Assembly (NCBI RefSeq): GCF_016862515.1
Contig: NZ_BONC01000017.1
Span: 1 to 64,000 of the forward strand
DNA: 64,000 nucleotides
Direction: 5' to 3'
Origin: Asanoa iriomotensis
Lineage (GTDB): Bacteria > Actinomycetota > Actinomycetes > Mycobacteriales > Micromonosporaceae
A program made the position numbers and the translations under genes. The notes beneath the pieces are model-generated. The model ran no database searches. It saw nothing but the letters and a program-made list of their open reading frames with translations, and was not told the DNA's origin. How positions within the stretch are numbered: position 1 is the stretch's first letter; each line of letters opens with the position of its first letter. Below are positions 1-64,000 of the stretch, piece after piece.

Positions 1-84
1 TGGCAGCGGAGCGAAGCGGAGCGGTGTCCGGCGGGAGCGACGGTCGTGCCCACCGCGGGCCCGGGTAAATGATCTCGATGCGCG
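1..84. other. Window edge, no gene seen
   Basis: These 84 bases lie downstream of the Nudix gene stop. I see only a short GCGGAGC-type direct repetition at the very start and no supported reading frame; any neighbouring gene lies outside the window. Confidence 0.5.
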
Positions 85-480
85 TCAGCGCAGGCGGCCC
101 GTTTCGTGCAGGTGGTCGAAGACGAGCTGGTCGACGGGGGAGAAGCGGTCGCGGTCGGCGTAGCCGAGCCAGACCAGCTCCGCGATCTCGTTGTCCGGGT
201 GCAGGGTGCCCTGGTAGTCGGCGGTGTAGCAGGTCATGGTCACCCGTGTGCCCGGCGCTTGGCCGTGTGCCTCGGCCTCGAACGTGCCCAGGTGCGCTTC
301 GGTGCCGGGGACGATCGCGACGCTCAGCTCCTCGCGGACCTCGCGCACCAGAGTCTCGACGTCGGTCTCGCCCGGCTCGCGCTTGCCGCCGGGCAGGTAG
401 AAGACGTCACGGCCCTGGTTGCGGGAGCTGAGGATCGAGCCGTCGGTCAGCAGGATCCAGGCGATCTTGTCGATGGTCAC
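85..480 (-). CDS. Nudix hydrolase (131 aa)
   Basis: Predicted Nudix-fold pyrophosphohydrolase that would cleave a nucleoside-diphosphate-linked substrate using a divalent metal. The Nudix box is visible at about residues 32-53: GG, then E38, then the REVREE metal-binding helix at 46-51; the last glycine of the consensus is replaced by serine. The GTG start overlaps the stop of the upstream acyltransferase gene (GTGA), so the two are probably translated together. An upstream reading-through frame exists but belongs to another reading of the acyltransferase gene. The substrate cannot be told from sequence. Confidence 0.88.
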   Translation of the reverse strand: MTIDKIAWILLTDGSILSSRNQGRDVFYLPGGKREPGETDVETLVREVREELSVAIVPGTEAHLGTFEAEAHGQAPGTRVTMTCYTADYQGTLHPDNEIAELVWLGYADRDRFSPVDQLVFDHLHETGRLR

Positions 481-1643
481 AGGTAGCGGCCGACCGGGGT
501 GCGTTCGATGAGTTGCCAGGCCAGCCAGAAGCAGACCGGGACGCCGATGCCGCCTACCGCGATGGCTTTCGCTTCCGCCGGCAGGTCGAAGGGGCGCAAC
601 ATGATCGCGAGGGTGAGCAGGACCGGGGCCTGTAGCACGAAGGCGGCGAAGGAGCCGCGGGCGCAGCGGCGCCAGGTGCGGCTGTCGCCGCGCAGGCGGT
701 CCTGGGCCAGGCCGAGCACCCAGACCGAGCCGGCGACGACCAGGATCGCCTCGACGGTCGCGAGGAGCAGGGCCTGCCAGTGCATGCCGCCCTGGTAGGG
801 GCCCGCGTCGTCGGCCAGGTCGCTGATGCCGACCGTCCAGGCGTAGACCGGCAGCGACACGATCGTGACGATCACCGCGACGCCGCAGCCGCGGCGCAGG
901 CCCTCCGGGACCCGCTTGGCCCAGCCGAAGCGGGCCGCCGCGACGCCGAGGCCGAACATGGCCACGCACTGCGGCCACTGCCAGACGTGCAGGTCGAGGA
1001 CCTGCTTGCTCTGCGCCGGGAACCAGAGGCGGACGATGAACGAGGCGATCGCGACGAGGCCGATCAGCGTCGCCAGTTGGCGGCCGCCCAGGGCCGCGGG
1101 CGCCTCTTCGACCGGCTCGCCGTCGGTGCGGGCGCGGTCCTTGGCCCAGACCAGCGCGGCGTACGCGAGCGAGACGTAGAGCAGGATCTCGGCGAACCAG
1201 AGCGGGCCGGAGTCCAGGAACGGGTGCCGGTTGGTGAACTCCCACCAGAACGAGACCTTGTAGCCGGCCGAGAGGTAGGCGAACCACATGAACAGCGGCC
1301 AGACCAGCAGCGCGAACAGCAGAAACGGCACGCCGAGGCGGACCACCCGCTCGCTGGCGAACTTGGCCGGGCCCTTGCGGGCCATCGCGGCGGGCGCGAA
1401 CAGGCCGGCGATGAAGAAGAAGGTGCCGATCACGAAAAGGGCCGTCGGTCCGACGACGACGGCCATGGCGAGCTCTGACTTGGGATGGAACGTGGTCTCT
1501 TGGACTTCGTCGTAGGGCCACCCCCCGATGGCCGAATATCCCAGCAGCGCGTGGCCACCGATGATCCACGCGACCATCACGGCCCGCAGGTTGTCGACGT
1601 GCGGAAGCCGCTCGACACGTGTCGGTGAACCGATCGTGGCCAT
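477..1643 (-). CDS. Membrane acyltransferase, acyltransferase-3 family (388 aa)
   Basis: Integral membrane acyltransferase of the OafA/NodX/acyltransferase_3 type, which moves acyl groups onto sugars or other surface molecules. The N-terminus shows the family's typical opening with a hydrophobic first helix containing HALLG, followed by a basic FASERVVRLGVPFL stretch and about ten hydrophobic segments. The start at 1643 is preceded by a GAGAGGGGG ribosome-binding site. It is the first gene of a two-gene unit with the Nudix hydrolase and is divergent from the GNAT gene. The acceptor is unknown. Confidence 0.85.
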   Translation of the reverse strand: MATIGSPTRVERLPHVDNLRAVMVAWIIGGHALLGYSAIGGWPYDEVQETTFHPKSELAMAVVVGPTALFVIGTFFFIAGLFAPAAMARKGPAKFASERVVRLGVPFLLFALLVWPLFMWFAYLSAGYKVSFWWEFTNRHPFLDSGPLWFAEILLYVSLAYAALVWAKDRARTDGEPVEEAPAALGGRQLATLIGLVAIASFIVRLWFPAQSKQVLDLHVWQWPQCVAMFGLGVAAARFGWAKRVPEGLRRGCGVAVIVTIVSLPVYAWTVGISDLADDAGPYQGGMHWQALLLATVEAILVVAGSVWVLGLAQDRLRGDSRTWRRCARGSFAAFVLQAPVLLTLAIMLRPFDLPAEAKAIAVGGIGVPVCFWLAWQLIERTPVGRYL

Positions 1644-1773
1644 CCGGACCCCCTCTCCGAAACAATGGCGCACATTCAAGATTGCCACCGGAGAGCCGTC
1701 ATCGGGGACAACCGAAGGGTCAGGGTGCGGTTCGTCACTCGGCGGCGACAACCACTCACACCGTTTGTCCCGA

Positions 1774-1779
1774 TACGCT
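1774..1779 (+). promoter_or_regulatory. -10 box TACGCT for a leaderless start
   Basis: TACGCT lies 8 nt before the ATG of the GNAT gene and no Shine-Dalgarno is present between them, the arrangement expected for a leaderless actinobacterial mRNA. Confidence 0.45.
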
Positions 1780-1787
1780 CGGTCCTC

Positions 1788-2279
1788 ATGGACATACAGA
1801 TCCGACCAATGGCGGCGGTCGATTGGCCTGCGTGCCGCCGGATCTACCAGGAGGGCCTCGACACGGGCGAGGCCAGCTTCGAAACTTCGGCGCCGGACTG
1901 GGACGCGTTTGACGGCTCTCGATTGACATCGCACCGGTTTGTCGCAATGTTCAACGGGCGAGTAGTCGGGTGGGTCGCGGTCTCGCCGGTGTCTGCTCGA
2001 CCGGTGTACGCGGGAGTGGTCGAGCACAGCGTCTACGTCTCGTCGGAGGCGCGCGGCGGCGGCGTGGGCGGTGCGTTGCTCGGTGCGTTGATCGCGTCCA
2101 CCGAACAGGCCGGCATCTGGACCATCCAGTCCGGCGTGTTCCCGACCAACAAGGCGAGCCTGCGCCTGCACGAGGCGGCCGGCTTCCGCGTGGTCGGCAC
2201 CCGGGAGCGCGTGGGCCGCCACCACGGCGAATGGCGCGACGTGGTCCTGCTCGAACGCCGCAGCCAGGTGGTGGCGTGA
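1788..2279 (+). CDS. GNAT acetyltransferase, phosphinothricin-acetyltransferase type (163 aa)
   Basis: Acetyl-CoA-dependent N-acetyltransferase of the PAT/Pat-like GNAT subgroup. The acetyl-CoA loop RGGGVGG sits at residues 89-95, preceded by the EHSVYVSSEARG beta-strand typical of this subgroup, and the C-terminal NKASLRLHEAAGFR motif follows. The family acts on amino-acid-like substrates such as phosphinothricin or methionine sulfone, so a detoxifying or housekeeping role is possible. The ATG at 1788 is chosen because the homologous N-terminus MDIQIRPM begins here and a -10-like box lies 8 nt upstream. The longer frame upstream lacks family similarity. Confidence 0.88.
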   Translation: MDIQIRPMAAVDWPACRRIYQEGLDTGEASFETSAPDWDAFDGSRLTSHRFVAMFNGRVVGWVAVSPVSARPVYAGVVEHSVYVSSEARGGGVGGALLGALIASTEQAGIWTIQSGVFPTNKASLRLHEAAGFRVVGTRERVGRHHGEWRDVVLLERRSQVVA

Positions 2280-2282
2280 GGC

Positions 2283-2378
2283 TCAGGCGTCGACGCCGGC
2301 GCTCGTGAGCAGATCCGCGACGATGCCGGCTTGATCGGGATCGACGTCCGTGGACGCCGGAGTGTAGGCGGCCCGGAC
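2283..2378 (-). pseudogene. Possible 3' remnant of a decayed gene
   Basis: On the minus strand, 31 sense codons read in coding-like style and end ADLLTSAGVDA followed by a stop. A stop codon sits immediately before the fragment and there is no start codon. I read it as the tail of a lost gene, but the length is too short to be certain or to assign a family. Confidence 0.25.
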
Positions 2379-2513
2379 CTATGCACATCGGATCGCGAAC
2401 CTGTCGGTATGCGCCGTCCCGCCGATCCGGAATAGTGTCCTCCGGTTGCACGTTACGTCTCGCGGAATCGGAAGATGAAGCTCCGCTTCGTACGCGCTTT
2501 GGGGTTGTTCTCG

Positions 2514-3509
2514 ATGGAACTTGGTATCTACTCGTTCGGCGACAGCGGCACCGTGCCCACCCGGCAGCGGCTCGCCGACCTGGTCGCGCAGGCCCGCTAC
2601 GCCGACGAGGCCGGTCTGGACGTGATCGCGCTCGGCGAGCACCACCGGCCCGACTTCACGCTGTCGGCACCCGAGATCGTGCTCGCCGCGATCTCGTCGG
2701 TGACCGACCGGATCCGGCTCAGCACCGGTGTGACCGTGCTCTCGACGGCGGACCCGGTGCGGGTCTACCAGCAGTTCGCGACGCTGGACCAGCTCTCCGG
2801 CGGCCGGGCGGAGATCATCGCGGGGCGCGGCGCCTTCACCGAGTCGTTCCCGTTGTTCGGGTACGACCTGCGCTCGTACGACCTCCTGTTCGAAGAGAAG
2901 CTGAAGCTGCTGCTGCAGATCGCCGCGGAGTCACCGGTGACCTGGCAGGGCCGCACCCGGCCGCCGCTGGAGAACGCCGAGGTCACGCCGCGGGCGCTGC
3001 AGGAACCGTTGCCGATCTGGGTGGGTGTCGGCGGCACGCCGCAGTCCGCCGTGCGGGCCGGGCGCCTCGGCGCGCCGATGTTCGTCGCGATCTTCACGGA
3101 CCCGGCGCCGGCCCGCGGCCTGGTCGAGCTGTACCACCGGGCCGCCGCCGGCGCGGGCCACGACCCGGCGACGCTGCGGGTGGCCAGTGGCGGCCACATG
3201 TTCGTGGGTCGCACGTCACAGGGCGCGCGGGACGCGTTCTACCCGTACTACTCGGAATACCTGAGCCTGCTCCCGCAGTTCTCCGGAGGTATGCCACGCG
3301 AGGTCTACGACCAGTGGATCCGGGCCGGCCTGCTGGTCGGCAGCCCGCAGGAGGTCATCGACAAGATCATGAGGCACCGGGAACTGCTGGGCATCAGCCG
3401 GTACGTGGGCCAGTTCGACGTCGGCGGCATGCCGTCCGGCATGATCGACAAGAGCCTGGAACTGTTCGCCACGGAGGTGGCGCCGGTGATCCGCAAGGAG
3501 ACGTCATGA
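2514..3509 (+). CDS. LLM-class flavin-dependent oxidoreductase, Atu2307-like (331 aa)
   Basis: Luciferase-like (bacterial luciferase TIM barrel) monooxygenase or oxidoreductase using reduced flavin. The opening MELGIYSFGD, the GEHHRPDF segment after strand 2 and the STADPVRVYQQFATLDQLSGGR block are the family's conserved core, and the length is normal. I prefer ATG 2514, which has a GGGG stretch upstream and the family's N-terminus; ATG 2475 would add 13 residues. The stop overlaps the start of the following Rossmann reductase, suggesting a flavin oxidoreductase and reductase pair. The substrate is unknown. Confidence 0.88.
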   Translation: MELGIYSFGDSGTVPTRQRLADLVAQARYADEAGLDVIALGEHHRPDFTLSAPEIVLAAISSVTDRIRLSTGVTVLSTADPVRVYQQFATLDQLSGGRAEIIAGRGAFTESFPLFGYDLRSYDLLFEEKLKLLLQIAAESPVTWQGRTRPPLENAEVTPRALQEPLPIWVGVGGTPQSAVRAGRLGAPMFVAIFTDPAPARGLVELYHRAAAGAGHDPATLRVASGGHMFVGRTSQGARDAFYPYYSEYLSLLPQFSGGMPREVYDQWIRAGLLVGSPQEVIDKIMRHRELLGISRYVGQFDVGGMPSGMIDKSLELFATEVAPVIRKETS

Positions 3510-4168
3510 GCTCGCCCCGGGTTGCCGTCCTCGGCGCCGGCAAGGTCGGCACGGTCCTGGCCCGACTGGCGGTCGCCGCCGGCCGCCCCACGGCGATCGC
3601 GGGCTCGGGCGACCCGTCTGCGCTGGGGTTGATCGTGGACGTGCTCGCGCCGGGCGCGGTGCCGATGACCGCCGCGGACGCGGCGGGTCAGGCCGACATC
3701 GTGCTCGTCGCGGTGCCGCTGGCCCGCCTGGACTCGGTCCCGGCGTCAGCGCTGCGGGGCAAGATCGTGATCGACGTGATGAACTACTGGCCGCCGGTGG
3801 ACGGCGTGCTGCCGCTATGGGAGTCGGCGACACCGTCGTCGAGCGAGATCGTCCGCGACGTCCTCGGTGTCGACGTGGTGAAGTCGTTCAACCACATGGG
3901 CTACCACGAGCTGGACGCGTGGACGCGCCCGTCGGGTGACCCGGACCGCCGTGCCCTGGCCGTCGCGGGCGACGACCCGGCTGCCGTCGAGGTGGTCGCG
4001 GAGCTCGTGGACGCGATGGGCTTCGACCCGGTGCTGCTGGCGCCGCTGAGCGCGGGCCGCGTCCTACAGCCAGGCTCATCGGACATCTTCGGCGCCAACC
4101 TGACCCGCGCGGAGTTGCTCTCCACCCTGGACAACCTCGGCGTCGCACCCGCCGCCGCCTGCCCGTAG
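3506..4168 (+). CDS. NADPH-dependent F420 reductase-like Rossmann protein (220 aa)
   Basis: Small dinucleotide-binding protein of the PF03807 family (F420:NADP oxidoreductase / pyrroline-carboxylate-reductase-like). The nucleotide loop GAGKVG is at residues 10-15, and the KSFNHMGYHEL segment near residue 130 resembles the conserved loop of NADPH:F420 reductases. Its ATG overlaps the LLM gene stop (ATGA). It could supply reduced cofactor to that neighbour, which is inference. A strong hairpin terminator follows. Confidence 0.82.
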   Translation: MSSPRVAVLGAGKVGTVLARLAVAAGRPTAIAGSGDPSALGLIVDVLAPGAVPMTAADAAGQADIVLVAVPLARLDSVPASALRGKIVIDVMNYWPPVDGVLPLWESATPSSSEIVRDVLGVDVVKSFNHMGYHELDAWTRPSGDPDRRALAVAGDDPAAVEVVAELVDAMGFDPVLLAPLSAGRVLQPGSSDIFGANLTRAELLSTLDNLGVAPAAACP

Positions 4169-4196
4169 CCCGCGCCGCAGCTCGGCGCTTTCGTCG

Positions 4197-4225
4197 GCCG
4201 GCCAACCCCGCGGTTGGCCGGCTTT
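4197..4225. terminator. Hairpin terminator between convergent genes
   Basis: An 11-bp perfect stem (GCCGGCCAACC at 4197-4207 with GGTTGGCCGGC at 4212-4222) encloses a CCGC loop and is followed by TTT. It lies between the stops of the convergent genes ending at 4168 and 4260 and could serve both. Confidence 0.8.
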
Positions 4226-4259
4226 CGCGTCCCGGACCCGAGCGGCCGGCGCCCTGCAG

Positions 4260-4598
4260 TTATGGGAGGTGGTCGCCGGGGAAGCTGCGGGCTGGATGGG
4301 CCGTGTAGGTGAAGACGCCGGCGACCACGCCCGGGTCCTCGTCCATGAGGGCGGTCGTGGCGGCCAGGTCAAGGTCGAAGATGCCGATGCCGCAGACGTC
4401 GGAGTCGTCCCGGACCGGGCAGACGATGCTGAGCGCGCCGTCGGCCCGGAGCCCGAAGTTGCGCCGCCCGTGCTCCCAGACGATCGCGTCGGCCTCCGGC
4501 GTGCCGTGTTTCGGGCCCGCGCGCAGGATCACCGCCGTGTAGCCCTTCGTGGCGGACATACCGGCCCGCATCTCGTCGTCGCTGACGTAGGTGGTCAT
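4260..4598 (-). CDS. YciI-like dimeric alpha/beta-barrel protein (112 aa)
   Basis: Small protein of the YCII-related type: strand GYTAVILRAGP, an aromatic HGRRNFGLRADG segment and a C-terminal GVFTYTAHPARSFPGD tail are typical. The precise reaction is unknown for most members. The start at 4598 has the box TACCGT 8 nt upstream and no clear ribosome-binding site, so the transcript is probably leaderless. It is divergent from the MFS pump and convergent with the reductase gene. Confidence 0.7.
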   Translation of the reverse strand: MTTYVSDDEMRAGMSATKGYTAVILRAGPKHGTPEADAIVWEHGRRNFGLRADGALSIVCPVRDDSDVCGIGIFDLDLAATTALMDEDPGVVAGVFTYTAHPARSFPGDHLP

Positions 4599-4606
4599 AG
4601 GTGATC

Positions 4607-4612
4607 ACGGTA
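4607..4612 (-). promoter_or_regulatory. -10 box TACCGT for a leaderless start
   Basis: On the minus strand TACCGT precedes the ATG of the YciI-like gene by 8 nt. Confidence 0.45.
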
Positions 4613-4679
4613 GACCTGTCGAAACCCGCGCCACGGCTCCGACCTCCGGGGTGAACCTGACACCACCGGAGAGGTACTC

Positions 4680-6173
4680 ATGGACATGAAAGACCAACGG
4701 GCAGGTCGCAAGCAGTGGGTGGGGCTCGCGGTGCTCGCCCTGCCGTCCCTGCTCGTCTCCATCGACCTGTTCGTGCTGCTGCTCGCCATCCCGCGGCTCA
4801 GTGGCGACCTGCACGCCAGCAGCACCGAGCAGCTCTGGATCATCGACGTCTACGGGTTCCTGCTGTCCGGGTTCCTGATCACCATGGGCGCGTTCGGCGA
4901 CCGGCTGGGCCGGCGGCGGCTGCTGTTCGGCGGCGCGGCCGTGTTCGGCGTCGCGTCCGTGGTCGCCGCCTACGCGCCCGACGCCACCACGCTGATCGCG
5001 GCCCGAGCCGTGCTCGGCATCGCCGGGGCGGCCATGGGACCGACCACGCTCGCGCTGATCACCGGCATGTTCCGCGACCCAAGGCAGCGCGCGACCGCGA
5101 TCGGCGTCTGGATCATGTCGCTGATGGGCGGCAGCGCGATCGGCCCCGTTGTCGGCGGCGTCCTGCTCGCGCACTTCTGGTGGGGCTCGGTCTTCCTGCT
5201 CGCCGTGCCGGCGATGCTCCTGCTGCTGACCATCGGCCCGGCGCTCCTGCCCAAGGACCAACCGGAGCGGCACCCCGCGCCGCTCGACCTCACCAGCGTC
5301 GCGCTGTCGCTGGCCGCGATCCTGCCAACGGTGTACGGCATCAAGGAGCTAGCCCGACACGGCGCCCAGCCGACCCCGCTGGCCGTGCTGATCGTCGGGC
5401 TCGCGTTCGCGGCGGCCTTCGTGCGCCGCCAGCAGACCCTGCCGCACCCGCTGGTCGACCTGCGGCTCTTCAAACAGCGCACGTTCCGCACCGCGCTCGG
5501 CGGGATGTTCGTCAACACCATGCTGCCGGGCGCGACGATGGTGCTGATCACGCAATATCTGCAGCTCGTCGCCGGCTACGAGCCGCTGCGCGCGGGCCTC
5601 GCCCTGCTGCCGGCCGTCGCCGCCGGGATCGCCTCGACCCAGCTCGCCCCGCCGCTGGCCCGGCGCTTCCGGCCGGCACCCCTGATCGCGGGCGGCCTGG
5701 CCATCTCGGTGGTCGGCCTCGCGCTGCTGACCACCGCCGACTCCGCGACCACGGTGGTCGCCGGAATGGCGCTGTTCAACGTCGGCGCGGGCCCGCTGAT
5801 CACCCAGGGCACCGGCATCGTCGTCGGCGCGGTGCCGCCGGAGAAGGCCGGCGGCGCGGCTTCGCTGTCGCAGACGGCCAACGAGTTCGGGTTCGCGCTC
5901 GGGGTCGCGGTGCTCGGCAGCGTCGCGGCTGCCGTCTACCGCCACGGCGCTCCGGCCGGTGCTGGCGACTCGCTCGCCGCGGCCCCGGCGGCGCTGCTCG
6001 ACCAGGCCCGGGCCGCCTTCACCGACGGCCTGCACGTGGTCGCCGCGATCAGCGCGGTGGTGATCGCGGCGACGGCCGTCGTCTGCCTGCGGGTGCTGCG
6101 CCACCTGCCGCCGGTCGGTCAGGAGCGGGCCGACGAGCCGGGCACCCAACCACTCGAGCCCGCGGCCGGATAG
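4680..6173 (+). CDS. MFS drug transporter, DHA2 (14-TM) family (497 aa)
   Basis: Proton-driven multidrug efflux pump of the DHA2 type. Fourteen hydrophobic segments can be followed, the GDRLGRRRLL motif A lies after helix 2, and the antiporter motif C region GSAIGPVVGG follows in helix 5. The start at 4680 has a GGAGAGG ribosome-binding site. Its neighbours give no hint of the substrate. A tandem-repeat/hairpin structure follows the stop codon. Confidence 0.9.
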   Translation: MDMKDQRAGRKQWVGLAVLALPSLLVSIDLFVLLLAIPRLSGDLHASSTEQLWIIDVYGFLLSGFLITMGAFGDRLGRRRLLFGGAAVFGVASVVAAYAPDATTLIAARAVLGIAGAAMGPTTLALITGMFRDPRQRATAIGVWIMSLMGGSAIGPVVGGVLLAHFWWGSVFLLAVPAMLLLLTIGPALLPKDQPERHPAPLDLTSVALSLAAILPTVYGIKELARHGAQPTPLAVLIVGLAFAAAFVRRQQTLPHPLVDLRLFKQRTFRTALGGMFVNTMLPGATMVLITQYLQLVAGYEPLRAGLALLPAVAAGIASTQLAPPLARRFRPAPLIAGGLAISVVGLALLTTADSATTVVAGMALFNVGAGPLITQGTGIVVGAVPPEKAGGAASLSQTANEFGFALGVAVLGSVAAAVYRHGAPAGAGDSLAAAPAALLDQARAAFTDGLHVVAAISAVVIAATAVVCLRVLRHLPPVGQERADEPGTQPLEPAAG

Positions 6174-6186
6174 GCCCAGGCCCGGC

Positions 6187-6258
6187 GCGAGCTGACCTGC
6201 CGCCGGCGGCGTGAGCTGACCTGCCGCCGGCGGCGTGAGCTGACCTGCCGCCGGCGGC
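6187..6258. repeat. Three tandem 24-bp repeats
   Basis: The 24-mer GTGAGCTGACCTGCCGCCGG plus CGGC occurs three times head to tail (6187-6210 with one base different, 6211-6234, 6235-6258) directly after the MFS gene. The last copy pairs with the inverted segment that follows. Confidence 0.9.
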
Positions 6259-6271
6259 GCGGCAGGTCAGC
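6239..6271 (+). terminator. Hairpin formed by last repeat copy
   Basis: A perfect 13-bp stem (GCTGACCTGCCGC 6239-6251 with GCGGCAGGTCAGC 6259-6271) has a 7-nt loop. The two upstream repeat copies carry the same left arm and could pair with the same right arm, giving longer loops. No U-run follows, so it is an actinobacterial-style I-shaped terminator at best. Confidence 0.65.
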
Positions 6272-6317
6272 GCGAGCCGCTGAGGAAACTCCGTCGAGGT
6301 GATGGGCGGTCGGCCAC

Positions 6318-6323
6318 TAGGCT
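6318..6323 (+). promoter_or_regulatory. -10 box TAGGCT for a leaderless start
   Basis: TAGGCT lies 6 nt before the ATG at 6330 with no ribosome-binding site in between. Confidence 0.5.
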
Positions 6324-6329
6324 CCGCCC

Positions 6330-6560
6330 ATGCCGGACCCGCAAGGATTCACCTTCGAGCAGCGCGCCGACGGTTCGGTCCTGATCCTGCACCGCGGCCG
6401 CGTCGCGACGACCCTGCGTGGGGCACGGGCGCGGGAGTTCCTCGCCGAGGTCGACGACGACCCGCAGCACGTGATGGCCCGCTGGACCGGCAACTACCGC
6501 CACGGCAACGAACGCACCGCCCGGAACCACCCGCGTAACCGCGGCTCCGGGCGGCGCTGA
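6330..6560 (+). CDS. Small conserved hypothetical protein (76 aa)
   Basis: Small basic protein with a compact fold-like pattern (FTFEQRADGSVLILHRGRVATTLRG, then FLAEVDDDPQHVMARWTGNY) and an Arg/Asn-rich tail. I recognise it only as the kind of short conserved actinobacterial protein found in many genomes; no function is assigned. The start is supported by a leaderless-type -10 box. It is convergent with the secreted coiled-coil gene, leaving two bases between the stops. Confidence 0.7.
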   Translation: MPDPQGFTFEQRADGSVLILHRGRVATTLRGARAREFLAEVDDDPQHVMARWTGNYRHGNERTARNHPRNRGSGRR

Positions 6561-6562
6561 CG

Positions 6563-7591
6563 TCAAAGCATCGACATGTGCACGTGATCCGTGTGGTCGC
6601 TCTCGCCGCTGTAGGACTTCCAGCCTGTGGCGGGGAACCAGATGCGTTTGTACCAGATCACGTAGAGGATCCCGAGCGCGTCGGCGTTTCGCACGAGGAA
6701 CGCGGCCAGGTTGTTGCCGTAGAGCTTCTCGGCGGTGCTGGACGCTCTCGCGAACCCGCTCGAGCGCAACGACCAGTCGCAGGCGCGGCCTTTCGGATGC
6801 TCGTAGGGCCCGCCCGGCCGGTAACAACCGACGAACTTGTTGAACCCGGCCCGCTTCACTTCCTTGTACGCGTTCAGCGTGCGCTTCGTGATGCAGCCGC
6901 TGGTGGTCGGGTCCTCCTGGTTGCAGGACTCGTCGGGCCAGCTCCCGTCGGCGGCCCGCGGCGCCGGGCGGGCCTTCGGGGACGTCGCGGACACCAGGTC
7001 CTCGCCGCCGGTCAGCGCGATGCCGCCGCCGACGAGGTCGAGGGCGTTCTCGGCGGCGCGCTTCTGCTTGGCGATCGAGTCGGCCGCCGCCTTCTGCGTC
7101 GCCACCTCGGCGTCGATCGCCGCCTTCGCCTCCGCGGCCGTCCGCTCGGCCTCGGCGAGGGCGGTGAGCTTGCCGGCGTTGTACTGGTTGATCTGCTCCA
7201 GCGCGGTCGCCCGCTCCAGGAAGCCGTTCGGGTCCGAGGCGTTCAGCATCGCGGCCATCGCGCTGATCCGCCCCGACCGGTACGACTCGGCGGCGAACTT
7301 GGTCACCTGCGGGCGCAGCTCCTCGATCCGCTGCTCCGCCTGCTGCACCTGGAGGTCGAGCTGCAACTGCCGCTTACGCGACTTGTCCAGCACCGCCTTG
7401 GCCTTGGCGTACTGCTTGCCGGTCGACGCGAGCACGTCGCCCAGCATCGGCACCTCTTTTTCCTTGGGTGCCGCGGGCGTGGGCGTCGGGTTGGGCGCGG
7501 CATAGCCGGGCGCGGGCGGCACCAGGGCGACCGTTGCGGCGGCGACCAGAGCCAGAGCAGTTGCAAGCCAGCGTCGTCGCGCGGCGGTCAT
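6563..7591 (-). CDS. Secreted coiled-coil protein with peptidase-like C-terminal domain (342 aa)
   Basis: Exported protein. Residues 1-31 form a signal peptide (basic MTAARRR, hydrophobic core, AYA-like cleavage region GYAAP). Residues about 55-190 are a charged heptad-rich coiled coil, followed by a low-complexity linker. The last 120 residues resemble the ARB_07466-type C-terminal domain, with a DWS and a SDHTDHVH motif reminiscent of the metal site of D-Ala-D-Ala-peptidase/Hedgehog folds. The layout resembles NlpC/RipA-like cell-wall hydrolases. Hydrolase activity is inference. A GGAGGG site precedes the ATG and a recognisable promoter lies at 7624-7651. Confidence 0.8.
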   Translation of the reverse strand: MTAARRRWLATALALVAAATVALVPPAPGYAAPNPTPTPAAPKEKEVPMLGDVLASTGKQYAKAKAVLDKSRKRQLQLDLQVQQAEQRIEELRPQVTKFAAESYRSGRISAMAAMLNASDPNGFLERATALEQINQYNAGKLTALAEAERTAAEAKAAIDAEVATQKAAADSIAKQKRAAENALDLVGGGIALTGGEDLVSATSPKARPAPRAADGSWPDESCNQEDPTTSGCITKRTLNAYKEVKRAGFNKFVGCYRPGGPYEHPKGRACDWSLRSSGFARASSTAEKLYGNNLAAFLVRNADALGILYVIWYKRIWFPATGWKSYSGESDHTDHVHMSML

Positions 7592-7623
7592 ACTCGTCGT
7601 TTCCCTCCGTCAAACCGCGCACG

Positions 7624-7651
7624 AGCATACCCAAGGGAGATCCGGTCGCAA
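7624..7651 (-). promoter_or_regulatory. Housekeeping-type promoter of the secreted protein gene
   Basis: On the minus strand TTGCGA (7646-7651) and TATGCT (7624-7629) are separated by 16 nt and lie about 33 nt before the start codon, matching a sigma-70-type -35/-10 pair. Confidence 0.5.
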
Positions 7652-7783
7652 CTGGTGCACAAAGCGACAGGCCAATCGCGAACCGTAGCGGCCGTCGAGC
7701 GCGCCACCCGAAACACGCCGCGCGACCGGCCAAGACACCGCCCGGCGACGACCCGCGACCGCCCCGAACGCGACACCACCGAA

Positions 7784-7798
7784 AGGGGCAAAACCCCT
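7784..7798 (-). terminator. Weak hairpin downstream of the dehydratase gene
   Basis: A 5-bp AGGGG/CCCCT stem with a five-base loop, read on the minus strand just after the IlvD/Edd gene and followed by TT. It is the only terminator-like element in this gap. Confidence 0.35.
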
Positions 7799-7840
7799 CG
7801 CACCGGGCGGCTAATTTGGTGACAATCCGTCGACAGATCT

Positions 7841-9559
7841 TCAGTGCGAGTCGCGGGGCACCCGGTCACCGCTGCCGCCGACCAGGAAGTCGAGATCCGC
7901 GCCGGTTTCCGCGCCGCGGACGGTGTCCACGTAGAGCTTTTCCCAACCCCGGGTCGGCCGGGCCAGCGCCGCGACCATCGCCGCCGCGGGCTCGCGCGCC
8001 GCGAACTCGGCCGCGGGCACGTCCACGTCGATCCTCCGGGCCTCCACGTCCAGCACGATCGGGTCGCCGTCGCGGACCTTCGACAGCGGGCCGCCGGCCG
8101 CGCCCTCGGGGGCGACGTGCAGCACCACCGTGCCGTACGCGGTGCCGCTCATCCGCCCGTCGCAGACCCGCACCATGTCGCGGACGCCCTGTTGGAGCAG
8201 TTTGCGGGGGAGCGGCAGGTTGGCCACCTCCGGCATGCCGGGATAGCCCTTCGGGCCGCAGCCGCGCAGCACCAGCACGGAGGACGCGTCGACGTCCAGA
8301 TCCGGGTCGTCGATCCGGTGGTGCAGGTCCTCGACGGAGTCGAAGACCACCGCGCGCCCGCGGTGCTGGAGCAACTCGGGGGTCGCCGCCGCCGGCTTGA
8401 TGATCGCGCCGTCCGGCGCCAGGTCGCCGCGCAGTACCGCGATCCCCGCGTCCGCCATCAGCGGCTCCGCGCGCGGGCGGATCACCTCCGGGTCGTGGAT
8501 CACGCCGTCCGCGAGGTAGGCGCCCAGCGGCTGGCCGGTCACCGTCAGCGCCGAGAGGTCGAGGAGGTCCGAGATCTCCCGCAGCACCGCGGCGAGGCCC
8601 CCGGCCCGGTGGAAGTCCTCCATCAGGTGCCGCCCCGCCGGCTGCAGGTCGACCAGCAACGGAATCCCGTGCCCGGCCCGGTCGATCTCGTCGAGCGTCA
8701 GCGGCACACCCAGCCGACCCGCCAGAGCCAGCAGGTGTACGACGGCGTTGGTCGAACCACCCAGCGCGCCCAACGCGACGATCGCGTTGTGGAACGACGC
8801 CTTGGTGATCACCTGGCTGGGCCGCCGCCCGTCCTGGACCATCGACACCGCCAGCCGACCGGACTCGTGCGCCTGCGCCAGCAGCCGGCTGTCCGCCGCC
8901 GGCAGCCCGGCCGTGCCCGGCAGCGTCGTGCCCAACACCTCGGCGAGCAGGCCCATCGTGGAGGCCGTACCCATCGTGTTGCAATGGCCCTTGCTCCTGA
9001 TCATGGCCGACTGCGACGCCTGGAAGTCGCGGTTCGACAGCGTGCCGGCGCGGACCTCCTCGGACAGCCGCCACACGTCGGTGCCGCAACCCAGCGGCAC
9101 ACCCCGGAACGTGCCGGAGAGCATCGGGCCGCCGGGCACCACCAGCGCCGGAAGATCAACCGACGCGGCGCCCATCAGCAGTGACGGGATGGTCTTGTCG
9201 CAACCGCCGAGCAGCACCACGCCGTCGATCGGGTTGGCGCGGATCATCTCCTCGATGGCCATCGCGGCCATGTTGCGCCAGAGCATCGCGGTCGGCCGGA
9301 CCTGCGTCTCGCCGAGGGACACGACGGGCAGTTCCAGGGGTACGCCGCCCGCCTCCCAGACGCCGTTGGCCACGCTGCGGGCGACCTCGGTCAGGTGCAT
9401 GTTGCAGGGCGTGAGGTCCGAGGCCGTGTTGGCGATGGCGATCTGCGGCCGGCCGTCGAACGCCGAGTCCGGCGCGCCGCGGCGCATCCAGGCCCGGTGA
9501 ATGTAGGAGTTCCGGTCCTGGCCGGCATACCACGCGTCGGAGCGGAGGGGGGCAGGCAT
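7841..9559 (-). CDS. IlvD/Edd family dehydratase, sugar-acid dehydratase type (572 aa)
   Basis: Fe-S dehydratase removing water from a 2,3-dihydroxy acid. The cluster and Mg ligands are recognisable: C52 in LTPCNMH, C120-D-K in GGCDKT, and C193 in KGHCNTMG. The early RRGAPDSAFDGRPQIAIANT and the 572-residue length fit L-arabinonate/D-xylonate dehydratases better than biosynthetic IlvD. ATG 9559 is preceded at 7 nt by GATAAT, suggesting a leaderless start; ATG 9568 would add three residues. The divergent zinc dehydrogenase, only 40 bp away, supports a sugar-oxidation pathway. Confidence 0.85.
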   Translation of the reverse strand: MPAPLRSDAWYAGQDRNSYIHRAWMRRGAPDSAFDGRPQIAIANTASDLTPCNMHLTEVARSVANGVWEAGGVPLELPVVSLGETQVRPTAMLWRNMAAMAIEEMIRANPIDGVVLLGGCDKTIPSLLMGAASVDLPALVVPGGPMLSGTFRGVPLGCGTDVWRLSEEVRAGTLSNRDFQASQSAMIRSKGHCNTMGTASTMGLLAEVLGTTLPGTAGLPAADSRLLAQAHESGRLAVSMVQDGRRPSQVITKASFHNAIVALGALGGSTNAVVHLLALAGRLGVPLTLDEIDRAGHGIPLLVDLQPAGRHLMEDFHRAGGLAAVLREISDLLDLSALTVTGQPLGAYLADGVIHDPEVIRPRAEPLMADAGIAVLRGDLAPDGAIIKPAAATPELLQHRGRAVVFDSVEDLHHRIDDPDLDVDASSVLVLRGCGPKGYPGMPEVANLPLPRKLLQQGVRDMVRVCDGRMSGTAYGTVVLHVAPEGAAGGPLSKVRDGDPIVLDVEARRIDVDVPAAEFAAREPAAAMVAALARPTRGWEKLYVDTVRGAETGADLDFLVGGSGDRVPRDSH

Positions 9560-9599
9560 ACTGCCCATTATCAAGATTCGCCTGATCGGGTGGCAGGGG

Positions 9600-10622
9600 G
9601 TGGCCGTGCGCGCGTTCGTCGTCGTCGGGCCGGGCCGGGCGGAAATCCAGGACGTAGCGCCCCCGGTGCCCCGGCTCGGCGAGGTGATCGTCGATGTCGA
9701 GCGGGCCGGCGTGTGCGGCACGGACGCCGAGTTCTACTCGGGGCACATGGCCTACCTGCACAGCGGCGACGCCGCGTACCCGATCCGGATCGGTCATGAA
9801 TGGTGTGGCGTGGTCTCCGCGGTCGGCGCCGAGGTCGACCGCGAATGGCTCGGCCGGCGGGTCACCGGCGACACGATGCTCGGTTGCGGCAACTGCCTGC
9901 GGTGCCTGAGCGGGCGGCAGCACCTGTGCGCCGACCGCTTCGAGATCGGCATCCGCGGCGGCTGGCCCGGCGCGCTCGCGGAGCAACTCCCGGTGCCGGT
10001 GCGGGCGCTGCACCCGCTGCCGGACTCGGTCGACGCCACCCTCGGCGCCCTGGTCGAGCCCGGCGGCAACGCGCTGCGGGTCGTCGAGGCCGCGGCCGTC
10101 ACCGCGACGACCCGGCTCCTGGTGCTCGGCCCCGGCACGATCGGCCTGCTCACCGCCCAGATCGCCGCCGCCCGCGGCGCCGAGGTGCACCTGCTCGGCC
10201 GCGACGCGGCGTCGCTCGCCTTCGCCCGCGAGCTGGGCTTCGCACACACCTGGACCGCCGACGACCTCCCCGACGCGTGCGTCTTCGACGCGGTGGTCGA
10301 CGCGACCAACGCGACCGCGCTGCCGGGGTTCGCGGTGCGCCGGGTCGAGCCAGGCGGGCGGGTCGTCTACATCGGCATCGCCGAGGAGCCGTCGCTGGTC
10401 GACTCCCGCGAGCTCGTGCTCAAGGACGTGACCGCCGTCGGTGTGCTCAGCGCGTCGGGCGGCCTGTCAGGGACCATCGAGTTGTACGCGACCGGCGCCG
10501 TCGACCCCCGCCCGCTGGTCGCCGCGACGGTCGGGCTGGACGGCGCGGCCGAGGTGCTCGCCGGCCGGCGACCCGCCGAATGGGGCGCGGCACCAAAAGT
10601 TCATGTCGACCCTCGCCGGTGA
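9600..10622 (+). CDS. Zinc-dependent alcohol/polyol dehydrogenase (340 aa)
   Basis: MDR-family dehydrogenase. Catalytic zinc ligands C39 and H66-E67, structural zinc cysteines C96, C99, C102 and C110, and the Rossmann loop GPGTIG near residue 175 are all present. The pattern fits sugar or polyol dehydrogenases. It is transcribed away from the IlvD/Edd dehydratase, so both may act in oxidation of an aldose through an aldonic acid (inference). The GTG at 9600 is preceded by GCAGGGG; GTG 9606 is an equally plausible start two codons later. Confidence 0.85.
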   Translation: MAVRAFVVVGPGRAEIQDVAPPVPRLGEVIVDVERAGVCGTDAEFYSGHMAYLHSGDAAYPIRIGHEWCGVVSAVGAEVDREWLGRRVTGDTMLGCGNCLRCLSGRQHLCADRFEIGIRGGWPGALAEQLPVPVRALHPLPDSVDATLGALVEPGGNALRVVEAAAVTATTRLLVLGPGTIGLLTAQIAAARGAEVHLLGRDAASLAFARELGFAHTWTADDLPDACVFDAVVDATNATALPGFAVRRVEPGGRVVYIGIAEEPSLVDSRELVLKDVTAVGVLSASGGLSGTIELYATGAVDPRPLVAATVGLDGAAEVLAGRRPAEWGAAPKVHVDPRR

Positions 10623-10639
10623 TTCCCAGATTGCGGGGC

Positions 10640-10645
10640 TAGGGT
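10640..10645 (+). promoter_or_regulatory. -10 box TAGGGT for a leaderless start
   Basis: TAGGGT ends 7 nt before the GTG at 10653. An earlier in-frame GTG at 10644 overlaps this box, which argues for the later start. Confidence 0.5.
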
Positions 10646-10652
10646 GTGCGGC

Positions 10653-11123
10653 GTGGGTCGGGCCTTGCGGATCTTGCGACTCGCCGCCAAGCACTCCCTG
10701 ACCCGTTTCCTCGCCCTCGCGGCGCTGGGCTTCGGCTTCGATCTGGCGCTGCTGGCGGTCCTCGACGCGGTCACACCGCTGCCGGCGGCGGCGACGGTGA
10801 GCATCGCCTTCTGGGTGACGTACGCGCTGAACTTCGCGCTCAACCGGACGTTCGCGTTCCACGCCAACGGCCACGGCGTGCGCGGCCAGCTCGCCCGGTT
10901 CGCACCGCAGGTGCTGGGCGACTACTTGCTGACCCTGGTGGGTGTGACCGCCCTCGGCGCGCTCGGCGTCGGCCTGGTCCCGGCCCGCATCATCGCCGGC
11001 GGCACCAACCTGGTCTTCAACTACGTGCTGTACCGCTGGTGGACGTTCCGCCGCCGCCCCGACCCGGCCGCCGCGCCGACCTCCGAGCCGGAGCTCGCAC
11101 TGGCCGCGTCGGATCGGTCGTAA
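10653..11123 (+). CDS. GtrA-family membrane protein (156 aa)
   Basis: Four-helix membrane protein of the GtrA/DPMS1 type, usually involved in moving polyprenyl-phosphate-linked sugars across the membrane during cell-surface glycosylation. The family's FALNRTFAF and NFVLYRWWTF-like segments (here VFNYVLYRWWTFRRR) are clear, with four hydrophobic helices before a short acidic tail. The start was set by the leaderless-type box. The C-terminal coding region overlaps the convergent HEPN-type gene by 107 bp, which is unusual. Confidence 0.85.
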   Translation: MGRALRILRLAAKHSLTRFLALAALGFGFDLALLAVLDAVTPLPAAATVSIAFWVTYALNFALNRTFAFHANGHGVRGQLARFAPQVLGDYLLTLVGVTALGALGVGLVPARIIAGGTNLVFNYVLYRWWTFRRRPDPAAAPTSEPELALAASDRS

Positions 11124-11799
11124 CCCGCTCGAGCGGGAATTCCGGGAGCGCGTCCCAGACCACGGTCGCACCCAGGTCGGCCGCCACGGCGTCGCCGATG
11201 ACCCGGGCACCGTGGAGGTGGACGCGGGCGCAGGAGATCGCGCCGATCAGTCCGATCGCGTGCCGGCCGCCGGGCCGCGGCCGGAGCACGCTGCTCGCCG
11301 CGGTCGTGCCGCGCAGCGGGCCCGGCCAGACCTCGCTGCGCCAGCCGGAGACCAGACCGTGGGTGAGGCAGTGCCGCACCTGCATCCAGCCGTCGGCGCG
11401 CGCCTCGGCCTCGGCGAACGTGATGGTCTCGGTGGCCGGCCGCCCGCCGATGCCGGGGATGTTCCACACCCGCACCTCGGGCGCGTGGGCCAGCCGGGTC
11501 GCGCTGCCCGGAAACTCGCTCGCGCACTTGCGGCGGAAGTCGGCCACCGTCGGGTTGTTCGTCGACACCCGCTTCGCGATCTGGGCGAGCCCGTACCCGC
11601 GCTGGTGGAGCGCGGTGGCCAGGAAGTCCTCGACGAAGCCCTCGAAGGCGGAGATGACGCCGAGCACGATCGCCGGCGGCAGCGCCGAGTAGTTGCCGGC
11701 GTTGCCCGACGTGCGCGGATGGAGGCTCGCGAGCCGCCGCGGCACCTCCAGCGAGCGCGCGAAGCGGTCGATGCTGTCCTGGAGTGCGACCGGGAGCAT
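11017..11799 (-). CDS. HEPN-like protein, RiboL-PSP-HEPN type (260 aa)
   Basis: Hypothetical protein with an all-helical core resembling RiboL-PSP-HEPN domains: the helix VISAFEGFVEDFLATAL at about 48-65, and R142-x4-H147 (RHCLTH), the signature of HEPN ribonucleases. Nuclease activity is inferred from that motif alone. ATG 11799 has a GGGGAGA site at good spacing. The last 35 residues are Arg/Gly-rich and read antisense to the GtrA coding region, so the true functional end may be earlier. No antitoxin-like partner is adjacent. Confidence 0.6.
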   Translation of the reverse strand: MLPVALQDSIDRFARSLEVPRRLASLHPRTSGNAGNYSALPPAIVLGVISAFEGFVEDFLATALHQRGYGLAQIAKRVSTNNPTVADFRRKCASEFPGSATRLAHAPEVRVWNIPGIGGRPATETITFAEAEARADGWMQVRHCLTHGLVSGWRSEVWPGPLRGTTAASSVLRPRPGGRHAIGLIGAISCARVHLHGARVIGDAVAADLGATVVWDALPEFPLERVTTDPTRPVRAPARRSARRPGRGGGGTSTSGTARS

Positions 11800-11865
11800 C
11801 CGGCCATTCTCCCCGCCGGGCGCGGCGGCCACGCTCGTCCGTACCGCCGGATCAGAATGTCCGGT

Positions 11866-12669
11866 ATGGACCTGCAGCTGGCCGGCAAACGGGCCGTCGT
11901 CACCGGCGGCAGCCGAGGGATCGGCAACGCGATCGCCTGGGCGCTGGCCCGCGAGGGTTGCGACATCGGCCTGGTCGCCCGTCACCGCGAGGAGGTCGGT
12001 GGCGCGGCCCGGGAATTGCACGATGCGATTGGGGTACGGGTGGTGCCGCTGGTCGCCGACACGTCGTCCACAGAGGCCGTCGACGCGATGGTCACCGGCG
12101 CGATGGAGCTCCTGGGTGGCGTCGACGTCCTGGTCAACTGCGCGGCCCGCCCGGCGGGCGCCGGCACCGCGCCGCCGGTGCTCGACGACATCACGGACGA
12201 GCGCTTCCACGAGGAGATGAACACGAAGGTCATGGGTTACCTGCGCTGCGCCCGGGCGGTCGCCCCGCACATGCGCCGCGCGGGCTGGGGCCGGATCATC
12301 TCGATCTCGGGCCTCGCCGCCCGCCGCACCGGCGACACGATCGCCAGCATGCGCAACGTTGCGGTGGTCGCGATGACCCGCAACCTGGCAGAGGAGCTCG
12401 GCCCGTCGGGCATCAACGTGACGGCCGTGCACCCGTCGAGCCCGTTCACCCAACGAAGCCCGGCCATCATCCGCGCGGCGGCGGAACGCGAGGGCATCTC
12501 GGAGGACGAGGCCACCCGCAAGGTCCTGGCGGGCAACGCGCTGCACCGGGTGATCCACGCCGACGACATAGCCGCCCTGGTCACATTCCTGGCCTCACCC
12601 CTGTCAGTCGCGATCAACGGCGACGTCATAGCCGCCGGCGGCGGCGTAGGTCAATCGATCTACTACTAG
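11866..12669 (+). CDS. Short-chain dehydrogenase/reductase with altered active site (267 aa)
   Basis: Classical SDR fold: TGGSRGIG cofactor loop at 13-20, NCA at 91-93, active-site N119 and S148. The expected catalytic YxxxK is replaced: R163 stands where lysine should be and I159 where tyrosine should be. The rest (AMTRNLAEEL, then a C-terminal ING-AGGG motif) is normal. It may be a divergent SDR subgroup using other residues or a non-catalytic relative. ATG 11857 would add three residues. Confidence 0.8.
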   Translation: MDLQLAGKRAVVTGGSRGIGNAIAWALAREGCDIGLVARHREEVGGAARELHDAIGVRVVPLVADTSSTEAVDAMVTGAMELLGGVDVLVNCAARPAGAGTAPPVLDDITDERFHEEMNTKVMGYLRCARAVAPHMRRAGWGRIISISGLAARRTGDTIASMRNVAVVAMTRNLAEELGPSGINVTAVHPSSPFTQRSPAIIRAAAEREGISEDEATRKVLAGNALHRVIHADDIAALVTFLASPLSVAINGDVIAAGGGVGQSIYY

Positions 12670-13551
12670 GCGATCAATTCCAACTGTCGGTGGTCGCCGT
12701 TGGTGAGCAGTGGCGAGGCTTTCGACGCGTCATGGGTCCTGACGTGGGTTGCGGTGGCGGTGGCGCCGGCTCGCGGGTCGTCGCACCGTTGGTCGTGGAG
12801 GCTTTTCGCTTTCGTTCGCTGCTGTCCGATCGCCGTTGGTTTGGGTCGTCTGGAGGAACGCGTTCTGTCGGCCCCGGTCCGAGCCAGTGGGGGTGTTCGC
12901 GGCGGCGTGCCCGCCGTAGCCGTTGCGTGCGGGAGGACACCTCGGCCGGTGCTGGCCTTTGCCGCCGTGGTCGTTCGCGCGTCGCGTCGGTGCTTGCTCC
13001 TGGTCGGGCGTGCCGGAACCGAGGTGGCCGTTGGCAACGGCCGGTTCGTGATCGGATGCCAGCGGACCGGGACGCCGAGACGCTCGCGCGTGACCACGTG
13101 GGGCTGGTCGGGACGGTAGGACGCCCGGGGCGTGATCGTGTGCGGCTGGTCGTGTTCGGGCACGGCGTGTCGACCAGACCTGGTGCACAGGATCAGCGGT
13201 GCGGCTCTCGAGCTTCCCGACGAGCCACACATGATCATGGCCGGGGTGAACCCGCCCACGGCCCCGCGGCCCGTCCCTGATCCGGGGCGGCGGCGCTGGT
13301 GGATCGCGGATCGAACTTCCCGATCTGCCACCGGTCAGGCACATCTCGCACCACGCGCCCGGACGTTGGTGGACCATCCCCGATTCGTGGAGGCTTCAGC
13401 ACGGCGCGCGGTAGGACCCACCCCTTGGAACAGATCGGATCAGGGGCTGTCGTGAGTCCTGACCGGGCTGCGGCGGCCTTGTCCACGAGACAGACCCGCG
13501 GCCGCGGGCAGGAGCTGTTCCGGGCCTGGCCTGGCCCGTAGAGTCGTGGGT
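12670..13551. other. 882-bp stretch with no convincing gene
   Basis: Open frames exist on both strands, the longest on the minus strand (12666-13331), but their proteins are Arg/Thr/Pro-rich without hydrophobic or domain-like pattern and resemble translated noncoding DNA. The base composition looks more T-rich than the flanks, with recurrent CGTTGG and GGTCGT words. It could be a decayed gene or a horizontally acquired scrap; I cannot name a family. Confidence 0.5.
13539..13544 (+). promoter_or_regulatory. -10 box TAGAGT for a leaderless start
   Basis: TAGAGT lies 7 nt before the GTG at 13552; it favours this GTG over the in-frame GTG at 13546. Confidence 0.5.
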
Positions 13552-14139
13552 GTGACCGCCGAGCTTCCCTCGCAGCGCGACATTCGCATGTCCGACGCCG
13601 AGCGGGAGAGCGTGCTGGCGCGCCTCAACACGGCGGTCTCCGAGGGCCGGCTGACCATGGCCGAGTTCGAGGAGCGGGTCGACGGCGTGCTGCGTTCACG
13701 CACCTTCCGCGACGTGGAGCCGTTCCTGGCCGACCTGCCGCGCGTCGCCGTCGTCCCGGCGATGGAGGCCAAGGACGTGGTCGAGCTGCGCGGCCACGCC
13801 GGGCAGATCCGGCGGTCCGGGCGCTGGGCGGTGCCGCGGAAGCTGGTGGTGCGCGGCGTCGCCGGGATCGTCAAGCTCGACTTCCGCGAGGCCGTCTTCA
13901 GCCACCGCTTCGTCGAGGTCGAACTGTCCACACAGGGCGGCACCACCTTCATCGTCCTGCCCCGGGGCGCCACCGCCGACCTGGACAAGCTCCGCACGAC
14001 CGGCGGCTTCACCCTCTGCCGGGTCAACTCCTATCCCGACCCGGCCTCCACGGCACCGCACCTGGTGGTCACCGGCAGCAGTGCCGCCGGGACGCTGATC
14101 GTCCGCTACCCCCGCAAGCTCGGCCGCTGGACCTGGTGA
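13552..14139 (+). CDS. DUF1707 domain protein with LiaF-like C-terminus (195 aa)
   Basis: Residues about 8-60 form a DUF1707 domain (RMSDAERESVLARLNTAVSEGRL, then a TMAEFEERV segment), a common actinobacterial SHOCT-like module. The remaining part, rich in beta-strand pattern (KLVVRGVAGIVKLDFREAVF), resembles the LiaF/DUF2154 beta-repeat region that senses envelope stress; no transmembrane helix is visible. A regulatory or envelope-stress role is inference. The GTG of the next gene overlaps its stop. Confidence 0.82.
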   Translation: MTAELPSQRDIRMSDAERESVLARLNTAVSEGRLTMAEFEERVDGVLRSRTFRDVEPFLADLPRVAVVPAMEAKDVVELRGHAGQIRRSGRWAVPRKLVVRGVAGIVKLDFREAVFSHRFVEVELSTQGGTTFIVLPRGATADLDKLRTTGGFTLCRVNSYPDPASTAPHLVVTGSSAAGTLIVRYPRKLGRWTW

Positions 14140-14588
14140 CCGCACTCCCGCGCGGCGCCACCGGTTTCTGGGACGCCGCCGACGGCCCGCCTGCCCGCAC
14201 TGACGTCCGCGCCTTCCGTCAGGCCGTGCACATGGCCGCGCGCGAGGTGGCCGGTCGGGTCGAGGGCTTCGAGCCAGCCGGCGTGACACCGAACTTCCAC
14301 CTCACGGTCATCCGGACGGTCGACGACCGGATAGGCGTGGTCTGCCACGCGCTGCTGCCCTGGCTGGCGATCGCGCGGCCGCCGGACGGGTCCGTCGAGC
14401 CGCTGACGTTCCGGTCCGAACCGGCGCTCGCCGCCGCGTTGGGTTCGGTCCCGCCGTTCCGCGTGTTCGACCCGGTCACCCTCGCGACCCCGCTCGCACG
14501 CCTGGACCTCTCCACCCTCGACCGCGGTGAGCGGGAGGAGATCGGCCGCTGGAAGCCGGGAGAGTTGGTGTTCAACTGGTGGGACTGA
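14136..14588 (+). CDS. Hypothetical protein (150 aa)
   Basis: I do not recognise this protein. It begins by overlap with the DUF1707 gene (GTGA), so it is co-translated with it. The sequence looks globular and soluble, with FHLTVIRTVDDRIGVVCHALLPWLAIA as a likely strand-rich core and a C-terminal KPGELVFNWWD. No signal peptide, cysteine cluster or known motif is seen. The link to the DUF1707 protein suggests a shared role. Confidence 0.75.
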   Translation: MTALPRGATGFWDAADGPPARTDVRAFRQAVHMAAREVAGRVEGFEPAGVTPNFHLTVIRTVDDRIGVVCHALLPWLAIARPPDGSVEPLTFRSEPALAAALGSVPPFRVFDPVTLATPLARLDLSTLDRGEREEIGRWKPGELVFNWWD

Positions 14589-14602
14589 CCCTGGGGGTCA
14601 GG

Positions 14603-15463
14603 TCACGCCAACGCCAGCGCGGTGTCGAGTGCCTGTCCGGGCGGGCACGCCACGTCCGGCACCACCCCCGTGCCCTCCCAGTTCGCGCCGGTCACCGCGT
14701 CCACCACATGGGCGTGCGGCACATGGGCCAACACCGTTGGTGCGAGCCGGATCGGCAGGACGTGGTCCGCGGCGCCGGGGGTGGTCGAGCCGACCACCGT
14801 CACCCGTGCGTGGGCCTGGAGGTGGTAGGCGAGTGCCTCGCCCGACGAGAACGTGCCGGGACCGACCAGCACGTACGCGTCCTGGAGCAGCGCCGTGCCG
14901 CGCGGCCGCTCAGGCGTCCACCACGACCGCACCGATCCCCGGTCGACCACATCGGACAGTTTGACCGACCGGTCGCCGAGCAGCCACCCGGCGATCCACG
15001 CCACCGTTGCCGGCTCCCCGCCGCCGTTCCGGCGCAGGTCCAGCACCACCCGCCGCGCGCCGCGAAACAAGCCGAACGCCGCGTCCACATATGGCTGGGC
15101 GAGGCCGATCGGGTCCAGCCCGTCGATCCGCACCACCCCGGTGCCGCAGTCGAGCCGCGACACGCCCGACACGAACGCCGCGCGGCCGCGGATCACCTCA
15201 GGTGCCACCGGCGGCCACGAACCTGCCACGACGTCCGCCGGCGACGTGCCGTCCGGCTCGAAGATCAATGCCACGTGCCGCGAGAACGGCCACGCGGCTC
15301 GGGCGATCGCGTCGCAGTCCGCGGCCGTGACCGGCGCGCCGGAGCCGCCGAATCGGCCGCTCAGCTCCGCGACCAGCGCGTCCCGCCGATCATCGTCGGG
15401 CATCAGCTCCGACAGCCACCCCACGAGCCGTCCGACGACCGAACCAACGGTTGAAATGGTCAC
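14603..15463 (-). CDS. S41-family peptidase, tail-specific protease domain (286 aa)
   Basis: C-terminal-processing-peptidase-like serine hydrolase. The core shows GARRVVLDLRRNGGGE at about 135-150 and the nucleophile region GPGTFSSGEAL with S206 as likely catalytic serine. There is no PDZ domain and no signal peptide, so it resembles the short cytoplasmic S41 relatives with a helical N-terminal part. The GTG start has TACGGT 6 nt upstream and no ribosome-binding site. It is convergent with the hypothetical gene before it. Confidence 0.8.
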   Translation of the reverse strand: MTISTVGSVVGRLVGWLSELMPDDDRRDALVAELSGRFGGSGAPVTAADCDAIARAAWPFSRHVALIFEPDGTSPADVVAGSWPPVAPEVIRGRAAFVSGVSRLDCGTGVVRIDGLDPIGLAQPYVDAAFGLFRGARRVVLDLRRNGGGEPATVAWIAGWLLGDRSVKLSDVVDRGSVRSWWTPERPRGTALLQDAYVLVGPGTFSSGEALAYHLQAHARVTVVGSTTPGAADHVLPIRLAPTVLAHVPHAHVVDAVTGANWEGTGVVPDVACPPGQALDTALALA

Positions 15464-15469
15464 CCGCCG

Positions 15470-15475
15470 ACCGTA
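15470..15475 (-). promoter_or_regulatory. -10 box TACGGT for a leaderless start
   Basis: On the minus strand TACGGT lies 6 nt before the GTG of the S41 peptidase gene. Confidence 0.5.
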
Positions 15476-15603
15476 GGCGAACGGCGCGGGCCCGCGCCTA
15501 CGCCCAACGCGAACAGGGCGAACGCGGCATAATGTGACCTGGGTAACCGCCGTTCATAGCCGGCGGGGGCGTCTCGTCTCCTGTTGGAGAGGAAGGAGAC
15601 GTC

Positions 15604-16548
15604 ATGAAGATCTTCGTCGCCGGTGCGGCCGGCGCGATCGGCACCCCGCTCGTCGCCCAGCTCGTCGCCCGCGGCCACGAGGTGGTCGGCACGACCCGCA
15701 AACCCGACCGGACAGCCGCGCTGCGCCGGCTCGGTGCCGAACCGGTGATCATGGATGCGCTCGACCCCGACTCCGTCGCCGACGCGGTGGCCCGGGCCGA
15801 GCCTGAGGTGGTCGTGCACCAGCTCACCGCGCTCGGCGGCCCCGCGAGCTTTCGCAACGCGAAACGCATGGTCGCCGCGACCAACCGGCTCCGCACCGAG
15901 GGCACGGACCACCTGCTGGCCGCCGCCCGCGCCGCCGGTGTCCGCCGGTTCGTCGCGCAGAGCAACGGCGCCTGGATGCGGCGCGCCGGCGGCCCGGTCG
16001 CCGATGAGAGCGGCCTCCTCGAACCGCACCCGCCCAAAGGCGCCGAGCCGCTCGTCGGCGCGCTGCGCCACCTCGAGGACGCCGTGACCGGCATCGACTG
16101 GGCCGACGGCATCGCGATCCGGTACGGCGGCTTCTACGGACCCGGCACCGACTTCAGCGCCGACCCGGACGCGACGATCGCGAAGCTGATCCGCAAGCGC
16201 CGGGTCCCGGTCGTCGGCGGCGGCACGGGCGTGTGGTCGGTCGTACACGTCGACGATGCCGCGACCGCGACCGTCGCGATCATCGAGCGCGGCCGCCCGG
16301 GCATCTACCACGTCGGCGACGACGAGCCGGCGCCCGTACGCGAGCTGTTCCCGGCCCTGGCCCGGGCGCTCGGTGCCAAGCCGCCCCGCCGCGTGCCGGC
16401 CTGGCTCGTGCGACCCTTGGCGGGCGCGAGCGCCGTCGACATGATGACCCGGTCACGCGGGATCTCCAGCGAGAAGATCAAGAAAGAGCTGGGCTGGGCA
16501 CCGAGGTACGCGAGTTGGCGCACCGGCTTCGTTGAGGGAATGAGCTAG
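15604..16548 (+). CDS. NAD(P)-dependent epimerase/oxidoreductase, ECF41 partner (314 aa)
   Basis: Extended-SDR-like protein with the GAAGAIG cofactor loop at 7-13 and a C-terminal domain typical of NAD-dependent epimerase/dehydratases; the SDR tyrosine-lysine pair is not in canonical form (YGGFYGP region instead). The start has a strong GGAAGGAG site. The next gene begins immediately after the stop and encodes an ECF41 sigma factor. ECF41 genes are known to sit beside carboxymuconolactone decarboxylases, oxidoreductases or epimerases (COE) that they control, which this pair fits. Confidence 0.85.
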   Translation: MKIFVAGAAGAIGTPLVAQLVARGHEVVGTTRKPDRTAALRRLGAEPVIMDALDPDSVADAVARAEPEVVVHQLTALGGPASFRNAKRMVAATNRLRTEGTDHLLAAARAAGVRRFVAQSNGAWMRRAGGPVADESGLLEPHPPKGAEPLVGALRHLEDAVTGIDWADGIAIRYGGFYGPGTDFSADPDATIAKLIRKRRVPVVGGGTGVWSVVHVDDAATATVAIIERGRPGIYHVGDDEPAPVRELFPALARALGAKPPRRVPAWLVRPLAGASAVDMMTRSRGISSEKIKKELGWAPRYASWRTGFVEGMS

Positions 16549-17388
16549 ATGTCCGAGGTGTACGCCGAGTTGCGCCCCCGCGCCTTCGCCATCGCGTACC
16601 GGATGCTGGGCAGTGTCAGCGAAGCCGAGGACATCGTGCAGGAGGCGTTCCTGCGCATGCACCAGACGGAGGAGATCACCTCGCCGCGCGCGTTCGTGGC
16701 GACGCTGGTCACCCGGCTGTCCATCGACCAGTTGCGGTCGGCCAGGGTCCGGCGCGAGAGGTACGTCGGTGAGTGGCTGCCCGAACCCGTCCTGTCCGAG
16801 CCGTCGCCGGCCGACCAGGCCGAGACCGCCGACTCACTGTCACTGGCGTTCCTCGTGCTGCTGGAGAGCCTGTCGCCCCGGCAACGGGCCGCGTTCCTGC
16901 TGCGCGAGGTCTTCGACTACCCGTACCCGGAGGTGGCCGAGATCGTCGGCACCGATGTGGACACCACCCGCCACCTGGTCGCCAAGGCGCGCCACCACGT
17001 CAAGGAGCGCCGCCCGCGCTACCCGGCCTCGCGGCAGCAGCGGCAGGAGTTGGCCGAGCGCTTCACCGCCGCCGCCAGCCGGGGCGACCTCGCGGCGCTG
17101 GAGGCGCTGCTGGCCGACGACGTCGCCCTGCACGCCGACGGCGGCGGCCGGGTGCCGGCGCTGGGCCGGGCGGTCGACGGCCGCCACCGGGTCGCCCGGA
17201 CCATCGCGGTCGGCTTCCGCAAGATCGCCGAGCGCGGCCTCCGGGTGAAGATCGCCGAGGTCAACGGCCAGCCCGGCTTCGTGACGGTCGACGCCGACGA
17301 CCGCCTGATCATGGTGATGGGCATGGACGTCGCCGACGGCCGGATCCGGGCGCTGCACTCGATCGTCAACCCCGACAAGCTGCCCTGA
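16549..17388 (+). CDS. ECF41-type sigma factor with SnoaL-like C-terminal domain (279 aa)
   Basis: Extracytoplasmic-function sigma factor. Sigma region 2 spans about residues 1-70 and region 4 about 100-155; a SnoaL-like domain follows. The three family hallmarks are present: WLPEP at 76-80 in the linker, DGGGR at 197-201 and NPDKL at 274-278. In characterised ECF41 proteins the C-terminal domain replaces an anti-sigma factor and sets activity. No anti-sigma gene is nearby. It directly abuts its presumed target gene and would direct its own operon (inference). Confidence 0.92.
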   Translation: MSEVYAELRPRAFAIAYRMLGSVSEAEDIVQEAFLRMHQTEEITSPRAFVATLVTRLSIDQLRSARVRRERYVGEWLPEPVLSEPSPADQAETADSLSLAFLVLLESLSPRQRAAFLLREVFDYPYPEVAEIVGTDVDTTRHLVAKARHHVKERRPRYPASRQQRQELAERFTAAASRGDLAALEALLADDVALHADGGGRVPALGRAVDGRHRVARTIAVGFRKIAERGLRVKIAEVNGQPGFVTVDADDRLIMVMGMDVADGRIRALHSIVNPDKLP

Positions 17389-17501
17389 CCCGGAGAGGGA
17401 TCGATCGCGGCCTGGATGGCGTAGGGCCGCGCGGCTCGGGCCGCACCAGCGGCAGGCCTTCCGCGATCAGCTCTCGGTCCCAGCGCGACCGGTCCTGGTC
17501 G

Positions 17502-18182
17502 TCAGATCGCGGCGATCCACTCGTACCACGACGGCAGCCCGTCGCCGGTTGTCGCCGAGACCGTGAGCAGCGTCAGGTCCGGGTTGACCGCGCGGGCGTG
17601 CTTGGCGCACAGGTCCAGGTCGAAGTCGACGTACGGCAGCAGGTCGATCTTGTTGATCAGCACCAGGTCCGCCGCCGCGAACATGTAGGGGTACTTCAGC
17701 GGCTTGTCCGTGCCCTCGGTCACCGAGATGACCACCACCTTGCGCTGCTCGCCCAGGTCGAACATGGCCGGGCAGACCAGGTTGCCGACGTTCTCCACGA
17801 ACACCACCGCACCCGCCGGCGGGTCCAGCCTGGACAGTGCCGAGCGCACCAGCGCCGCGTCCAGGTGGCAGCCGGCCCCGGTGTTGACCTGCACCGCGGG
17901 CGCGCCCGTGCGGCGCAGCCGCTCCGCGTCCAGCGACGTGGCCTGGTCGCCCTCGATGACCGCCGCCGGCCGCACGCGGGCCAGCGCGACCAGCGTCCGC
18001 TCCAGCAGCGTGGTCTTGCCGGAGCCGGGCGAGCTCATCAGGTTGAGCGCGATCGCGTCCCGCTTGCGCAGCCAGGCCCGGTTGTCCCGGGCGATGGCGT
18101 CGTTCTTGGCGAGCACGTTCTGTTCCAGAGACACATGCTCATGAGCGTGGTCACCGTCAGGGCAACCGCAGGTTCCGCACAC
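17502..18182 (-). CDS. hypB: Hydrogenase nickel-incorporation GTPase HypB (226 aa)
   Basis: GTPase that with HypA loads nickel into the hydrogenase large subunit. The N-terminal high-affinity metal motif CGTCGC gives C2, C5 and C7. A short histidine-containing patch (DHAHEH) follows; there is no long His-rich stretch. The P-loop SPGSGKTT is at 51-58, the nucleotide-sensing metal site C105-H106 lies in GAGCHLD, and NKIDL marks the guanine site. The GTG start is three bases after the hypA stop. The two genes are transcribed away from the rest of the hydrogenase locus. Confidence 0.96.
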
Positions 18183-18185
18183 CGC

Positions 18186-18515
18186 TCAACCCACCTCCAT
18201 CGAGACGATCTTCAACTCGCGGCCGGCGAGCACCGAGACGTCGGCGCTGCCGCACGCGCACAGCAACACGGGGTCGGGCAGGTCGAACGACACGCCGCAG
18301 GCCCGACACGCCGCGCGGGCCGGTGTCACGTCGATCTCCAGGCGGGCGCCCTCGACGACGGTGCCGGCGGCGACGAGGTCGAAGCAGAACTCCAGAGACG
18401 CGGGCACGACGGCCGTCAGGGCTCCGACCTGCAGTCGGACCGCGTGCACCCGACGTGAACCCGCCCGCGAGAGGACCTCGTCCACGACGCTCTGCGTGAT
18501 CGACAGCTCGTGCAC
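18186..18515 (-). CDS. hypA: Hydrogenase nickel metallochaperone HypA (109 aa)
   Basis: Nickel chaperone for [NiFe]-hydrogenase maturation. The start is set at GTG 18515 because the mature protein must begin M-H-E-L, with H2 as nickel ligand, and GGAGCGGC lies just upstream. The zinc site is visible as CRAC followed by CAC; the second pair is CxC, one residue shorter than the usual CxxC. The C-terminal GRELKIVSMEV is canonical. Confidence 0.94.
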   Translation of the reverse strand: MHELSITQSVVDEVLSRAGSRRVHAVRLQVGALTAVVPASLEFCFDLVAAGTVVEGARLEIDVTPARAACRACGVSFDLPDPVLLCACGSADVSVLAGRELKIVSMEVG

Positions 18516-18527
18516 GCCGCTCCTTGT

Positions 18528-18539
18528 TGACAATTGTCA
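18528..18539. promoter_or_regulatory. Perfect 12-bp palindrome in the hypA/hhyS divergent region
   Basis: TGACAATTGTCA is self-complementary and sits 12 bp upstream of the hypA start and 95 bp upstream of hhyS. It stands out against GC-rich surroundings and has the size of a dimeric repressor site. The regulator is unknown. Confidence 0.55.
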
Positions 18540-18634
18540 GCGTTGCGCCTACTTGCGGCCTAGGTCCGATATTACGCTGAGCACCGAGCTAAGCACGTTC
18601 AGCGACGCCGGACGCGCTCGGAAAGGCGGACACC

Positions 18635-19690
18635 ATGCCGACGCAAGAAGCGATCAAGGCCGAGGAAACCCTCATCCACGTTCTCTGGATCAACGCCGGG
18701 CTCAGCTGCGACGGCGACTCGGTGTCGCTGACCGCCGCGACCCAGCCGAGCATCGAGGAGATCGCCCTCGGCGCGCTGCCGGGCCTGCCCAAGGTCGCGG
18801 TCCACTGGCCACTGATCGACTTCGAGTGCGGCCCGAACGGCGGCGCCGACGACTTCCTCGAGTGGTTCTTCAAGGCCGACCGCGGCGAGCTCGACCCATT
18901 CGTGCTCGTCGTCGAGGGCTCGATCGCCAACGAGGAGCTCAAGAGCGAGGGCTACTGGACCGGCTTCGGCAACAACCCGGCGACCGACCAGCCGATCACG
19001 ATGAGCGGCTGGCTCGACCGGCTCGCGCCGAAGGCGACCGCGATCGTGGCGACCGGCACCTGCGCGACGTACGGCGGCATCCACGCGATGGCCGGCAACC
19101 CGACCGGCGCGATGGGCGTGGCCGACTACCTCGGCTGGGACTGGAAGTCCAAGGCCGGCATCCCGATCGTCAACGTGCCCGGCTGCCCGATCCAGCCCGA
19201 CAACATGTCGGAGACGCTGACGTACCTGCTCTACATGGCTACCGGTCAGGCGCCGATGATCCCGCTCGACGACGCGCTGCGGCCCACCTGGCTGTTCGGC
19301 GCGACCGTGCACGAGGGCTGTGACCGCGCCGGCTACTACGAGCAGAGCGACTTCGCGACCGAGTACGGCCAGCCCGAGTGCATCGTCAAGCTCGGCTGTT
19401 GGGGCCCGGCGGTGAAGTGCAACGTGCCCAAGCGCGGCTGGATGAACGGCCTGGGCGGCTGCCCGAACGTCGGCGGCATCTGCATCGGCTGCACCATGCC
19501 CGGCTTCCCCGACAAGTTCATGCCGTTCATGGACGAGCCGCCCGGCGCGAAGCTCTCCACGACCACCGGCGCCGCGTACGGCAAGACGATGCGCAGCCTG
19601 CGCAACATCACCACCCACACGCTCGACCGCGAGCCCAAGTGGCGCAAGCGCGGCCGCGAACTCACCACCGGCGCGAAGCGCACCTGGTGA
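18635..19690 (+). CDS. hhyS: Group 1h [NiFe]-hydrogenase small subunit HhyS (351 aa)
   Basis: Electron-transfer subunit of the high-affinity, oxygen-tolerant group 1h (former group 5) uptake hydrogenase. The opening INAGLSCDGDSVS is diagnostic: C25-x-x-D28 matches the 3Cys-1Asp proximal cluster known from the Ralstonia eutropha actinobacterial-type enzyme. Further cysteines occur in TGTCATYGG, NVPGCP, EGCDRAGYY, LGCWGP and the GGCPNVGGICIGC block. There is neither a Tat signal nor a C-terminal membrane helix, so the enzyme is cytosolic. GGAAAGG precedes the ATG. hhyL follows 25 bp on. Confidence 0.96.
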   Translation: MPTQEAIKAEETLIHVLWINAGLSCDGDSVSLTAATQPSIEEIALGALPGLPKVAVHWPLIDFECGPNGGADDFLEWFFKADRGELDPFVLVVEGSIANEELKSEGYWTGFGNNPATDQPITMSGWLDRLAPKATAIVATGTCATYGGIHAMAGNPTGAMGVADYLGWDWKSKAGIPIVNVPGCPIQPDNMSETLTYLLYMATGQAPMIPLDDALRPTWLFGATVHEGCDRAGYYEQSDFATEYGQPECIVKLGCWGPAVKCNVPKRGWMNGLGGCPNVGGICIGCTMPGFPDKFMPFMDEPPGAKLSTTTGAAYGKTMRSLRNITTHTLDREPKWRKRGRELTTGAKRTW

Positions 19691-19715
19691 CCCGACGAGA
19701 GAGGCAGCCGAACCG

Positions 19716-21506
19716 ATGACGGTGACGCAACCGCAACGCGCTTCCGGCGCGGGGACCGAGTCCCTTGTGGACATGGCGTGGGACCCGATCACCCGCATCG
19801 TGGGTAGCCTGGGTATCTACACCAAGATCGATTTCAACCAGCGGGTGGTCGCGGAGTGCCACAGCACCAGCTCGATCTTCCGCGGGTACTCGATCTTCAT
19901 GCGCGGCAAGGACCCGCGGGACGCCCACTTCATCACCAGCCGGATCTGCGGCATCTGCGGCGACAACCACGCGACCTGCTCCTGTTACACGCAGAACATG
20001 GCGTACAAGGTGAAGCCGCCGGCGATCGGTGAGTGGATCGTCAACCTCGGTGAGGCCGCCGAGTACATGTTCGACCACAACATCTTCCAGGAGAACCTGG
20101 TCGGGGTCGACTACTGCGAGAAGATGGTCGCCGAGACCAACCCGGGCGTGCTCGAGCAGGCCAACCGCACCGATGCGCCCAACGCGGGTGCGCACGGCTA
20201 CCGCACCATCGGCGACATCATGCGCGCGCTCAACCCGTTCACGGGCGACCACTACCGCGAGGCGCTGCAGGTCAGCCGGATGACCCGCGAGATGTTCTGC
20301 CTGATGGAAGGACGCCACGTCCATCCGTCCACGTTGTACCCCGGCGGTGTCGGCACGGTCGCGACCGTCCAGCTCATGACCGACTACATGAGCCGGCTCA
20401 TGCGCTACGTCGAGTTCATGAAGAAGGTCGTGCCGATGCACGACGACCTCTTCAACTTCTTCTACCAGGCGCTGCCCGGCTACGAGATGGTCGGCAACCG
20501 GCGGATCATGCTCGGCTGCTGGGGTTCGTTCCAGGACCCGGAGCACTGCAACTTCGAGTACAAGGACATGACCGACTGGGGTCGCAAGATGTACGTGACC
20601 CCCGGCATCGTCGTCGACGGCAAGCTGGTCACCACCGACCTCGTCCGGATCAACCTCGGCATCCGCATCCTGCTCGGCTCGTCCTACTACCAGGACTGGG
20701 AAGGCCAGGAGATGTTCGTGACCGAGGACCCGCTGGGCAACCCGGTCGACAAGCGGCACCCCTGGAACCAGCACACCAACCCGCAGCCGCAGAAGCGCGA
20801 CCTCGACGGCAACTACAGCTGGGTGATGTCGCCGCGCTGGTTCGACGGCAAGGACTACCTGGCCCTGGACACCGGCGGCGGCCCGCTGGCCCGGCTCTGG
20901 TCGACCGCGCTGGCCGGCCTGGTCGACATCGGCTACGTGCAGTCCACCGGGCGCAGCGTGAAGATCAACCTCCCGAAGACCGCGCTGAAGGGCCCGGTCG
21001 AGCTGGAGTGGCACATTCCCCAGTGGAGCAACACGCTGGAGCGCAACCGGGCCCGCACCTACTTCCAGGCGTACGCGGCCGCCTGTGCGCTGCACTTCGC
21101 CGAGCAGGCGCTGGGCGAGATCCGCGCCGGGCGGACCAAGACCTGGGAGAAGTTCGACGTGCCGAAGGACAGCATCGGCTGCGGCTTCACCGAGGCGGTG
21201 CGCGGTGTGCTCTCGCACCACATGGTGATCCGGGACGGGAAGATCGCCAACTACCACCCGTACCCGCCGACCCCGTGGAACGCGAGCCCCCGGGACAGCT
21301 TCGGCACTCCCGGCCCCTACGAGGACGCGGTGCAGGGTCAGCCGATCTTCGAGGAGAACGACCGGGAGCACTTCAAGGGCATCGACATCATGCGTACGGT
21401 CCGCAGCTTCGACCCCTGCCTGCCCTGTGGCGTGCACATGTACCTGGGCAACGGCAAGAAGCTCGAGATGCTGCACTCGCCGACGCAGACGGCCGGCATC
21501 GAGTGA
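19716..21506 (+). CDS. hhyL: Group 1h [NiFe]-hydrogenase large subunit HhyL (596 aa)
   Basis: Catalytic subunit that oxidises H2 at the Ni-Fe site. The L1 motif TSRICGICGDNHATC supplies C78 and C81; L2 is DPCLPCGVH at 566-574 supplying C568 and C571. The 22 residues after H574 are the C-terminal extension removed by the maturation protease encoded downstream. The L1 wording is characteristic of group 1h, the enzymes that scavenge atmospheric H2 in Streptomyces, Rhodococcus and mycobacteria. Its stop overlaps the next start by GTGA. Confidence 0.97.
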   Translation: MTVTQPQRASGAGTESLVDMAWDPITRIVGSLGIYTKIDFNQRVVAECHSTSSIFRGYSIFMRGKDPRDAHFITSRICGICGDNHATCSCYTQNMAYKVKPPAIGEWIVNLGEAAEYMFDHNIFQENLVGVDYCEKMVAETNPGVLEQANRTDAPNAGAHGYRTIGDIMRALNPFTGDHYREALQVSRMTREMFCLMEGRHVHPSTLYPGGVGTVATVQLMTDYMSRLMRYVEFMKKVVPMHDDLFNFFYQALPGYEMVGNRRIMLGCWGSFQDPEHCNFEYKDMTDWGRKMYVTPGIVVDGKLVTTDLVRINLGIRILLGSSYYQDWEGQEMFVTEDPLGNPVDKRHPWNQHTNPQPQKRDLDGNYSWVMSPRWFDGKDYLALDTGGGPLARLWSTALAGLVDIGYVQSTGRSVKINLPKTALKGPVELEWHIPQWSNTLERNRARTYFQAYAAACALHFAEQALGEIRAGRTKTWEKFDVPKDSIGCGFTEAVRGVLSHHMVIRDGKIANYHPYPPTPWNASPRDSFGTPGPYEDAVQGQPIFEENDREHFKGIDIMRTVRSFDPCLPCGVHMYLGNGKKLEMLHSPTQTAGIE

Positions 21507-22060
21507 CCACTGTAGACACCAAGGCTCCGGCCGCCGCCGACTGGCGCGCGGCCGGAGACCGCATCGAGGCACTGATCACGGCGAGCGCGGCCGGCGGGGC
21601 GGTGGCCCGGGACCGGGCCGAGGAGCTCGTCCGGCTGGTCGTCGACCTCTACGGTGCCGGCCTGGAACGCCTGCTGGAGTTGCTGCACGAGCGCGGCGCG
21701 CTCGGCGACGACGTGCTCGACGCCCTCGCCGGCGACGAGCTGGTCGCCAGCCTGCTGCTCGTGCACGGCCTGCACCCGGAGAGTGCGTCGACCCGCGTGG
21801 CGAAGGCGCTGGCGGCGGCCGCCCCCGGTGGCGAGGCCGCGCTCATCGACATCACACCCGAGGGCATCGCCCGGGTACGCCTGACCGCCAGCGGCTGCTC
21901 GTCGGCACCCTTGAAGGCGGCCGTGGAGTCCGCGGTCGCCGACGCCGCACCCGAGGTCGTGACCATCGAGGTGCTCGCCGGCGACCCGGCCGCCGGACCG
22001 ATCATCCCGGTCGGCTCGCTGTTCAGCCGGGTCGGCCCGGCGCACGCGGAGACGCCGTGA
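21503..22060 (+). CDS. NifU-like hydrogenase accessory protein (185 aa)
   Basis: Helical N-terminal part (about 1-105) followed by a NifU C-terminal-like domain (about 110-175). In true NifU/Nfu scaffolds this domain carries CxxCP; here the motif reads C132-S-S-A135-P, so the second cysteine is alanine. A canonical two-cysteine Fe-S scaffold site is therefore absent. Genes of this type follow hhyL in actinobacterial group 1h loci. It overlaps both neighbours by 4 bp. Role is presumed to be in cluster delivery or enzyme assembly. Confidence 0.85.
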   Translation: MTTVDTKAPAAADWRAAGDRIEALITASAAGGAVARDRAEELVRLVVDLYGAGLERLLELLHERGALGDDVLDALAGDELVASLLLVHGLHPESASTRVAKALAAAAPGGEAALIDITPEGIARVRLTASGCSSAPLKAAVESAVADAAPEVVTIEVLAGDPAAGPIIPVGSLFSRVGPAHAETP

Positions 22061-22683
22061 CCCAGCCGCTCGGCGCGCTGCGCCGGATCAGCCGGGACCG
22101 GCCCGCACCGCGGGTCGCGGGGGAGCGCTGCGAGATGTGCGCCCAGCCCGTGCCCGGAGCGCACGGCCACGTCGTGCACCTCGAGGGTCGCGCGCTGATG
22201 TGCACATGCCGGGCCTGCTACCTGCTGTTCTCCGGCGACGGTGACCAGCGCTACCGGGCCGTGCCGGACCGCTACCTGAGCTTTCCGAACGTCTCCGCCG
22301 ACGGCCCGGCGTTCGACGCCCTGGACATCCCGGTCGGGCTGGTTTTCCTCTTCTACAACTCGGTGCAGGACCGGCTGGTCGGGTTCTACCCCGGCCCGGC
22401 CGGCGCGACCGAGTCGGAGCTGCCGCTGGACGCCTGGGCCGGCGTGCTCGCCGCCCACCCCGAGCTGGCCACGCTGCGGCCCGACGTGGAGGCCCTGCTG
22501 GTGCGCCGCACGACGCCCGGTGCCGCCCACTCCGGCTCGTGCCACCTCGTGCCGATCGACGTCTGCTACGAGCTCGTCGGCACGCTGCGCCAGGGCTGGC
22601 GTGGCTTCGACGGCGGCACCGAGGCGCGGGCCGCGGTGGCCGACTTCTTCACCCGGGTGCAGGAGCGGAGCGTCGACGGATGA
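22057..22683 (+). CDS. DUF5947-type hydrogenase-locus protein with zinc-ribbon-like cysteines (208 aa)
   Basis: Conserved protein of group 1h hydrogenase loci, function unknown. Residues 25-54 contain C25-x-x-C28 and C49-x-C51-x-x-C54, a possible metal- or Fe-S-binding site like a rubredoxin or zinc ribbon. The rest is globular with a strand-rich centre (DIPVGLVFLFYNSVQDRLVGFYPGP). It overlaps both neighbours by 4 bp (GTGA, ATGA), so it is translated in step with them. It might serve as an electron carrier or assembly factor, but that is inference. Confidence 0.85.
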   Translation: MTQPLGALRRISRDRPAPRVAGERCEMCAQPVPGAHGHVVHLEGRALMCTCRACYLLFSGDGDQRYRAVPDRYLSFPNVSADGPAFDALDIPVGLVFLFYNSVQDRLVGFYPGPAGATESELPLDAWAGVLAAHPELATLRPDVEALLVRRTTPGAAHSGSCHLVPIDVCYELVGTLRQGWRGFDGGTEARAAVADFFTRVQERSVDG

Positions 22684-23315
22684 CCCTGCTCTTCGCCGTC
22701 CGCGACATCGTCGCCGAGCCGCACGCCGTGACCCCGCAGCTGACCGCCAAGCTGCGGATCGACGACGACGCCGGCCGCCGGGTGCACGCGATGACGCTGC
22801 GCTGCCAGGTGCGGGTCGAGCCGCAGCGGCGCGGGTACGACCCCGCCGAGGGCGAGGCGCTGCGCGGGCTGTTCGGCGGGCGGGAGCGGTGGACCGACAC
22901 CGTGCGCCCGTTCCCGTGGCTGCGCTGCGACACCACCGTGCCGGGCTTCGCCGGCGGCACCGAGGTCGACCTGGCGCTGCCGTGCACGTACGACCTCGAC
23001 GTGGTCGGCACCAGCTATCTGCACGCCCTGACCGACGGCACGGTCCCGCTCTCGTTCCTGTTCTCCGGCACCGTGTTCGTGCCCGGCGGGACCGGCTTCG
23101 CGGTGGAGCCGGTGCCCTGGGACCGGACCGCCGCCTACGACCTGCCGGTCGCGGTCTGGCGGGACATGATCGAGCAGTACTTCCCCGGCACCGGCTGGCT
23201 CCGCCTCGACCGCGAGGTGCTCGACGCCCTCGCCGCCCTCCGCGCCCGGCAGGGCCACGTGAGCTGGGAAGAGACCATTCGTTCGCTGCTGCCCGCCGAC
23301 GAGGTGGTCGCATGA
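22680..23315 (+). CDS. DUF6084-type hydrogenase-locus protein (211 aa)
   Basis: Conserved unknown in group 1h loci. It is soluble and strand-rich (VHAMTLRCQVRVEPQRRGYDP, PFPWLRCDTTVPGFAGGTEVDLALPC, VPLSFLFSGTVF), suggesting a beta-sandwich. Three cysteines occur but not as a cluster motif. It overlaps the flanking genes by ATGA on both sides. Found with the NifU-like, DUF5947 and 456-residue genes, it probably contributes to assembly or to the oligomeric state of the enzyme (inference). Confidence 0.85.
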   Translation: MTLLFAVRDIVAEPHAVTPQLTAKLRIDDDAGRRVHAMTLRCQVRVEPQRRGYDPAEGEALRGLFGGRERWTDTVRPFPWLRCDTTVPGFAGGTEVDLALPCTYDLDVVGTSYLHALTDGTVPLSFLFSGTVFVPGGTGFAVEPVPWDRTAAYDLPVAVWRDMIEQYFPGTGWLRLDREVLDALAALRARQGHVSWEETIRSLLPADEVVA

Positions 23316-24682
23316 GTCTCGAGGCCGTCCGTGCGGTCGCCGACGCGGTGCTCTACGAGGGCTACCTGCTCTATCCCTACCGCGCCAGCTCCGGGAAGAA
23401 CCGGTCGCGCTGGCAGTTCGGGGTGCTCGGACCGCCCGGCGCCGCCGAGCGCGGCCTGGGCGAGGAGTCCGGGATGGCGATGCAGTGCCTGCTGACCGGC
23501 GACGCCCACGACGGCACGGTCGACGTGCACCTGCGCTTCCTGCAGCTCCAGGTGCGGCAGGCGCAGCGCCGGGTCGGCGACGGGACGTTCGTCGACGTCG
23601 AGGCGCTCCACGCGGCCGGACAGACCGTGCTCACCTGGGACGAGGCCGTCGAGCGGGAGGCCGTCTTCGCGGCGCAGGAGATCGGCCCGGACGCCGAGCT
23701 GCGGGTCGAGATCTCCGGCGGCGCCGACGTCGAGCCGCTGCTGGACGAGCTCGGCACCGAGGTCGGGCGGGTCGTCCGGCGGCGCTGGCCCGTCCGCGCC
23801 CACGTCCGGCTCGCCGCGGCGGTCGACGACGGCCAGACCAGGCTGACCGTTGCCGTCGAGAACGCGTACGACGGCCCGGTGTCCACGAAGGACGACGCCG
23901 TACGCAGCTCACTGCTCGGTGCGCACCTCGTGCTCAAAGCCAACCGCGCCGGCTTCGTCTCGGTGATCGACCCGCCGGACGCCGCCGCCGGCGCCGCCGC
24001 CCGGTGCGCCCAGCACCGCTGCTGGCCGGTGCTGGCCGGGCCGGCCGGCACGACCGACCTCGTGCTCGGCTCGCCGATCATCCTCTACGACCACCCCGAG
24101 GTGGCCGAGGAGAGCCCGGGCGCGCTGTTCGACGCGACCGAGATCGACGAGATCCTGGTGCTGCGGATCATGACGATGACCGAGGCGGAGAAGGCCGAGG
24201 CCAGGGCCACGGACCCGCAGGTCGCCGCCATCATCGACCGGTGCGACGGGCTCACCCCCGAAGAGCTGCAACGCCTGCACGGCGTGTTCCGGGACCCGGC
24301 GCCGCGCGACCTCCGCAACGTCGAACCCCCGACGTTCGAGACCGGGGGAATGCCGTGGTGGGACCCCGCGGCGGATGCCGCCGTCTCGCCCGAGACCGAC
24401 TCGGTCGTCGTGGACGGCGTCCGCGTGGGCAAGGGCAGCATCGTGCGGGTACACCCGCGCCGCCGGGCCGACGCGCAGGACCTGTTCTTCGCCGGCCAGC
24501 TCGCCCGGGTCACCGCCGTGCTGTCCGACGTGGACGGTGGCACGCACGTGGCCCTGGTGCTCGTCGACGACCCCGCGGCCGACCTGCACGACTGGTACGG
24601 CCGCTACTTCTACTTCGCGCCGGACGAGATCTCACCCGCCGGTGACGAGGAACCCATCCAGAGAGAGGAGAGCCGGTCATGA
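23312..24682 (+). CDS. Hydrogenase-locus conserved protein of unknown function (456 aa)
   Basis: Large soluble protein known to me only from its place in group 1h hydrogenase loci. It opens EAVRAVADAVLYEGYLLYPYRAS, and a C-terminal region about 370-450 (VGKGSIVRVHPRRRADAQDLFFAGQLARV, then VALVLVDDPAADLHDW) looks like an SH3-like small barrel. No catalytic signature, Fe-S motif or signal peptide is visible. It overlaps both neighbours by 4 bp. The length is close to what I expect for the family. Confidence 0.8.
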   Translation: MSLEAVRAVADAVLYEGYLLYPYRASSGKNRSRWQFGVLGPPGAAERGLGEESGMAMQCLLTGDAHDGTVDVHLRFLQLQVRQAQRRVGDGTFVDVEALHAAGQTVLTWDEAVEREAVFAAQEIGPDAELRVEISGGADVEPLLDELGTEVGRVVRRRWPVRAHVRLAAAVDDGQTRLTVAVENAYDGPVSTKDDAVRSSLLGAHLVLKANRAGFVSVIDPPDAAAGAAARCAQHRCWPVLAGPAGTTDLVLGSPIILYDHPEVAEESPGALFDATEIDEILVLRIMTMTEAEKAEARATDPQVAAIIDRCDGLTPEELQRLHGVFRDPAPRDLRNVEPPTFETGGMPWWDPAADAAVSPETDSVVVDGVRVGKGSIVRVHPRRRADAQDLFFAGQLARVTAVLSDVDGGTHVALVLVDDPAADLHDWYGRYFYFAPDEISPAGDEEPIQREESRS

Positions 24683-24798
24683 GAAGGCTCGGCATGGTGA
24701 CGGCGGGCGTCGGTGCCGCGGTGGCGCTGGCAGCCCTGGTGCTGACCGTCCGGTCCGTACCCGACATCCGGCGGTACCTGAAGATCCGCTCGATGTGA
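24679..24798 (+). CDS. DUF6893-type 39-aa membrane peptide
   Basis: Small ORF of 39 codons wedged between the 456-residue protein gene and the protease gene, overlapping each by 4 bp (ATGA, GTGA). It has a basic N-terminus (MRRLG), one hydrophobic helix (about residues 6-25) and a basic tail ([14 protein letters not shown]). A single-pass membrane peptide with positive ends could recruit the otherwise soluble hydrogenase to the membrane; that role is inference. Confidence 0.8.
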   Translation: MRRLGMVTAGVGAAVALAALVLTVRSVPDIRRYLKIRSM

Positions 24799-25268
24799 CC
24801 GTTCTGATAGCGGGGATCGGCAACGTGTTCCTGGGCGACGACGGGTTCGGCCCGGCCGTCGCCCAAGCGCTGGTCGAGCGGGGTGACCTGCCCGACCACG
24901 TCCGCGTGGTCGACTACGGCATCCGCGGCCTGCACCTGGCCTACGACCTGGTCGACGGCGTCGAAGCCCTGATCCTGGTCGACGCGCTGCCCGGCGACGC
25001 CGCGCCGGGCACCGTCACCGTCCTCGAAGTGAGCACCGGCGACCTGCCCGGCGGCGCCGGCCTCGACGCGCACGCCATGGACCCGGCCACCGTGCTGGCC
25101 ACGCTGCACCGCCTCGGCGGCACCCTGCCACGCACCTATGTGGTCGGTTGCCGCCCGACCAACCTGGACGAGGATCTCGGCCTCAGCCCCGCCGTCGCCG
25201 CCGCCGTGCCCGAAGCGGTCGCCGCCGTCGACGTCCTGCTCGGCAAGCTCACCACCGGAGGGACCTGA
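24795..25268 (+). CDS. Hydrogenase maturation endopeptidase, HyaD/HybD type (157 aa)
   Basis: Removes the C-terminal peptide of HhyL after nickel insertion. The opening [13 protein letters not shown] provides D16 at the nickel-sensing position occupied by glutamate in E. coli HybD; D63 and H93 fit the other two ligands, with the same numbering as HybD for His93. Length is normal. The GTG start overlaps the 39-aa ORF stop, and the HypC-HypF fusion gene begins two bases after its stop. Confidence 0.93.
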
Positions 25269-25270
25269 CA

Positions 25271-27808
25271 ATGTGCCTGGGCATCCCGGGACAGGTCGTC
25301 GAGATCGTGCCCGGGTACGAGGGCCAGCTCGCCCTGGTCGACGTCGAGGGCGCCGCCCGCCGGGTGAACGTCGGCATGCTGGACGCCCAACCGGCGCCGG
25401 GCGCCTGGGTGCTCATCCACATGGGCTTCGCGGTCGAGCTGATCGACGCGGACCGCGCCCGCGGCGCCCTGGAAGGCCTGGAGCTGATGGGCCGGGGCCG
25501 TGATGAGGACCAGCGCGTCCGCCGCCGCTACGCGGTGACCGGCGTCGTGCAGGGCGTGGGCTTCCGCCCGTTCGTGTACGCGACCGCGACCGCGCTGGCC
25601 CTGACGGGCCAGGTTTCCAACACCGCGACCGGTGTCACGATCGAGGTCGAGGGCACCCCGGACGCGCTCGACACGTTCGCCCGTCGCCTGCGCACCGAAC
25701 CCCCGCCGCTGGCCGTGGTCGAGACCGTCACCGAGTCCACCATGGACCCCGTCGGCGGCACCGGCTTCACCATCGAGGAGTCCGGCCCTGCCGGCCGCTC
25801 CCGCACCCTGGCCTCGCCCGACGTGGCCACCTGCGCCGACTGCCGGGCCGAGCTGCGCGACCCGGAGAACCGCCGCCACCGGCACCCGTTCATCACCTGC
25901 GTCAACTGCGGCCCGCGGCTGACCATCATCACCGCGCTCCCGTACGACCGGGAGACCACCACGATGGCCGGCTTCCCGATGTGCGACGCCTGCCGCCAGG
26001 AGTACGAGGATCCGGCCGACCGCCGCTTCCACGCCCAGCCGATCGCCTGCCCCGACTGCGGCCCCCGGATCGAGCTGGTCACCGGCGACCCGGGCCGGCA
26101 CGCGTGGCCGCCCGTGCACGGCGAGACCGCCCTGCGCACCGCCCGCGAGCTGCTGGCGCAGGGCCGGATCGTCGCGGTGAAGGGCCTCGGCGGCTACCAC
26201 CTCGCCTGCGACGCCCGCGACCCCCACGCCGTCGCGGAGCTGCGCCGCCGCAAGCGCCGCGGCGGCAAGCCGTTCGCGGTGATGGTCGCCGACCTGGCCA
26301 CCGCCCGCCGGGTCGCGGTGCTCACCGCCGACGAGGAGCACCTGCTCGCCGGCGCGCAACGCCCGATCGTGCTGGCGCCAAAACGTGAGGCGCTGGCCGA
26401 CGAGGTGGCGCCCGGCAACCCGGACCTCGGCGTGATGCTGCCCTACACGCCGCTGCACGAGCTGCTCTTCGGCCTCGACGGCGACCCGCCGATGACCGAC
26501 GCCCTGGTGCTCACCTCCGGCAACGTGGCCGGCGAGCCGATCGTCACCGACGACGCGGACGCGCTGCGCCGGCTGGCCGGGCTGGCCGACGCCTGGCTGC
26601 GCCACGACCGGCCGATCCACGTGCCCTGCGACGACTCGGTCACCCGCACGGTGGCCGGCGCGCCGTTGCCGGTGCGGCGGTCCCGGGGCTACGCGCCGCT
26701 GCCGGTCGCCCTGCCGTTCGACGTGCCGCCGTCGCTGGCCGCCGGTGCCGACCTGAAGAACGCCTGCGCGGTCGCCGAGGGCCGCTACGCCTGGCTCAGC
26801 CCGCACGTGGGCGACATGGACGACCGGCGCACCGTCGACGCGCTGACCTCCGTCGCGAACCAGATCGAGGACCTCACCGGCGTACGCCCGGCGCGGCTGG
26901 TCGCCGACGCGCACCCGGACTACCGGAGCACGCGGTGGGCGCTGGAGCGCGCCGCCGGCCGCCCGGTGCACCGGGTCCAGCACCACCACGCGCACATCGC
27001 CGCCGTCATGGGCGAGCACGGCATCGGCGCCGGGGAGCAGGTGATCGGCGTCGCCTTCGACGGCACCGGCTACGGCACCGACGGCGCGGTCTGGGGCGGC
27101 GAGGTGCTGCTCTGCGGCTACAAGGCGGCGGAGCGCTTCGCACACCTCGGCTACGTGCCGCTGGCCGGTGGGGACGCGAGCGTGCTGCGCCCCTACCGGA
27201 TGGCGCTCGCGCACCTGCGGCACGCCGGCATCGACTGGGCCGACGACGTGCCGGCGGTGGCGGCCTGCCCGCAGGCCGAGCGGGACGTGCTGGCGCACCA
27301 GCTCGACACGGCGTTCGGCAGCGTGCCGACGTCCAGCATGGGCCGGCTGTTCGACGCGGTGGCCTCGCTGGTCGGCGTCAAGCACGAGGTCGACTACGAG
27401 GCCGAGGCCGCCATCGTGCTGGAAGGGCTCGCCCGGTCGCACGGGCCGGTCGGTCGCGCGTACCCGATCGGCGTGCACGACACCGACGGGCCGCTGGTAG
27501 CCGACCCGGCCGAGCTGGTCCGGGCCGTGGTCGCCGACGTGCGTGCCGGCGCGCCGGCCGCGGAGGTCGCGGCGGTCTTCCACGCCACCGTCGCCGCGCT
27601 GGTCGCGGACCTGGCCGGCCGCGCCCGCGACCGGACCGGCCTGCGGACCGTTGCGCTTGGTGGCGGGGTTTTCCAGAACGCGGTCCTGCTCGACGCGGCC
27701 GACCGGCTGCTGTCCGACCGGGGCTTCACCGTGCTGCGCCCGAGCCTGCTGCCGCCGAACGACGGCGGCATCGCGCTTGGCCAGTTGCTGATCGCCGCCG
27801 CTTCGTAG
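25271..27808 (+). CDS. hypF: HypC-HypF fusion: chaperone plus carbamoyltransferase (845 aa)
   Basis: One uninterrupted frame joins a complete HypC domain to a complete HypF. Residues 1-75 are HypC (MCLGIPG with C2, [15 protein letters not shown]). Residues 86-150 are the acylphosphatase domain (R99, N117). Zinc fingers use C188/C191, C210/C213, C238/C241 and C260/C263; the YrdC-like and Kae1-like domains follow, with QHHHAH and FDGTGYG motifs. HypF makes the thiocarbamate that becomes the iron cyanide ligand; HypC carries the iron with HypD. An internal ATG at 25487 (M73) with GGAG upstream could also give free HypF. Confidence 0.93.
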
Positions 27809-27824
27809 GAAGGGGAACCACACC

Positions 27825-28069
27825 GTGTGTCTGGCAGTACCCGGACAGGTCATGAGCATCGCCGAACGGGACGGGACGTTGATGGCCGACGTCGACTTCG
27901 GCGGCGTACGCAAGGACGTGTGCCTGCAGTACGTCCCGGACGCGGCCGTCGGCGAGTACGTCGTCGTGCACGTCGGCTTCGCGATCCAGCGGCTCGACGA
28001 GGACTCCGCGAAGCAGACCCTCGCCAACTTCGAACAACTGGGCATTCTCGAGGAGGAGTTCGGGGCGAA

Positions 28070-28073
<4 letters not shown>
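27825..28073 (+). CDS. hypC: Free hydrogenase chaperone HypC (82 aa)
   Basis: Second HypC in the locus. The GTG start gives MCLAVPG with essential C2, followed by [15 protein letters not shown] and a VVVHVGFA strand; the tail LEEEFGAK is longer than in the fused copy. GGAAGGGGA precedes the start at loose spacing. It overlaps hypD by ATGA, so it is the natural partner of HypD in Fe(CN)2CO assembly. Sequence differs clearly from the HypC domain fused to HypF, so it is not a recent duplicate. Confidence 0.95.
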
Positions 28074-29172
<1,099 letters not shown>

Positions 29173-29176
<4 letters not shown>

Positions 29177-30228
29177 CCACTGTGGACCTTTCCGCGTGGT
29201 CGTGCCCGGTGCCGCTGCGGGACACCCCGGCGGTGGTGATGGGGCACGGCGGTGGCGGTGCGATGTCGGCCGAGCTGGTGGAGCAGCTGTTCCTGCCGGC
29301 CTTCGGCGCCGCGGGCGCGGCCGACCTCGGCGACTCGGCGGTGGTCGAGGCCGGCGGGGCACGGCTCGCGTTCTCGACCGACTCGTACGTGGTCAAGCCG
29401 ATGTTCTTCCCCGGCGGCTCGATCGGCGACCTCGCGGTCAACGGCACCGTCAACGACCTGGCCATGTCGGGCGCGACGCCGCTGTTCCTGTCGACCGCGT
29501 TCATCCTGCAGGAGGGCACCGAGCTCGCCGTGCTGGGCCGGATCGCGCAGGCGATGGGCCTGGCCGCGGCCGCCGCGGGCGTCAAGCTGGTCACCGGCGA
29601 CACCAAGGTGGTCGACAGCGCCAGCGGCGACGGGGTGTTCGTCAACACCGCCGGCATCGGCCTGGTCGCGCCGGGCGTCGAGATCGGCCCGCGGCGTGCC
29701 CGGCCGGGCGACGTGGTGCTGGTCAGCGGCGACATCGGCGCGCACGGGATCGCGGTCATGAGCGGCCGCGAGGGGCTGACGTTCGGCACGTCCGTGCTCA
29801 GCGACACCGCGCCGCTGGCCGGCCTGGTCGCGGCGATGCTGCGCACCGGCGGCGACGTGCGGGTGCTGCGGGACCCGACCCGCGGCGGCGTGGCGGCCTC
29901 GCTCAACGAGATCGCCCGGGCCTCGCAGGTCGGTGTGTCGCTCGTGGAGCGGGACCTGCCGGTGCCCGACGCGGTGCGGGACGCGTGCAGCCTGCTCGGG
30001 CTCGACCCGTTGCAGGTGGCCAACGAGGGCAAGCTGGTGGCGGTGGTCGACCCGGCGTCGGCGGACCCGGTGCTGGCGGCGATGCGCGCGCACCCGTTCG
30101 GCGCGGGCGCCCGGGTGATCGGCGCGTGCGTGGCCGAGCATCCCGGCACGGTCGTCGCGCGCACCGCGCTGGGCGGCAACCGGGTGATCAGCCTGCCGAT
30201 CGGCGAGCAGCTACCCCGGATCTGCTGA
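29173..30228 (+). CDS. hypE: Hydrogenase cyanide-ligand synthesis protein HypE (351 aa)
   Basis: Dehydrates the carbamoyl group received from HypF to a thiocyanate on its C-terminal cysteine. The PurM-like N-terminal glycine stretch [28 protein letters not shown] and the DPTRGG loop are present, and the protein ends in PRIC with the required terminal cysteine. The GTG start overlaps hypD. The DUF6390 gene begins one base after its stop. Confidence 0.96.
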
Positions 30229-30229
30229 C

Positions 30230-30949
30230 GTGTCGGCCGAGGGCGCGCTGATGTTCGCGCGGTACGCGTACCCGCCGAACGCCCTGGGCTACTGCGGTCC
30301 GGCGGGGGCCGAGGCGATGCTGCGCGGCGACGCCACCGCGGACATCGCCCGCCGCGCCCGCCGGTTCGAGGGCGCGTGGTCCTATCTGGAGTTCCTCGCG
30401 TCCACGGCGGGCACGCCGGACCCGCTCGACGAGCGGGTGGTGGAGGCCTACTGGGTGGGCGGCGACCTGTTGGCCGGCGTCTCGTCGGAGTCGCTGGTGT
30501 CGTTCCTGACGACCCGGTTCGCCGGCCAGTCGGGCGGCACCTGGCAGTCCGCGACCGACCGCGCGCTGCCGCACCACACGTTCCAGGTGTTCGAGGTCTA
30601 CCCGTGGGCGGGCCTCCTGGCCACCACCGGCCACCCGCAGGCCCTGTCGGTGCTCGACCAGTGCCGCATCCGCACCGGCGTGGTGACCGCCGTGTCGGGG
30701 GAGACCGCCACCGTCGAGTCGCGCCCGTTGCTCGCCGGCCCGGCCGGCGGGCTGGTGCCGGGCGCGCCGCACCGCGAGACGGTGCGGTGGTCGGTGGAGG
30801 GCTGGTCGCTGCTGCCGGGGCTGTCCGCCGGCGACCGGGTGGCGCTGCACTGGAACTGGGTCTGCGACATCATCACCCCCGACCAGGCGGCCCGGATCGA
30901 GACCCTGGAGGCCCGCTACCACTCGTCGCTGCGGACGCCCTCGGCATAG
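30230..30949 (+). CDS. DUF6390-type hydrogenase-locus protein (239 aa)
   Basis: Conserved last gene of actinobacterial hydrogenase operons, function unknown. It opens MFARYAYPPNALGYCGPAGAEAML, contains HHTFQVFEVYPWAGLL in the middle and HWNWVCDIITPDQAARIE near the end; histidines and tryptophans suggest a ligand-binding or enzymatic pocket, but no known catalytic motif is present. It starts one base after hypE, so it is in the operon. Its last 34 bp overlap the convergent SARP regulator gene. Confidence 0.82.
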   Translation: MSAEGALMFARYAYPPNALGYCGPAGAEAMLRGDATADIARRARRFEGAWSYLEFLASTAGTPDPLDERVVEAYWVGGDLLAGVSSESLVSFLTTRFAGQSGGTWQSATDRALPHHTFQVFEVYPWAGLLATTGHPQALSVLDQCRIRTGVVTAVSGETATVESRPLLAGPAGGLVPGAPHRETVRWSVEGWSLLPGLSAGDRVALHWNWVCDIITPDQAARIETLEARYHSSLRTPSA

Positions 30950-33933
30950 GCGGCGTCGAACGCGGCGCGGCCGAGTGCGGCTGCCGCGGCCGTCTCGGTC
31001 CGCAGCAGGTCGGCCCGGTGCGCCGGGGGTGGCGGGACGCCGGCCGGCCCCTGCGCCGACGCCGCGCCGAGCAGGCGGGCCGCGCTCTCGAACCGGTCGT
31101 CCGCCGCCGCGGCCGCGGCCAGGCCGCTCAGCGCGAGCGCCACGTCCTGCGTGGCGCCCAGCGCGCGGGCGGCGGCGAGGGCCGCGCGGTGGTGGGTGAC
31201 CGCCGCTGCCGGGTCACCGCGGAGAACCTCTACGTGGCCGAGCTCGACGAGCGCGCTCGGCAGGTAGAGGGGCTGGCCGCCCTCGGCCTCGGTGCGCGCG
31301 GCCGAGTCGAGCAGCCAGCGCAGGTGGGTGGTGGCGGCGTCGAGGTCACCGGCCCGGCGGGCGGCGAACGCCAGGCCCATGGTGGCGAAGACCGCCAGCA
31401 GCGGCGCGCCCTGTTCCCGCGCCAACGCCAGCGCCTCGGTGCAGCGCGCGCTGGCCGTGGTGTGGTCGCCGCGTTCCATGGCGATCCAGCCGAGCCAACC
31501 TAGCCGTCCCGAGACGTCGGCCCAGAGGCCCAGCTCGCGGGCGACCGCGAGGCCCTCGGTGTGCAGCCGGGCGGCCGCGTCGTGGTCGCCGGTCATGGCG
31601 GCGTGCGCGCCCAGCCACTCCGTGGCCTGCAACAGGCCCCACCGGTCGCCCAGCTCGCGGAAGAGCGCGGCGCTGCGGTCGCCGTCGCGGGCGAGCGCGC
31701 CGGCGTCGCCGCGGACGTGGGCCAGCTTGGCGGTCAGGCTGAGCGTCGCGGCCGTGCCCCAGCGGTCGTCGCGGAACGCGTCCAGGAGCCGGGCGAGCAG
31801 CTTCCCCGTTGCCTCGACGTCGCCGAGGTCGATCTCCGCGTACGCCAGGAACCACTCGGCGTGGGCCCGCTCGGCCGGGTCGTGGATCGCGTCGACCGCG
31901 GCGGCGTGCCGGGCCGGCCGGTCGGCGACGTCGCCGAGCAGGAACGAGAAGCCGGTGAGCCACGCGTTCGCGCGGGGGTCCGGCGCCGCGTCGAGCGCGG
32001 CCCGCAGGGCGCGGCTGCCCTCGCCGAGCCGGCCGCGCAGGAACCAGTGCCAGGCCAGCGCGCGGACCAGCCGGATCGCCCGGGCCGGGTCGCGCCGGGG
32101 GTCGAGGGCGGCGCGCAGGTTGGCCGACTCGGCGTCCAGGACCCGCAACCAGTCGGCCTGGTCCGGGCCGCGCAGCCGGGCTTCGGCCCGCTCGGCCAGG
32201 ACGGTGTAGTAGTCGCGGTGCCGCGCCCGCGTCGCGTCGAGGTCGCCGGCCTCGCCCATCCGCTCGACACAGAAGGCGGACACGGACTCCAGGAGCCGGT
32301 AGCGGCCTCGTCCGGTGCGCACGACCAACGACCGGTCGAGCAGGCGGGCCACCATCTCGGCGACGTCGGTGCGGGCCACGTCGCCGGCGGCGCAGACGGC
32401 CTCGGCGGCCTCCATCGTGCAACCGTCCGCGTGTGCGGCCAGGCGGCGCAGCACGATCCGCTCCGGCGCGGTCAGCAGCCGCCAGCTCCAGTCCACGGTG
32501 GCCAGCAGGGTCTGCTGCCGGGCCGGCACGCCCCGCTGCCCTGCGGCCAGCAGCCGGAAACGGTCGTCGAGGCCGGCGACCAGCCTGTCCAGGCCGAGCG
32601 CCCGGACCCGGGTGGCCGCCAGCTCCAGCGCCAGCGGGAGGCCGTCGAGCCGCCGGCACAGCAGGGCCACCTGGTCCGCGTTGGCGGCGTCGAGCGCGAA
32701 GCCGCGGTCCGCCGCGGCGGCGCGGGCCACGAAGAGCTGGGCGGCGCCGGCGGCTTCGAGCGGCGACACCGGCCAGACCACCTCGCCGGCCAGCCCGAGC
32801 GGCTCGCGGCTGGTGGCCAGGACGTGTGACCCGGGCGCCGCCCGGAGCAGCCCGGCGACCAGGTCGGCGGCGGCGTCGATCACGTGCTCGCAGTTGTCGA
32901 GCACCAGCAGCATCCGCCGGGCCCGCAAGGCGGCGAACCGGTCGGCGCCGCCCGTGTCGCGCAGCCCGAGCGTGCTGGCGAGCGTGTCGCTGACCGCGTC
33001 CGCCTCGACGCCGGCCAGCTCGACCAGCCAGACACCGTCCGGAAAGGACGGTCCCAGGGCGCCGGCCACCTCGATCGCCAGCCGGGTCTTGCCCACGCCG
33101 CCCGGGCCGGTCAGGCAGACCAGCCGCTGCGCCGGCAGGAGCGCGGTCAGCTCTCCGACGGCCTCGGCACGGCCGAACAGCTCGCCGAGCGGCGCGGGCA
33201 GGTTGGTGTGCGGCGGTGCCAGGTCGAGGCTCGGATCCTGGGCGAGGATCGCGCGGTGCAACGCGGCCAGCTCCGGGCCCGGGTCGAGGCCGAGCTCGTC
33301 GGCGAGCCGCTGCCGCAGGTCGGCGTAGCTGTCGAGGGCCTCCGCCTGCCGTCCCGCCCGGTAGAGCGCCAGCATCCACAGCCCGCGGGTGCGCTCCCGG
33401 AGCGGATCGCGCGCGACGAGGTCGGCCAGCTCGCCGGCCACGGCCGTGTGCTGCCCGAGCGCGAGCCGCCGCTCCGCCCGGTCGTCGAGCGCGGTGAGCC
33501 GCCGCTCGTCAAGCCGGACGACCGCCGCCCGGGCGAACTCGGCGTCCGCGAATCCGGCGTACGCGGGGCCGCGCCAGAGCGCGAGCGCGTCGTCGAGCCG
33601 GTCGGCGTCGAGCAGCTCCTCGAACTCGACGGCGTCGATCGCCCGGCTGCGCAGGAGGAAGCCGGCCGGGCCCGACTCGACCAGCGCGCGGGCGCCGGGC
33701 TCGGCGTCGTCGAGCGCCCGGCGGAGCTGCGACACCTTCACCGCGAGCGCCGCGGCCGGGTTGCCGGGCAGGTCGCCGCCCCACAGGTCGTCGACCAGGC
33801 GGTCCGCCGACACGGGCTGCCCCGCGCGGGCCACCAGCGCGGCGAGCAGCGCGCGCACCTTCGCACCGGGGATGGGGACCGTCGCCCCGTCCGCCGCCCA
33901 CACCGTGAGCGGCCCGAGCACCCCGAAACGCAT
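30916..33933 (-). CDS. SARP/AfsR-like transcriptional regulator with AAA ATPase and TPR region (1005 aa)
   Basis: N-terminal OmpR-type winged helix (about 1-95), bacterial transcriptional activator domain (about 100-240), NB-ARC/AAA ATPase with Walker A GPGGVGKT at 276-283 and LLVLDNCEHV Walker B, then about 450 residues of helical repeats. This domain order is that of large SARPs that activate secondary-metabolite or stress genes. The ATG has TAGGCT 7 nt upstream, so it is probably leaderless. It is divergent from the serine hydrolase, a possible target, and convergent with the hydrogenase operon. Confidence 0.9.
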   Translation of the reverse strand: MRFGVLGPLTVWAADGATVPIPGAKVRALLAALVARAGQPVSADRLVDDLWGGDLPGNPAAALAVKVSQLRRALDDAEPGARALVESGPAGFLLRSRAIDAVEFEELLDADRLDDALALWRGPAYAGFADAEFARAAVVRLDERRLTALDDRAERRLALGQHTAVAGELADLVARDPLRERTRGLWMLALYRAGRQAEALDSYADLRQRLADELGLDPGPELAALHRAILAQDPSLDLAPPHTNLPAPLGELFGRAEAVGELTALLPAQRLVCLTGPGGVGKTRLAIEVAGALGPSFPDGVWLVELAGVEADAVSDTLASTLGLRDTGGADRFAALRARRMLLVLDNCEHVIDAAADLVAGLLRAAPGSHVLATSREPLGLAGEVVWPVSPLEAAGAAQLFVARAAAADRGFALDAANADQVALLCRRLDGLPLALELAATRVRALGLDRLVAGLDDRFRLLAAGQRGVPARQQTLLATVDWSWRLLTAPERIVLRRLAAHADGCTMEAAEAVCAAGDVARTDVAEMVARLLDRSLVVRTGRGRYRLLESVSAFCVERMGEAGDLDATRARHRDYYTVLAERAEARLRGPDQADWLRVLDAESANLRAALDPRRDPARAIRLVRALAWHWFLRGRLGEGSRALRAALDAAPDPRANAWLTGFSFLLGDVADRPARHAAAVDAIHDPAERAHAEWFLAYAEIDLGDVEATGKLLARLLDAFRDDRWGTAATLSLTAKLAHVRGDAGALARDGDRSAALFRELGDRWGLLQATEWLGAHAAMTGDHDAAARLHTEGLAVARELGLWADVSGRLGWLGWIAMERGDHTTASARCTEALALAREQGAPLLAVFATMGLAFAARRAGDLDAATTHLRWLLDSAARTEAEGGQPLYLPSALVELGHVEVLRGDPAAAVTHHRAALAAARALGATQDVALALSGLAAAAAADDRFESAARLLGAASAQGPAGVPPPPAHRADLLRTETAAAAALGRAAFDAAYAEGVRSDEW

Positions 33934-33940
33934 GCCCGCC

Positions 33941-33946
33941 AGCCTA
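33941..33946 (-). promoter_or_regulatory. -10 box TAGGCT for a leaderless start
   Basis: On the minus strand TAGGCT is 7 nt before the SARP gene ATG. Confidence 0.5.
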
Positions 33947-33998
33947 AGCCCGGCAGGACCGTAAGGATTCGGTAATTCCCGTCCGCAGGATGGCCGTC

Positions 33999-35108
33999 AT
34001 GACTGAAATCGAGAAGCAGGTGGCGGAGGTCGTCGGGCGGCTCGTCGACGACGGTGCCGAGCGCGGCGTGCAGGTCGCCGTGTACCGGCACGGTGAGCAG
34101 GTCGTCGACGTCGTCGCGGGGGAGGCGGCCGCGGGGCGGCGGGTCGCGCCGGACACGCTGTTCCACGTGACGTCCACCGGCAAGGGTGTCACCGCGACGG
34201 TGGCGCACACGCTGGTGGCCGACGGCGTGCTCCGCTACGACATGCCGATCGTGGAGGTGTGGCCCGAGTTCGGCGCCAACGGCAAGGACCGGGCGACGCT
34301 GCGCGACGCGCTCACCCACTCGGCCGGCGTGCCCGCCGTGCCCGTGGACACCACGCCCGACGACCTCTGCGACTGGACGAAGATGTGCGACCTGATCGCG
34401 GGCGCGACGCCGTGGTGGGAGCCCGGCACGCGGACCGGCTACCACCCGCAGACCTTCGGGTACGTCGTCGGCGAGGTCGTGCGCCGGGCCACCGGGCAGG
34501 CCGTCTCGACGGTGCTGCGGGAGCGGGTGGCCGGTCCGCTGGGCGTCGCCCGCGAGCTGTTCTTCGGCGTACCCCCGCAGGATCTGCACCGGGTCGCGAC
34601 GCACGAGGATGCCGTCACGATGGAGTTCACGGCGGACATGGCCGCCAGCGTGCCGTTCTTCCGGGTGCTCGACGGCTGGACCGCGGCGCCGATGGGTGCC
34701 ATGCCGACCGCCGCCTACTGCAACCGGCCCGACGTGCTCGGCGCCGACATCCCGGCCGGCGGAGTGCTCACGGCCCGCGCGGTCGCCCGCATGTACGCCG
34801 CGCTGATGGGCCCGGTCGACGGCGTGCGCCTGCTGTCGCCGGCACGGTTCGGCGAGGTCACCGCCGTCGCGGCCAGCGGGACCGACGCGGTGCTCGGCTT
34901 CCCGGCCCGCCGCGGGCTCGGCTTCGACCTCGGCTTCCAGGGCGCCCTGCACAGCCCGACGCTGTTCGGCGTGGCCGGCAGCGGCGGCACGGCCGCGTAC
35001 GCCGACCCGGCCACCGGGGTCGCGATCGCGGTCGCCAAGAACCGGGTCAGCCCGGGTGACTACTCGACCTTCGCCGCGGTGTCGGCCGTCGTCGCCGGGA
35101 ACCTCTGA
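33999..35108 (+). CDS. Serine hydrolase, class C beta-lactamase/esterase fold (369 aa)
   Basis: Beta-lactamase-family (PF00144) hydrolase of the esterase or D-aminopeptidase kind. The catalytic pair S59-x-x-K62 is in TSTGKG; a tyrosine in TGYHPQ fits the YxN-like position and GSGGTAAY near the C-terminus fits the third motif. No signal peptide, so cytoplasmic. ATG 33999 is preferred because AGGATGG precedes it; ATG 33990 is an alternative. It runs away from the SARP gene and overlaps the DUF1801 gene by one base. Confidence 0.87.
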   Translation: MTEIEKQVAEVVGRLVDDGAERGVQVAVYRHGEQVVDVVAGEAAAGRRVAPDTLFHVTSTGKGVTATVAHTLVADGVLRYDMPIVEVWPEFGANGKDRATLRDALTHSAGVPAVPVDTTPDDLCDWTKMCDLIAGATPWWEPGTRTGYHPQTFGYVVGEVVRRATGQAVSTVLRERVAGPLGVARELFFGVPPQDLHRVATHEDAVTMEFTADMAASVPFFRVLDGWTAAPMGAMPTAAYCNRPDVLGADIPAGGVLTARAVARMYAALMGPVDGVRLLSPARFGEVTAVAASGTDAVLGFPARRGLGFDLGFQGALHSPTLFGVAGSGGTAAYADPATGVAIAVAKNRVSPGDYSTFAAVSAVVAGNL

Positions 35109-35449
35109 TGCGGGACATCGACGAGTACGCGGCGACCCACCTGGCCGGGGAGCAGGCCGAGATCCTGGCGGCGGTGCGGGCGCTGCTGGCCCGGCACGCG
35201 CCCGACGCGCGGGAGGTGATCAGCTCAGGGTCGCCGGCCTGGCGTGGCAACAAGGTGATCGCCATCATCAGCCGCAGCAAGACGCACATCACGCTCGCGT
35301 TCGCGCGCGGCGCCGAGTTCACCGACCCGCACGGGCTGCTCGACGGCGTCGGCAAGACCACGAGGCACGTGAAGCTCAAGCGGGCGTCCGATGTGGACGA
35401 GGGGCGGCTCGCGGACTACGTCAGGCAGGCCGTCGAGCGGGACAAGTAG
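35108..35449 (+). CDS. DUF1801 domain protein (113 aa)
   Basis: Small alpha/beta protein of the DUF1801/YdhG type, function unknown. The VISSGSPAWRGNKVIAIISRSKTHITLAFARG centre and the GKTTRHVKLK segment are typical. Its ATG shares one base with the previous stop (TGATG), so it is coupled to the serine hydrolase gene. The stop codon is part of the -10 box of the next gene. Confidence 0.82.
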   Translation: MRDIDEYAATHLAGEQAEILAAVRALLARHAPDAREVISSGSPAWRGNKVIAIISRSKTHITLAFARGAEFTDPHGLLDGVGKTTRHVKLKRASDVDEGRLADYVRQAVERDK

Positions 35450-35452
35450 GGT
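35447..35452 (+). promoter_or_regulatory. -10 box TAGGGT, overlapping a stop codon
   Basis: TAGGGT begins with the TAG stop of the DUF1801 gene and lies 7 nt before the methyltransferase ATG, so this gene may have its own leaderless transcript. Confidence 0.5.
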
Positions 35453-35459
35453 GAAAGAC

Positions 35460-36137
35460 ATGGACGCCGAGTCGTACGCGCGCGAGCTGGCCGACAAGGC
35501 GATCGCGGAGGGCGACGCCACAGGGTGGTTCGAGCGGCTCTACGCGGCCGCCGCCCGGGGTGAGACCGTCGCGCCATGGGACCGGGCCGCCCCGCACAGC
35601 CTGCTCGCCGGGTGGGCCGAGCGGGGCGGCGTCCGTGGTGCGGGACGACGCGCCCTCGTGGTCGGCGCCGGCCTCGGGCGCGACGCCGAGTTCCTCGCCG
35701 GCCTGGGCTTCGACGTGGTCGCGTTCGACATCTCGCCGACCGCGATCGAGTCGGCGCGCGAGCGACACCCAGGCTCGCGGGTGAGCTACGTCGCCGCCGA
35801 CCTGTTCGACCCGCCGGAGGAGTGGCTCGGCGCGTTCGGCCTCGTGGTCGAGAGCATGACCGTGCAGTCGCTGCCCGACCCGCCACGTGGCACGGCGATC
35901 CCGCTGGTCGGCCGGTTCGTGGCGCCGGGCGGCACGCTGCTGGTGATCGCCGCCGGTCGCGACCCGGAGACGGACTTCCCCGGGCCGCCGTGGCCGCTGA
36001 CCCGCCCGGAGATCGACGCGTTCAGGATCGGCGACCTGACCGTCGAGCGCGTCGAGGAGCTGCGCAAACCCGACGAGCCGATCTTCGGCTGGCGGGCGGA
36101 GCTGCACCGACCGGACATCGAGGGACGAACCACCTAG
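35460..36137 (+). CDS. SAM-dependent methyltransferase, thiopurine-methyltransferase-like (225 aa)
   Basis: Class I methyltransferase: SAM-binding motif VVGAGLGRDAEFLA around residues 67-80, an acidic end of strand 2 in VAFDIS, and PPEEWLGAFGLVVE for motif III. The N-terminal WFERLYAAAARGETVAPWD region is that of TPMT-like enzymes. Substrate is unknown. The start is set by the -10 box 7 nt upstream. Confidence 0.86.
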   Translation: MDAESYARELADKAIAEGDATGWFERLYAAAARGETVAPWDRAAPHSLLAGWAERGGVRGAGRRALVVGAGLGRDAEFLAGLGFDVVAFDISPTAIESARERHPGSRVSYVAADLFDPPEEWLGAFGLVVESMTVQSLPDPPRGTAIPLVGRFVAPGGTLLVIAAGRDPETDFPGPPWPLTRPEIDAFRIGDLTVERVEELRKPDEPIFGWRAELHRPDIEGRTT

Positions 36138-36167
36138 TGCCCGGCGGCGATCTGGGACCATGGACAG

Positions 36168-36722
36168 ATGGGGTACGCCGAACTGCTCCACCGGCACAGC
36201 ACGCGGTTCTACAAGCCGAACCCGCGTAACTCCTGGCTCAGCTGGATCGGCGAGGAGCACATCGCGGTCGGCAGCCTGCCGACCGGCACGACCCTGCCGC
36301 TGTTGCCGGACGCCGGCGTCACCCACGTGATCAACTGCCGCTCGACCTCGCAGACCTGGTTGTCGCAGGACCTGGCGGCCGAGCGCGCGCTGTTCGGCCC
36401 GGCCCGGGTCGTGCACGCGCCGATGTGGGACTTCGGTCAACCACAGCACCCGCGGCTCTGGTCGGCGGCCGCCCGGTACGTCGCGGACGTGCTGGCCGAC
36501 GAGCCGACCGCCGGCGTGCTGATCCACTGCCACCAGGGGCGACGCCGGTCGATCCTGCTGACCTACGCGGTGCTCCGGCTGCGCGGCCACGATCCTGACA
36601 CCGCCGCGGACCTGATCGCCGCGCACCGCACCGAGGGCGTGCTGGTCAAGGCCTACGCCGGCAGCGTCGAACGCTGGCTCGACGACGGCGGCGTCCCGAT
36701 CGGCCGGCTGCGCCTCCGCTAG
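36168..36722 (+). CDS. Dual-specificity protein tyrosine phosphatase (184 aa)
   Basis: Cysteine phosphatase with the CX5R active site HCHQGRRRS at 120-128 (C121, R127) and a likely general acid in MWDFG near residue 88. The small size and lack of extra domains fit bacterial DSP-like phosphatases. The start at 36168 gives a compact N-terminus without a signal peptide. A long inverted repeat follows immediately and separates it from the convergent SPW gene. Confidence 0.86.
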   Translation: MGYAELLHRHSTRFYKPNPRNSWLSWIGEEHIAVGSLPTGTTLPLLPDAGVTHVINCRSTSQTWLSQDLAAERALFGPARVVHAPMWDFGQPQHPRLWSAAARYVADVLADEPTAGVLIHCHQGRRRSILLTYAVLRLRGHDPDTAADLIAAHRTEGVLVKAYAGSVERWLDDGGVPIGRLRLR

Positions 36723-36723
36723 C

Positions 36724-36778
36724 TGTAAGGAACGGACCGTTATTAACGCTGTGCGTTAACAACGGTCCGTTCCTTACA
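36724..36778. terminator. 25-bp stem inverted repeat, bidirectional terminator
   Basis: TGTAAGGAACGGACCGTT (36724-36741) pairs perfectly with AACGGTCCGTTCCTTACA (36761-36778); inside, TTAACGC pairs with GCGTTAA around a TGT loop with one A-C mismatch between stems. It lies between the ends of the convergent phosphatase and SPW genes. Its AT content is higher than the flanks, so it could also be a small dispersed palindromic element. Confidence 0.8.
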
Positions 36779-36781
36779 CGC

Positions 36782-37456
36782 TCAGCGTGTCGCGAGCCGA
36801 CCGCCGCCGCGGCCCATCATGCCCGTCCGCGCGCCGATCCCGTACCGGCGCGTGAGCTGGCCGACCGCGCCCAGCAGGCCGAAGAAGATGATGAAGGCGC
36901 CGACGATGATGTCGCTCCAGCCGGGGCGTCCGAACGTGCCGAAATGCGGGTAGCCGAACGCCCACGGCGACGCCATCATCCAGCCGCCGGCCACCACCGC
37001 CACCAGGTCGATCATCGGGTTCGACCGGTACGCGGACATCCGGACGAGCGCCAGGATCGCGACCACGATGCCGATCACGACGCCGTTGAGCACGCCGCCC
37101 GCGGTCGAGCCGGCCAGCGGGTAGTCGAAGACGAAGCGCGAGATGATCAGCCAGACACCGGCGATCAGCAGGAGCGCGTTCGGCAGCGAGATGGCGCTCT
37201 GCTGGACCCGCTCGGCTCTCGCCAGCGCCTCCGGCCGGGCGGCGTAGCCGCCGTCGTCCGCCATCCGCGATCTGGGGTCGTCGGCGTACTCCTGCCGGGA
37301 CTCCATCCGTGCCTGGCCGCCCTGGGTCGCCATCGGGTCCGCGGCATGCCGGCCGGTCGCGCCGGCGCCGGTCATGTCGTTGCCGGAGGTGCCGTTGCGG
37401 TCCGTCACCCCGTCACGAGCCGGTTCGTCCGGCTGTGATCCGCGTGGGTTGGACAT
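36782..37456 (-). CDS. SPW-repeat membrane protein (224 aa)
   Basis: The first about 85 residues are hydrophilic and rich in Asp, Gly and Met; after that come four hydrophobic helices with the SPW-type motif ASPWAFGY after helix three. SPW proteins are small membrane proteins of unknown function. The start has a textbook GGAGGAACA-ATG site. A perfect palindrome lies about 85 bp upstream. Confidence 0.82.
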   Translation of the reverse strand: MSNPRGSQPDEPARDGVTDRNGTSGNDMTGAGATGRHAADPMATQGGQARMESRQEYADDPRSRMADDGGYAARPEALARAERVQQSAISLPNALLLIAGVWLIISRFVFDYPLAGSTAGGVLNGVVIGIVVAILALVRMSAYRSNPMIDLVAVVAGGWMMASPWAFGYPHFGTFGRPGWSDIIVGAFIIFFGLLGAVGQLTRRYGIGARTGMMGRGGGRLATR

Positions 37457-37540
37457 TGTTCCTCCAGGTGCGTGTAGTTACTTCCCGCACCCGGTCAGCT
37501 ACCCTCGGCAAGCGGCCGAAAACACCCCCAAGCTCGCCGT

Positions 37541-37552
37541 TAAACGCGTTTA
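37541..37552. promoter_or_regulatory. Perfect 12-bp palindrome upstream of the SPW gene
   Basis: TAAACGCGTTTA lies between the baeRF-like gene end (37563) and the SPW gene start (37456), in a suitable place for an operator of the SPW promoter. Confidence 0.45.
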
Positions 37553-37562
37553 GTGCGACAAA

Positions 37563-38693
37563 TCACACGGTACGTTGGTCCGCCCACCGCATCACGGCAC
37601 CGATCCCGTGCTCCAGCGGCACCTCGTCGGGCCCGACCAGCACCAACGCGGCGTCCGTGCCCGTGATCGCCCGCAGCAGCGCCTGGTCCGCGCGTACCCG
37701 GAGCGGATCTTCCACGCCCTCGACCCGCAGCGTGTCGGCGTCCATCGCGACCAGCGACGGGTCCTCGAGCCCGATGAACAGCGTGTCGGTCGACGACAGG
37801 TCGTTGACCATCAGCACCGTCTCCACCTGCCGGCGCTGCAGCGCGGCGACCACGCCGGGCAGCCCGGATGCCGCGAGCTGCTCCCCGCGCTGGGTCTGGA
37901 ACCGGTCGATCGCGTCCTGGGTGTGCCGGTCCGCGACGTCGGCGATCGCCTGGATCGTCACGTCCTCCAGCGCCTCCTCGTCGGCGCCCGGCGCGCGGGA
38001 ACCGGCATCGGTCCGCACCACCCGCTCCTGCCAGCGCTTGGGCAGCTTGGCGATGAACATCGGGATGGCCCGCAGGTCGCCGCCGACCACCACGACCTCG
38101 GCGCCGACCGCCTCGGCCAGCTCCGACGTCGCACCGGCGACGTCACCGGCGTTGCGCTTCCACACCTCGTCGACGCGGTAGTTGTCGCCGTGGCGGTCCT
38201 CGCCGCCGGTATGTGCCTTGTGCAGGGGGTACGACTCGCGCCCGCGCACCTCCTTGTCGACCTCGCGGAGCCGCGGACTGGTCGCGACCGCCATCCCCTC
38301 CAGCTCGGCGCCGGCCTTGTCGACGACGACGCGGACATACGGGATGTCCTCGCCGCGGAAGGCCACGAGGGGCATCGCGTGCGGAAGCTCCGAATACCGC
38401 GCCTCGTCGGCGGGCGGTGGCGCGTTCATGGGCTCGACCAGCGCGACCCGCCCGGCCCGCGCGAACGCGGCCAGCCCGTACCGCCCCTCCTGGGGTGGGT
38501 AGTTCAGCAGCGTGTCGCCGGTGACGTCGATCGTCGGCTGGTCGGCGCCCAGGTCCGCGAGCTGCCCGGCGAGAGCCCGCCAGCGGAGCTCGACCTCGCG
38601 GGCGCCGCTCTCGTCGCTGCGCGAGGCGTCGAGGTAGACGGACGCCCAGGGCCCCGGTTGCGCGTAGATCGGCCGCAGGTAGTGGAGATCCAT
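37563..38693 (-). CDS. baeRF2/Rv2629-type ribosome-associated protein (376 aa)
   Basis: Bacterial archaeo-eukaryotic release-factor-like protein, family 2, the group of mycobacterial Rv2629 and related to the hibernation factor Balon. The opening MDLHYLRPIYAQPGPWASVYLDAS, the VVVDKAGAEL strand, the YRVDEVWKRNAGDVA segment and the C-terminal GTDAALVLVG domain give the expected three-domain layout at normal length. No GGQ peptide-release motif is seen. It probably binds the ribosomal A site in resting or stressed cells, by homology only. Confidence 0.78.
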   Translation of the reverse strand: MDLHYLRPIYAQPGPWASVYLDASRSDESGAREVELRWRALAGQLADLGADQPTIDVTGDTLLNYPPQEGRYGLAAFARAGRVALVEPMNAPPPADEARYSELPHAMPLVAFRGEDIPYVRVVVDKAGAELEGMAVATSPRLREVDKEVRGRESYPLHKAHTGGEDRHGDNYRVDEVWKRNAGDVAGATSELAEAVGAEVVVVGGDLRAIPMFIAKLPKRWQERVVRTDAGSRAPGADEEALEDVTIQAIADVADRHTQDAIDRFQTQRGEQLAASGLPGVVAALQRRQVETVLMVNDLSSTDTLFIGLEDPSLVAMDADTLRVEGVEDPLRVRADQALLRAITGTDAALVLVGPDEVPLEHGIGAVMRWADQRTV

Positions 38694-38811
38694 GACCCGC
38701 GTCTACCCCGGAAAGCGGCGGTTCTCACCCTGCTGACCAGGTGCGAACGTCACACGAACCCCAGCGGTCCCAGGGCCGTCGCGGCTAGGGTCTGGTCAGG
38801 GGGCACGGGGT

Positions 38812-39651
38812 ATGGACTGGTTGCGGCAGTTGGCCGCGAACGCGCCGGCGAAGGACAGGCTCGGCACCGCGCGGCTGATCGACCAGCGGGCACGCGAGCG
38901 GGCCCGGGACGCGATCGCGCTCGCGCTGCCGGTCAGCCTGGGCCGGCCCGTCATGGCGACGCTGGGCCGGGACGGCCGGCCCGACTTCTCGATCGAGACC
39001 TACTCCGCGCCGCTGCCCGGCACGCCGTTGGCCTTCGGGTTCGACCGCGTCGAGTCCGAGGCGCACGGGCTGGCCAACACGCATGTCGACGCGGCCAACC
39101 ACGTGCTGGTCGACGGCACGGGTTATGCCGGCTGGGCGGCCGACGACCCGGCCGCGCCGTCGGTCGCCGACCTGGCCGGCGCGGGGCTGTTCGCCCGCGG
39201 CGTCCACGTCGACCTGCCGGCCCTGCTGGGAGTCGACTGGGTCCCGATCGACGAGCCGGTCACCGGCGCCGACCTCGACCGCGCGGTGGGCGCGACCTTC
39301 GAGCCCGGCGACGCGTTGCTGGTCGAGGTGGGCCGGGACCGGTTCGTCGCGGCCGGCGGCGACCTGCTCGACCTGGAGCGGGGCCTCGGCGGGCTGGGGC
39401 CCAGCGCGGCGCGGTGGATCGCAGACCGCGGTGTGTCGATCGTCTGCTGGGACTTCGCGGACTCCCGCAAGCCGTCCGACCCGCCGCTGCCCGTGCACTC
39501 GCTGATCTGGGCGTTGGGGCTGGTCATCGTCGACAACTGCACGTTCGCCGGTCTGGCGGGCGCCGCGCGGCACACGGGCGCGCTGGTCGTCGCCCCACCG
39601 GCGACCGCCGGCGGCACCGGCGCGCTGGTCAACCCGATCCTGGTGCTCTGA
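38812..39651 (+). CDS. Cyclase-family (kynurenine formamidase-like) metal hydrolase (279 aa)
   Basis: Member of the PF04199 cyclase superfamily. The metal site THVDAANHV near residue 90 matches the family HGTHxDxPxH pattern with substitutions, and a later C-terminal segment LVIVDNCTFAGL completes the fold. Reactions in the family include hydrolysis of N-formylkynurenine. There is no tryptophan-catabolic neighbour. A TAGGGT box lies 20 nt upstream of the ATG, giving a short leader with GGGG. The MFS gene follows four bases after the stop. Confidence 0.78.
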   Translation: MDWLRQLAANAPAKDRLGTARLIDQRARERARDAIALALPVSLGRPVMATLGRDGRPDFSIETYSAPLPGTPLAFGFDRVESEAHGLANTHVDAANHVLVDGTGYAGWAADDPAAPSVADLAGAGLFARGVHVDLPALLGVDWVPIDEPVTGADLDRAVGATFEPGDALLVEVGRDRFVAAGGDLLDLERGLGGLGPSAARWIADRGVSIVCWDFADSRKPSDPPLPVHSLIWALGLVIVDNCTFAGLAGAARHTGALVVAPPATAGGTGALVNPILVL

Positions 39652-39655
39652 CGCC

Positions 39656-41236
39656 GTGTCGTGGCGGCCGCTGGCGGTGCTGGGTCTCGCCCAGTTCCTG
39701 ATGGTCCTCGACACCTCGGTGATGAACGTGTCGATCAGCCAGCTCGTCGACGACTTCAACACCGACGTGACCGCGATCCAGGCCGCGATCACGCTGTACA
39801 CCCTGGTCATGGCGGCATTCATGATCACCGGCGGCAAGCTCGGCGACCTGTGGGGGCGCCGCCGCAGCTTCGCCGCCGGGATGGTCGTGTACGGCGTCGG
39901 TACCGTGCTCACCGCCGCCGCGCCGAAGCTGTGGGTGCTCATCCTGGGCTGGTCGATCATCGAGGGCCTCGGCGCGGCGCTGGTGCTCCCGTCGCTGGCC
40001 GCGCTCGTGGGCGCCAACTACACCGGGCAGGCCCGGGCGACGGCGTACGGCGTGATCGGCGGCGTGGCCGGGGCCGGCATCGCGGTCGGCCCGCTGCTGG
40101 GCGGTTGGGTCACCACGTACCTCACCTGGCGCCTGGTGTTCGCCGGCGAGGCCGTGCTGGTCGTCGTGATCCTCCTGCTCACGCCCTGGATCCGGGACGC
40201 GGCCGGTGCGTCGCGCCGGACCCGGCTGGACGGCGTCGGTGCCGCCCTGTCGATCACGGGCATGGCGCTGGTCGTCCTCGGCGTGCTGCAGAGCAGCACG
40301 TGGGGCTGGCTCCGGCCGCGCGACACCCCGGTCGAGATCTTCGGCCTCGCGCCGACCCTGTTCGTCATCGCCGGAGGCGCCGCCCTGCTGGCCGGCTTCG
40401 AGGCATGGGAACGGCACCGCGAGGCGGTCGGGCGGGAGCCGTTGGTCCGGCCGGAGCTGCTGGCCGTGCCGCCGGTGCGGGCCGGCCTGTCGATGCTGTT
40501 CGTGCAGAACTTCGTCCTGTTGGGAGTCTTCTTCGCCATCCCGTTGTACGTGCAGGTCGTGCTCGGCCTCGACGCGTTCGAGACCGGGCTGCGGTTGCTG
40601 CCGGCATCGGCCGCGATGCTGGTCGCGGCGCTCGGGGGAGCCTCGCTGGCCCACCGCGTCGGGTCGCGCCTGATCGTCCGGGTCGCACTCGTGCTCGTCG
40701 TCGCGGCGGTGCTCTGGCTGGTCAGCACCGTGCGGCCCAGCCTCGACAACGTCCAGTTCGCCCTGGCCATGGCACTGCTGGGCATCGGCATGGGACTGCT
40801 CGCCTCGCAGCTCGGCTACGTGGTGCAGGGCAGCGTGGGTGAGACGGCGCGCGGCGAGGTCGGCGGTCTCCAGTACACGGCGCAGAACCTGGGGTCGTCG
40901 TTCGGCACGGCGCTGGTCGGCGCGGTGCTCATCGCCTCGCTCACCAACACCTTCACCGACCGCGTCACCGCCGACCCGCGGATCTCGGACACCGTCGAAC
41001 AGCAGGCGACGGTACGGATCAGCGCGGGCATCACGTTCGTCTCGACCGACGATCTGCGCGCGGCCCTGGCGCGCACGACGGTGCCGCCGGCGGAGCAGGA
41101 GGCGATCGTGGAGGGATACGCCGACGCGCAGCTGCGCAGCCTCCGCGTGGCGTTGCTCGCGGCCGCCCTGTTCGCGGCCGCCGGCTTCCTCGCCACCCGC
41201 CGGCTCCCGACCGGCCCCCCTTCCTCAGTGGAGTGA
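39656..41236 (+). CDS. MFS drug transporter, DHA2 (14-TM) family (526 aa)
   Basis: Second DHA2-type efflux pump. The first helices carry LDTSVMNVSISQL, the loop GDLWGRRRS and the IAVGPLLGGWV antiporter motif. Fourteen helices can be followed, with an extracytoplasmic loop near the C-terminus (about 425-490) typical of the family. The GTG start is four bases after the cyclase gene stop, so the two are likely co-transcribed. Its end overlaps the next convergent gene by 12 bp. Confidence 0.9.
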   Translation: MSWRPLAVLGLAQFLMVLDTSVMNVSISQLVDDFNTDVTAIQAAITLYTLVMAAFMITGGKLGDLWGRRRSFAAGMVVYGVGTVLTAAAPKLWVLILGWSIIEGLGAALVLPSLAALVGANYTGQARATAYGVIGGVAGAGIAVGPLLGGWVTTYLTWRLVFAGEAVLVVVILLLTPWIRDAAGASRRTRLDGVGAALSITGMALVVLGVLQSSTWGWLRPRDTPVEIFGLAPTLFVIAGGAALLAGFEAWERHREAVGREPLVRPELLAVPPVRAGLSMLFVQNFVLLGVFFAIPLYVQVVLGLDAFETGLRLLPASAAMLVAALGGASLAHRVGSRLIVRVALVLVVAAVLWLVSTVRPSLDNVQFALAMALLGIGMGLLASQLGYVVQGSVGETARGEVGGLQYTAQNLGSSFGTALVGAVLIASLTNTFTDRVTADPRISDTVEQQATVRISAGITFVSTDDLRAALARTTVPPAEQEAIVEGYADAQLRSLRVALLAAALFAAAGFLATRRLPTGPPSSVE

Positions 41237-41731
41237 GGCCTTGAGCGCGACCACGATCAGCCCCAGCAGACCGGCGAAGATCGTCGCCGCCCAGCGCACC
41301 CAACCGCGCAGATCGGCCGCGCGGGCGGCCAGCCAACCCAACACGACCAGCAAGGCGACGGTGTACGCGAGCGCGGCGTCCAGGGCGGCCGCATGGCTGG
41401 CGCCGGCGAGCCGGGACAGCAGCAGCACGAGCAACGGCGTGACCGACGCCTGGATCATCGCCCAGCCCGCGCTGAGCACGCGCAGCACGTCGGTCCGGGT
41501 GATCGCGTGCTGGCGTGCGGCCAGCGCCAGCAGCTCCGCGTAACGCTCGGCCAGCCAATAGGTCAACAGGGTCACCAGCACCGTGGCCGCGACCCGGGCG
41601 ACCGAGTAGGCGCCCGACGCGGCCAGCGTGGCCGCGCAGATGACCGTGCCGTAGATGCCGGCCGGCACCCACGGCGCGGCGGCCCACATCCGGCGCCTGG
41701 ACTGGGGGTCGGGTGGGACCACACAGTCCAT
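41225..41731 (-). CDS. Four-helix membrane protein, unknown (168 aa)
   Basis: Small integral membrane protein with four hydrophobic segments (about 25-45, 90-110, 120-140 and 148-165) and a basic cytoplasmic end containing SRRR. I do not recognise the family; the layout is similar to VIT1/DUF-type actinobacterial membrane proteins. The start could instead be ATG at 41686. It is the distal gene after the LLM oxidoreductase, 51 bp apart, on the same strand. Confidence 0.68.
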   Translation of the reverse strand: MDCVVPPDPQSRRRMWAAAPWVPAGIYGTVICAATLAASGAYSVARVAATVLVTLLTYWLAERYAELLALAARQHAITRTDVLRVLSAGWAMIQASVTPLLVLLLSRLAGASHAAALDAALAYTVALLVVLGWLAARAADLRGWVRWAATIFAGLLGLIVVALKASLH

Positions 41732-41782
41732 CGTGCCGGACCTCGGCGCCGGTGCCGCGCACCTCGGCGCCGGGCGGGTCGT

Positions 41783-42625
41783 TCAGCGCAGCAGGGGGAT
41801 GACCTTGGCGAACGTGGCCATGTGGGGCTGCAGCACGGTGATGTAGCTGATCCCGTACGTGTCGCGGTAGTGCTGGAGCTTGTCGGCGATGTGCCGGGGC
41901 GAGCCGACGAGGACGCCGGGGAGGTCGATGAGCTCCTCGGGTGACTTGCCGCTGGCCGCCGAGACGATCGACAGGTCGACGTCCGACAGGTCGTCGCCGA
42001 CGCCGGCGATGAAGAGGTTCAGCTCCAGATCGGCCATGCGGTCGCCGGCCGCCGCCCGGACGCGCTCGACCCGGGCCGCGAGTGCCTCCTCGGGCGTGCC
42101 CGCGCCGAAGCCGGCCGTGATCGGGAAGCTGATGATGTCCGCCTCGCGGGCCGCGTAGTCCAGGAGACGATCGCCGGCGGCGGCGACCATGATCGGCGGC
42201 AGCGGCCGGTCCGGTTGGGCCAGGAGCAGGTCGCGGGTCCCCTCGAGCACCTCCCGGAGCCGGCGGAACCGCGACCCGGGCGTGCCGAACGGCAACCCGG
42301 CGGCGGTGAACTCCTGCTCCACGTAGCCGGCGCCGAGCCCGACCTCCAGCCGCCCACCGGTGAGCCGCTGGGTGTCGGCGACGTCGCGGGCGAGGTAGGC
42401 GGGGCTCAGGACACCGGTGTTGAGCACATAGACGCCGAGCGGCAGGCTGGTCATGTCGGCCGCGGCCACCAGAGCGGGAAACGGCGCGGCCATGCCGAGG
42501 TGGTCGTTGACCTGGACGATGTCGTACCCGAGATCCTCGACCTGGCGGACCTGGGCCTGCCAGTCCGCGCGCGAGGTGCCGACGTTGATCAGGCTGGCTC
42601 CGAACCGGAACGGGCGAGCGCTCAT
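41783..42625 (-). CDS. F420-dependent LLM-class oxidoreductase, TIGR03621 type (280 aa)
   Basis: TIM-barrel oxidoreductase probably using F420. The opening FRFGASLINVGTSRADWQAQVRQVEDLGYD and the GLGAGYVEQEF segment are those of the TIGR03621 mycobacterial/actinobacterial group. GSPRHIADKLQHYRDTYGISY near the C-terminus is the usual family close. TACCGT lies 7 nt before the ATG, so the mRNA is probably leaderless. Confidence 0.88.
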   Translation of the reverse strand: MSARPFRFGASLINVGTSRADWQAQVRQVEDLGYDIVQVNDHLGMAAPFPALVAAADMTSLPLGVYVLNTGVLSPAYLARDVADTQRLTGGRLEVGLGAGYVEQEFTAAGLPFGTPGSRFRRLREVLEGTRDLLLAQPDRPLPPIMVAAAGDRLLDYAAREADIISFPITAGFGAGTPEEALAARVERVRAAAGDRMADLELNLFIAGVGDDLSDVDLSIVSAASGKSPEELIDLPGVLVGSPRHIADKLQHYRDTYGISYITVLQPHMATFAKVIPLLR

Positions 42626-42632
42626 GACTCGA

Positions 42633-42638
42633 ACGGTA
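42633..42638 (-). promoter_or_regulatory. -10 box TACCGT for a leaderless start
   Basis: On the minus strand TACCGT precedes the LLM oxidoreductase ATG by 7 nt. Confidence 0.5.
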
Positions 42639-42695
42639 GGTAGCCGCGGCGGGTCGCGCCCAGTAAACCCGCAGGTAGGTGAGGCGGCGCACGCC

Positions 42696-43091
42696 TCAGC
42701 GGCGCAGGGCCTTGCGCCAGACGAGCTTGAGCCCGGACCAGTCGTGGTCGATCGCGGCGACCTTGACGTCGACGAGCCCGCGGGGGAGGGCGGCGTCCCG
42801 GATCGCGTTCTCGGTGACGTCGCTCACGTGCCCGGCGGCCTTCCGCGGCCACGCGACCCAGAGCGCGCCGTCGGGAAAGATCCGCCGTTCGTGCGCGACG
42901 ATCGCTGGTGCGAGGTCGGCCAACTCGCGCACGAAGGCGAGAACGACGTCGGCTTCGCCCGCGGTGACCCGGTCGGCGGGATCGGGTTCCTCCTCGAACC
43001 GCCACCCCGGGTCGGCGCCGTCGACGTCCCAGCGCAGACCAGGCTTGATGCCGAGCTTCGCGAGCTGCCGGGTCGTCCCTGCTGATCCCAT
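42696..43091 (-). CDS. DUF3052 domain protein (131 aa)
   Basis: Conserved single-domain protein: LGIKPGLRWDVD near the N-terminus, ADVVLAFVREL in the middle and FPDGALWVAWPRKAAGH toward the C-terminus define DUF3052. The function is unknown. The start at 43091 follows GAGGGTGG; another ATG at 43121 would add ten residues. It sits alone between the LLM oxidoreductase and the divergent damaged glyoxalase locus. Confidence 0.8.
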   Translation of the reverse strand: MGSAGTTRQLAKLGIKPGLRWDVDGADPGWRFEEEPDPADRVTAGEADVVLAFVRELADLAPAIVAHERRIFPDGALWVAWPRKAAGHVSDVTENAIRDAALPRGLVDVKVAAIDHDWSGLKLVWRKALRR

Positions 43092-43317
43092 CGTCCACCC
43101 TCGCCGATGCCGGGTGCCCATCGTATGACCGCGCCCTGACCTAGCGTCGTCGAGCGCGCGCCGGTAGCGTCGTGGGCGCGCCCGATGCAGCCGGCCGCTT
43201 GCGCCCTCCGGGGTTTGGTGAATGCATCGAGACGACGCCTCTGGTCCGTCCACCGGCGAACGACGCAGCAACGCAGGCACTGGTCACCTCGGTTCGCCGG
43301 GACATGGAGGATCAGTC

Positions 43318-43930
43318 ATGCGTACGTTCCGCGAGGCCAAGGAGATGGCCAAGTCCCTGCGCGGCGAGCTGCGCGTCCGCCGGCAGGTCGACCTTACGCA
43401 CAGCGAGTGCCTGGAGATCGTGGCGCGGCAGTTCGGCTTCGACAACTGGAACGTCCTGGCCGCCCGCATCGAGAGGGAGGGCCGCGGCCGGATCGTCCCA
43501 CGCTTCCTGCTCGACGGCCCGGATGTCAACGACCCACGCCGGGCCACCACCACGATCCCGGTGCTGCGCATCGGCGACCCAACCCGAGCGCTGTCCTTCT
43601 ACTGCGACTTCCTCGGCTTCACGCTCGACTTCGGCGGTCCGGCGGGTGGGCCCGCCGGCGGACCATTCTTCGGCCAGGGTGATCCGCGTGGAAACGACGC
43701 TGCGCCTGTCAGAGGAATCGGTCGCGGGCGGCGCGACGGTGACGATCCATATGGGCGACGTCGACGACGTGCGCAAGGAACTCGTGGCTCGTTGGCCGGA
43801 CGTACCCGAGGTCGAAGAGGTGTTCTGGGGCTATCGGATCCTTTACTTGACCGATCCGTTCGGCAACCGCCTTCAGCTCAGCGAGCCCCTTGACCCATAC
43901 CAACGGGCGGCGATGCCCCGCTGGACCTGA
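43318..43930 (+). pseudogene. Glyoxalase-superfamily gene with one frameshift
   Basis: The start gives MRTFREAKEMAKSLRGEL and a helical N-terminal domain ending in ARQFGFDNWNVLAARI, then a glyoxalase/bleomycin-resistance half (FYCDFLGFTLDF). The frame is lost at 43678, where one extra G in CAGGGTG moves the continuation (VIRVETTLRLSEE, then YLTDPFGNRLQLSEP) into another frame. Removing that base restores about 204 residues of a normal family protein. It is either a recent pseudogene or a base-call error in a G run. Confidence 0.75.
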
Positions 43931-43941
43931 GAATCGCACGC

Positions 43942-44526
43942 ATGGACATTTCAGAGGCGCTTTGCCGGGCGGCTCTGGCGATGCCGCCCGGCGCGGTCAC
44001 GGCGGCCCGGCTTTCCGTGGCGGACGCCCCGGAAGCAGCTGGACCATCGGGAGTGGGAGATCGCACTCGAGGTTCTGGCCGAGCTTGGTGACGCTTTCCC
44101 GCCGCCGCTTCGTGGCGGGACCTGCTCGTCGACGCCGCGGGGTCGATGGGGCTGGCGCACCGCGTCGCCTGGTGTCAATGGCGTCGTCGCGAGACTCTTC
44201 GCGGCATCGTCCGCGCCGATCTGCGGCTGCTGGCCAGTACGGATGGCGGGCGCCGCACGCCCGTCCCGGGGCCGGGCATCGTCCGGCCGCTGCGGGATCT
44301 CGGTGGGCGCACGGCGGCCGGCGACCCGGACCTTCGCGTAGCGGTGATCTGGGTCGAGAACGCGCCCGAGTTGGTGCCCGGCACGACCGAGCGGATCCGG
44401 CTCGCGCCCCTCGATCCGTCGCCCTGGCTGCGGCTGGCGCCCCACGACGTCATCACCATGCGCGAAGGTCGGCCTGTCGTCGGAGTGGCGACCGTACTCG
44501 AGGTGACGCGGCCCCGGGCAGACTGA
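43942..44526 (+). pseudogene. Hypothetical gene with two compensating frameshifts
   Basis: An ATG at 43942 opens MDISEALCRAALAMPPG. The coding-like reading then moves to a second frame around 44027-44030 (in CCCC) and reads RKQLDHREWEIALEVLAELGDAF. At 44098-44107 (in CCCGCCGCCGC) it returns to the first frame with SWRDLLVDAAGSMGLAHRVAWCQW and runs to 44526. As written, the first frame stops early. The protein would be about 194 residues of unknown function. Read together with the previous locus, the cause is either local decay or sequence error. Confidence 0.6.
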
Positions 44527-44531
44527 AGGGT

Positions 44532-45365
44532 ATGCCGGTCATCGTTGCCGTTCTTGGTGACATCACGACGCAGGACGTCGACGCCCTCGTCAACCCGGCC
44601 AACGCGGCCATGCGTGGGGGTGGGGGTGTCGACGGCGCCATCCATCGTGCCGGTGGGCCGGCGATCCTGCGGGAGTGTGTCGCACGGTTTCCGGGCGGGC
44701 TCGCCACCGGTGATGCCGGGTGGACGACGGCCGGTGAGCTGCCCGCGCGGTGGGTCGTCCACACGGTTGGGCCCAACTATCGCGCCGGGGAGCGTGATCG
44801 GGCGCTGCTGGTGTCGTGTTACCGGCGTGCGCTGGAGGTCGCCGACGAGCTTGGCGCCCGGAGCGTCGCGTTTCCGTTGATCAGTGCCGGCGTGTTCGGC
44901 TGGCCGCGGGCGGATGCGATCGCGGTCGCGGTCGGGACCCTCGCTGCTGCCCAAACCCGGGTCGAGGACGTGCGGCTCGTCGCGGTCGACGAGGGCACGT
45001 ACCAGCAGATTCGGGCGGCGCTGCTCGTCACGAGTCCGCCGCCGGTGGGTGCCGGCACGGTCGGGTCCCTGTTCGAGCGTGAGCCGGTCCAGTTCGGACT
45101 GCGCGGCGACGCCTACCTGTGGCGCGAGCTTCGCGCGCGGTTCGCCGACACGCCGTTACCGGACGACTGGTTCGGCCTGCGGAAGCTGCTCACCGACGCC
45201 ATCGAGCAGGTGGTCGGCGAACCGCTCACCGGGGACGCGGCGGTCTACGTGCCGCGGTTCGATCCCGGCCACGGCATGTCGGCGGGTGCCGTGCAGCTTC
45301 CGTGGTGGGCGCGGACGGGACTGCCCATCCTGCTCGACCGGTACGCCGCGCGGGTCACCCGCTGA
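44532..45365 (+). CDS. Macro-domain protein with C-terminal extension (277 aa)
   Basis: Residues 1-165 form an ADP-ribose-binding macro domain: GDITTQDVDALVNPANAAMRGGGGVDGAIH, and FPLISAGVFGWP for the phosphate loop. Such domains hydrolyse O-acetyl-ADP-ribose or remove ADP-ribose from proteins. The last 100 residues (LRGDAYLWRELRARFAD, PLTGDAAVYVPRFDPGHGMSAGAV) are a separate domain that I cannot name. The start at 44532 follows GAAGGGT. The 3' end overlaps the convergent CotH gene by 11 bp. Confidence 0.85.
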   Translation: MPVIVAVLGDITTQDVDALVNPANAAMRGGGGVDGAIHRAGGPAILRECVARFPGGLATGDAGWTTAGELPARWVVHTVGPNYRAGERDRALLVSCYRRALEVADELGARSVAFPLISAGVFGWPRADAIAVAVGTLAAAQTRVEDVRLVAVDEGTYQQIRAALLVTSPPPVGAGTVGSLFEREPVQFGLRGDAYLWRELRARFADTPLPDDWFGLRKLLTDAIEQVVGEPLTGDAAVYVPRFDPGHGMSAGAVQLPWWARTGLPILLDRYAARVTR

Positions 45366-46803
45366 CCTGTTGCTGGATGAGCGTGCGTAGCTGGTCGATC
45401 TCGGATGCCGCGGCCTGTGCGTTGTAGCCGTCGACTGTGGACAGAACCTTCGTGATGCGGTCCAGTGACGCCAGGGCGGTGCCGTTGCCGTAGATCTTCT
45501 CGTGGAGGTCCGCGTACGCGTCCTCGTACACCTTCGTGAAGGCCGCGCTCGCCTGGAAGCGTTCCTTCAGCTCGTTGCCGCCGAACCGCCCGCCGCCCAT
45601 CGCATTGCCCGAGAAGGTCAGGTTGTAGTCCCAGCCCACCACCGTGAACGTCCTGGTGTCCAGGTCGTACCAGAGGTAGTAGTTGCGGCCCGGGCCTGAC
45701 ATGTCGTCGAAGTTCAGCAGCAGGTCCTGCACCGCGACGTAGCGGGCGAACGAGTCCACGTCCACGTGGTCCGCCAGCTGCTCGGCGAACTCCGTGTCGC
45801 TGCTCGTGTTGACCCATCTGATCAGGTCGATGACCGGCTGCAGGTCCTGGCTGCCCTTCATCGTGATCTGCTTGAAGTCGTCCGCGTACGCGGTGGGGTC
45901 GTCGCCCTGGTCCGTGAACTGGCTCGTGGCCAGGCTCTTGTAGAGCACACCGTCACCGCCGTCGGCCACGTCGGGGTGGTCGACGATCAGGCGGGCGGTG
46001 GTCGGGCGGTCGTTGACGGTGAAGCTGGAGTACGCGTACCGCTGCGCGCTCTGGCCCGTCGCCGCCAGCACGTCGAGCGAGACCGCCTCGTTGAGGACCG
46101 TGCTCCCGCCGCCCATGCCCGCGACGCGGACGGCGATCTCCCGGTGGCCCTGGTAGCGGCGGCCGTCGACGAACTCGTCGAACCGGATCAGCCACGGCAG
46201 GGTCTCGGGCTCCTCGGCCTTGAGCGAGGAGCGACCGAACCCGCCACCGCCCGGTCCGCCGCCGCCCGGCCTGAAGTCACCCTCCGGAGGCGCGGCGCCG
46301 TCAGGCGGCTGTTGCGCACCCGCCGGCGGTGCCTGTCCCGCGTCCGGCCGTTCGCGTTGGCCGGCCATCCCGCCGCCGGGGCCGCCGAACCCACCAGAGC
46401 GGGCCTCGCCGTCGCGGGTCAACCCGGACAGCGTCGAGTTCCCCTTCAGCCGGATCCCGACGCTGGCCAGGAACGTACCGTCGATGGTCAGATCGGCTTC
46501 GAGAAAGTCCTTCTCGCCCTCCGCCCAGAACTCGTCGAGCAGCCGCTGGTAGTCGCTGTCGCGGAACGTCACAGTGATCTCGTGCCCCACCGTCGAGTCG
46601 AACAGGTCCGTCGTGCCGGCGACGTCCTCGGTGACGTCGTCGGCCTGGTTGTCGCTCGCGCTGGTCACCAGCGGCGTCACCCGCACGGTGCTGAACACCA
46701 CCGCGCACACGACGAGGAACGCGGCGCACGCGAGCAAGAGCTTCCAGTAGTGCCGCAGCCGCGGCGGCAGCCGGTGCCGCAACCGGGCCCGAGGCGGCGG
46801 CAT
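45355..46803 (-). CDS. CotH kinase-like membrane-anchored protein (482 aa)
   Basis: CotH-family protein. One N-terminal transmembrane helix (about residues 19-40) anchors it, leaving the rest outside the cell. A beta-rich region (HEITVTFRDSDYQRLLDEFW, IRLKGNST) precedes a Gly/Pro-rich linker (about 125-185); the kinase-like part contains RYVAVQDLLLNFDD, NYYLWYD and GWDYNLTF. CotH proteins phosphorylate spore-coat or secreted proteins in Bacillus. The ATG overlaps the DUF4956 stop (TGATG). It is last in the VTC, DUF4956, CotH operon. Confidence 0.88.
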   Translation of the reverse strand: MPPPRARLRHRLPPRLRHYWKLLLACAAFLVVCAVVFSTVRVTPLVTSASDNQADDVTEDVAGTTDLFDSTVGHEITVTFRDSDYQRLLDEFWAEGEKDFLEADLTIDGTFLASVGIRLKGNSTLSGLTRDGEARSGGFGGPGGGMAGQRERPDAGQAPPAGAQQPPDGAAPPEGDFRPGGGGPGGGGFGRSSLKAEEPETLPWLIRFDEFVDGRRYQGHREIAVRVAGMGGGSTVLNEAVSLDVLAATGQSAQRYAYSSFTVNDRPTTARLIVDHPDVADGGDGVLYKSLATSQFTDQGDDPTAYADDFKQITMKGSQDLQPVIDLIRWVNTSSDTEFAEQLADHVDVDSFARYVAVQDLLLNFDDMSGPGRNYYLWYDLDTRTFTVVGWDYNLTFSGNAMGGGRFGGNELKERFQASAAFTKVYEDAYADLHEKIYGNGTALASLDRITKVLSTVDGYNAQAAASEIDQLRTLIQQQVSG

Positions 46804-47480
46804 CACAGGTCCGTCTGGTCGTAGCCGGTCAACACCGTGACACGTTGCCCACCCGTGCGCTCACCGAGCGCGCTGATGAGTTGCCCGGGCTCGTGCCCCT
46901 TCTTCAGCCGGACGGTGTACATCAGCTCGGTCAGCATCCCGCCGCGGATCGTCTCCATGCTGACGAGCTCGTACTCGCTGGTGTGTGCGATCAGCACGTC
47001 CTGGATGTGTTCCGTGTAGTTGCCGTCCGGCGGCACCTGGACCTTGACCACCTGCCGCTGGACGCTGGACGCGAACCAGTTGAAGCGGTACATCACCAGG
47101 ATCACCAGGCTGATCGCGACCGCGGCGACGACCGCGAGCGTGTAGAACCGCGTGCCGGCCGCCATGCCAACGCCCATGACCAGGAAGATGAACCCGACGT
47201 CGCGGGTCTCCTTGATGGCGTTGCGGAACCGCACCACCGACAGCGCGCCGACGAGCGCGAACGCCCGTGCGATGTTCGACCCGACGACCAGCATGATCAG
47301 CGCGATGAGCATGCCGAGGATGACCAGGGTCTGCACATAGGACTGGCTGTACGAGACGTTGCGGTGCGTGAACCGGTAGACCCAACCGATCATGGCGCTG
47401 AGCACGAACGACAACGACAGCGCGATGGCGATGTCGCCGACGCTGAAGGTGCCGGACAGGTCCTGGACGTCGAACGGCAT
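46803..47480 (-). CDS. DUF4956 membrane protein (225 aa)
   Basis: Four transmembrane helices in the first 130 residues (including ALVGALSVVRFRNAIKETRDVGFIF, the family hallmark) followed by a cytoplasmic alpha/beta tail that resembles a ferredoxin-like domain (VVKVQVPPDGNYTEHIQDVLI). The function is unknown; genes of this family are found between VTC-domain and CotH genes. It starts six bases after the VTC gene stop and overlaps the CotH gene. Confidence 0.88.
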   Translation of the reverse strand: MPFDVQDLSGTFSVGDIAIALSLSFVLSAMIGWVYRFTHRNVSYSQSYVQTLVILGMLIALIMLVVGSNIARAFALVGALSVVRFRNAIKETRDVGFIFLVMGVGMAAGTRFYTLAVVAAVAISLVILVMYRFNWFASSVQRQVVKVQVPPDGNYTEHIQDVLIAHTSEYELVSMETIRGGMLTELMYTVRLKKGHEPGQLISALGERTGGQRVTVLTGYDQTDL

Positions 47481-47486
47481 GTGGGG

Positions 47487-48299
47487 TCAGACCTCGATTC
47501 GCGTGGATGCTTCGTCGGGCACGTGGAAGATCGAGCGCGGCGCGCGGCCGAACGCCTCCACGCTCTGGCAGTACTTGGACATGCGGACCACCGACATGTT
47601 CAGCTCGGCGGCCAGGTCGGTGAGCCAGTAGGGCACGCGCTCGTTGGCCTTGAACTCCACGACGGCGAGCCGGGCGGGCACGATCAGCCGGTTGTCGGCC
47701 GCCGCGCCGAGGTGGAAGTCGCGGTCGCGGCCGCGGACCCGGTGGTCCAGGGTGACCCGCAGCCCGGCGTCGGCGTCGCGCCCGACGAACGCCTCCCGCC
47801 GGTAGCCGGTCATCGCCACGGGGCGCAGGTCGAGCCCGCAGATCAGCTCCAGCACCTCGTCGAGGAACGCGCGCTGGCCGGCGTCGTGCGCGACCATGGC
47901 CCGCCCGTCGCAAAGCTCACGAGCCAGCCGGTACGGGAGCCCGACGCGCCGTTTCTGCGTCACACGGTTGACCCGCTGCTTGATCTCGACGTACACGTGG
48001 GTTTCGTCGTCCACAGTGTATGGATCGCCGTAGTGCCGCACCCGCAGCTTGCGCCGGAACCGCAGCCCCTCGATCTTCTCCCAGTAGAAGCGCAGATCCC
48101 GGGTGTCGTAGTAGACGCTCCAGACGCCGTACCCGCCGCTCGCGCCGTGGTCGTCGAGCGCGAGCCGCCGCGCGAGCCGTTCGCGCAGCACCGGCACGGC
48201 GGTGCTGGGCATCAGGTACTTGATCTCGTACCGGTTGAACGCGTGCAGCCGGCTCGGCGATCGCAGCGCATGACCACCGTGGTCGCCGTCCAGTCGCAT
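47487..48299 (-). CDS. VTC-domain polyphosphate-polymerase-like protein (270 aa)
   Basis: Soluble protein with the VTC tunnel fold known from yeast Vtc4, which makes polyphosphate from ATP. Visible family features are FNRYEIKYLMP, LRFRRKLRVRHYG, VYVEIKQRVNRVTQKRRV and VVEFKANERVPYWL, which place basic residues and acidic metal ligands as in the tunnel. The protein could bind nucleotide or polyphosphate; polymerase activity is not proven. It is the first gene of the operon with DUF4956 and CotH. Confidence 0.85.
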   Translation of the reverse strand: MRLDGDHGGHALRSPSRLHAFNRYEIKYLMPSTAVPVLRERLARRLALDDHGASGGYGVWSVYYDTRDLRFYWEKIEGLRFRRKLRVRHYGDPYTVDDETHVYVEIKQRVNRVTQKRRVGLPYRLARELCDGRAMVAHDAGQRAFLDEVLELICGLDLRPVAMTGYRREAFVGRDADAGLRVTLDHRVRGRDRDFHLGAAADNRLIVPARLAVVEFKANERVPYWLTDLAAELNMSVVRMSKYCQSVEAFGRAPRSIFHVPDEASTRIEV

Positions 48300-48411
48300 A
48301 GTCCCGTCCGTCCCTTGTCGGCAGAGGCGAATAGGACATAAACAACCGAAACTGAAAGCCGGCTATGAACCACCTTCGAAAACCAGGTGAACGCCAGGTG
48401 TACGCGCGGCG

Positions 48412-49032
48412 TCAGCCGACCGAACGCAGCAACCGGTCGATGGCCGACAGGTCTCCCACGACCGCGACGCTGCCGTCGGCGCAGGCGGATTCGAGACCGG
48501 CCGGGTCTTCCAGCAGGGCGCTGAGGGTCCGCGGCGTGGTCCGGAGCGAGGCGGCCGCTGTCGCGGGCTCGCCGGGCTCGACCTGGACCCGGCCGGACGC
48601 GACGTGAAGTGTCCACACTCGACCGTCGAGCTCGAGACGGTAGTTCGCCGGCGGTGCGGCGGGGTCGGGGCGGGCGGCACCGCGCAGGAAGATCAGCACC
48701 GAGGTCGCGCTCAGCGCCGTCGGCTCCGCGGGTTGTGGGGCGTCGATGCCCCAGTCGCCCAAGGCTTCCAGGATGGGCTCCAGCCGCCGGCCCCGGTCGG
48801 TCAGCTCGTAGACCTGGGACGGGCCCCGGCGGATCACCCCGTTGTGCTCGAGCTCGCGAAGGCGGTCCGCCAGCAGGTTCGAGCTGACGTTGGGCAGTGC
48901 ATGCCGCAGTTCGGAGAAGCGCGCGGACGCCAGGAGCAGCTCGCGGACGACCAGCAGGGCCCAGCGTTCCCCGACCACGTCGAGGGCGCGGGCGATCCCG
49001 CACGAGTCCCGGTAGCTGCGGCTGGTCGGCAT
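48412..49032 (-). CDS. HxlR-family regulator with SCP2-like C-terminal domain (206 aa)
   Basis: Residues about 8-98 are a winged helix of the HxlR type (C11GIARALDVVGERWALLVVREL, where the early cysteine is typical of redox-sensing members). Residues about 120-205 resemble a sterol-carrier (SCP2-like) lipid-binding domain. The ATG is 6 nt after TACCGT and so probably leaderless, and the -10 box lies inside an inverted repeat suited to autoregulation. The divergent SDR gene is the expected target. Confidence 0.87.
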   Translation of the reverse strand: MPTSRSYRDSCGIARALDVVGERWALLVVRELLLASARFSELRHALPNVSSNLLADRLRELEHNGVIRRGPSQVYELTDRGRRLEPILEALGDWGIDAPQPAEPTALSATSVLIFLRGAARPDPAAPPANYRLELDGRVWTLHVASGRVQVEPGEPATAAASLRTTPRTLSALLEDPAGLESACADGSVAVVGDLSAIDRLLRSVG

Positions 49033-49034
49033 CA

Positions 49035-49054
49035 AACTACGGTAGCAGGTAGTT
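49035..49054. promoter_or_regulatory. HxlR operator-like inverted repeat AACTAC-N8-GTAGTT
   Basis: The two 6-bp arms are exactly complementary and enclose the -10 box TACCGT (minus strand, 49039-49044) of the regulator gene. It also lies 34 bp before the divergent SDR gene, so one bound dimer could control both. Confidence 0.55.
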
Positions 49055-49087
49055 GTTTTTAACAATCATCCGTGGTTTCGTTTTGGT

Positions 49088-49894
49088 ATGAAGCTGCTTG
49101 AGGACAAGAACGCCGTGATCTACGGCGGCGGGGGTGCCGTCGGCGGTGCGGTGGCGCGGGTGTTCGCCCGGGAAGGTGCGCGGGTCTTCATCGCCGGGCG
49201 CACGCAGGCAAAGCTCGACACTGTGGCGCGCGACATCGCCGCCGCGGGCGGCACCGTCGAGACGGCGGTGGTCGACGTCTTCGACCAGGCGGCGGTCGAG
49301 CGTCACGCCGGCGCGGTCGCCTCTGCGGCCGGCGGCATCGACGTCGCGCTCAACGCCGTGAGCGTCATGCACGACCAGGGGACCCCGCTCGCGGACCTCT
49401 CGGTAGAGGAGTTCATGCGGCCGATCGACGGCTTCCTGCGGGCGCTGTTCATCACCAGCAAGGCCGTGGCGCCACACATGGGGCACAAGCGTCCGGGCGT
49501 CATCCTGACCTTGTCGGAGCCGGGTGCCAAGCTGGCCGTCGGCGGCATCCTGGGGCACGCGGCGAGCGCGGCCGGCAAGGAGGCCTTCGCCCGGATCCTG
49601 GCCGTCGAACTGGCGCCCAGCAACATCCGGGTCGTCGGCATCCGCCCGCACGCGATCGTCGACGCACCGGCGGCCGGCTCCTACACCAAAGACGTCTTCA
49701 CCCAGATCGCGGCGGCCGCCGGGGAGTCGGTCGAGGAACTGCTCGACGGCGGTGGCTTGGCGCAGGGGACCCTGCTCAAACGGTTGCCGACGCTCTCCGA
49801 GATCGCCGAGACGGCCGCGTTCCTCGCGTCGGACCGGCCGGGAGTCATGACGGGCGCGATCGTCAACCTCTCCGGGGGCGCCCTCGTCGACTGA
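49088..49894 (+). CDS. SDR-family oxidoreductase with altered catalytic tyrosine (268 aa)
   Basis: Rossmann protein of the SDR family: GGGGAVGGA cofactor loop at 13-21, active-site S143, and K164 in the usual helix. The position four residues before K164, normally tyrosine, is S160. The rest is canonical, with the C-terminal TGAIVNLSGGALVD. Divergent from, and probably repressed by, the HxlR-SCP2 regulator. It may act on an electrophile sensed by that regulator (inference). Confidence 0.82.
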   Translation: MKLLEDKNAVIYGGGGAVGGAVARVFAREGARVFIAGRTQAKLDTVARDIAAAGGTVETAVVDVFDQAAVERHAGAVASAAGGIDVALNAVSVMHDQGTPLADLSVEEFMRPIDGFLRALFITSKAVAPHMGHKRPGVILTLSEPGAKLAVGGILGHAASAAGKEAFARILAVELAPSNIRVVGIRPHAIVDAPAAGSYTKDVFTQIAAAAGESVEELLDGGGLAQGTLLKRLPTLSEIAETAAFLASDRPGVMTGAIVNLSGGALVD

Positions 49895-49968
49895 AACGCG
49901 TCCCTCGCCAGAGCTGGCGGCGTATTGTCCGCTTTAGCCATTACCTAGCGATTCGGTGGGCGAAGGGC

Positions 49969-51792
49969 ATGAGCTTTCCGTTCGGCGACGAGCGCGACTT
50001 CGCGGCCGTCACCCGCGGATTCGTGGCCGCGCCCGCTTCGGGCGTGGTGCGCGACGCCCGGGGCGAGCCGGTCTGGGACGCCGACTCGTTCGCGTTCCTG
50101 ACCGGGGCGAGCCCGGAGACCGTGCATCCGAGCCTGTGGCGGCAGTCGTCGCTGGTCGCGCGGGCCGGCCTGTACGAGGTGACCGACGGCATCTATCAGG
50201 TCCGGGGCCTGGATCTGTCCAACGTGTCGTTCGTCGAGGGTGACACGGGCGTCATCGTGATCGACCCGCTCATCTCCGTGGAGACGGCCCGCGCGGCCAT
50301 CGACCTCTATCGGTCCCATCGGGGCGACCGGACGGTTACCGGCGTCATCTACACCCACAGCCACGTCGACCACTTCGGCGGCGTGAAGGGCGTGGTGTCG
50401 GCGGAGGACGTGGCGGCCGGCGGCGTCCCGGTGATCGCCCCGGAGGGCTTCGTCGAGCACGCGATCGCCGAGAACGTCTACGCCGGGACGGCGATGGCCC
50501 GGCGGGCGGGTTACATGTACGGCGCCGCGCTGTCCCGGGACCCGCGCGGCGCCGTGGGTGCCGGTCTCGGGCAGACGACGTCGACCGGCACGGTGAGCCT
50601 GATCCCGCCGACGGTGACGATCTCGCGGACCGGTCACGAGCTCACCGTGGACGGAGTCCGGATCGTCTTCCAGCTGGCGCCGGGCACCGAGGCACCGGCG
50701 GAGATGCATTTCCTCTTTCCGGACCGGCGCGCGCTGTGCATGGCCGAGAACGCGACGCACACGCAGCACAACCTGCTGACGCTGCGGGGTGCGCTGGTGC
50801 GGGACCCGCACGCGTGGGCGGGTTACCTGACCGAGGCGATCGAGCTGTTCGCCGGGAAGGCCGACGTCGTGTTCGCCTCGCACCACTGGCCGACCTGGGG
50901 TGCGGACGACATCACGGAGTTCCTGGGGCTGCAGCGCGACCTGTACGCGTACCTGCACGACCAGACCCTGCGGCTGTTGAACAAGGGCTTCACCGGAGCC
51001 GAGATCGCCGAGCGGATCGAGTTGCCGCCGGCCCTCGACCGGGCCTGGCACACCCACGGCTACTACGGATCGGTCAGCCACAACGTCAAGGCGATCTACC
51101 AGCGCTACATGGGTTGGTACGACGGCAACCCGGCCCGGCTCTGGCCGCACCCGCCCGAGGAGGCGGCCCGCCGCTACGTCGAGTTCATGGGCGGAGCCGA
51201 TGCGGTGGTACGCAAGGCGAAGCAGTCGGCCGCCGACGGCGACCTGCGGTGGGCGGCGCAGGTGCTCGACCACGTGGTGTTCGCCGAACCGTCCCATCAG
51301 GAGGGCCGGCGGGCGTTGGCAGACGTCCTGGAGCGGCTCGGTTTCGGCTGCGAGAACGGCACCTGGCGCAACGCCTACCTGTCGGGCGCGATGGAACTCC
51401 GGATCGGCAACTTCGGCACGCCGACGGTCACCAACTCGGCCGACATGCTCGCCCAACTGCCGCCACGGATGTTCTTCGACGCGATCGCCGTCCAGATCGA
51501 CGGGCCGAAGGCCTGGGACCTGGACCTCGCGATCCGCTGGGAGTTCCCCGACCACGGCGAGACGTTCCGGACGACCGTGCGCAACGGGGTCTTCACCTAC
51601 GTCCGCGACGGCTCCGGCCCGGTCACGCTCACTGTCACCGTGCCGCGGGCGGCCCTCGCCGGCCTCGCGGCGGGCGACCTCGACGCGGCCGAGGAGGCCG
51701 GCCTGGTGCGCGACGGGGACGCGGCCGTGCTGTCCCGGCTCACGAACATCCTCGATCCCGGCGACCCGGGCTTCAACATCGTCGAACCCTGA
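49969..51792 (+). CDS. Alkyl sulfatase, SdsA1/BDS1 type (607 aa)
   Basis: Metallo-beta-lactamase-fold sulfatase that hydrolyses linear primary alkyl sulfates such as dodecyl sulfate. The zinc motif THSHVDH gives H130, H132, D134 and H135; ENATHTQHN near 254 adds further ligands. The later YMGWYDGNPARLWPHPP segment and C-terminal SCP2-like domain (about 480-600) complete the family's three-domain layout at normal length. No signal peptide is present, although many homologues are exported. It is transcribed alone. Confidence 0.9.
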   Translation: MSFPFGDERDFAAVTRGFVAAPASGVVRDARGEPVWDADSFAFLTGASPETVHPSLWRQSSLVARAGLYEVTDGIYQVRGLDLSNVSFVEGDTGVIVIDPLISVETARAAIDLYRSHRGDRTVTGVIYTHSHVDHFGGVKGVVSAEDVAAGGVPVIAPEGFVEHAIAENVYAGTAMARRAGYMYGAALSRDPRGAVGAGLGQTTSTGTVSLIPPTVTISRTGHELTVDGVRIVFQLAPGTEAPAEMHFLFPDRRALCMAENATHTQHNLLTLRGALVRDPHAWAGYLTEAIELFAGKADVVFASHHWPTWGADDITEFLGLQRDLYAYLHDQTLRLLNKGFTGAEIAERIELPPALDRAWHTHGYYGSVSHNVKAIYQRYMGWYDGNPARLWPHPPEEAARRYVEFMGGADAVVRKAKQSAADGDLRWAAQVLDHVVFAEPSHQEGRRALADVLERLGFGCENGTWRNAYLSGAMELRIGNFGTPTVTNSADMLAQLPPRMFFDAIAVQIDGPKAWDLDLAIRWEFPDHGETFRTTVRNGVFTYVRDGSGPVTLTVTVPRAALAGLAAGDLDAAEEAGLVRDGDAAVLSRLTNILDPGDPGFNIVEP

Positions 51793-51799
51793 CCCGGGC

Positions 51800-52648
51800 T
51801 CAGGCGGTGCTGACGAGCGCGCCGACGCGTTCGGGTTCGTCGACCTGCACGTAGTGGCGCGCGCCCGGCAGTAGGTGCAGGTCCGTGTTCGGGAACTCGT
51901 TCGCGAAGCTGTGCGCCACCCGGGGGTTGAGGGCCCGGTCCCGTGCGCCGAAGACCACCCGCACGGGCGGAGTGAAGCGGCGCAGGTCGGCGACCCGGCG
52001 CCGCCGGCGCAGCAGGGTGCCGAACAGGTCCTGGTTGAGGCGGAAGAACGCCGGCTGCTCCGGCGGGAAGTCCTTCGCCAGTTGCGGGACCACCTCGCGG
52101 CGCACCGCCGGATCGCTGATGAACGCGCCGACCTGCCAGGAGTAGATGCGTTCCTGCACCTCGGGACGGCGGCCGGCCAGGTTGCGGGCGACCACACCCA
52201 GCCCGGGCGTGGCGAAGACCGCGATCACGGGTGGCAGCAGCAGGCCGGGCACCCACTGGTAGTAGGTGTTCAGCAGAACGAGCGCCGCGACCCGGTCGGG
52301 GTTGGCCAGCGCCCAGTCGATGGCCGGCGGACCGGACGCGTCGTGGGCCACGAGGACGACCCGGTCCTGCCCGAGCCGCTGGGACACCGCGTCCATGACC
52401 GCGGCGACGTCGAGCGTCATGTTGTCGGCCGTGTACGGCCAGCCCTCCGGTTTGTCGGAGCGGCCCCAGCCGAGGAAGTCGAACCGCACCACCGGCCGCT
52501 GCGCATCGAGGTGAGGCATCAGGCGGTCGTACAGGTGCAGGTTGTCGGGAAACCCGTGCATCAGGACGATCGGGATCCCGGCGCCCGGCCGCACCTCGGC
52601 ATGGATCTGGTGCCCGTCACGCATTACCGGCAGGGCATCCCCGGTCAT
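51800..52648 (-). CDS. Alpha/beta hydrolase with aspartate nucleophile, haloalkane-dehalogenase/epoxide-hydrolase-like (282 aa)
   Basis: Alpha/beta hydrolase with oxyanion segment HGFPDN at 31-36 and nucleophile loop AHDASG at 101-106, so D103 replaces serine as in haloalkane dehalogenases and epoxide hydrolases. The DFLGWGRSDKP strand is also typical, and a catalytic histidine is in GARHYVQV. Substrate unknown. TATGGT is 6 nt before the ATG within the short gap after the PucR gene, so it may have its own promoter as well as operon transcription. Confidence 0.85.
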   Translation of the reverse strand: MTGDALPVMRDGHQIHAEVRPGAGIPIVLMHGFPDNLHLYDRLMPHLDAQRPVVRFDFLGWGRSDKPEGWPYTADNMTLDVAAVMDAVSQRLGQDRVVLVAHDASGPPAIDWALANPDRVAALVLLNTYYQWVPGLLLPPVIAVFATPGLGVVARNLAGRRPEVQERIYSWQVGAFISDPAVRREVVPQLAKDFPPEQPAFFRLNQDLFGTLLRRRRRVADLRRFTPPVRVVFGARDRALNPRVAHSFANEFPNTDLHLLPGARHYVQVDEPERVGALVSTA

Positions 52649-52654
52649 CTCTCG

Positions 52655-52660
52655 ACCATA
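52655..52660 (-). promoter_or_regulatory. -10 box TATGGT for a leaderless start
   Basis: On the minus strand TATGGT lies 6 nt before the hydrolase ATG, in the 17-bp gap after the PucR-type gene. Confidence 0.45.
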
Positions 52661-52665
52661 ACGCC

Positions 52666-53745
52666 TTACCCAGGGGCATTCGGGCGGTCGCGCGGATTGC
52701 CGGGCTGGTCCGGCCAACCGAGGAGGCGGGCGCCCAGGACGGCGGTGTGCAAGGTGAAGCGTTGGGTCGGGTCGCTCGGGTGGTAGCCGGTCAGGGCCTG
52801 GACACGGTCGAGGCGGTAGGTGACCGCGCGGACGCTGATGTGCAGTTGTCGCGCGGTCGCGGTGTGGTTGCCCTGGTTGTCGAAGAACGCCATGAGGGTG
52901 TCCAGCAGCGGGGCGGCGCCGCCGCGGGCCGAGGTCAGCGGTCCCAGGGCCGTGGTGACCAGGTCGACCATGGCGTCGCGGTCGCGCAGCAGCACGGGGA
53001 ACACGAGCAGGTCCGCGGCATGGAGGATCGTGGCGGTCAGACCGAGGCGGTCGGCGAAGTCGAGGGTGTCGCGTGCCTCGTCGAGTGACGCGGACAGCCC
53101 GGCCAGGCCTTGATGGGCACGGCCGACCCCGATCTGCCATCCGTCGGGTCCGAGGTGGGCGAGCAGATGGTGCGCGAGTTCGGCCGGCACGCCGCGCAGG
53201 GATCCGGTGGCGACACACACGAGGCGACCGTCGCGCATGCTGGTCAGCGTGTTCCCGGCGCCGAAGCGGGCGGCGAGCGCCGCGTCGACGGCTTGGACGG
53301 TCGCCCCTGTCAGCCGCTCGGCCCGCGCCATCGCCACCGTGTGCTGGCCGGCGAGTCGGATGCCGTAGCGATGTGCGCGAGCGGCGAGTCGCCCGTGGTC
53401 GGCGTGGCCTGTGAGCAGGTCGTCGACGAACGCCGCCCGATCCTGTGCCTGCCGCCTGAGCTCCGCGCGGGTGTCCCGGTGGTAACCCTCGACCGCGACG
53501 GCGACGGTGGCCCGCAGCGCCTCCAGCATCCGCGCGGCCCGGCGGTGCTCGCCGGCGGCGGTCGCGTCGACCACCGTGCCCGGCCAAGCCGCCGCGGCCG
53601 CGGCGAGGAGCGCGTCGACGAGGTCGTCCAGGGCCACCGATCGCCGGGCGGCGTCCATGCCGAGCGCTGCCGCGAGGGCGGGATCCGCGGCGGCGACCGC
53701 CTCGGCGGAGGCCGCCGCGAGCCAGGCTGAGCTCTCGTCGGTCAT
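52666..53745 (-). CDS. PucR/CdaR-type transcriptional regulator (359 aa)
   Basis: The C-terminal helix-turn-helix (about 295-345: FFDNQGNHTATARQLHISVRAVTYRLDRV) is that of PucR/CdaR regulators, preceded by a GGDEF-like middle domain (about 135-270) and a helical N-terminal sensor. Such proteins activate catabolic genes. It lies between an ABC-2 transporter and the alpha/beta hydrolase on the same strand with short gaps, so it may control them. GAGGACCC precedes the ATG. Confidence 0.85.
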   Translation of the reverse strand: MTDESSAWLAAASAEAVAAADPALAAALGMDAARRSVALDDLVDALLAAAAAAWPGTVVDATAAGEHRRAARMLEALRATVAVAVEGYHRDTRAELRRQAQDRAAFVDDLLTGHADHGRLAARAHRYGIRLAGQHTVAMARAERLTGATVQAVDAALAARFGAGNTLTSMRDGRLVCVATGSLRGVPAELAHHLLAHLGPDGWQIGVGRAHQGLAGLSASLDEARDTLDFADRLGLTATILHAADLLVFPVLLRDRDAMVDLVTTALGPLTSARGGAAPLLDTLMAFFDNQGNHTATARQLHISVRAVTYRLDRVQALTGYHPSDPTQRFTLHTAVLGARLLGWPDQPGNPRDRPNAPG

Positions 53746-53790
53746 GGGTCCTCGGTCCGGAGTGATGGGACGTCGAGCGGTTACGCGGGT

Positions 53791-54579
53791 TCAGACGCCG
53801 ACGTCGCGCCGCTCGAACAGCACGATGCCGGCGACGCAGGTGACCATCGCGATGGCGACGAGGACCGCGATGTTCCCCCAGTGGAAACCCGTGCGGAGCG
53901 GGTCGGCGCCCGTGAAGTAGTGAAACGGTGTGAGCCATCTCAGCCAGCCGGCGCCGTCGATCATCCCTGACAGGGCCCGCAGGAGGTAGGTGGCGACCGC
54001 GACGGCGCCCGTGATGGCGACGACCTGCCCGCGACGTCCGGTGGCCGCTCCGATCAGGAAGGCGATGCCGCTGAAGCACCAGACCAACGCGATGAGACCC
54101 ACGGACGCCGCCGCGATGTTCCGGAACGGGACGTCGATGTCGAGCCCGGCCGCGAGCGCGGTGACCAGCAACCACGGGATGGCCGCGACCGCCGTCACCG
54201 CCACGCCGGCGGCCGCGAGCCGTTGCCGTGCGAACGCCGACCGGGACAGCGGCACCGCGAGAAGCAACTCCATGGCACCCTCCTCCTCGGGGCGGGCGAT
54301 CGTGCGTGCGGCCAGCAGGACACCGCACATGATCAGCAGTAGCGGGCCGATGAGGCTGTAGACGGTCGCTTCCAGGTAGCCGGCGGGCGTGGTCATGTTC
54401 TGGATGCCGACGAAATCGGCGAAGCCCTGGGGCAGGGCGTCGTCCTTGACCGCGGCGGTGCCTTGGAACTGGGGATAGAAGCCGACGTAGATGGTGACGA
54501 AGGCGGCCACCCCGACCGCCCAGCCCAGCAGCGAGCGACGGTCGTCGCGCCAGGTCTTACGCACCAGTGCGTACTGCAT
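53791..54579 (-). CDS. ABC-2 type permease (262 aa)
   Basis: Membrane half of an ABC exporter with six hydrophobic segments; ARPEEEGAMELLLAVPLSRSAF in the first cytoplasmic loop is the usual coupling region. ATG 54579 is chosen because AGGAGCC precedes it; a GTG one codon before is also in frame. It overlaps the ATPase gene by 23 bp, so the two subunits are made together. Substrate unknown; multidrug or antibiotic self-protection exporters have this form. Confidence 0.88.
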   Translation of the reverse strand: MQYALVRKTWRDDRRSLLGWAVGVAAFVTIYVGFYPQFQGTAAVKDDALPQGFADFVGIQNMTTPAGYLEATVYSLIGPLLLIMCGVLLAARTIARPEEEGAMELLLAVPLSRSAFARQRLAAAGVAVTAVAAIPWLLVTALAAGLDIDVPFRNIAAASVGLIALVWCFSGIAFLIGAATGRRGQVVAITGAVAVATYLLRALSGMIDGAGWLRWLTPFHYFTGADPLRTGFHWGNIAVLVAIAMVTCVAGIVLFERRDVGV

Positions 54580-55483
54580 CACCGGCTCCTTCGGCGTGGT
54601 AGTAGTAGCTCAGGAACGTTTCCTCCAGGTCCGGCTCGGCGGAGAGCAGGTCCACGACCTCGTGCCGGGCGGCCGCCTTGACGAGCGGGCTGAGCCGACC
54701 GTCCACCGTGCACCGCAGGACGGGTCCCTCGACGACGACGTCGCTGACACCGGGAAGGCCGGTGAACTCGTCGACCGTGACCGGGTCGTCGAAGTGGATC
54801 TCCACCACCCGCACGGCTCGCCGCCCGAGTGACTCCACGCGCTCGACCGCCGCCAGCCGCCCGTCGCGGACGATCGCGACCCGGTCCGCGACCTGCTGCA
54901 CCTCGGCCAGCACGTGCGAAGACATGAACACGGTCTGACCGGCCGCGCGCGCCTCGCGGACCATCGCCAGGAACTCCTGCTGCATCAGGGGGTCGAGGCC
55001 GCTGGTGGGCTCGTCCAGCACGAGCAGGGCGGGCTCGTGCATGAAAGCCTGCACCAGGCCGACCTTCTGCTTGTTGCCCTTGGACATGGCCCGCACCGGT
55101 CGCGAAAGATCCAGTTCGAGCCGCTCCGCGAGGGCCGTCACCCGCGCCCAGCCCACGCCACCACGGGCGGCGGCGAAGAAGCGCAGCAGGTCGGCGGCCG
55201 ACTCACGGCCCGGGAAGCTCAACTCGCCGGGCAGGTAGCCGATCCGCTGGTGCAGCAGTTCCTTGTCGCGTCTGGGATTCATGCCCAGCACCGTCGCGCG
55301 GCCCCTCGTCGGCCGCAGGAAGTCGAGCAGGAGCCGGATCGTGGTGGTCTTGCCGGCGCCGTTCGGCCCGAGGAAGCCCATCACCTCCCCGCTGCGTACC
55401 TCCAGATCCAGTCCTTCGATGCCTCGGCGAGAGCCGTAGAACTTCGTCAGCTCTTCGGCCCGGACCGCTACGTCCGTGTCCAT
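54557..55483 (-). CDS. ABC transporter ATPase, DrrA/CcmA type (308 aa)
   Basis: ATP-binding subunit: Walker A GPNGAGKTTT near residue 40, a signature AMSKGNKQKVGLVQAF in place of LSGGQ, Walker B LLVLDEPTSGLD, and the H-loop SSHVLAEV. The C-terminal 80 residues form the extra domain typical of DrrA-like exporters. The start codon ATG 55483 begins the family's usual N-terminus. It leads the ABC-permease, PucR, hydrolase run. Confidence 0.9.
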   Translation of the reverse strand: MDTDVAVRAEELTKFYGSRRGIEGLDLEVRSGEVMGFLGPNGAGKTTTIRLLLDFLRPTRGRATVLGMNPRRDKELLHQRIGYLPGELSFPGRESAADLLRFFAAARGGVGWARVTALAERLELDLSRPVRAMSKGNKQKVGLVQAFMHEPALLVLDEPTSGLDPLMQQEFLAMVREARAAGQTVFMSSHVLAEVQQVADRVAIVRDGRLAAVERVESLGRRAVRVVEIHFDDPVTVDEFTGLPGVSDVVVEGPVLRCTVDGRLSPLVKAAARHEVVDLLSAEPDLEETFLSYYYHAEGAGDAVRTGA

Positions 55484-55581
55484 GCCATACAGGATCGAGC
55501 CCCGGCGGCAGCTCGTTCCAGAGCTGAGCTCGGCCGACAACCCGGCCGAGACACTTCCGGACCCCGGCAACACGTGGCCGC

Positions 55582-56871
55582 CTAGACGCGCGCCGCGGAG
55601 TCCGGGACGCCGTCGGCGTCCCAGTCCTGCTCCTCTTCGGCGCAGAGGCGCCGGTAGTGGCGGTTGCGTGCGCGGAGCACCACCGAGGCGAGGACGGCCG
55701 CGATCAGCGAGCCGACCAGGACGCCGACCTTCGCGTGGTCGTCGCGCGGAGTCCCGGCGCCGAACGCGAGCTCGCCGATCAGCAGGGAGACCGTGAATCC
55801 CACGCCGCCGAGCATCGCCAGGCCGGCGACGTCCCACCAGGACAGTCCGTCGGCCAGCTCGGCCCGGGTGAACCGCTGGACCAGCCACGTGGAGCTGGTG
55901 ATGCCGACGACCTTGCCGACGACGAGGCCGAGCACGACGCCCACCGCGACCGGATCGCGGAGACTGCCCGCGAGGCCGCCCGCGCCGGAGAGCGAGACGC
56001 CCGCGGCGAAGAACGCGAACAGGGGCACGGCAAGTCCGGCCGACAGCGGGCGCCAGCGGTGTTCGAAATGCTCGGCGAGGCCGGGCCCGTCGCCGGGCGA
56101 CCGTCGGATGACCGGGACGGTGAAGGCGAGCAGCACGCCGGCGACGGTGGCGTGGACCCCGGAGGCGTGGACGAGGATCCAGGCGGCCGCGGCCAGTGGC
56201 AGCAGCAGCCACCAGGATCGGACCCGGCGCTGCACCAGCAGGGCGAAGCCGGCCAGCGGCACCAGGGCGAGCAGCAGTGGGCCCCAGGCCAGCGCGCTCG
56301 TGTAGAAGATCGCGATGATCGTGATCGCGATCAGGTCGTCGACGACGGCGAGGGTGAGCAGGAAGGTGCGCAGGGCTGCCGGGAGGTGGGTGCTGATCAG
56401 CCCGAGGACGGCGAGCGCGAACGCGATGTCGGTCGCGGTCGGCACCGCCCAGCCGACCGGCGCGCCGGTGCCGCCGGCGACGTTGACGGCGACGTAGATG
56501 GCTGCGGGCACGGCGACGCCGCCCACCGCGGCGGCGACCGGCAATGCGGCCCGGCGCGGGTCGCGCAGGTCGCCCGCGACGAACTCGCGTTTGAGCTCGA
56601 GCCCGGCGACGAAGAAGAAGATGGCGAGAAGCCCGTCGGCCGCCCACTGCGCCAGCGTCAGGTCGAGGTGCCAGGACGCCGGGCCGAGCTCGACCGCCGA
56701 CAGCGACCGATAGCCCTCCGACCACGGTGAGTTGGCCCATACCAGTGCCGTGACCGCGGCCACGAGCAGCAGGACGCCGCCGGCGGTTTCGGTGCGAAGG
56801 ATGTCGGCGATGCGGCGGGCCTCGACCCGGCTGCCCCGGCCGAACAGCCGGTTTTGCGGCGATTTTGGCAT
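55582..56871 (-). CDS. nhaA: Na+/H+ antiporter NhaA (429 aa)
   Basis: Exchanges sodium for protons to hold internal pH and Na+ balance. Twelve helices can be traced; the ion-binding pair is in [12 protein letters not shown], and the [14 protein letters not shown] and [13 protein letters not shown] segments are highly conserved. The start at 56871 gives a normal hydrophilic N-terminus ([15 protein letters not shown]) and follows GGAGGG at loose spacing. Upstream codons in the same frame lack family similarity. Confidence 0.93.
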
Positions 56872-57054
56872 GAAACGGAAGCCCTCCGGGTCGACGACAG
56901 ACGATGCCGACCAGGCTTCCCGGCGCTCCGCACGCCAGCTTACGGCATGAGAGGGCTCATCGATCGATGGCAGTGGATGCCGGCTGCCCCGAGGACGGCG
57001 GCAACGCCGATGGCGAACAGATAGGCCAGCCACTCTCGCCGTCGGTCACCCGGG

Positions 57055-58353
57055 TCAGGCGAACGCGAAATAGCGCAGCCAGAGGTACGGGACGCAGAGC
57101 GCCACCGTGATCGCGGTGACGACCAGCCCATACTTCGTGAACTGCCAGAACGAGATCGGCCGTCCCGCGCGTTCGGCCATGCCCAGCACGACGACGTTCG
57201 CCGACGCGCCGATCGCCGTGGCGTTGCCGCCCAGGTCCGCGCCCAGCGCGAGCGCCCACCACAGCACCTGCGGGTCCTGACCGCCGTAGTCGGCCCGGAC
57301 CAACTCGGCCACGACCGGGGTCATCGTCGCCACGTAGGGGATGTTGTCGACGACCGCGGACAAGGCCGCCGACCCCCACAGCAGCGCCATCGACGCGAGC
57401 CAGAGCCGCCCTTCGACGGCGTCCGACGCCGCCTGGGCGACCTGGTCGACGACACCGGTGGAGACCAGCGAGCCGACCATGACGAAGAGACCGGCGAAGA
57501 AGACCAGCGTCGGCCACTCCACGTCCCTGGCCACCTCGCCGGCGTCGAGGCGGGACAGGGCGAGCAGCACGAGCCCGCCCACGATCGCGACCACGGACGG
57601 CTCGAGGTGCAGCACCGTGTGCAGCACGAACGCGGCCGTCACCAGCGCGAGCACGATCAGCGAGACGACGAGCAGCCGGACGTCGCGGATCGCGTCGCGC
57701 TCCCGCAGGGCCAGGACGGACGCGGCGCGCGCCGGGTCATACCGGAACGAGTCCCGGAACAGCCACCGGCACACCGCCATGAACGCGATCACGAGCAGCA
57801 CGACGATCGGCGCGAGGTGCACGATGAAGTCGTTGTAGGACAGGCCCGCGCGGCTGCCGATGATGATGTTCGGCGGATCACCGACCAATGTGGACGTGCC
57901 GCCGATGTTCGACGCCAGCGCCTCGGCGATCAGGAACGGGGCGACCGGCACGGCCAGGCGGTCGCAGACCAGGAACGTCACGGGCGCCACGAGCAGCACG
58001 GTGGTCACGTTGTCGAGGAACGCGGACGCGATCGCGGTGACCGCGACCAGGATGACCATCAGCCGGTACGGCCGCCCGCCCGCCCGTTTCGCGGCCCAGA
58101 TCGCGACGAACTCGAAAACGCCGGTGCGGCGCAGGACCGCGACGATGAGCATCATGCCGAGCAGCAGGAAGATGACGTTCCAGTCGATGCCGGTGTCCTC
58201 GGCGAAGAACGCGTGCTCCGCGTCGGTGGCACCGATGATCAGCATCAGTGCGGCGCCGCCCAGTGCGGCGGCCACGCGGTGGACCTTCTCGGTGGCGATC
58301 AGCGTGTACGCGGTGGCGAAGACGCCGACGGCGAGCCAGGCGGTCGTGGTCAC
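57055..58353 (-). CDS. SLC13/ArsB-family anion permease (432 aa)
   Basis: Ten- to twelve-helix transporter of the ion-transporter superfamily that includes ArsB and P-protein. The paired hairpin motifs are visible: NIGGTSTLVGDPPNIIIGS around 145 and, in the second repeat, ALGADLGGNATAIGASANVV. Substrate may be arsenite, citrate or another anion; ArsB cannot be claimed without arsR/arsC neighbours. It is coupled to the CBS gene through a GTGA overlap. Confidence 0.87.
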   Translation of the reverse strand: MTTTAWLAVGVFATAYTLIATEKVHRVAAALGGAALMLIIGATDAEHAFFAEDTGIDWNVIFLLLGMMLIVAVLRRTGVFEFVAIWAAKRAGGRPYRLMVILVAVTAIASAFLDNVTTVLLVAPVTFLVCDRLAVPVAPFLIAEALASNIGGTSTLVGDPPNIIIGSRAGLSYNDFIVHLAPIVVLLVIAFMAVCRWLFRDSFRYDPARAASVLALRERDAIRDVRLLVVSLIVLALVTAAFVLHTVLHLEPSVVAIVGGLVLLALSRLDAGEVARDVEWPTLVFFAGLFVMVGSLVSTGVVDQVAQAASDAVEGRLWLASMALLWGSAALSAVVDNIPYVATMTPVVAELVRADYGGQDPQVLWWALALGADLGGNATAIGASANVVVLGMAERAGRPISFWQFTKYGLVVTAITVALCVPYLWLRYFAFA

Positions 58354-58796
58354 GCGGCGACCAGCCGGTCCAGGAGCGCGTCGAGGGTGATCGCGCCCAG
58401 CAACCCCTCCTTCCGGTCGACGACGGCGACGAGCGGGCTGCGCGACCGGGCCATCAGCGCGGCGACCTCCAGGACCGTCGCGTCGGGATCGACGACGGGC
58501 AGCTCGCGCTGCCGCTCGGGGAGGCAGTCCGCAACGGTCCGGTCGCCCAGTTCCCGCAGGAACAGGTCGGCGGCCGCCTCGTCGATCACCCGGGCCAGCG
58601 CCGGGTCGTCCTGGCAGTAGGACGGGATGGCCATCCGCAGCACCTGGGTGCCCGGCAGGATCGTCGACGGGCGGCCCGATCCGTCGACGACGATCAGACC
58701 CGGCAGGTCCTGACCGGCGAGCAACCGCGCCGCTTCGATCGCCGGGGTGCCGAACTCGACCGTCGGGAACGGTGCGGCAAGGTCACGAGCTCGCAT
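58350..58796 (-). CDS. CBS-domain protein (148 aa)
   Basis: Two CBS motifs: about residues 1-65 (FPTVEFGTPAIEAARLLAGQDLPGLIVVDGSGRP) and about 88-148 (LPVVDPDATVLEVAALMARSRSPLVAVVDR). Such pairs bind adenine nucleotides and often gate transporters. It begins with GGAGGCAGACC upstream of ATG 58796 and ends by overlapping the SLC13/ArsB-type transporter start, so it is probably that transporter's regulatory subunit (inference). Confidence 0.87.
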   Translation of the reverse strand: MRARDLAAPFPTVEFGTPAIEAARLLAGQDLPGLIVVDGSGRPSTILPGTQVLRMAIPSYCQDDPALARVIDEAAADLFLRELGDRTVADCLPERQRELPVVDPDATVLEVAALMARSRSPLVAVVDRKEGLLGAITLDALLDRLVAA

Positions 58797-58895
58797 GGTC
58801 TGCCTCCGGGCGCGGTCGTATTCATCGCCGACCAGACTTCCCGGCACACCTGCGGGAACGATACCCGTCGCTGGGCCGCGGCGCCTCAGGCAATG

Positions 58896-59909
58896 TCAGA
58901 CAGCGGGGAGCCGGACCAGGAAGCGGCAGCCGTCGGCGGTGTTCTCCACCTTGACCGTGCCGCCGTGTGCCTCGACCAGGCCGTGCACGATGGCGAGGCC
59001 GAGGCCGCCGGAGGCGGAGTCGTCGACCGGTGGCGTGCGCGCCGGCTCGCCGCGGAACGCGACGTCGAACACGTGCGGCAGGTCCGCCGGTGGGATGCCG
59101 CCGCAGGTGTCGACGACGGACAGCCAGGCGCTGTCGTCCTCCCGGCCGCCGTCGACGCGCACGGTGCCGTCGCGGGGGGTGTACCGGATCGCGTTGAGCA
59201 CCAGGTTGGCGATCACGCGGGACAGCTCGGGCTCGCTGGCGGTGACCGTCGGCCAGCCCTGTTGTCCCGCCTCGAGGCGGATCCGCCGGGCCGCCGCGAG
59301 CGGTGCGGCGGTGGCCAGCGCGTCGGACACCACGTCACCGAGGGGCACCGAGGACAGCGACAGCCGCAGCGCGCCGGCGTTGATCCGGGACAGCTCGAAC
59401 AGGTCGTCGACGAGCCGGGCCATCCGGTCCGACTCGATCCGGATCCGCTGGTGGTAGTCCTTGACGGTCGCGGCGTCGTCGACCACGCCGTCCTCGAGCG
59501 CCTCCGCCATCGCGCGCAGGCCGGCCAGCGGGGTGCGCAGGTCGTGCGAGACCCAGGCGACCAGGTCGCGGCGGCCCTTCTCCAGGCGCCGCTCCCGCGC
59601 CCGGGCATGGTCGGCCCAGACGGCCGCCGCCGCCAGCCGGCGCCCGAACACCACGCCGATCGCCAGGCTCACGACGGCCGCGGCGGCCACGGTGATGACG
59701 ATGACCTCGAGGTCGTGCGCGGAGAGGAACATCGCCTCGGCGACGGCGGTCACCGCCGACACCACCGCGAGGACCGCGATGCCGAGCAGCACGATGACGT
59801 GCACCGTGATCGAGGAGCGCCGGAGCAGGCGCAGCGCGACCGCGCCCAGCGCACCGACGACCAGGGCCGCGCCGAACGCGAGCGCGAGGATCACCAACAG
59901 GTCAGCCAC
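58896..59909 (-). CDS. Sensor histidine kinase, OmpR-partner type (337 aa)
   Basis: Membrane sensor kinase. Two or three N-terminal helices (about 5-30, 35-60 and 68-90) anchor it with almost no extracellular domain. The H-box VSHDLRTPLAG, N-box LVLNAIRYTPRDG, G1 DTCGGIPP and G2 GGLGLAIVHGLVEAHGG are intact. The GTG at 59909 has GGTGGAG at ideal spacing and overlaps the response-regulator stop by 8 bp; an earlier GTG at 59921 is possible. Signal unknown. Confidence 0.92.
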   Translation of the reverse strand: MADLLVILALAFGAALVVGALGAVALRLLRRSSITVHVIVLLGIAVLAVVSAVTAVAEAMFLSAHDLEVIVITVAAAAVVSLAIGVVFGRRLAAAAVWADHARARERRLEKGRRDLVAWVSHDLRTPLAGLRAMAEALEDGVVDDAATVKDYHQRIRIESDRMARLVDDLFELSRINAGALRLSLSSVPLGDVVSDALATAAPLAAARRIRLEAGQQGWPTVTASEPELSRVIANLVLNAIRYTPRDGTVRVDGGREDDSAWLSVVDTCGGIPPADLPHVFDVAFRGEPARTPPVDDSASGGLGLAIVHGLVEAHGGTVKVENTADGCRFLVRLPAV

Positions 59910-60609
59910 GCGCGGCTCCACCCGGCTCGTAGCGGTAGCCGACGCCCCACACCGTCACGATCCGCCGCGGCTCGGCCGGGTCCGGTTCGATCTTCTCGCG
60001 GAGCCGCCGCACGTGCACCGTCACGGTGGACTGGTCGCCGATGCTCCAGTTCCAGACCTGTTCGAGCAGTTCCGCGCGGGTGAACGCGCGCGCCGGGTGG
60101 CGCAGGAAATGCGCCAGCAGGTCGAACTCGCGCAGCGTCAGGGACAGGTCGGCGCCCGCGCGGGTCGCGGTCCGCGGACCGGTGGCGAGGACGAGGTCAC
60201 CGTCGCGGAGGAGCTCCGGTTGGTCCGGCACGGGCGCCGCGTGCGCGCGGCGCAGCACGGACTGCACCCGCAGCACCAGCTCGCGCGGCGAGAACGGCTT
60301 GGTCAGGTAGTCGTCGGCGCCGAGCTGCAGGCCGACCAGCCGATCCTGTTCGGTGCCCAGCGCGCTGAGCATCACGATCGGGACCCCGTCGGGCCGGGCG
60401 CGCAGGCGCCGGCAGACCTGCAGCCCGTCGAGGCCGGGCAGCATCAGGTCGAGCACCACCAGGTGGGGCGCCTGTTCGGCCACGGCGGCGAGGGCGGAGT
60501 CACCGTCAGCGACGTGGCTGACCTGGTAGCCGGCGTGCGACAGGTATCGGCAGACGACGTCGCTGACCGTCTGGTCGTCGTCGACGACCAGCACGCGCTG
60601 CGTCATCAT
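59902..60609 (-). CDS. OmpR/PhoB-type response regulator (235 aa)
   Basis: Receiver domain residues 1-120 with D10-D11, phosphoacceptor D54 in VLDLMLPG and K in LTKPFSP; winged helix about 135-230 (FTRAELLEQVWNW, then VTVHVRRLREKIEPDP). The ATG at 60609 is chosen because TACCCT lies 7 nt upstream (leaderless); ATG 60606 is the next codon. A shared intergenic region with the epimerase gene carries motifs repeated upstream of the GT2 gene. Confidence 0.93.
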   Translation of the reverse strand: MMTQRVLVVDDDQTVSDVVCRYLSHAGYQVSHVADGDSALAAVAEQAPHLVVLDLMLPGLDGLQVCRRLRARPDGVPIVMLSALGTEQDRLVGLQLGADDYLTKPFSPRELVLRVQSVLRRAHAAPVPDQPELLRDGDLVLATGPRTATRAGADLSLTLREFDLLAHFLRHPARAFTRAELLEQVWNWSIGDQSTVTVHVRRLREKIEPDPAEPRRIVTVWGVGYRYEPGGAARG

Positions 60610-60616
60610 GTCGGCA

Positions 60617-60622
60617 AGGGTA
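60617..60622 (-). promoter_or_regulatory. -10 box TACCCT for a leaderless start
   Basis: On the minus strand TACCCT precedes the response-regulator ATG by 7 nt. Confidence 0.5.
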
Positions 60623-60650
60623 GCCACCTGGCCAGCGCAGCCGGCCGCCC

Positions 60651-60716
60651 GAAACCTTGTGGCTTTCTTACCGGGTCGGCGCGGTGCCGGCCGCCGCGGT
60701 CCGGCGGTTCTAACGT
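60651..60716 (+). promoter_or_regulatory. Epimerase promoter region with motif shared by GT2 promoter
   Basis: GAAACCTTGTGGC (60651-60663), an inverted GTAAGAAA (60664-60671) and the -10 box TAACGT (60711-60716) lie before the ATG at 60724. The box is 7 nt from the start. The same three elements, in similar spacing, occur upstream of the GT2 gene. Confidence 0.5.
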
Positions 60717-60723
60717 TCCCGGC

Positions 60724-61806
60724 ATGCGGATCCTCGTGACCGGCGCCGCCGGGTTCATCGGCTCACACGTCGCCGACCTGCTCGCAGACGACGGGCACGA
60801 GGTGGTGGCGCTCGACGCGCTGCTGCCGCAGGCGCACGGCGGCGAGCTGCCGGCCTGGTCCGCGCGTCATGACCCGGTCGTCGGCGACGTCCGCGACCAG
60901 GCACTGCTGGCACGACTGCTGCCCGGGGTCGACGCGGTCTGCCACCAGGCGGCGATGGTCGGGCACGGCGTCGATCCGGCCGACGCGCCCAGCTACGCGG
61001 CGCACAACGACCTGGCGACCGCCACCCTGCTGGCGGCGATGCACACGGCCCGGGTGCACCGGCTGGTGCTGGCCAGCTCGATGGTCGTCTACGGGGAGGG
61101 CCGCTACCGCTGCGGCCGCGACGGCGTGGTCCGGCCCGCCGGGCGGCGGCAGGAGGATCTCGCCGCGCGTCGGTACGAGCCCCGGTGCCCTCGCTGTGGC
61201 GGGTGGCTGCGCCCGGAGCTCGTGCCGGAGGACGCGCCCCTGGAGCCGCGCAGCACGTACGCGGCGACCAAGCTGGCACAGGAGCATCTCGCCGCCGCCT
61301 GGGCCCGGCAGACCGGCGGGGGAGTGTGGGCGCTGCGCTACCACAACGTGTACGGGGCTCGGATGCCGCGCGACACCCCGTACGCGGGAGTCGCTTCGAT
61401 CTTCCGCTCTGCCCTGGCGGCAGGACGGCCGCCGCAGGTGTTCGAGGACGGCGACCAGCGTCGCGATTTCGTCGACGTCGGCGATGTCGCGCGCGCGAAC
61501 CTGCTGGCGCTGCTCGCCGACCCGCCCGTCGGTGACCTGGTGCCGGTCAACGTCTGCTCCGGCGAGCCGCACACGGTCGGCGAGCTTGCCCACGCCCTGT
61601 CCGCCGCGATGGCCGGGCCCGATCCCGTCGTCTGCCATGGCGGTCGAGCCGCTGACGTGCGCCATGTGGTCGCCGATCCGGCTCGCGCGCGAGAGCTGCT
61701 CGGGTTCCGCGCGCACGTCGACTTCACCACGGGTGTCACGCGGTTCGCGTCGGCACCGCTGCGGGAGCCGGCGGCCGTCAGGACACCGTCCAGAGCAGGT
61801 GGTTGA
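60724..61806 (+). CDS. NAD-dependent nucleotide-sugar epimerase with zinc-ribbon insert, dTDP-rhamnose-4-epimerase-like (360 aa)
   Basis: Extended SDR: GAAGFIG loop at 8-14, SSMVVYG near 118-124 and the catalytic pair Y179-K183. Between strand and tyrosine an insert carries C130 and C155-x-x-C158, as in a small zinc site; such an insert is known in dTDP-L-rhamnose 4-epimerase-like enzymes. The RDFVDVGDVARANLLAL segment is typical of nucleotide-sugar binding. It probably feeds surface glycosylation with the adjoining glycosyltransferases. The last 29 bp overlap the convergent GT-C-like gene. Confidence 0.85.
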   Translation: MRILVTGAAGFIGSHVADLLADDGHEVVALDALLPQAHGGELPAWSARHDPVVGDVRDQALLARLLPGVDAVCHQAAMVGHGVDPADAPSYAAHNDLATATLLAAMHTARVHRLVLASSMVVYGEGRYRCGRDGVVRPAGRRQEDLAARRYEPRCPRCGGWLRPELVPEDAPLEPRSTYAATKLAQEHLAAAWARQTGGGVWALRYHNVYGARMPRDTPYAGVASIFRSALAAGRPPQVFEDGDQRRDFVDVGDVARANLLALLADPPVGDLVPVNVCSGEPHTVGELAHALSAAMAGPDPVVCHGGRAADVRHVVADPARARELLGFRAHVDFTTGVTRFASAPLREPAAVRTPSRAGG

Positions 61807-63064
61807 CCAGCAGGGCCGTCAGCGCCTGGAGGGCCAGGCAGGTCCGGTGCCAGCGCGGCGGCAACCAGGCCACGGAGACCAGCAGCCACACCGCGAACGG
61901 GAGCCAGATGCGCTCGACCTCGGCCTTGCTGAGGCCGGACAGGTCGGCCAGACACACCGCGGCCAGGGCCGCGAGCGGTAGCCAGGCGACCGAGGGCACC
62001 CGCACCCGCCCCCCGGCGCGAAGCAGGGCCGGACCGATCACCGGCCCGGCCGAGAGCAACAGCGCCCCGAAGTTGGCCCAGACCCAGTAGGCGTACGGCC
62101 GCTCGCCACCCCAGCCCTGGTAGTAGCGCTCGACCACCAACCGGTAGCCCTCCCACCAGGCGAAACCGGCCGCGGTGAAGGTCGCGACCACGCCCGCGAC
62201 GCCGACGATCCCCGCGCCCAGGGCGGCCGCCCGCCTGGTCGGGCGCAGCGCCACGACGGCCAGTGCCAGCAGCCCGACCAGCGTGAAACCGTAGGACAGG
62301 TAGAGGGCGAAGCCCAAGAGCAGACCGCCGACCAGCGGCCACCACCTTCGGGCGGCGAGCAATGCGAGGCCCGCCGCGACCGTCCCGGCGAAGATGCCGT
62401 CCGCTGACGTGCCGACCCAGACGGCTCCGGGAAAGACCGCCAGATAGGGGAGCACGGCGCGGGCGGCGGGCTCGGCGCCGAGGGACCTCAGCGCGCACGG
62501 CACCGAGACGGCGACGCTGGCGCCGACCGCCACGCAGGCGAGCGCGGCCCAGGTCGGCCCGCCGAGGCCGACCCGGTCGAGCGCGACGAAGAGCAGCAGC
62601 GCGCCCGGCGGGTGCCCGGCGGTGTGCGTCGACCAGGATCCGGGCTGGAAGTCGAGGATGCGGCCGGCGAACCCGGCAAGCATGGCGCGCACGTCGACGA
62701 CGCCGGCGACCTCGTGCAGATACTCGGCTTGCGGCGTCAGCCGGTCACCCAACCCCGCGGGCCAGCCGTCGACCAGAGCGAGCGCGAGCGTCCACCCGAG
62801 CGCGGTCGCGTAGCCGGCGACGAGCAGCCGACCCCAGGCGAGCCGGGCGGCCAGGGCCGGACCCCACGCCGCGGTGGCGACGGCGAGCAGCACCGCGGCC
62901 GGCGTTCCCCAACCGACGTGCGGTTGCCAGGTCGCGTACACCGGTGCGGCGTCGGCGTAGAGGCCCGCGCCGCGCCCGTTGAGGATCCAGCCGGCGACGA
63001 CCGCCGCGGTCAGGACGAGCGTCTCGATGATGATCACGACAAGGTCGCTGAGGCGGATCCGCAC
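61778..63064 (-). CDS. GT-C-like polytopic membrane protein (428 aa)
   Basis: Membrane protein with about eleven hydrophobic segments, in the style of polyprenyl-phosphate-sugar-dependent mannosyl/arabinosyl GT-C transferases. The first external loop has DRLTPQAEYLHEVAGVVDV and a later GSWSTHTAGHPPGALLLF, which resembles the conserved extracellular region of this group. The GTG start is 8 nt after TACCGT, with no ribosome-binding site. It lies in a glycosylation cluster. The transferase assignment is inference from fold and context. Confidence 0.7.
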   Translation of the reverse strand: MRIRLSDLVVIIIETLVLTAAVVAGWILNGRGAGLYADAAPVYATWQPHVGWGTPAAVLLAVATAAWGPALAARLAWGRLLVAGYATALGWTLALALVDGWPAGLGDRLTPQAEYLHEVAGVVDVRAMLAGFAGRILDFQPGSWSTHTAGHPPGALLLFVALDRVGLGGPTWAALACVAVGASVAVSVPCALRSLGAEPAARAVLPYLAVFPGAVWVGTSADGIFAGTVAAGLALLAARRWWPLVGGLLLGFALYLSYGFTLVGLLALAVVALRPTRRAAALGAGIVGVAGVVATFTAAGFAWWEGYRLVVERYYQGWGGERPYAYWVWANFGALLLSAGPVIGPALLRAGGRVRVPSVAWLPLAALAAVCLADLSGLSKAEVERIWLPFAVWLLVSVAWLPPRWHRTCLALQALTALLVNHLLWTVS

Positions 63065-63072
63065 GAGGCCCG

Positions 63073-63078
63073 ACGGTA
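63073..63078 (-). promoter_or_regulatory. -10 box TACCGT for a leaderless start
   Basis: On the minus strand TACCGT precedes the GTG of the GT-C-like gene by 8 nt. Confidence 0.45.
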
Positions 63079-63127
63079 CGGCCGGACCTGCCGGGCGGCA
63101 GAACGCGCGGCCACGACGTCACCGTCT

Positions 63128-63201
63128 CGTAAGAAACCGTTGCGGCGTAAGGCTTCCGTAAGCGCGCCTAGCCGGCCGGACGCCGCCCGGATGGTTAACG
63201 T
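63128..63201 (+). promoter_or_regulatory. GT2 promoter region with CGTAAG repeats and shared motif
   Basis: CGTAAG occurs at 63128-63133, 63146-63151 and 63157-63162, the last two 11 bp apart like OmpR-family half-sites. GAAACCGTTGCGGC (63133-63146) and TAACGT (63196-63201) match the epimerase promoter. TAACGT lies 7 nt before the ATG at 63209. Confidence 0.5.
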
Positions 63202-63208
63202 CCCCAGC

Positions 63209-63880
63209 ATGGATCCCACGATCGACGTCGTGCTGCCGTGCCTCGACGAGGCCGCGGCCCTGCCCGGCGTGCTCGCCGCGCTGCCACCGGGTTTCCGTCC
63301 ACTGGTCGTCGACAACGGGTCGGTGGACGGGTCCGCCGACGTCGCTCGCCGGCTCGGTGCCCGGGTCGCCGAGGAACCCCGGCGGGGCTACGGCGCGGCT
63401 GTGCACACCGGACTGTCGCTGTCGGACGCCGAGGTCGTCTGCCAGGTCGACGCCGACGGATCGTTCGACACCGCCGATCTGCCCAGGCTGGTGGCGCCGC
63501 TGCTGGACGGCCGGGCCGACCTGGTCGTCGGTCGCCGCTGCCCGACGACCGCCACCGCCTGGCCGTGGCACGCCCGCGCCGGCAACGCCGTCGTCGCCGC
63601 GCTGTTGCGGCGCCGTGGCGTGCCGGTGCGGGACGTCAGCCCGATCCGTGCCGCGCGGCGGGCCGCGTTGGTCGAGCTCGGCGTGGCGGACCGGGCCTTC
63701 GGCTACCCGCTGGAGCTGCTGCTGCGCGCCGCGGCCGCGGGCTGGCGGATCGTCGAACTGGACGTGGCGTACGCGCCGCGGGCCGCCGGCACGCGGTCGA
63801 AGGTCTCCGGCTCCGTGCGCGGAACCCTGCGCGCGACCCGGGACTTCGGCCGGCTCCTGCACGCGGGCGTGCCGCGATGA
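63209..63880 (+). CDS. Family 2 glycosyltransferase (223 aa)
   Basis: Inverting GT-A glycosyltransferase of the dolichyl-phosphate-mannose-synthase-like group. VVLPCLDEAAALPGVL opens the fold, VVDNGSVDGS binds the nucleotide, and QVDADGSFD supplies the metal motif D81-x-D83. No membrane helix follows. Start at 63209 is leaderless by the TAACGT box. The next gene overlaps by ATGA and encodes a DUF2064-type transferase, a frequent partner. Confidence 0.88.
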   Translation: MDPTIDVVLPCLDEAAALPGVLAALPPGFRPLVVDNGSVDGSADVARRLGARVAEEPRRGYGAAVHTGLSLSDAEVVCQVDADGSFDTADLPRLVAPLLDGRADLVVGRRCPTTATAWPWHARAGNAVVAALLRRRGVPVRDVSPIRAARRAALVELGVADRAFGYPLELLLRAAAAGWRIVELDVAYAPRAAGTRSKVSGSVRGTLRATRDFGRLLHAGVPR

Positions 63881-64000
63881 CCGCCGTGCTGGTGGTGGCC
63901 AAAGCACCGGTGCCGGGGCTGGCCAAGACCAGGTTGTGCCCGCCGGCCACGCCGCGCCAGGCCGCCGAGGTCGCCCACGCCGCGCTGGTGGGGACGGCGA
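63877..64000 (+). CDS. DUF2064/TIGR04282-type glycosyltransferase, N-terminal part
   Basis: Only the first 41 codons are in the window. They read VLVVAKAPVPGLAKTRLCPP, the hallmark opening of the DUF2064 (TIGR04282) nucleotidyl/glycosyltransferase-like family, which commonly follows a GT2 gene. It overlaps the GT2 gene stop by 4 bp. The rest lies beyond the right edge. Confidence 0.82.
   Translation, partial: MTAVLVVAKAPVPGLAKTRLCPPATPRQAAEVAHAALVGTA

Follow-up and report, generated by a model that had tools for sequence, protein, structure and literature searches.

An in-frame fusion of HypC to HypF in a hydrogenase gene cluster of Asanoa iriomotensis and its relatives

HypC and HypF are hydrogenase maturation helpers and are usually separate proteins. 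In the 64,000-nucleotide stretch of Asanoa iriomotensis contig NZ_BONC01000017.1 analysed here (the window), one gene encodes a complete HypC domain followed by a complete HypF in a single reading frame free of stop codons. Both constituent kinds of protein are known, and the fusion itself appears to be undescribed: our search of the open-access literature, in which subscription papers are little covered, found no description of a HypC-HypF fusion, just as the preliminary description of this DNA had been aware of none, and the sole match to the term "HypCF" was the name of a primer. Among 19 matched PDB sequences, none spanned both the HypC and the HypF parts. The chances seem to us evenly balanced that the fused HypC (HypC1) is a client-side HypC tethered to HypF in one HypCF protein, with a second, free HypC (HypC2) serving HypD.

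The fused gene and its hydrogenase cluster

The gene (window positions 25271-27808, plus strand) opens with ATG-TGC, has a GGAGG sequence 9 nt 5' of the start, and consists of 845 codons with no internal stop on translation. Pfam searches of the 845-aa protein identified HupF_HypC at residues 1-68 (3.5e-19), Acylphosphatase at 86-168, zf-HYPF in two stretches, Sua5/YrdC at 293-470, HypF_C at 486-582 and HypF_C_2 at 593-838, and NCBIfam models scored 70.7 bits for TIGR00074 (hypC_hupF; cut-off 48) and 737.8 bits for the equivalog TIGR00143 (hypF; cut-off 466.1). The acylphosphatase, HypF zinc-finger, YrdC-like and Kae1-like domains of HypF are all present in the right order, as in known HypF proteins (TIGR00143; PDB 3vth and 4g9i), and the HypF-length PDB matches start at residues 75 and 88 of the fusion; the protein differs from these in carrying an N-terminal HypC. 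The fused copy is the only full HypF match in the A. iriomotensis genome. The N-terminal Met-Cys and a HypC domain above the gathering score place the fused HypC with HypC/HybG/HupF proteins (TIGR00074; PDB 2z1c, 3vyr and 2ot2), with which it shares Cys2 and the VLIHMGFA motif. However, those proteins are free and small (about 75-110 aa for the examples in our tree), whereas the C-terminal helix of HypC1 continues in frame into HypF. The coordinates, frame and domains given in the preliminary description were all correct by translation, Pfam and NCBIfam, and the second HypC that it placed downstream was recovered there by Pfam and NCBIfam, with a GTG start (Table 1).

Table 1. Features of the fused gene and the surrounding cluster, in window positions
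Feature	Position	Strand	Basis and remarks
hypB, divergent from the cluster	17502-18182	-	CobW/HypB domain
hypA, divergent from the cluster	18186-18533	-	tblastn against annotated C. necator hypA
Hydrogenase small subunit HhyS	18635-19690	+	PF14720/PF01058
Hydrogenase large subunit HhyL, likely client	19716-21506	+	PF00374; PDB match 5aa5_C
NifU-like (HhyE-type) protein	21503-22060	+	tblastn, 36% to C. necator gene annotated as NifU family
DUF5947 protein	22057-22683	+	Pfam; accessory gene of the cluster type
DUF6084 protein	22680-23315	+	Pfam; accessory gene of the cluster type
456-aa protein without family	23312-24682	+	Accessory gene of the cluster type
Hydrogenase maturation endopeptidase, directly 5' of the fusion	24795-25268	+	TIGR00072, PF01750
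HypC1 domain (aa 1-74)	25271-25492	+	PF01455, TIGR00074, predicted fold; MCLGIPG start, Cys2 and His of WVLIHMGFA kept
HypC1 C-terminal helix	aa 60-74	+	Predicted structure
In-frame ATG (Met73), possible internal start, not conserved	25487-25489	+	Met column in 17 of 31 fused genes
Hinge/linker (about aa 75-82)	25493-25516	+	pLDDT below 50 at 75-79, variable lengths, pN/pS
Complete HypF (aa 83-845), including stop codon	25517-27808	+	Pfam/NCBIfam domains, PDB matches
Free HypC (HypC2, 82 aa), GTG start, adjoins hypD	27825-28073	+	Pfam, NCBIfam; own group in HypC tree
hypD	28070-29176	+	TIGR00075
hypE, ends PRIC (C-terminal Cys)	29173-30228	+	TIGR02124, translation
DUF6390 protein, final gene of the run	30251-30949	+	Pfam

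The fusion lies in a run from 18635 to 30949, in the order HhyS, HhyL, NifU-like protein, DUF5947, DUF6084, the 456-aa protein, endopeptidase, HypCF, HypC2, HypD, HypE and DUF6390. The NifU-like protein had no match in Pfam or NCBIfam, and neither did the 456-aa protein, which accompanies DUF5947, DUF6084 and DUF6390 in many mapped clusters. A scan for promoters and terminators gave no signal above shuffled sequences. Convergent with the cluster, an ORF at 30916-33933 on the minus strand encodes a regulator-like protein of 1005 aa, the N-terminal part of which presumably resembles an AfsR/SARP protein.

The best PDB match of HhyL was 5aa5_C (1060 bits; second best, 162), which we take to be the actinobacterial-type hydrogenase of C. 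necator, and HhyL matched its counterpart on C. necator pHG1 at 77%, with a gene order common to both. The large subunit is nearest to that enzyme and the same accessory genes are present; the hydrogenase is presumably of group 1h (former group 5) [NiFe]. Use of the term group 1h in passages of PMC6883350 matches this label. From the small subunit to hypE, the pHG1 cluster (L166) has the same order save for one extra gene, a SIS-domain gene before hypD, but it differs in having a single HypC, located after hypF, and no HypC1, and in carrying hypA and hypB at its end. Clusters of Nocardia and Rhodococcus (L058, L074 and L049) contain the same paralogues in the order HypC1-HypF-HypC2-HypD-HypE, but unfused, with a stop codon and a frame change between HypC1 and HypF.

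Distribution of the fusion

An N-terminal HypC on HypF, which the preliminary description had proposed to look for among related genomes, was recovered in 6/6 genomes of the genus, in 24/354 of Micromonosporaceae (the genus included) and in 7/197 of the Nocardioidaceae-titled family. The other five Asanoa genomes were 83-89% identical to the window over residues 1-845 with no internal stops, and two of these assemblies consist of one contig and three contigs, respectively. The set of fused genes used below contains 31 non-redundant genes, after the removal of 12 duplicate loci, each of which matched its retained counterpart exactly over the length common to both. A local sequence error is ruled out by conservation of the fusion throughout the genus, and the possibility that a sequencing or assembly error removed a stop or shifted the frame was rejected, with a probability that we regard as negligible, given that isolates and metagenome bins, single-contig genomes among them, share the fusion at 31 non-redundant loci.

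In Micromonosporaceae, 92 genomes matched at an E value of 1e-40 or better, and 21 of them matched from residue 1 to at least residue 842; three more fused genomes (G068, G117 and G124) matched in pieces or had a long linker. HypC1 was found beside HypF in 26 genomes of the family, 24 of them fused, the exceptions being G375 and G376, where the two genes are separate, and the fusion extended to genomes whose HypF is only about 64% identical to that of the window. Other HypF matches (39-53% identity, whole or partial) were present in 65 of the 92 genomes, and no HypC was found within 600 nt upstream in the eight of these that were examined (L009, L010, L013, L015, L017, L018, L020 and L134). 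In G084 the N-terminal part of HypC is lost: its HypC1 domain is reduced to the last residues at the start of a hypF-hypC2-hypD-hypE run (L203, L129), and HhyL was not found at 1e-100, client and HypC1 being absent together.

The seven fused genomes of the Nocardioidaceae-titled family include those of L034 (the seed) and L038; among them, the HypF of G817 is spread over two frames, and the fused locus of G830 stops at the edge of a contig. A contig scan identified at least five fused, stop-free loci (L034-L038) among the 80 loci listed. In a class sample of 394 genomes, only the A. iriomotensis genome itself spanned residues 1-845; G665 matched residues 27-844 with one TGA, and no HypC1 was found upstream (L149). 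No stop-free fusion was found at E 1e-22 in 917 sampled genomes of four other phyla (218, 299, 199 and 201), identified by how their seed loci are titled, a search that more diverged fusions would escape. The nearest Desulfobacterota-side match covered residues 1-174 with one TGA inside, and the nearest Bacillota-side match residues 33-171 with one TAA.

Several unusual forms were observed. Locus L007 (G054) was scored as fused by script and was excluded from the fused counts: a 43-aa HypC2-like remnant lies directly in frame 5' of HypF, with a full HypC2 downstream, perhaps a decayed fusion of a second kind. The fusion of Paractinoplanes atraurantiacus (L036 / L135) has two long low-complexity inserts in HypF, one rich in Gly/Ala/Asp and the other in Pro/Gly/Arg/Asp, giving a total of 947 aa. 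The A. iriomotensis genome also encodes a 360-aa protein (G000:C15:11703-12764; L206:2189-3271) resembling the Kae1-like C-terminal part of HypF alone, with the HHHAH stretch altered to ARHHAL, possibly a repurposed HypF remnant; matches to the Kae1-like region of HypF, whole or in pieces, were present in 6/6 genomes of the genus.

Linker, product and origin of the fusion

Measured from the His motif of HypC to the core of HypF, the linker span was 37, 38, 39, 40, 41, 44 or 98 aa in 30 of the 31 fused genes, with the frame always kept; the remaining gene (L174) did not fit the motif used for this measurement, and the longest span corresponds to an Ala/Asp/Gly-rich repeat in L130. Within the genus, pN/pS was 0.31 for HypC, 0.29 for the acylphosphatase domain, 0.25 for the rest of HypF and 0.58 for the linker (aa 73-84), and third-position changes predominated across the junction (aa 66-90; 132 versus 38 and 56). 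On these substitution patterns, both domains are under purifying selection. The structure predicted from 35 sequences (mean pLDDT 91.4, pTM 0.85) comprises two confident parts, with block-mean pLDDT values of 81-95 over aa 1-70 and a hinge below 50 at residues 75-79. In this model, the hinge directly follows the HypC helix and should permit free movement.

Internal initiation at ATG 25487 had been raised in the preliminary description. The codon does exist, and 24/31 fused genes have some in-frame ATG within the span measured above, as would be expected if the frame yielded two products, the full fusion and a free HypF initiated within the linker. However, a Met occupies the column of ATG 25487 in only 17/31 genes, and no Shine-Dalgarno-like run was found at a spacing of 4-11 before this codon in the window. 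Such runs precede the HypC start in 22/31 genes and any internal start in only 7/31, the gene in the window not among them, and although some internal start codon is present in 30/31 genes, L125 has none. We therefore consider the production of a free HypF improbable, and infer that the product in the cell would be a single chain.

A HypC1-type HypC encoded separately 5' of HypF was found at 21 loci, 14 with HypF in frame +2, six in frame +1 and one counted as frame 0 (L051), in which the HypC itself is broken. All 14 frame +2 loci have a 4-nt overlap, ATGA or GTGA. The preliminary description had held that only loss of a stop, and not an indel, could explain the fusion; the unfused HypC1-type relatives contradict this, since in 20/21 of them the two genes are in different frames, and fusion by stop loss alone was therefore rejected, the exception being the broken L051. 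From the overlap state, read-through of the stop would give the wrong frame, and the fusion would have needed a net frame-changing indel. Seven loci, mostly Desulfobacterota-side, have a HypC2-type HypC directly 5' of HypF, in frame with it across an intervening stop (L039, L040, L044, L048, L052, L060 and L179), but 7/7 in frame means little, because most such loci were kept through the preference of tblastn for one frame. At most other examined loci with a HypC near HypF, HypC lies downstream of HypF.

The HypF tree (72 rows, L007 left out) required four changes between the fused and separate states. In its main fused group, as tabulated with L007 included, 28 rows are scored fused, two absent and one separate; members of Micromonosporaceae and of the Nocardioidaceae-titled family are intermingled there, with L038 and L172 falling outside. 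On this quick tree, whose deep nodes are weakly supported, several fusions would be indistinguishable from fusion combined with reversal and transfer.

These observations bear on a strong and serious rival to any functional reading, namely that an overlapping, translationally coupled pair slipped into one frame and the domains act as if they were apart, the fusion having been fixed by drift or by locking a 1:1 ratio that coupling already provided. The unfused state is commonly the NTGA overlap described above (14/21), from which a single indel would give fusion; no part of the gene is less conserved than the linker, the span of which reaches 98 residues in one species; and the four changes of state on the HypF tree fit a link of little consequence. 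Moreover, the tether appears dispensable, since unfused relatives keep the same cluster, with the same surrounding genes. Nevertheless, the fused state holds in 24 of the 26 family genomes with HypC1 beside HypF, down to the low HypF identities given above, and we regard neutral fusion as possible, though somewhat unlikely.

The two HypC paralogues and their possible roles

In the HypC tree (91 rows), the fused HypC1 and the HypC1 sequences adjacent to HypF fell into one starred group of 36, and HypC2 into another. HoxL (C. necator) and HupF (rhizobia), so named here from gene order as their records read "HypC/HybG/HupF family", came out within the HypC1 group, a placement that we do not trust: their branches are very long, and the alignment is short and resolves poorly. 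By pairwise score they were closer to HypC1 than to HypC2 (97 v 64 for HoxL; 108 v 69 for HupF), whereas the hypD-side HypCs of the same clusters were closer to HypC2 than to HypC1 (158 v 102 and 135 v 106, respectively). E. coli HypC and HybG leaned only slightly to HypC1 (138 v 128 and 152 v 144). The actinobacterial-type cluster of C. necator has a single HypC, which must also serve the client, yet this HypC leaned to HypC2 (176 v 134). At residue 4, Gly stands in 45/46 HypC1-like rows and Ala in 41/45 HypC2-like rows, as classed by score with the references included. HypC2 scored 58.8 bits and HypC1 45.4 bits against the HypC of PDB 2z1c, which we take to be archaeal, from T. kodakarensis. 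To judge from the tree and these scores, the fused HypC1 is a paralogue distinct from HypC2.

Like HypC1, HoxL and HupF are encoded after the endopeptidase gene (in the C. necator and R. etli clusters) and coexist with a second HypC beside hypD. Unlike it, they are free-standing proteins, each with a C-terminal tail of its own, and their clusters contain HoxV/HupK, which was not seen among the scanned cluster proteins of A. iriomotensis (Pfam/NCBIfam); HoxL lacks the conserved His, which HypC1 keeps. As for chaperones of the HoxL/HupF type, HypC1 is encoded with the structural genes and the protease and co-occurs with the putative client. In a hand-chosen sample of 20 related genomes, some of them metagenome bins of unstated completeness, HypC1 (at least 60% identity) was present in all 12 with HhyL of at least 85% identity and in none of the other eight (0/5 with HhyL at 69-80%; 0/3 without HhyL at 1e-100). 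Four mycobacterial clusters kept HypC1 (63-68%) and HhyL (84-85%) with a HypD of another lineage, just 51-53% alike, whereas loci of Blastococcus and Streptomyces had a HypD at 79-81% and a HypF at 58-66% but no HypC1. In one genome (G868; L195), the protease and HypC1 occurred without hypF in the 6-kb stretch examined, and in G084, G054 and G941 HypD and HypF were present without HypC1. The fused HypC1 thus follows a close relative of HhyL and the associated protease and not HypD or HypF, and is therefore more likely to be a client-side HypC. The earlier proposal that the fused HypC hands iron to HypD is accordingly less likely than a client-side role, but the companion suggestion that the free HypC works with HypD is strengthened, HypC2, which adjoins hypD, being the likelier partner.

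Passages of the review PMC12134894 describe HypF as loading HypE, whose C-terminal Cys is the carbamoyl acceptor, and HypE as bringing cyanide to the iron carried by HypC-HypD; HypD and the apo-large subunit are alternative partners of HypC or of a paralogue. The same passages report a stable HypF-HypE complex only when HypE is off HypCD, and no stable HypF complex with HypCDE in vitro, HypF binding HypE, which then visits HypC-HypD. Passages of PMC11565642 attribute delivery of the unit to HypC by itself and describe a movement of the HypC C-terminal part with ATP, and passages of PMC3534401 present HupF as a HypC paralogue that attaches to the large subunit and keeps it stable in oxygen.

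In the client-side arrangement, a single two-domain protein, HypCF, would be made from the gene. Its HypC1 part would be a HypC paralogue dedicated to HhyL, with a role like that of HoxL and HupF, and its C-terminal part a full HypF that would make carbamoyl-adenylate and load HypE. The free HypC2 would pair with HypD as the scaffold for building Fe(CN)2CO, and HypC1 would take over the iron unit or accompany it to HhyL. The short flexible hinge would hold HypC1 on HypF, such that the HypE-loading enzyme and the client-holding chaperone would be made 1:1 and kept together. Client binding by HypC1 and any benefit of the tether are inferred. An extension, which we hold to be rather unlikely, is a tethered assembly line in which HypC1 would hold the client on HypF, the enzyme that begins cyanide synthesis, while HypE swings between HypF and HypC2-HypD within one particle, and the labile Fe-cyanide-carbonyl unit would be passed on without free diffusion, an arrangement suited to maturation of the enzyme in air.

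The reverse assignment, close to the suggestion in the preliminary description that the link could place Fe and carbamoyl delivery on one particle, would have HypC1 pairing with HypD, the tether letting HypE shuttle between HypF and HypD on one particle, and HypC2 doing the carrying to HhyL. HypC1 keeps Cys2 and the conserved His and is compatible with HypD binding, and in passages of PMC12134894 HypE must visit both HypF and HypCD, and E. coli HypC interacts with both HypD and the apo-large subunit HycE. However, hypD adjoins HypC2, HypC2 is nearer to the 2z1c HypC, and HypC1 follows HhyL and not HypD, with HypD and HypF persisting without it in the three genomes named above; we find this scheme improbable.

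The cluster is of the type that soil bacteria use to oxidise atmospheric hydrogen. The fusion, together with the second HypC, may divide between two proteins of one cluster the two jobs that HypC is known to do. It offers a natural system in which to ask which HypC holds the client and whether cofactor assembly proceeds by channelling, making a hand-over step in metal-cofactor assembly directly testable.
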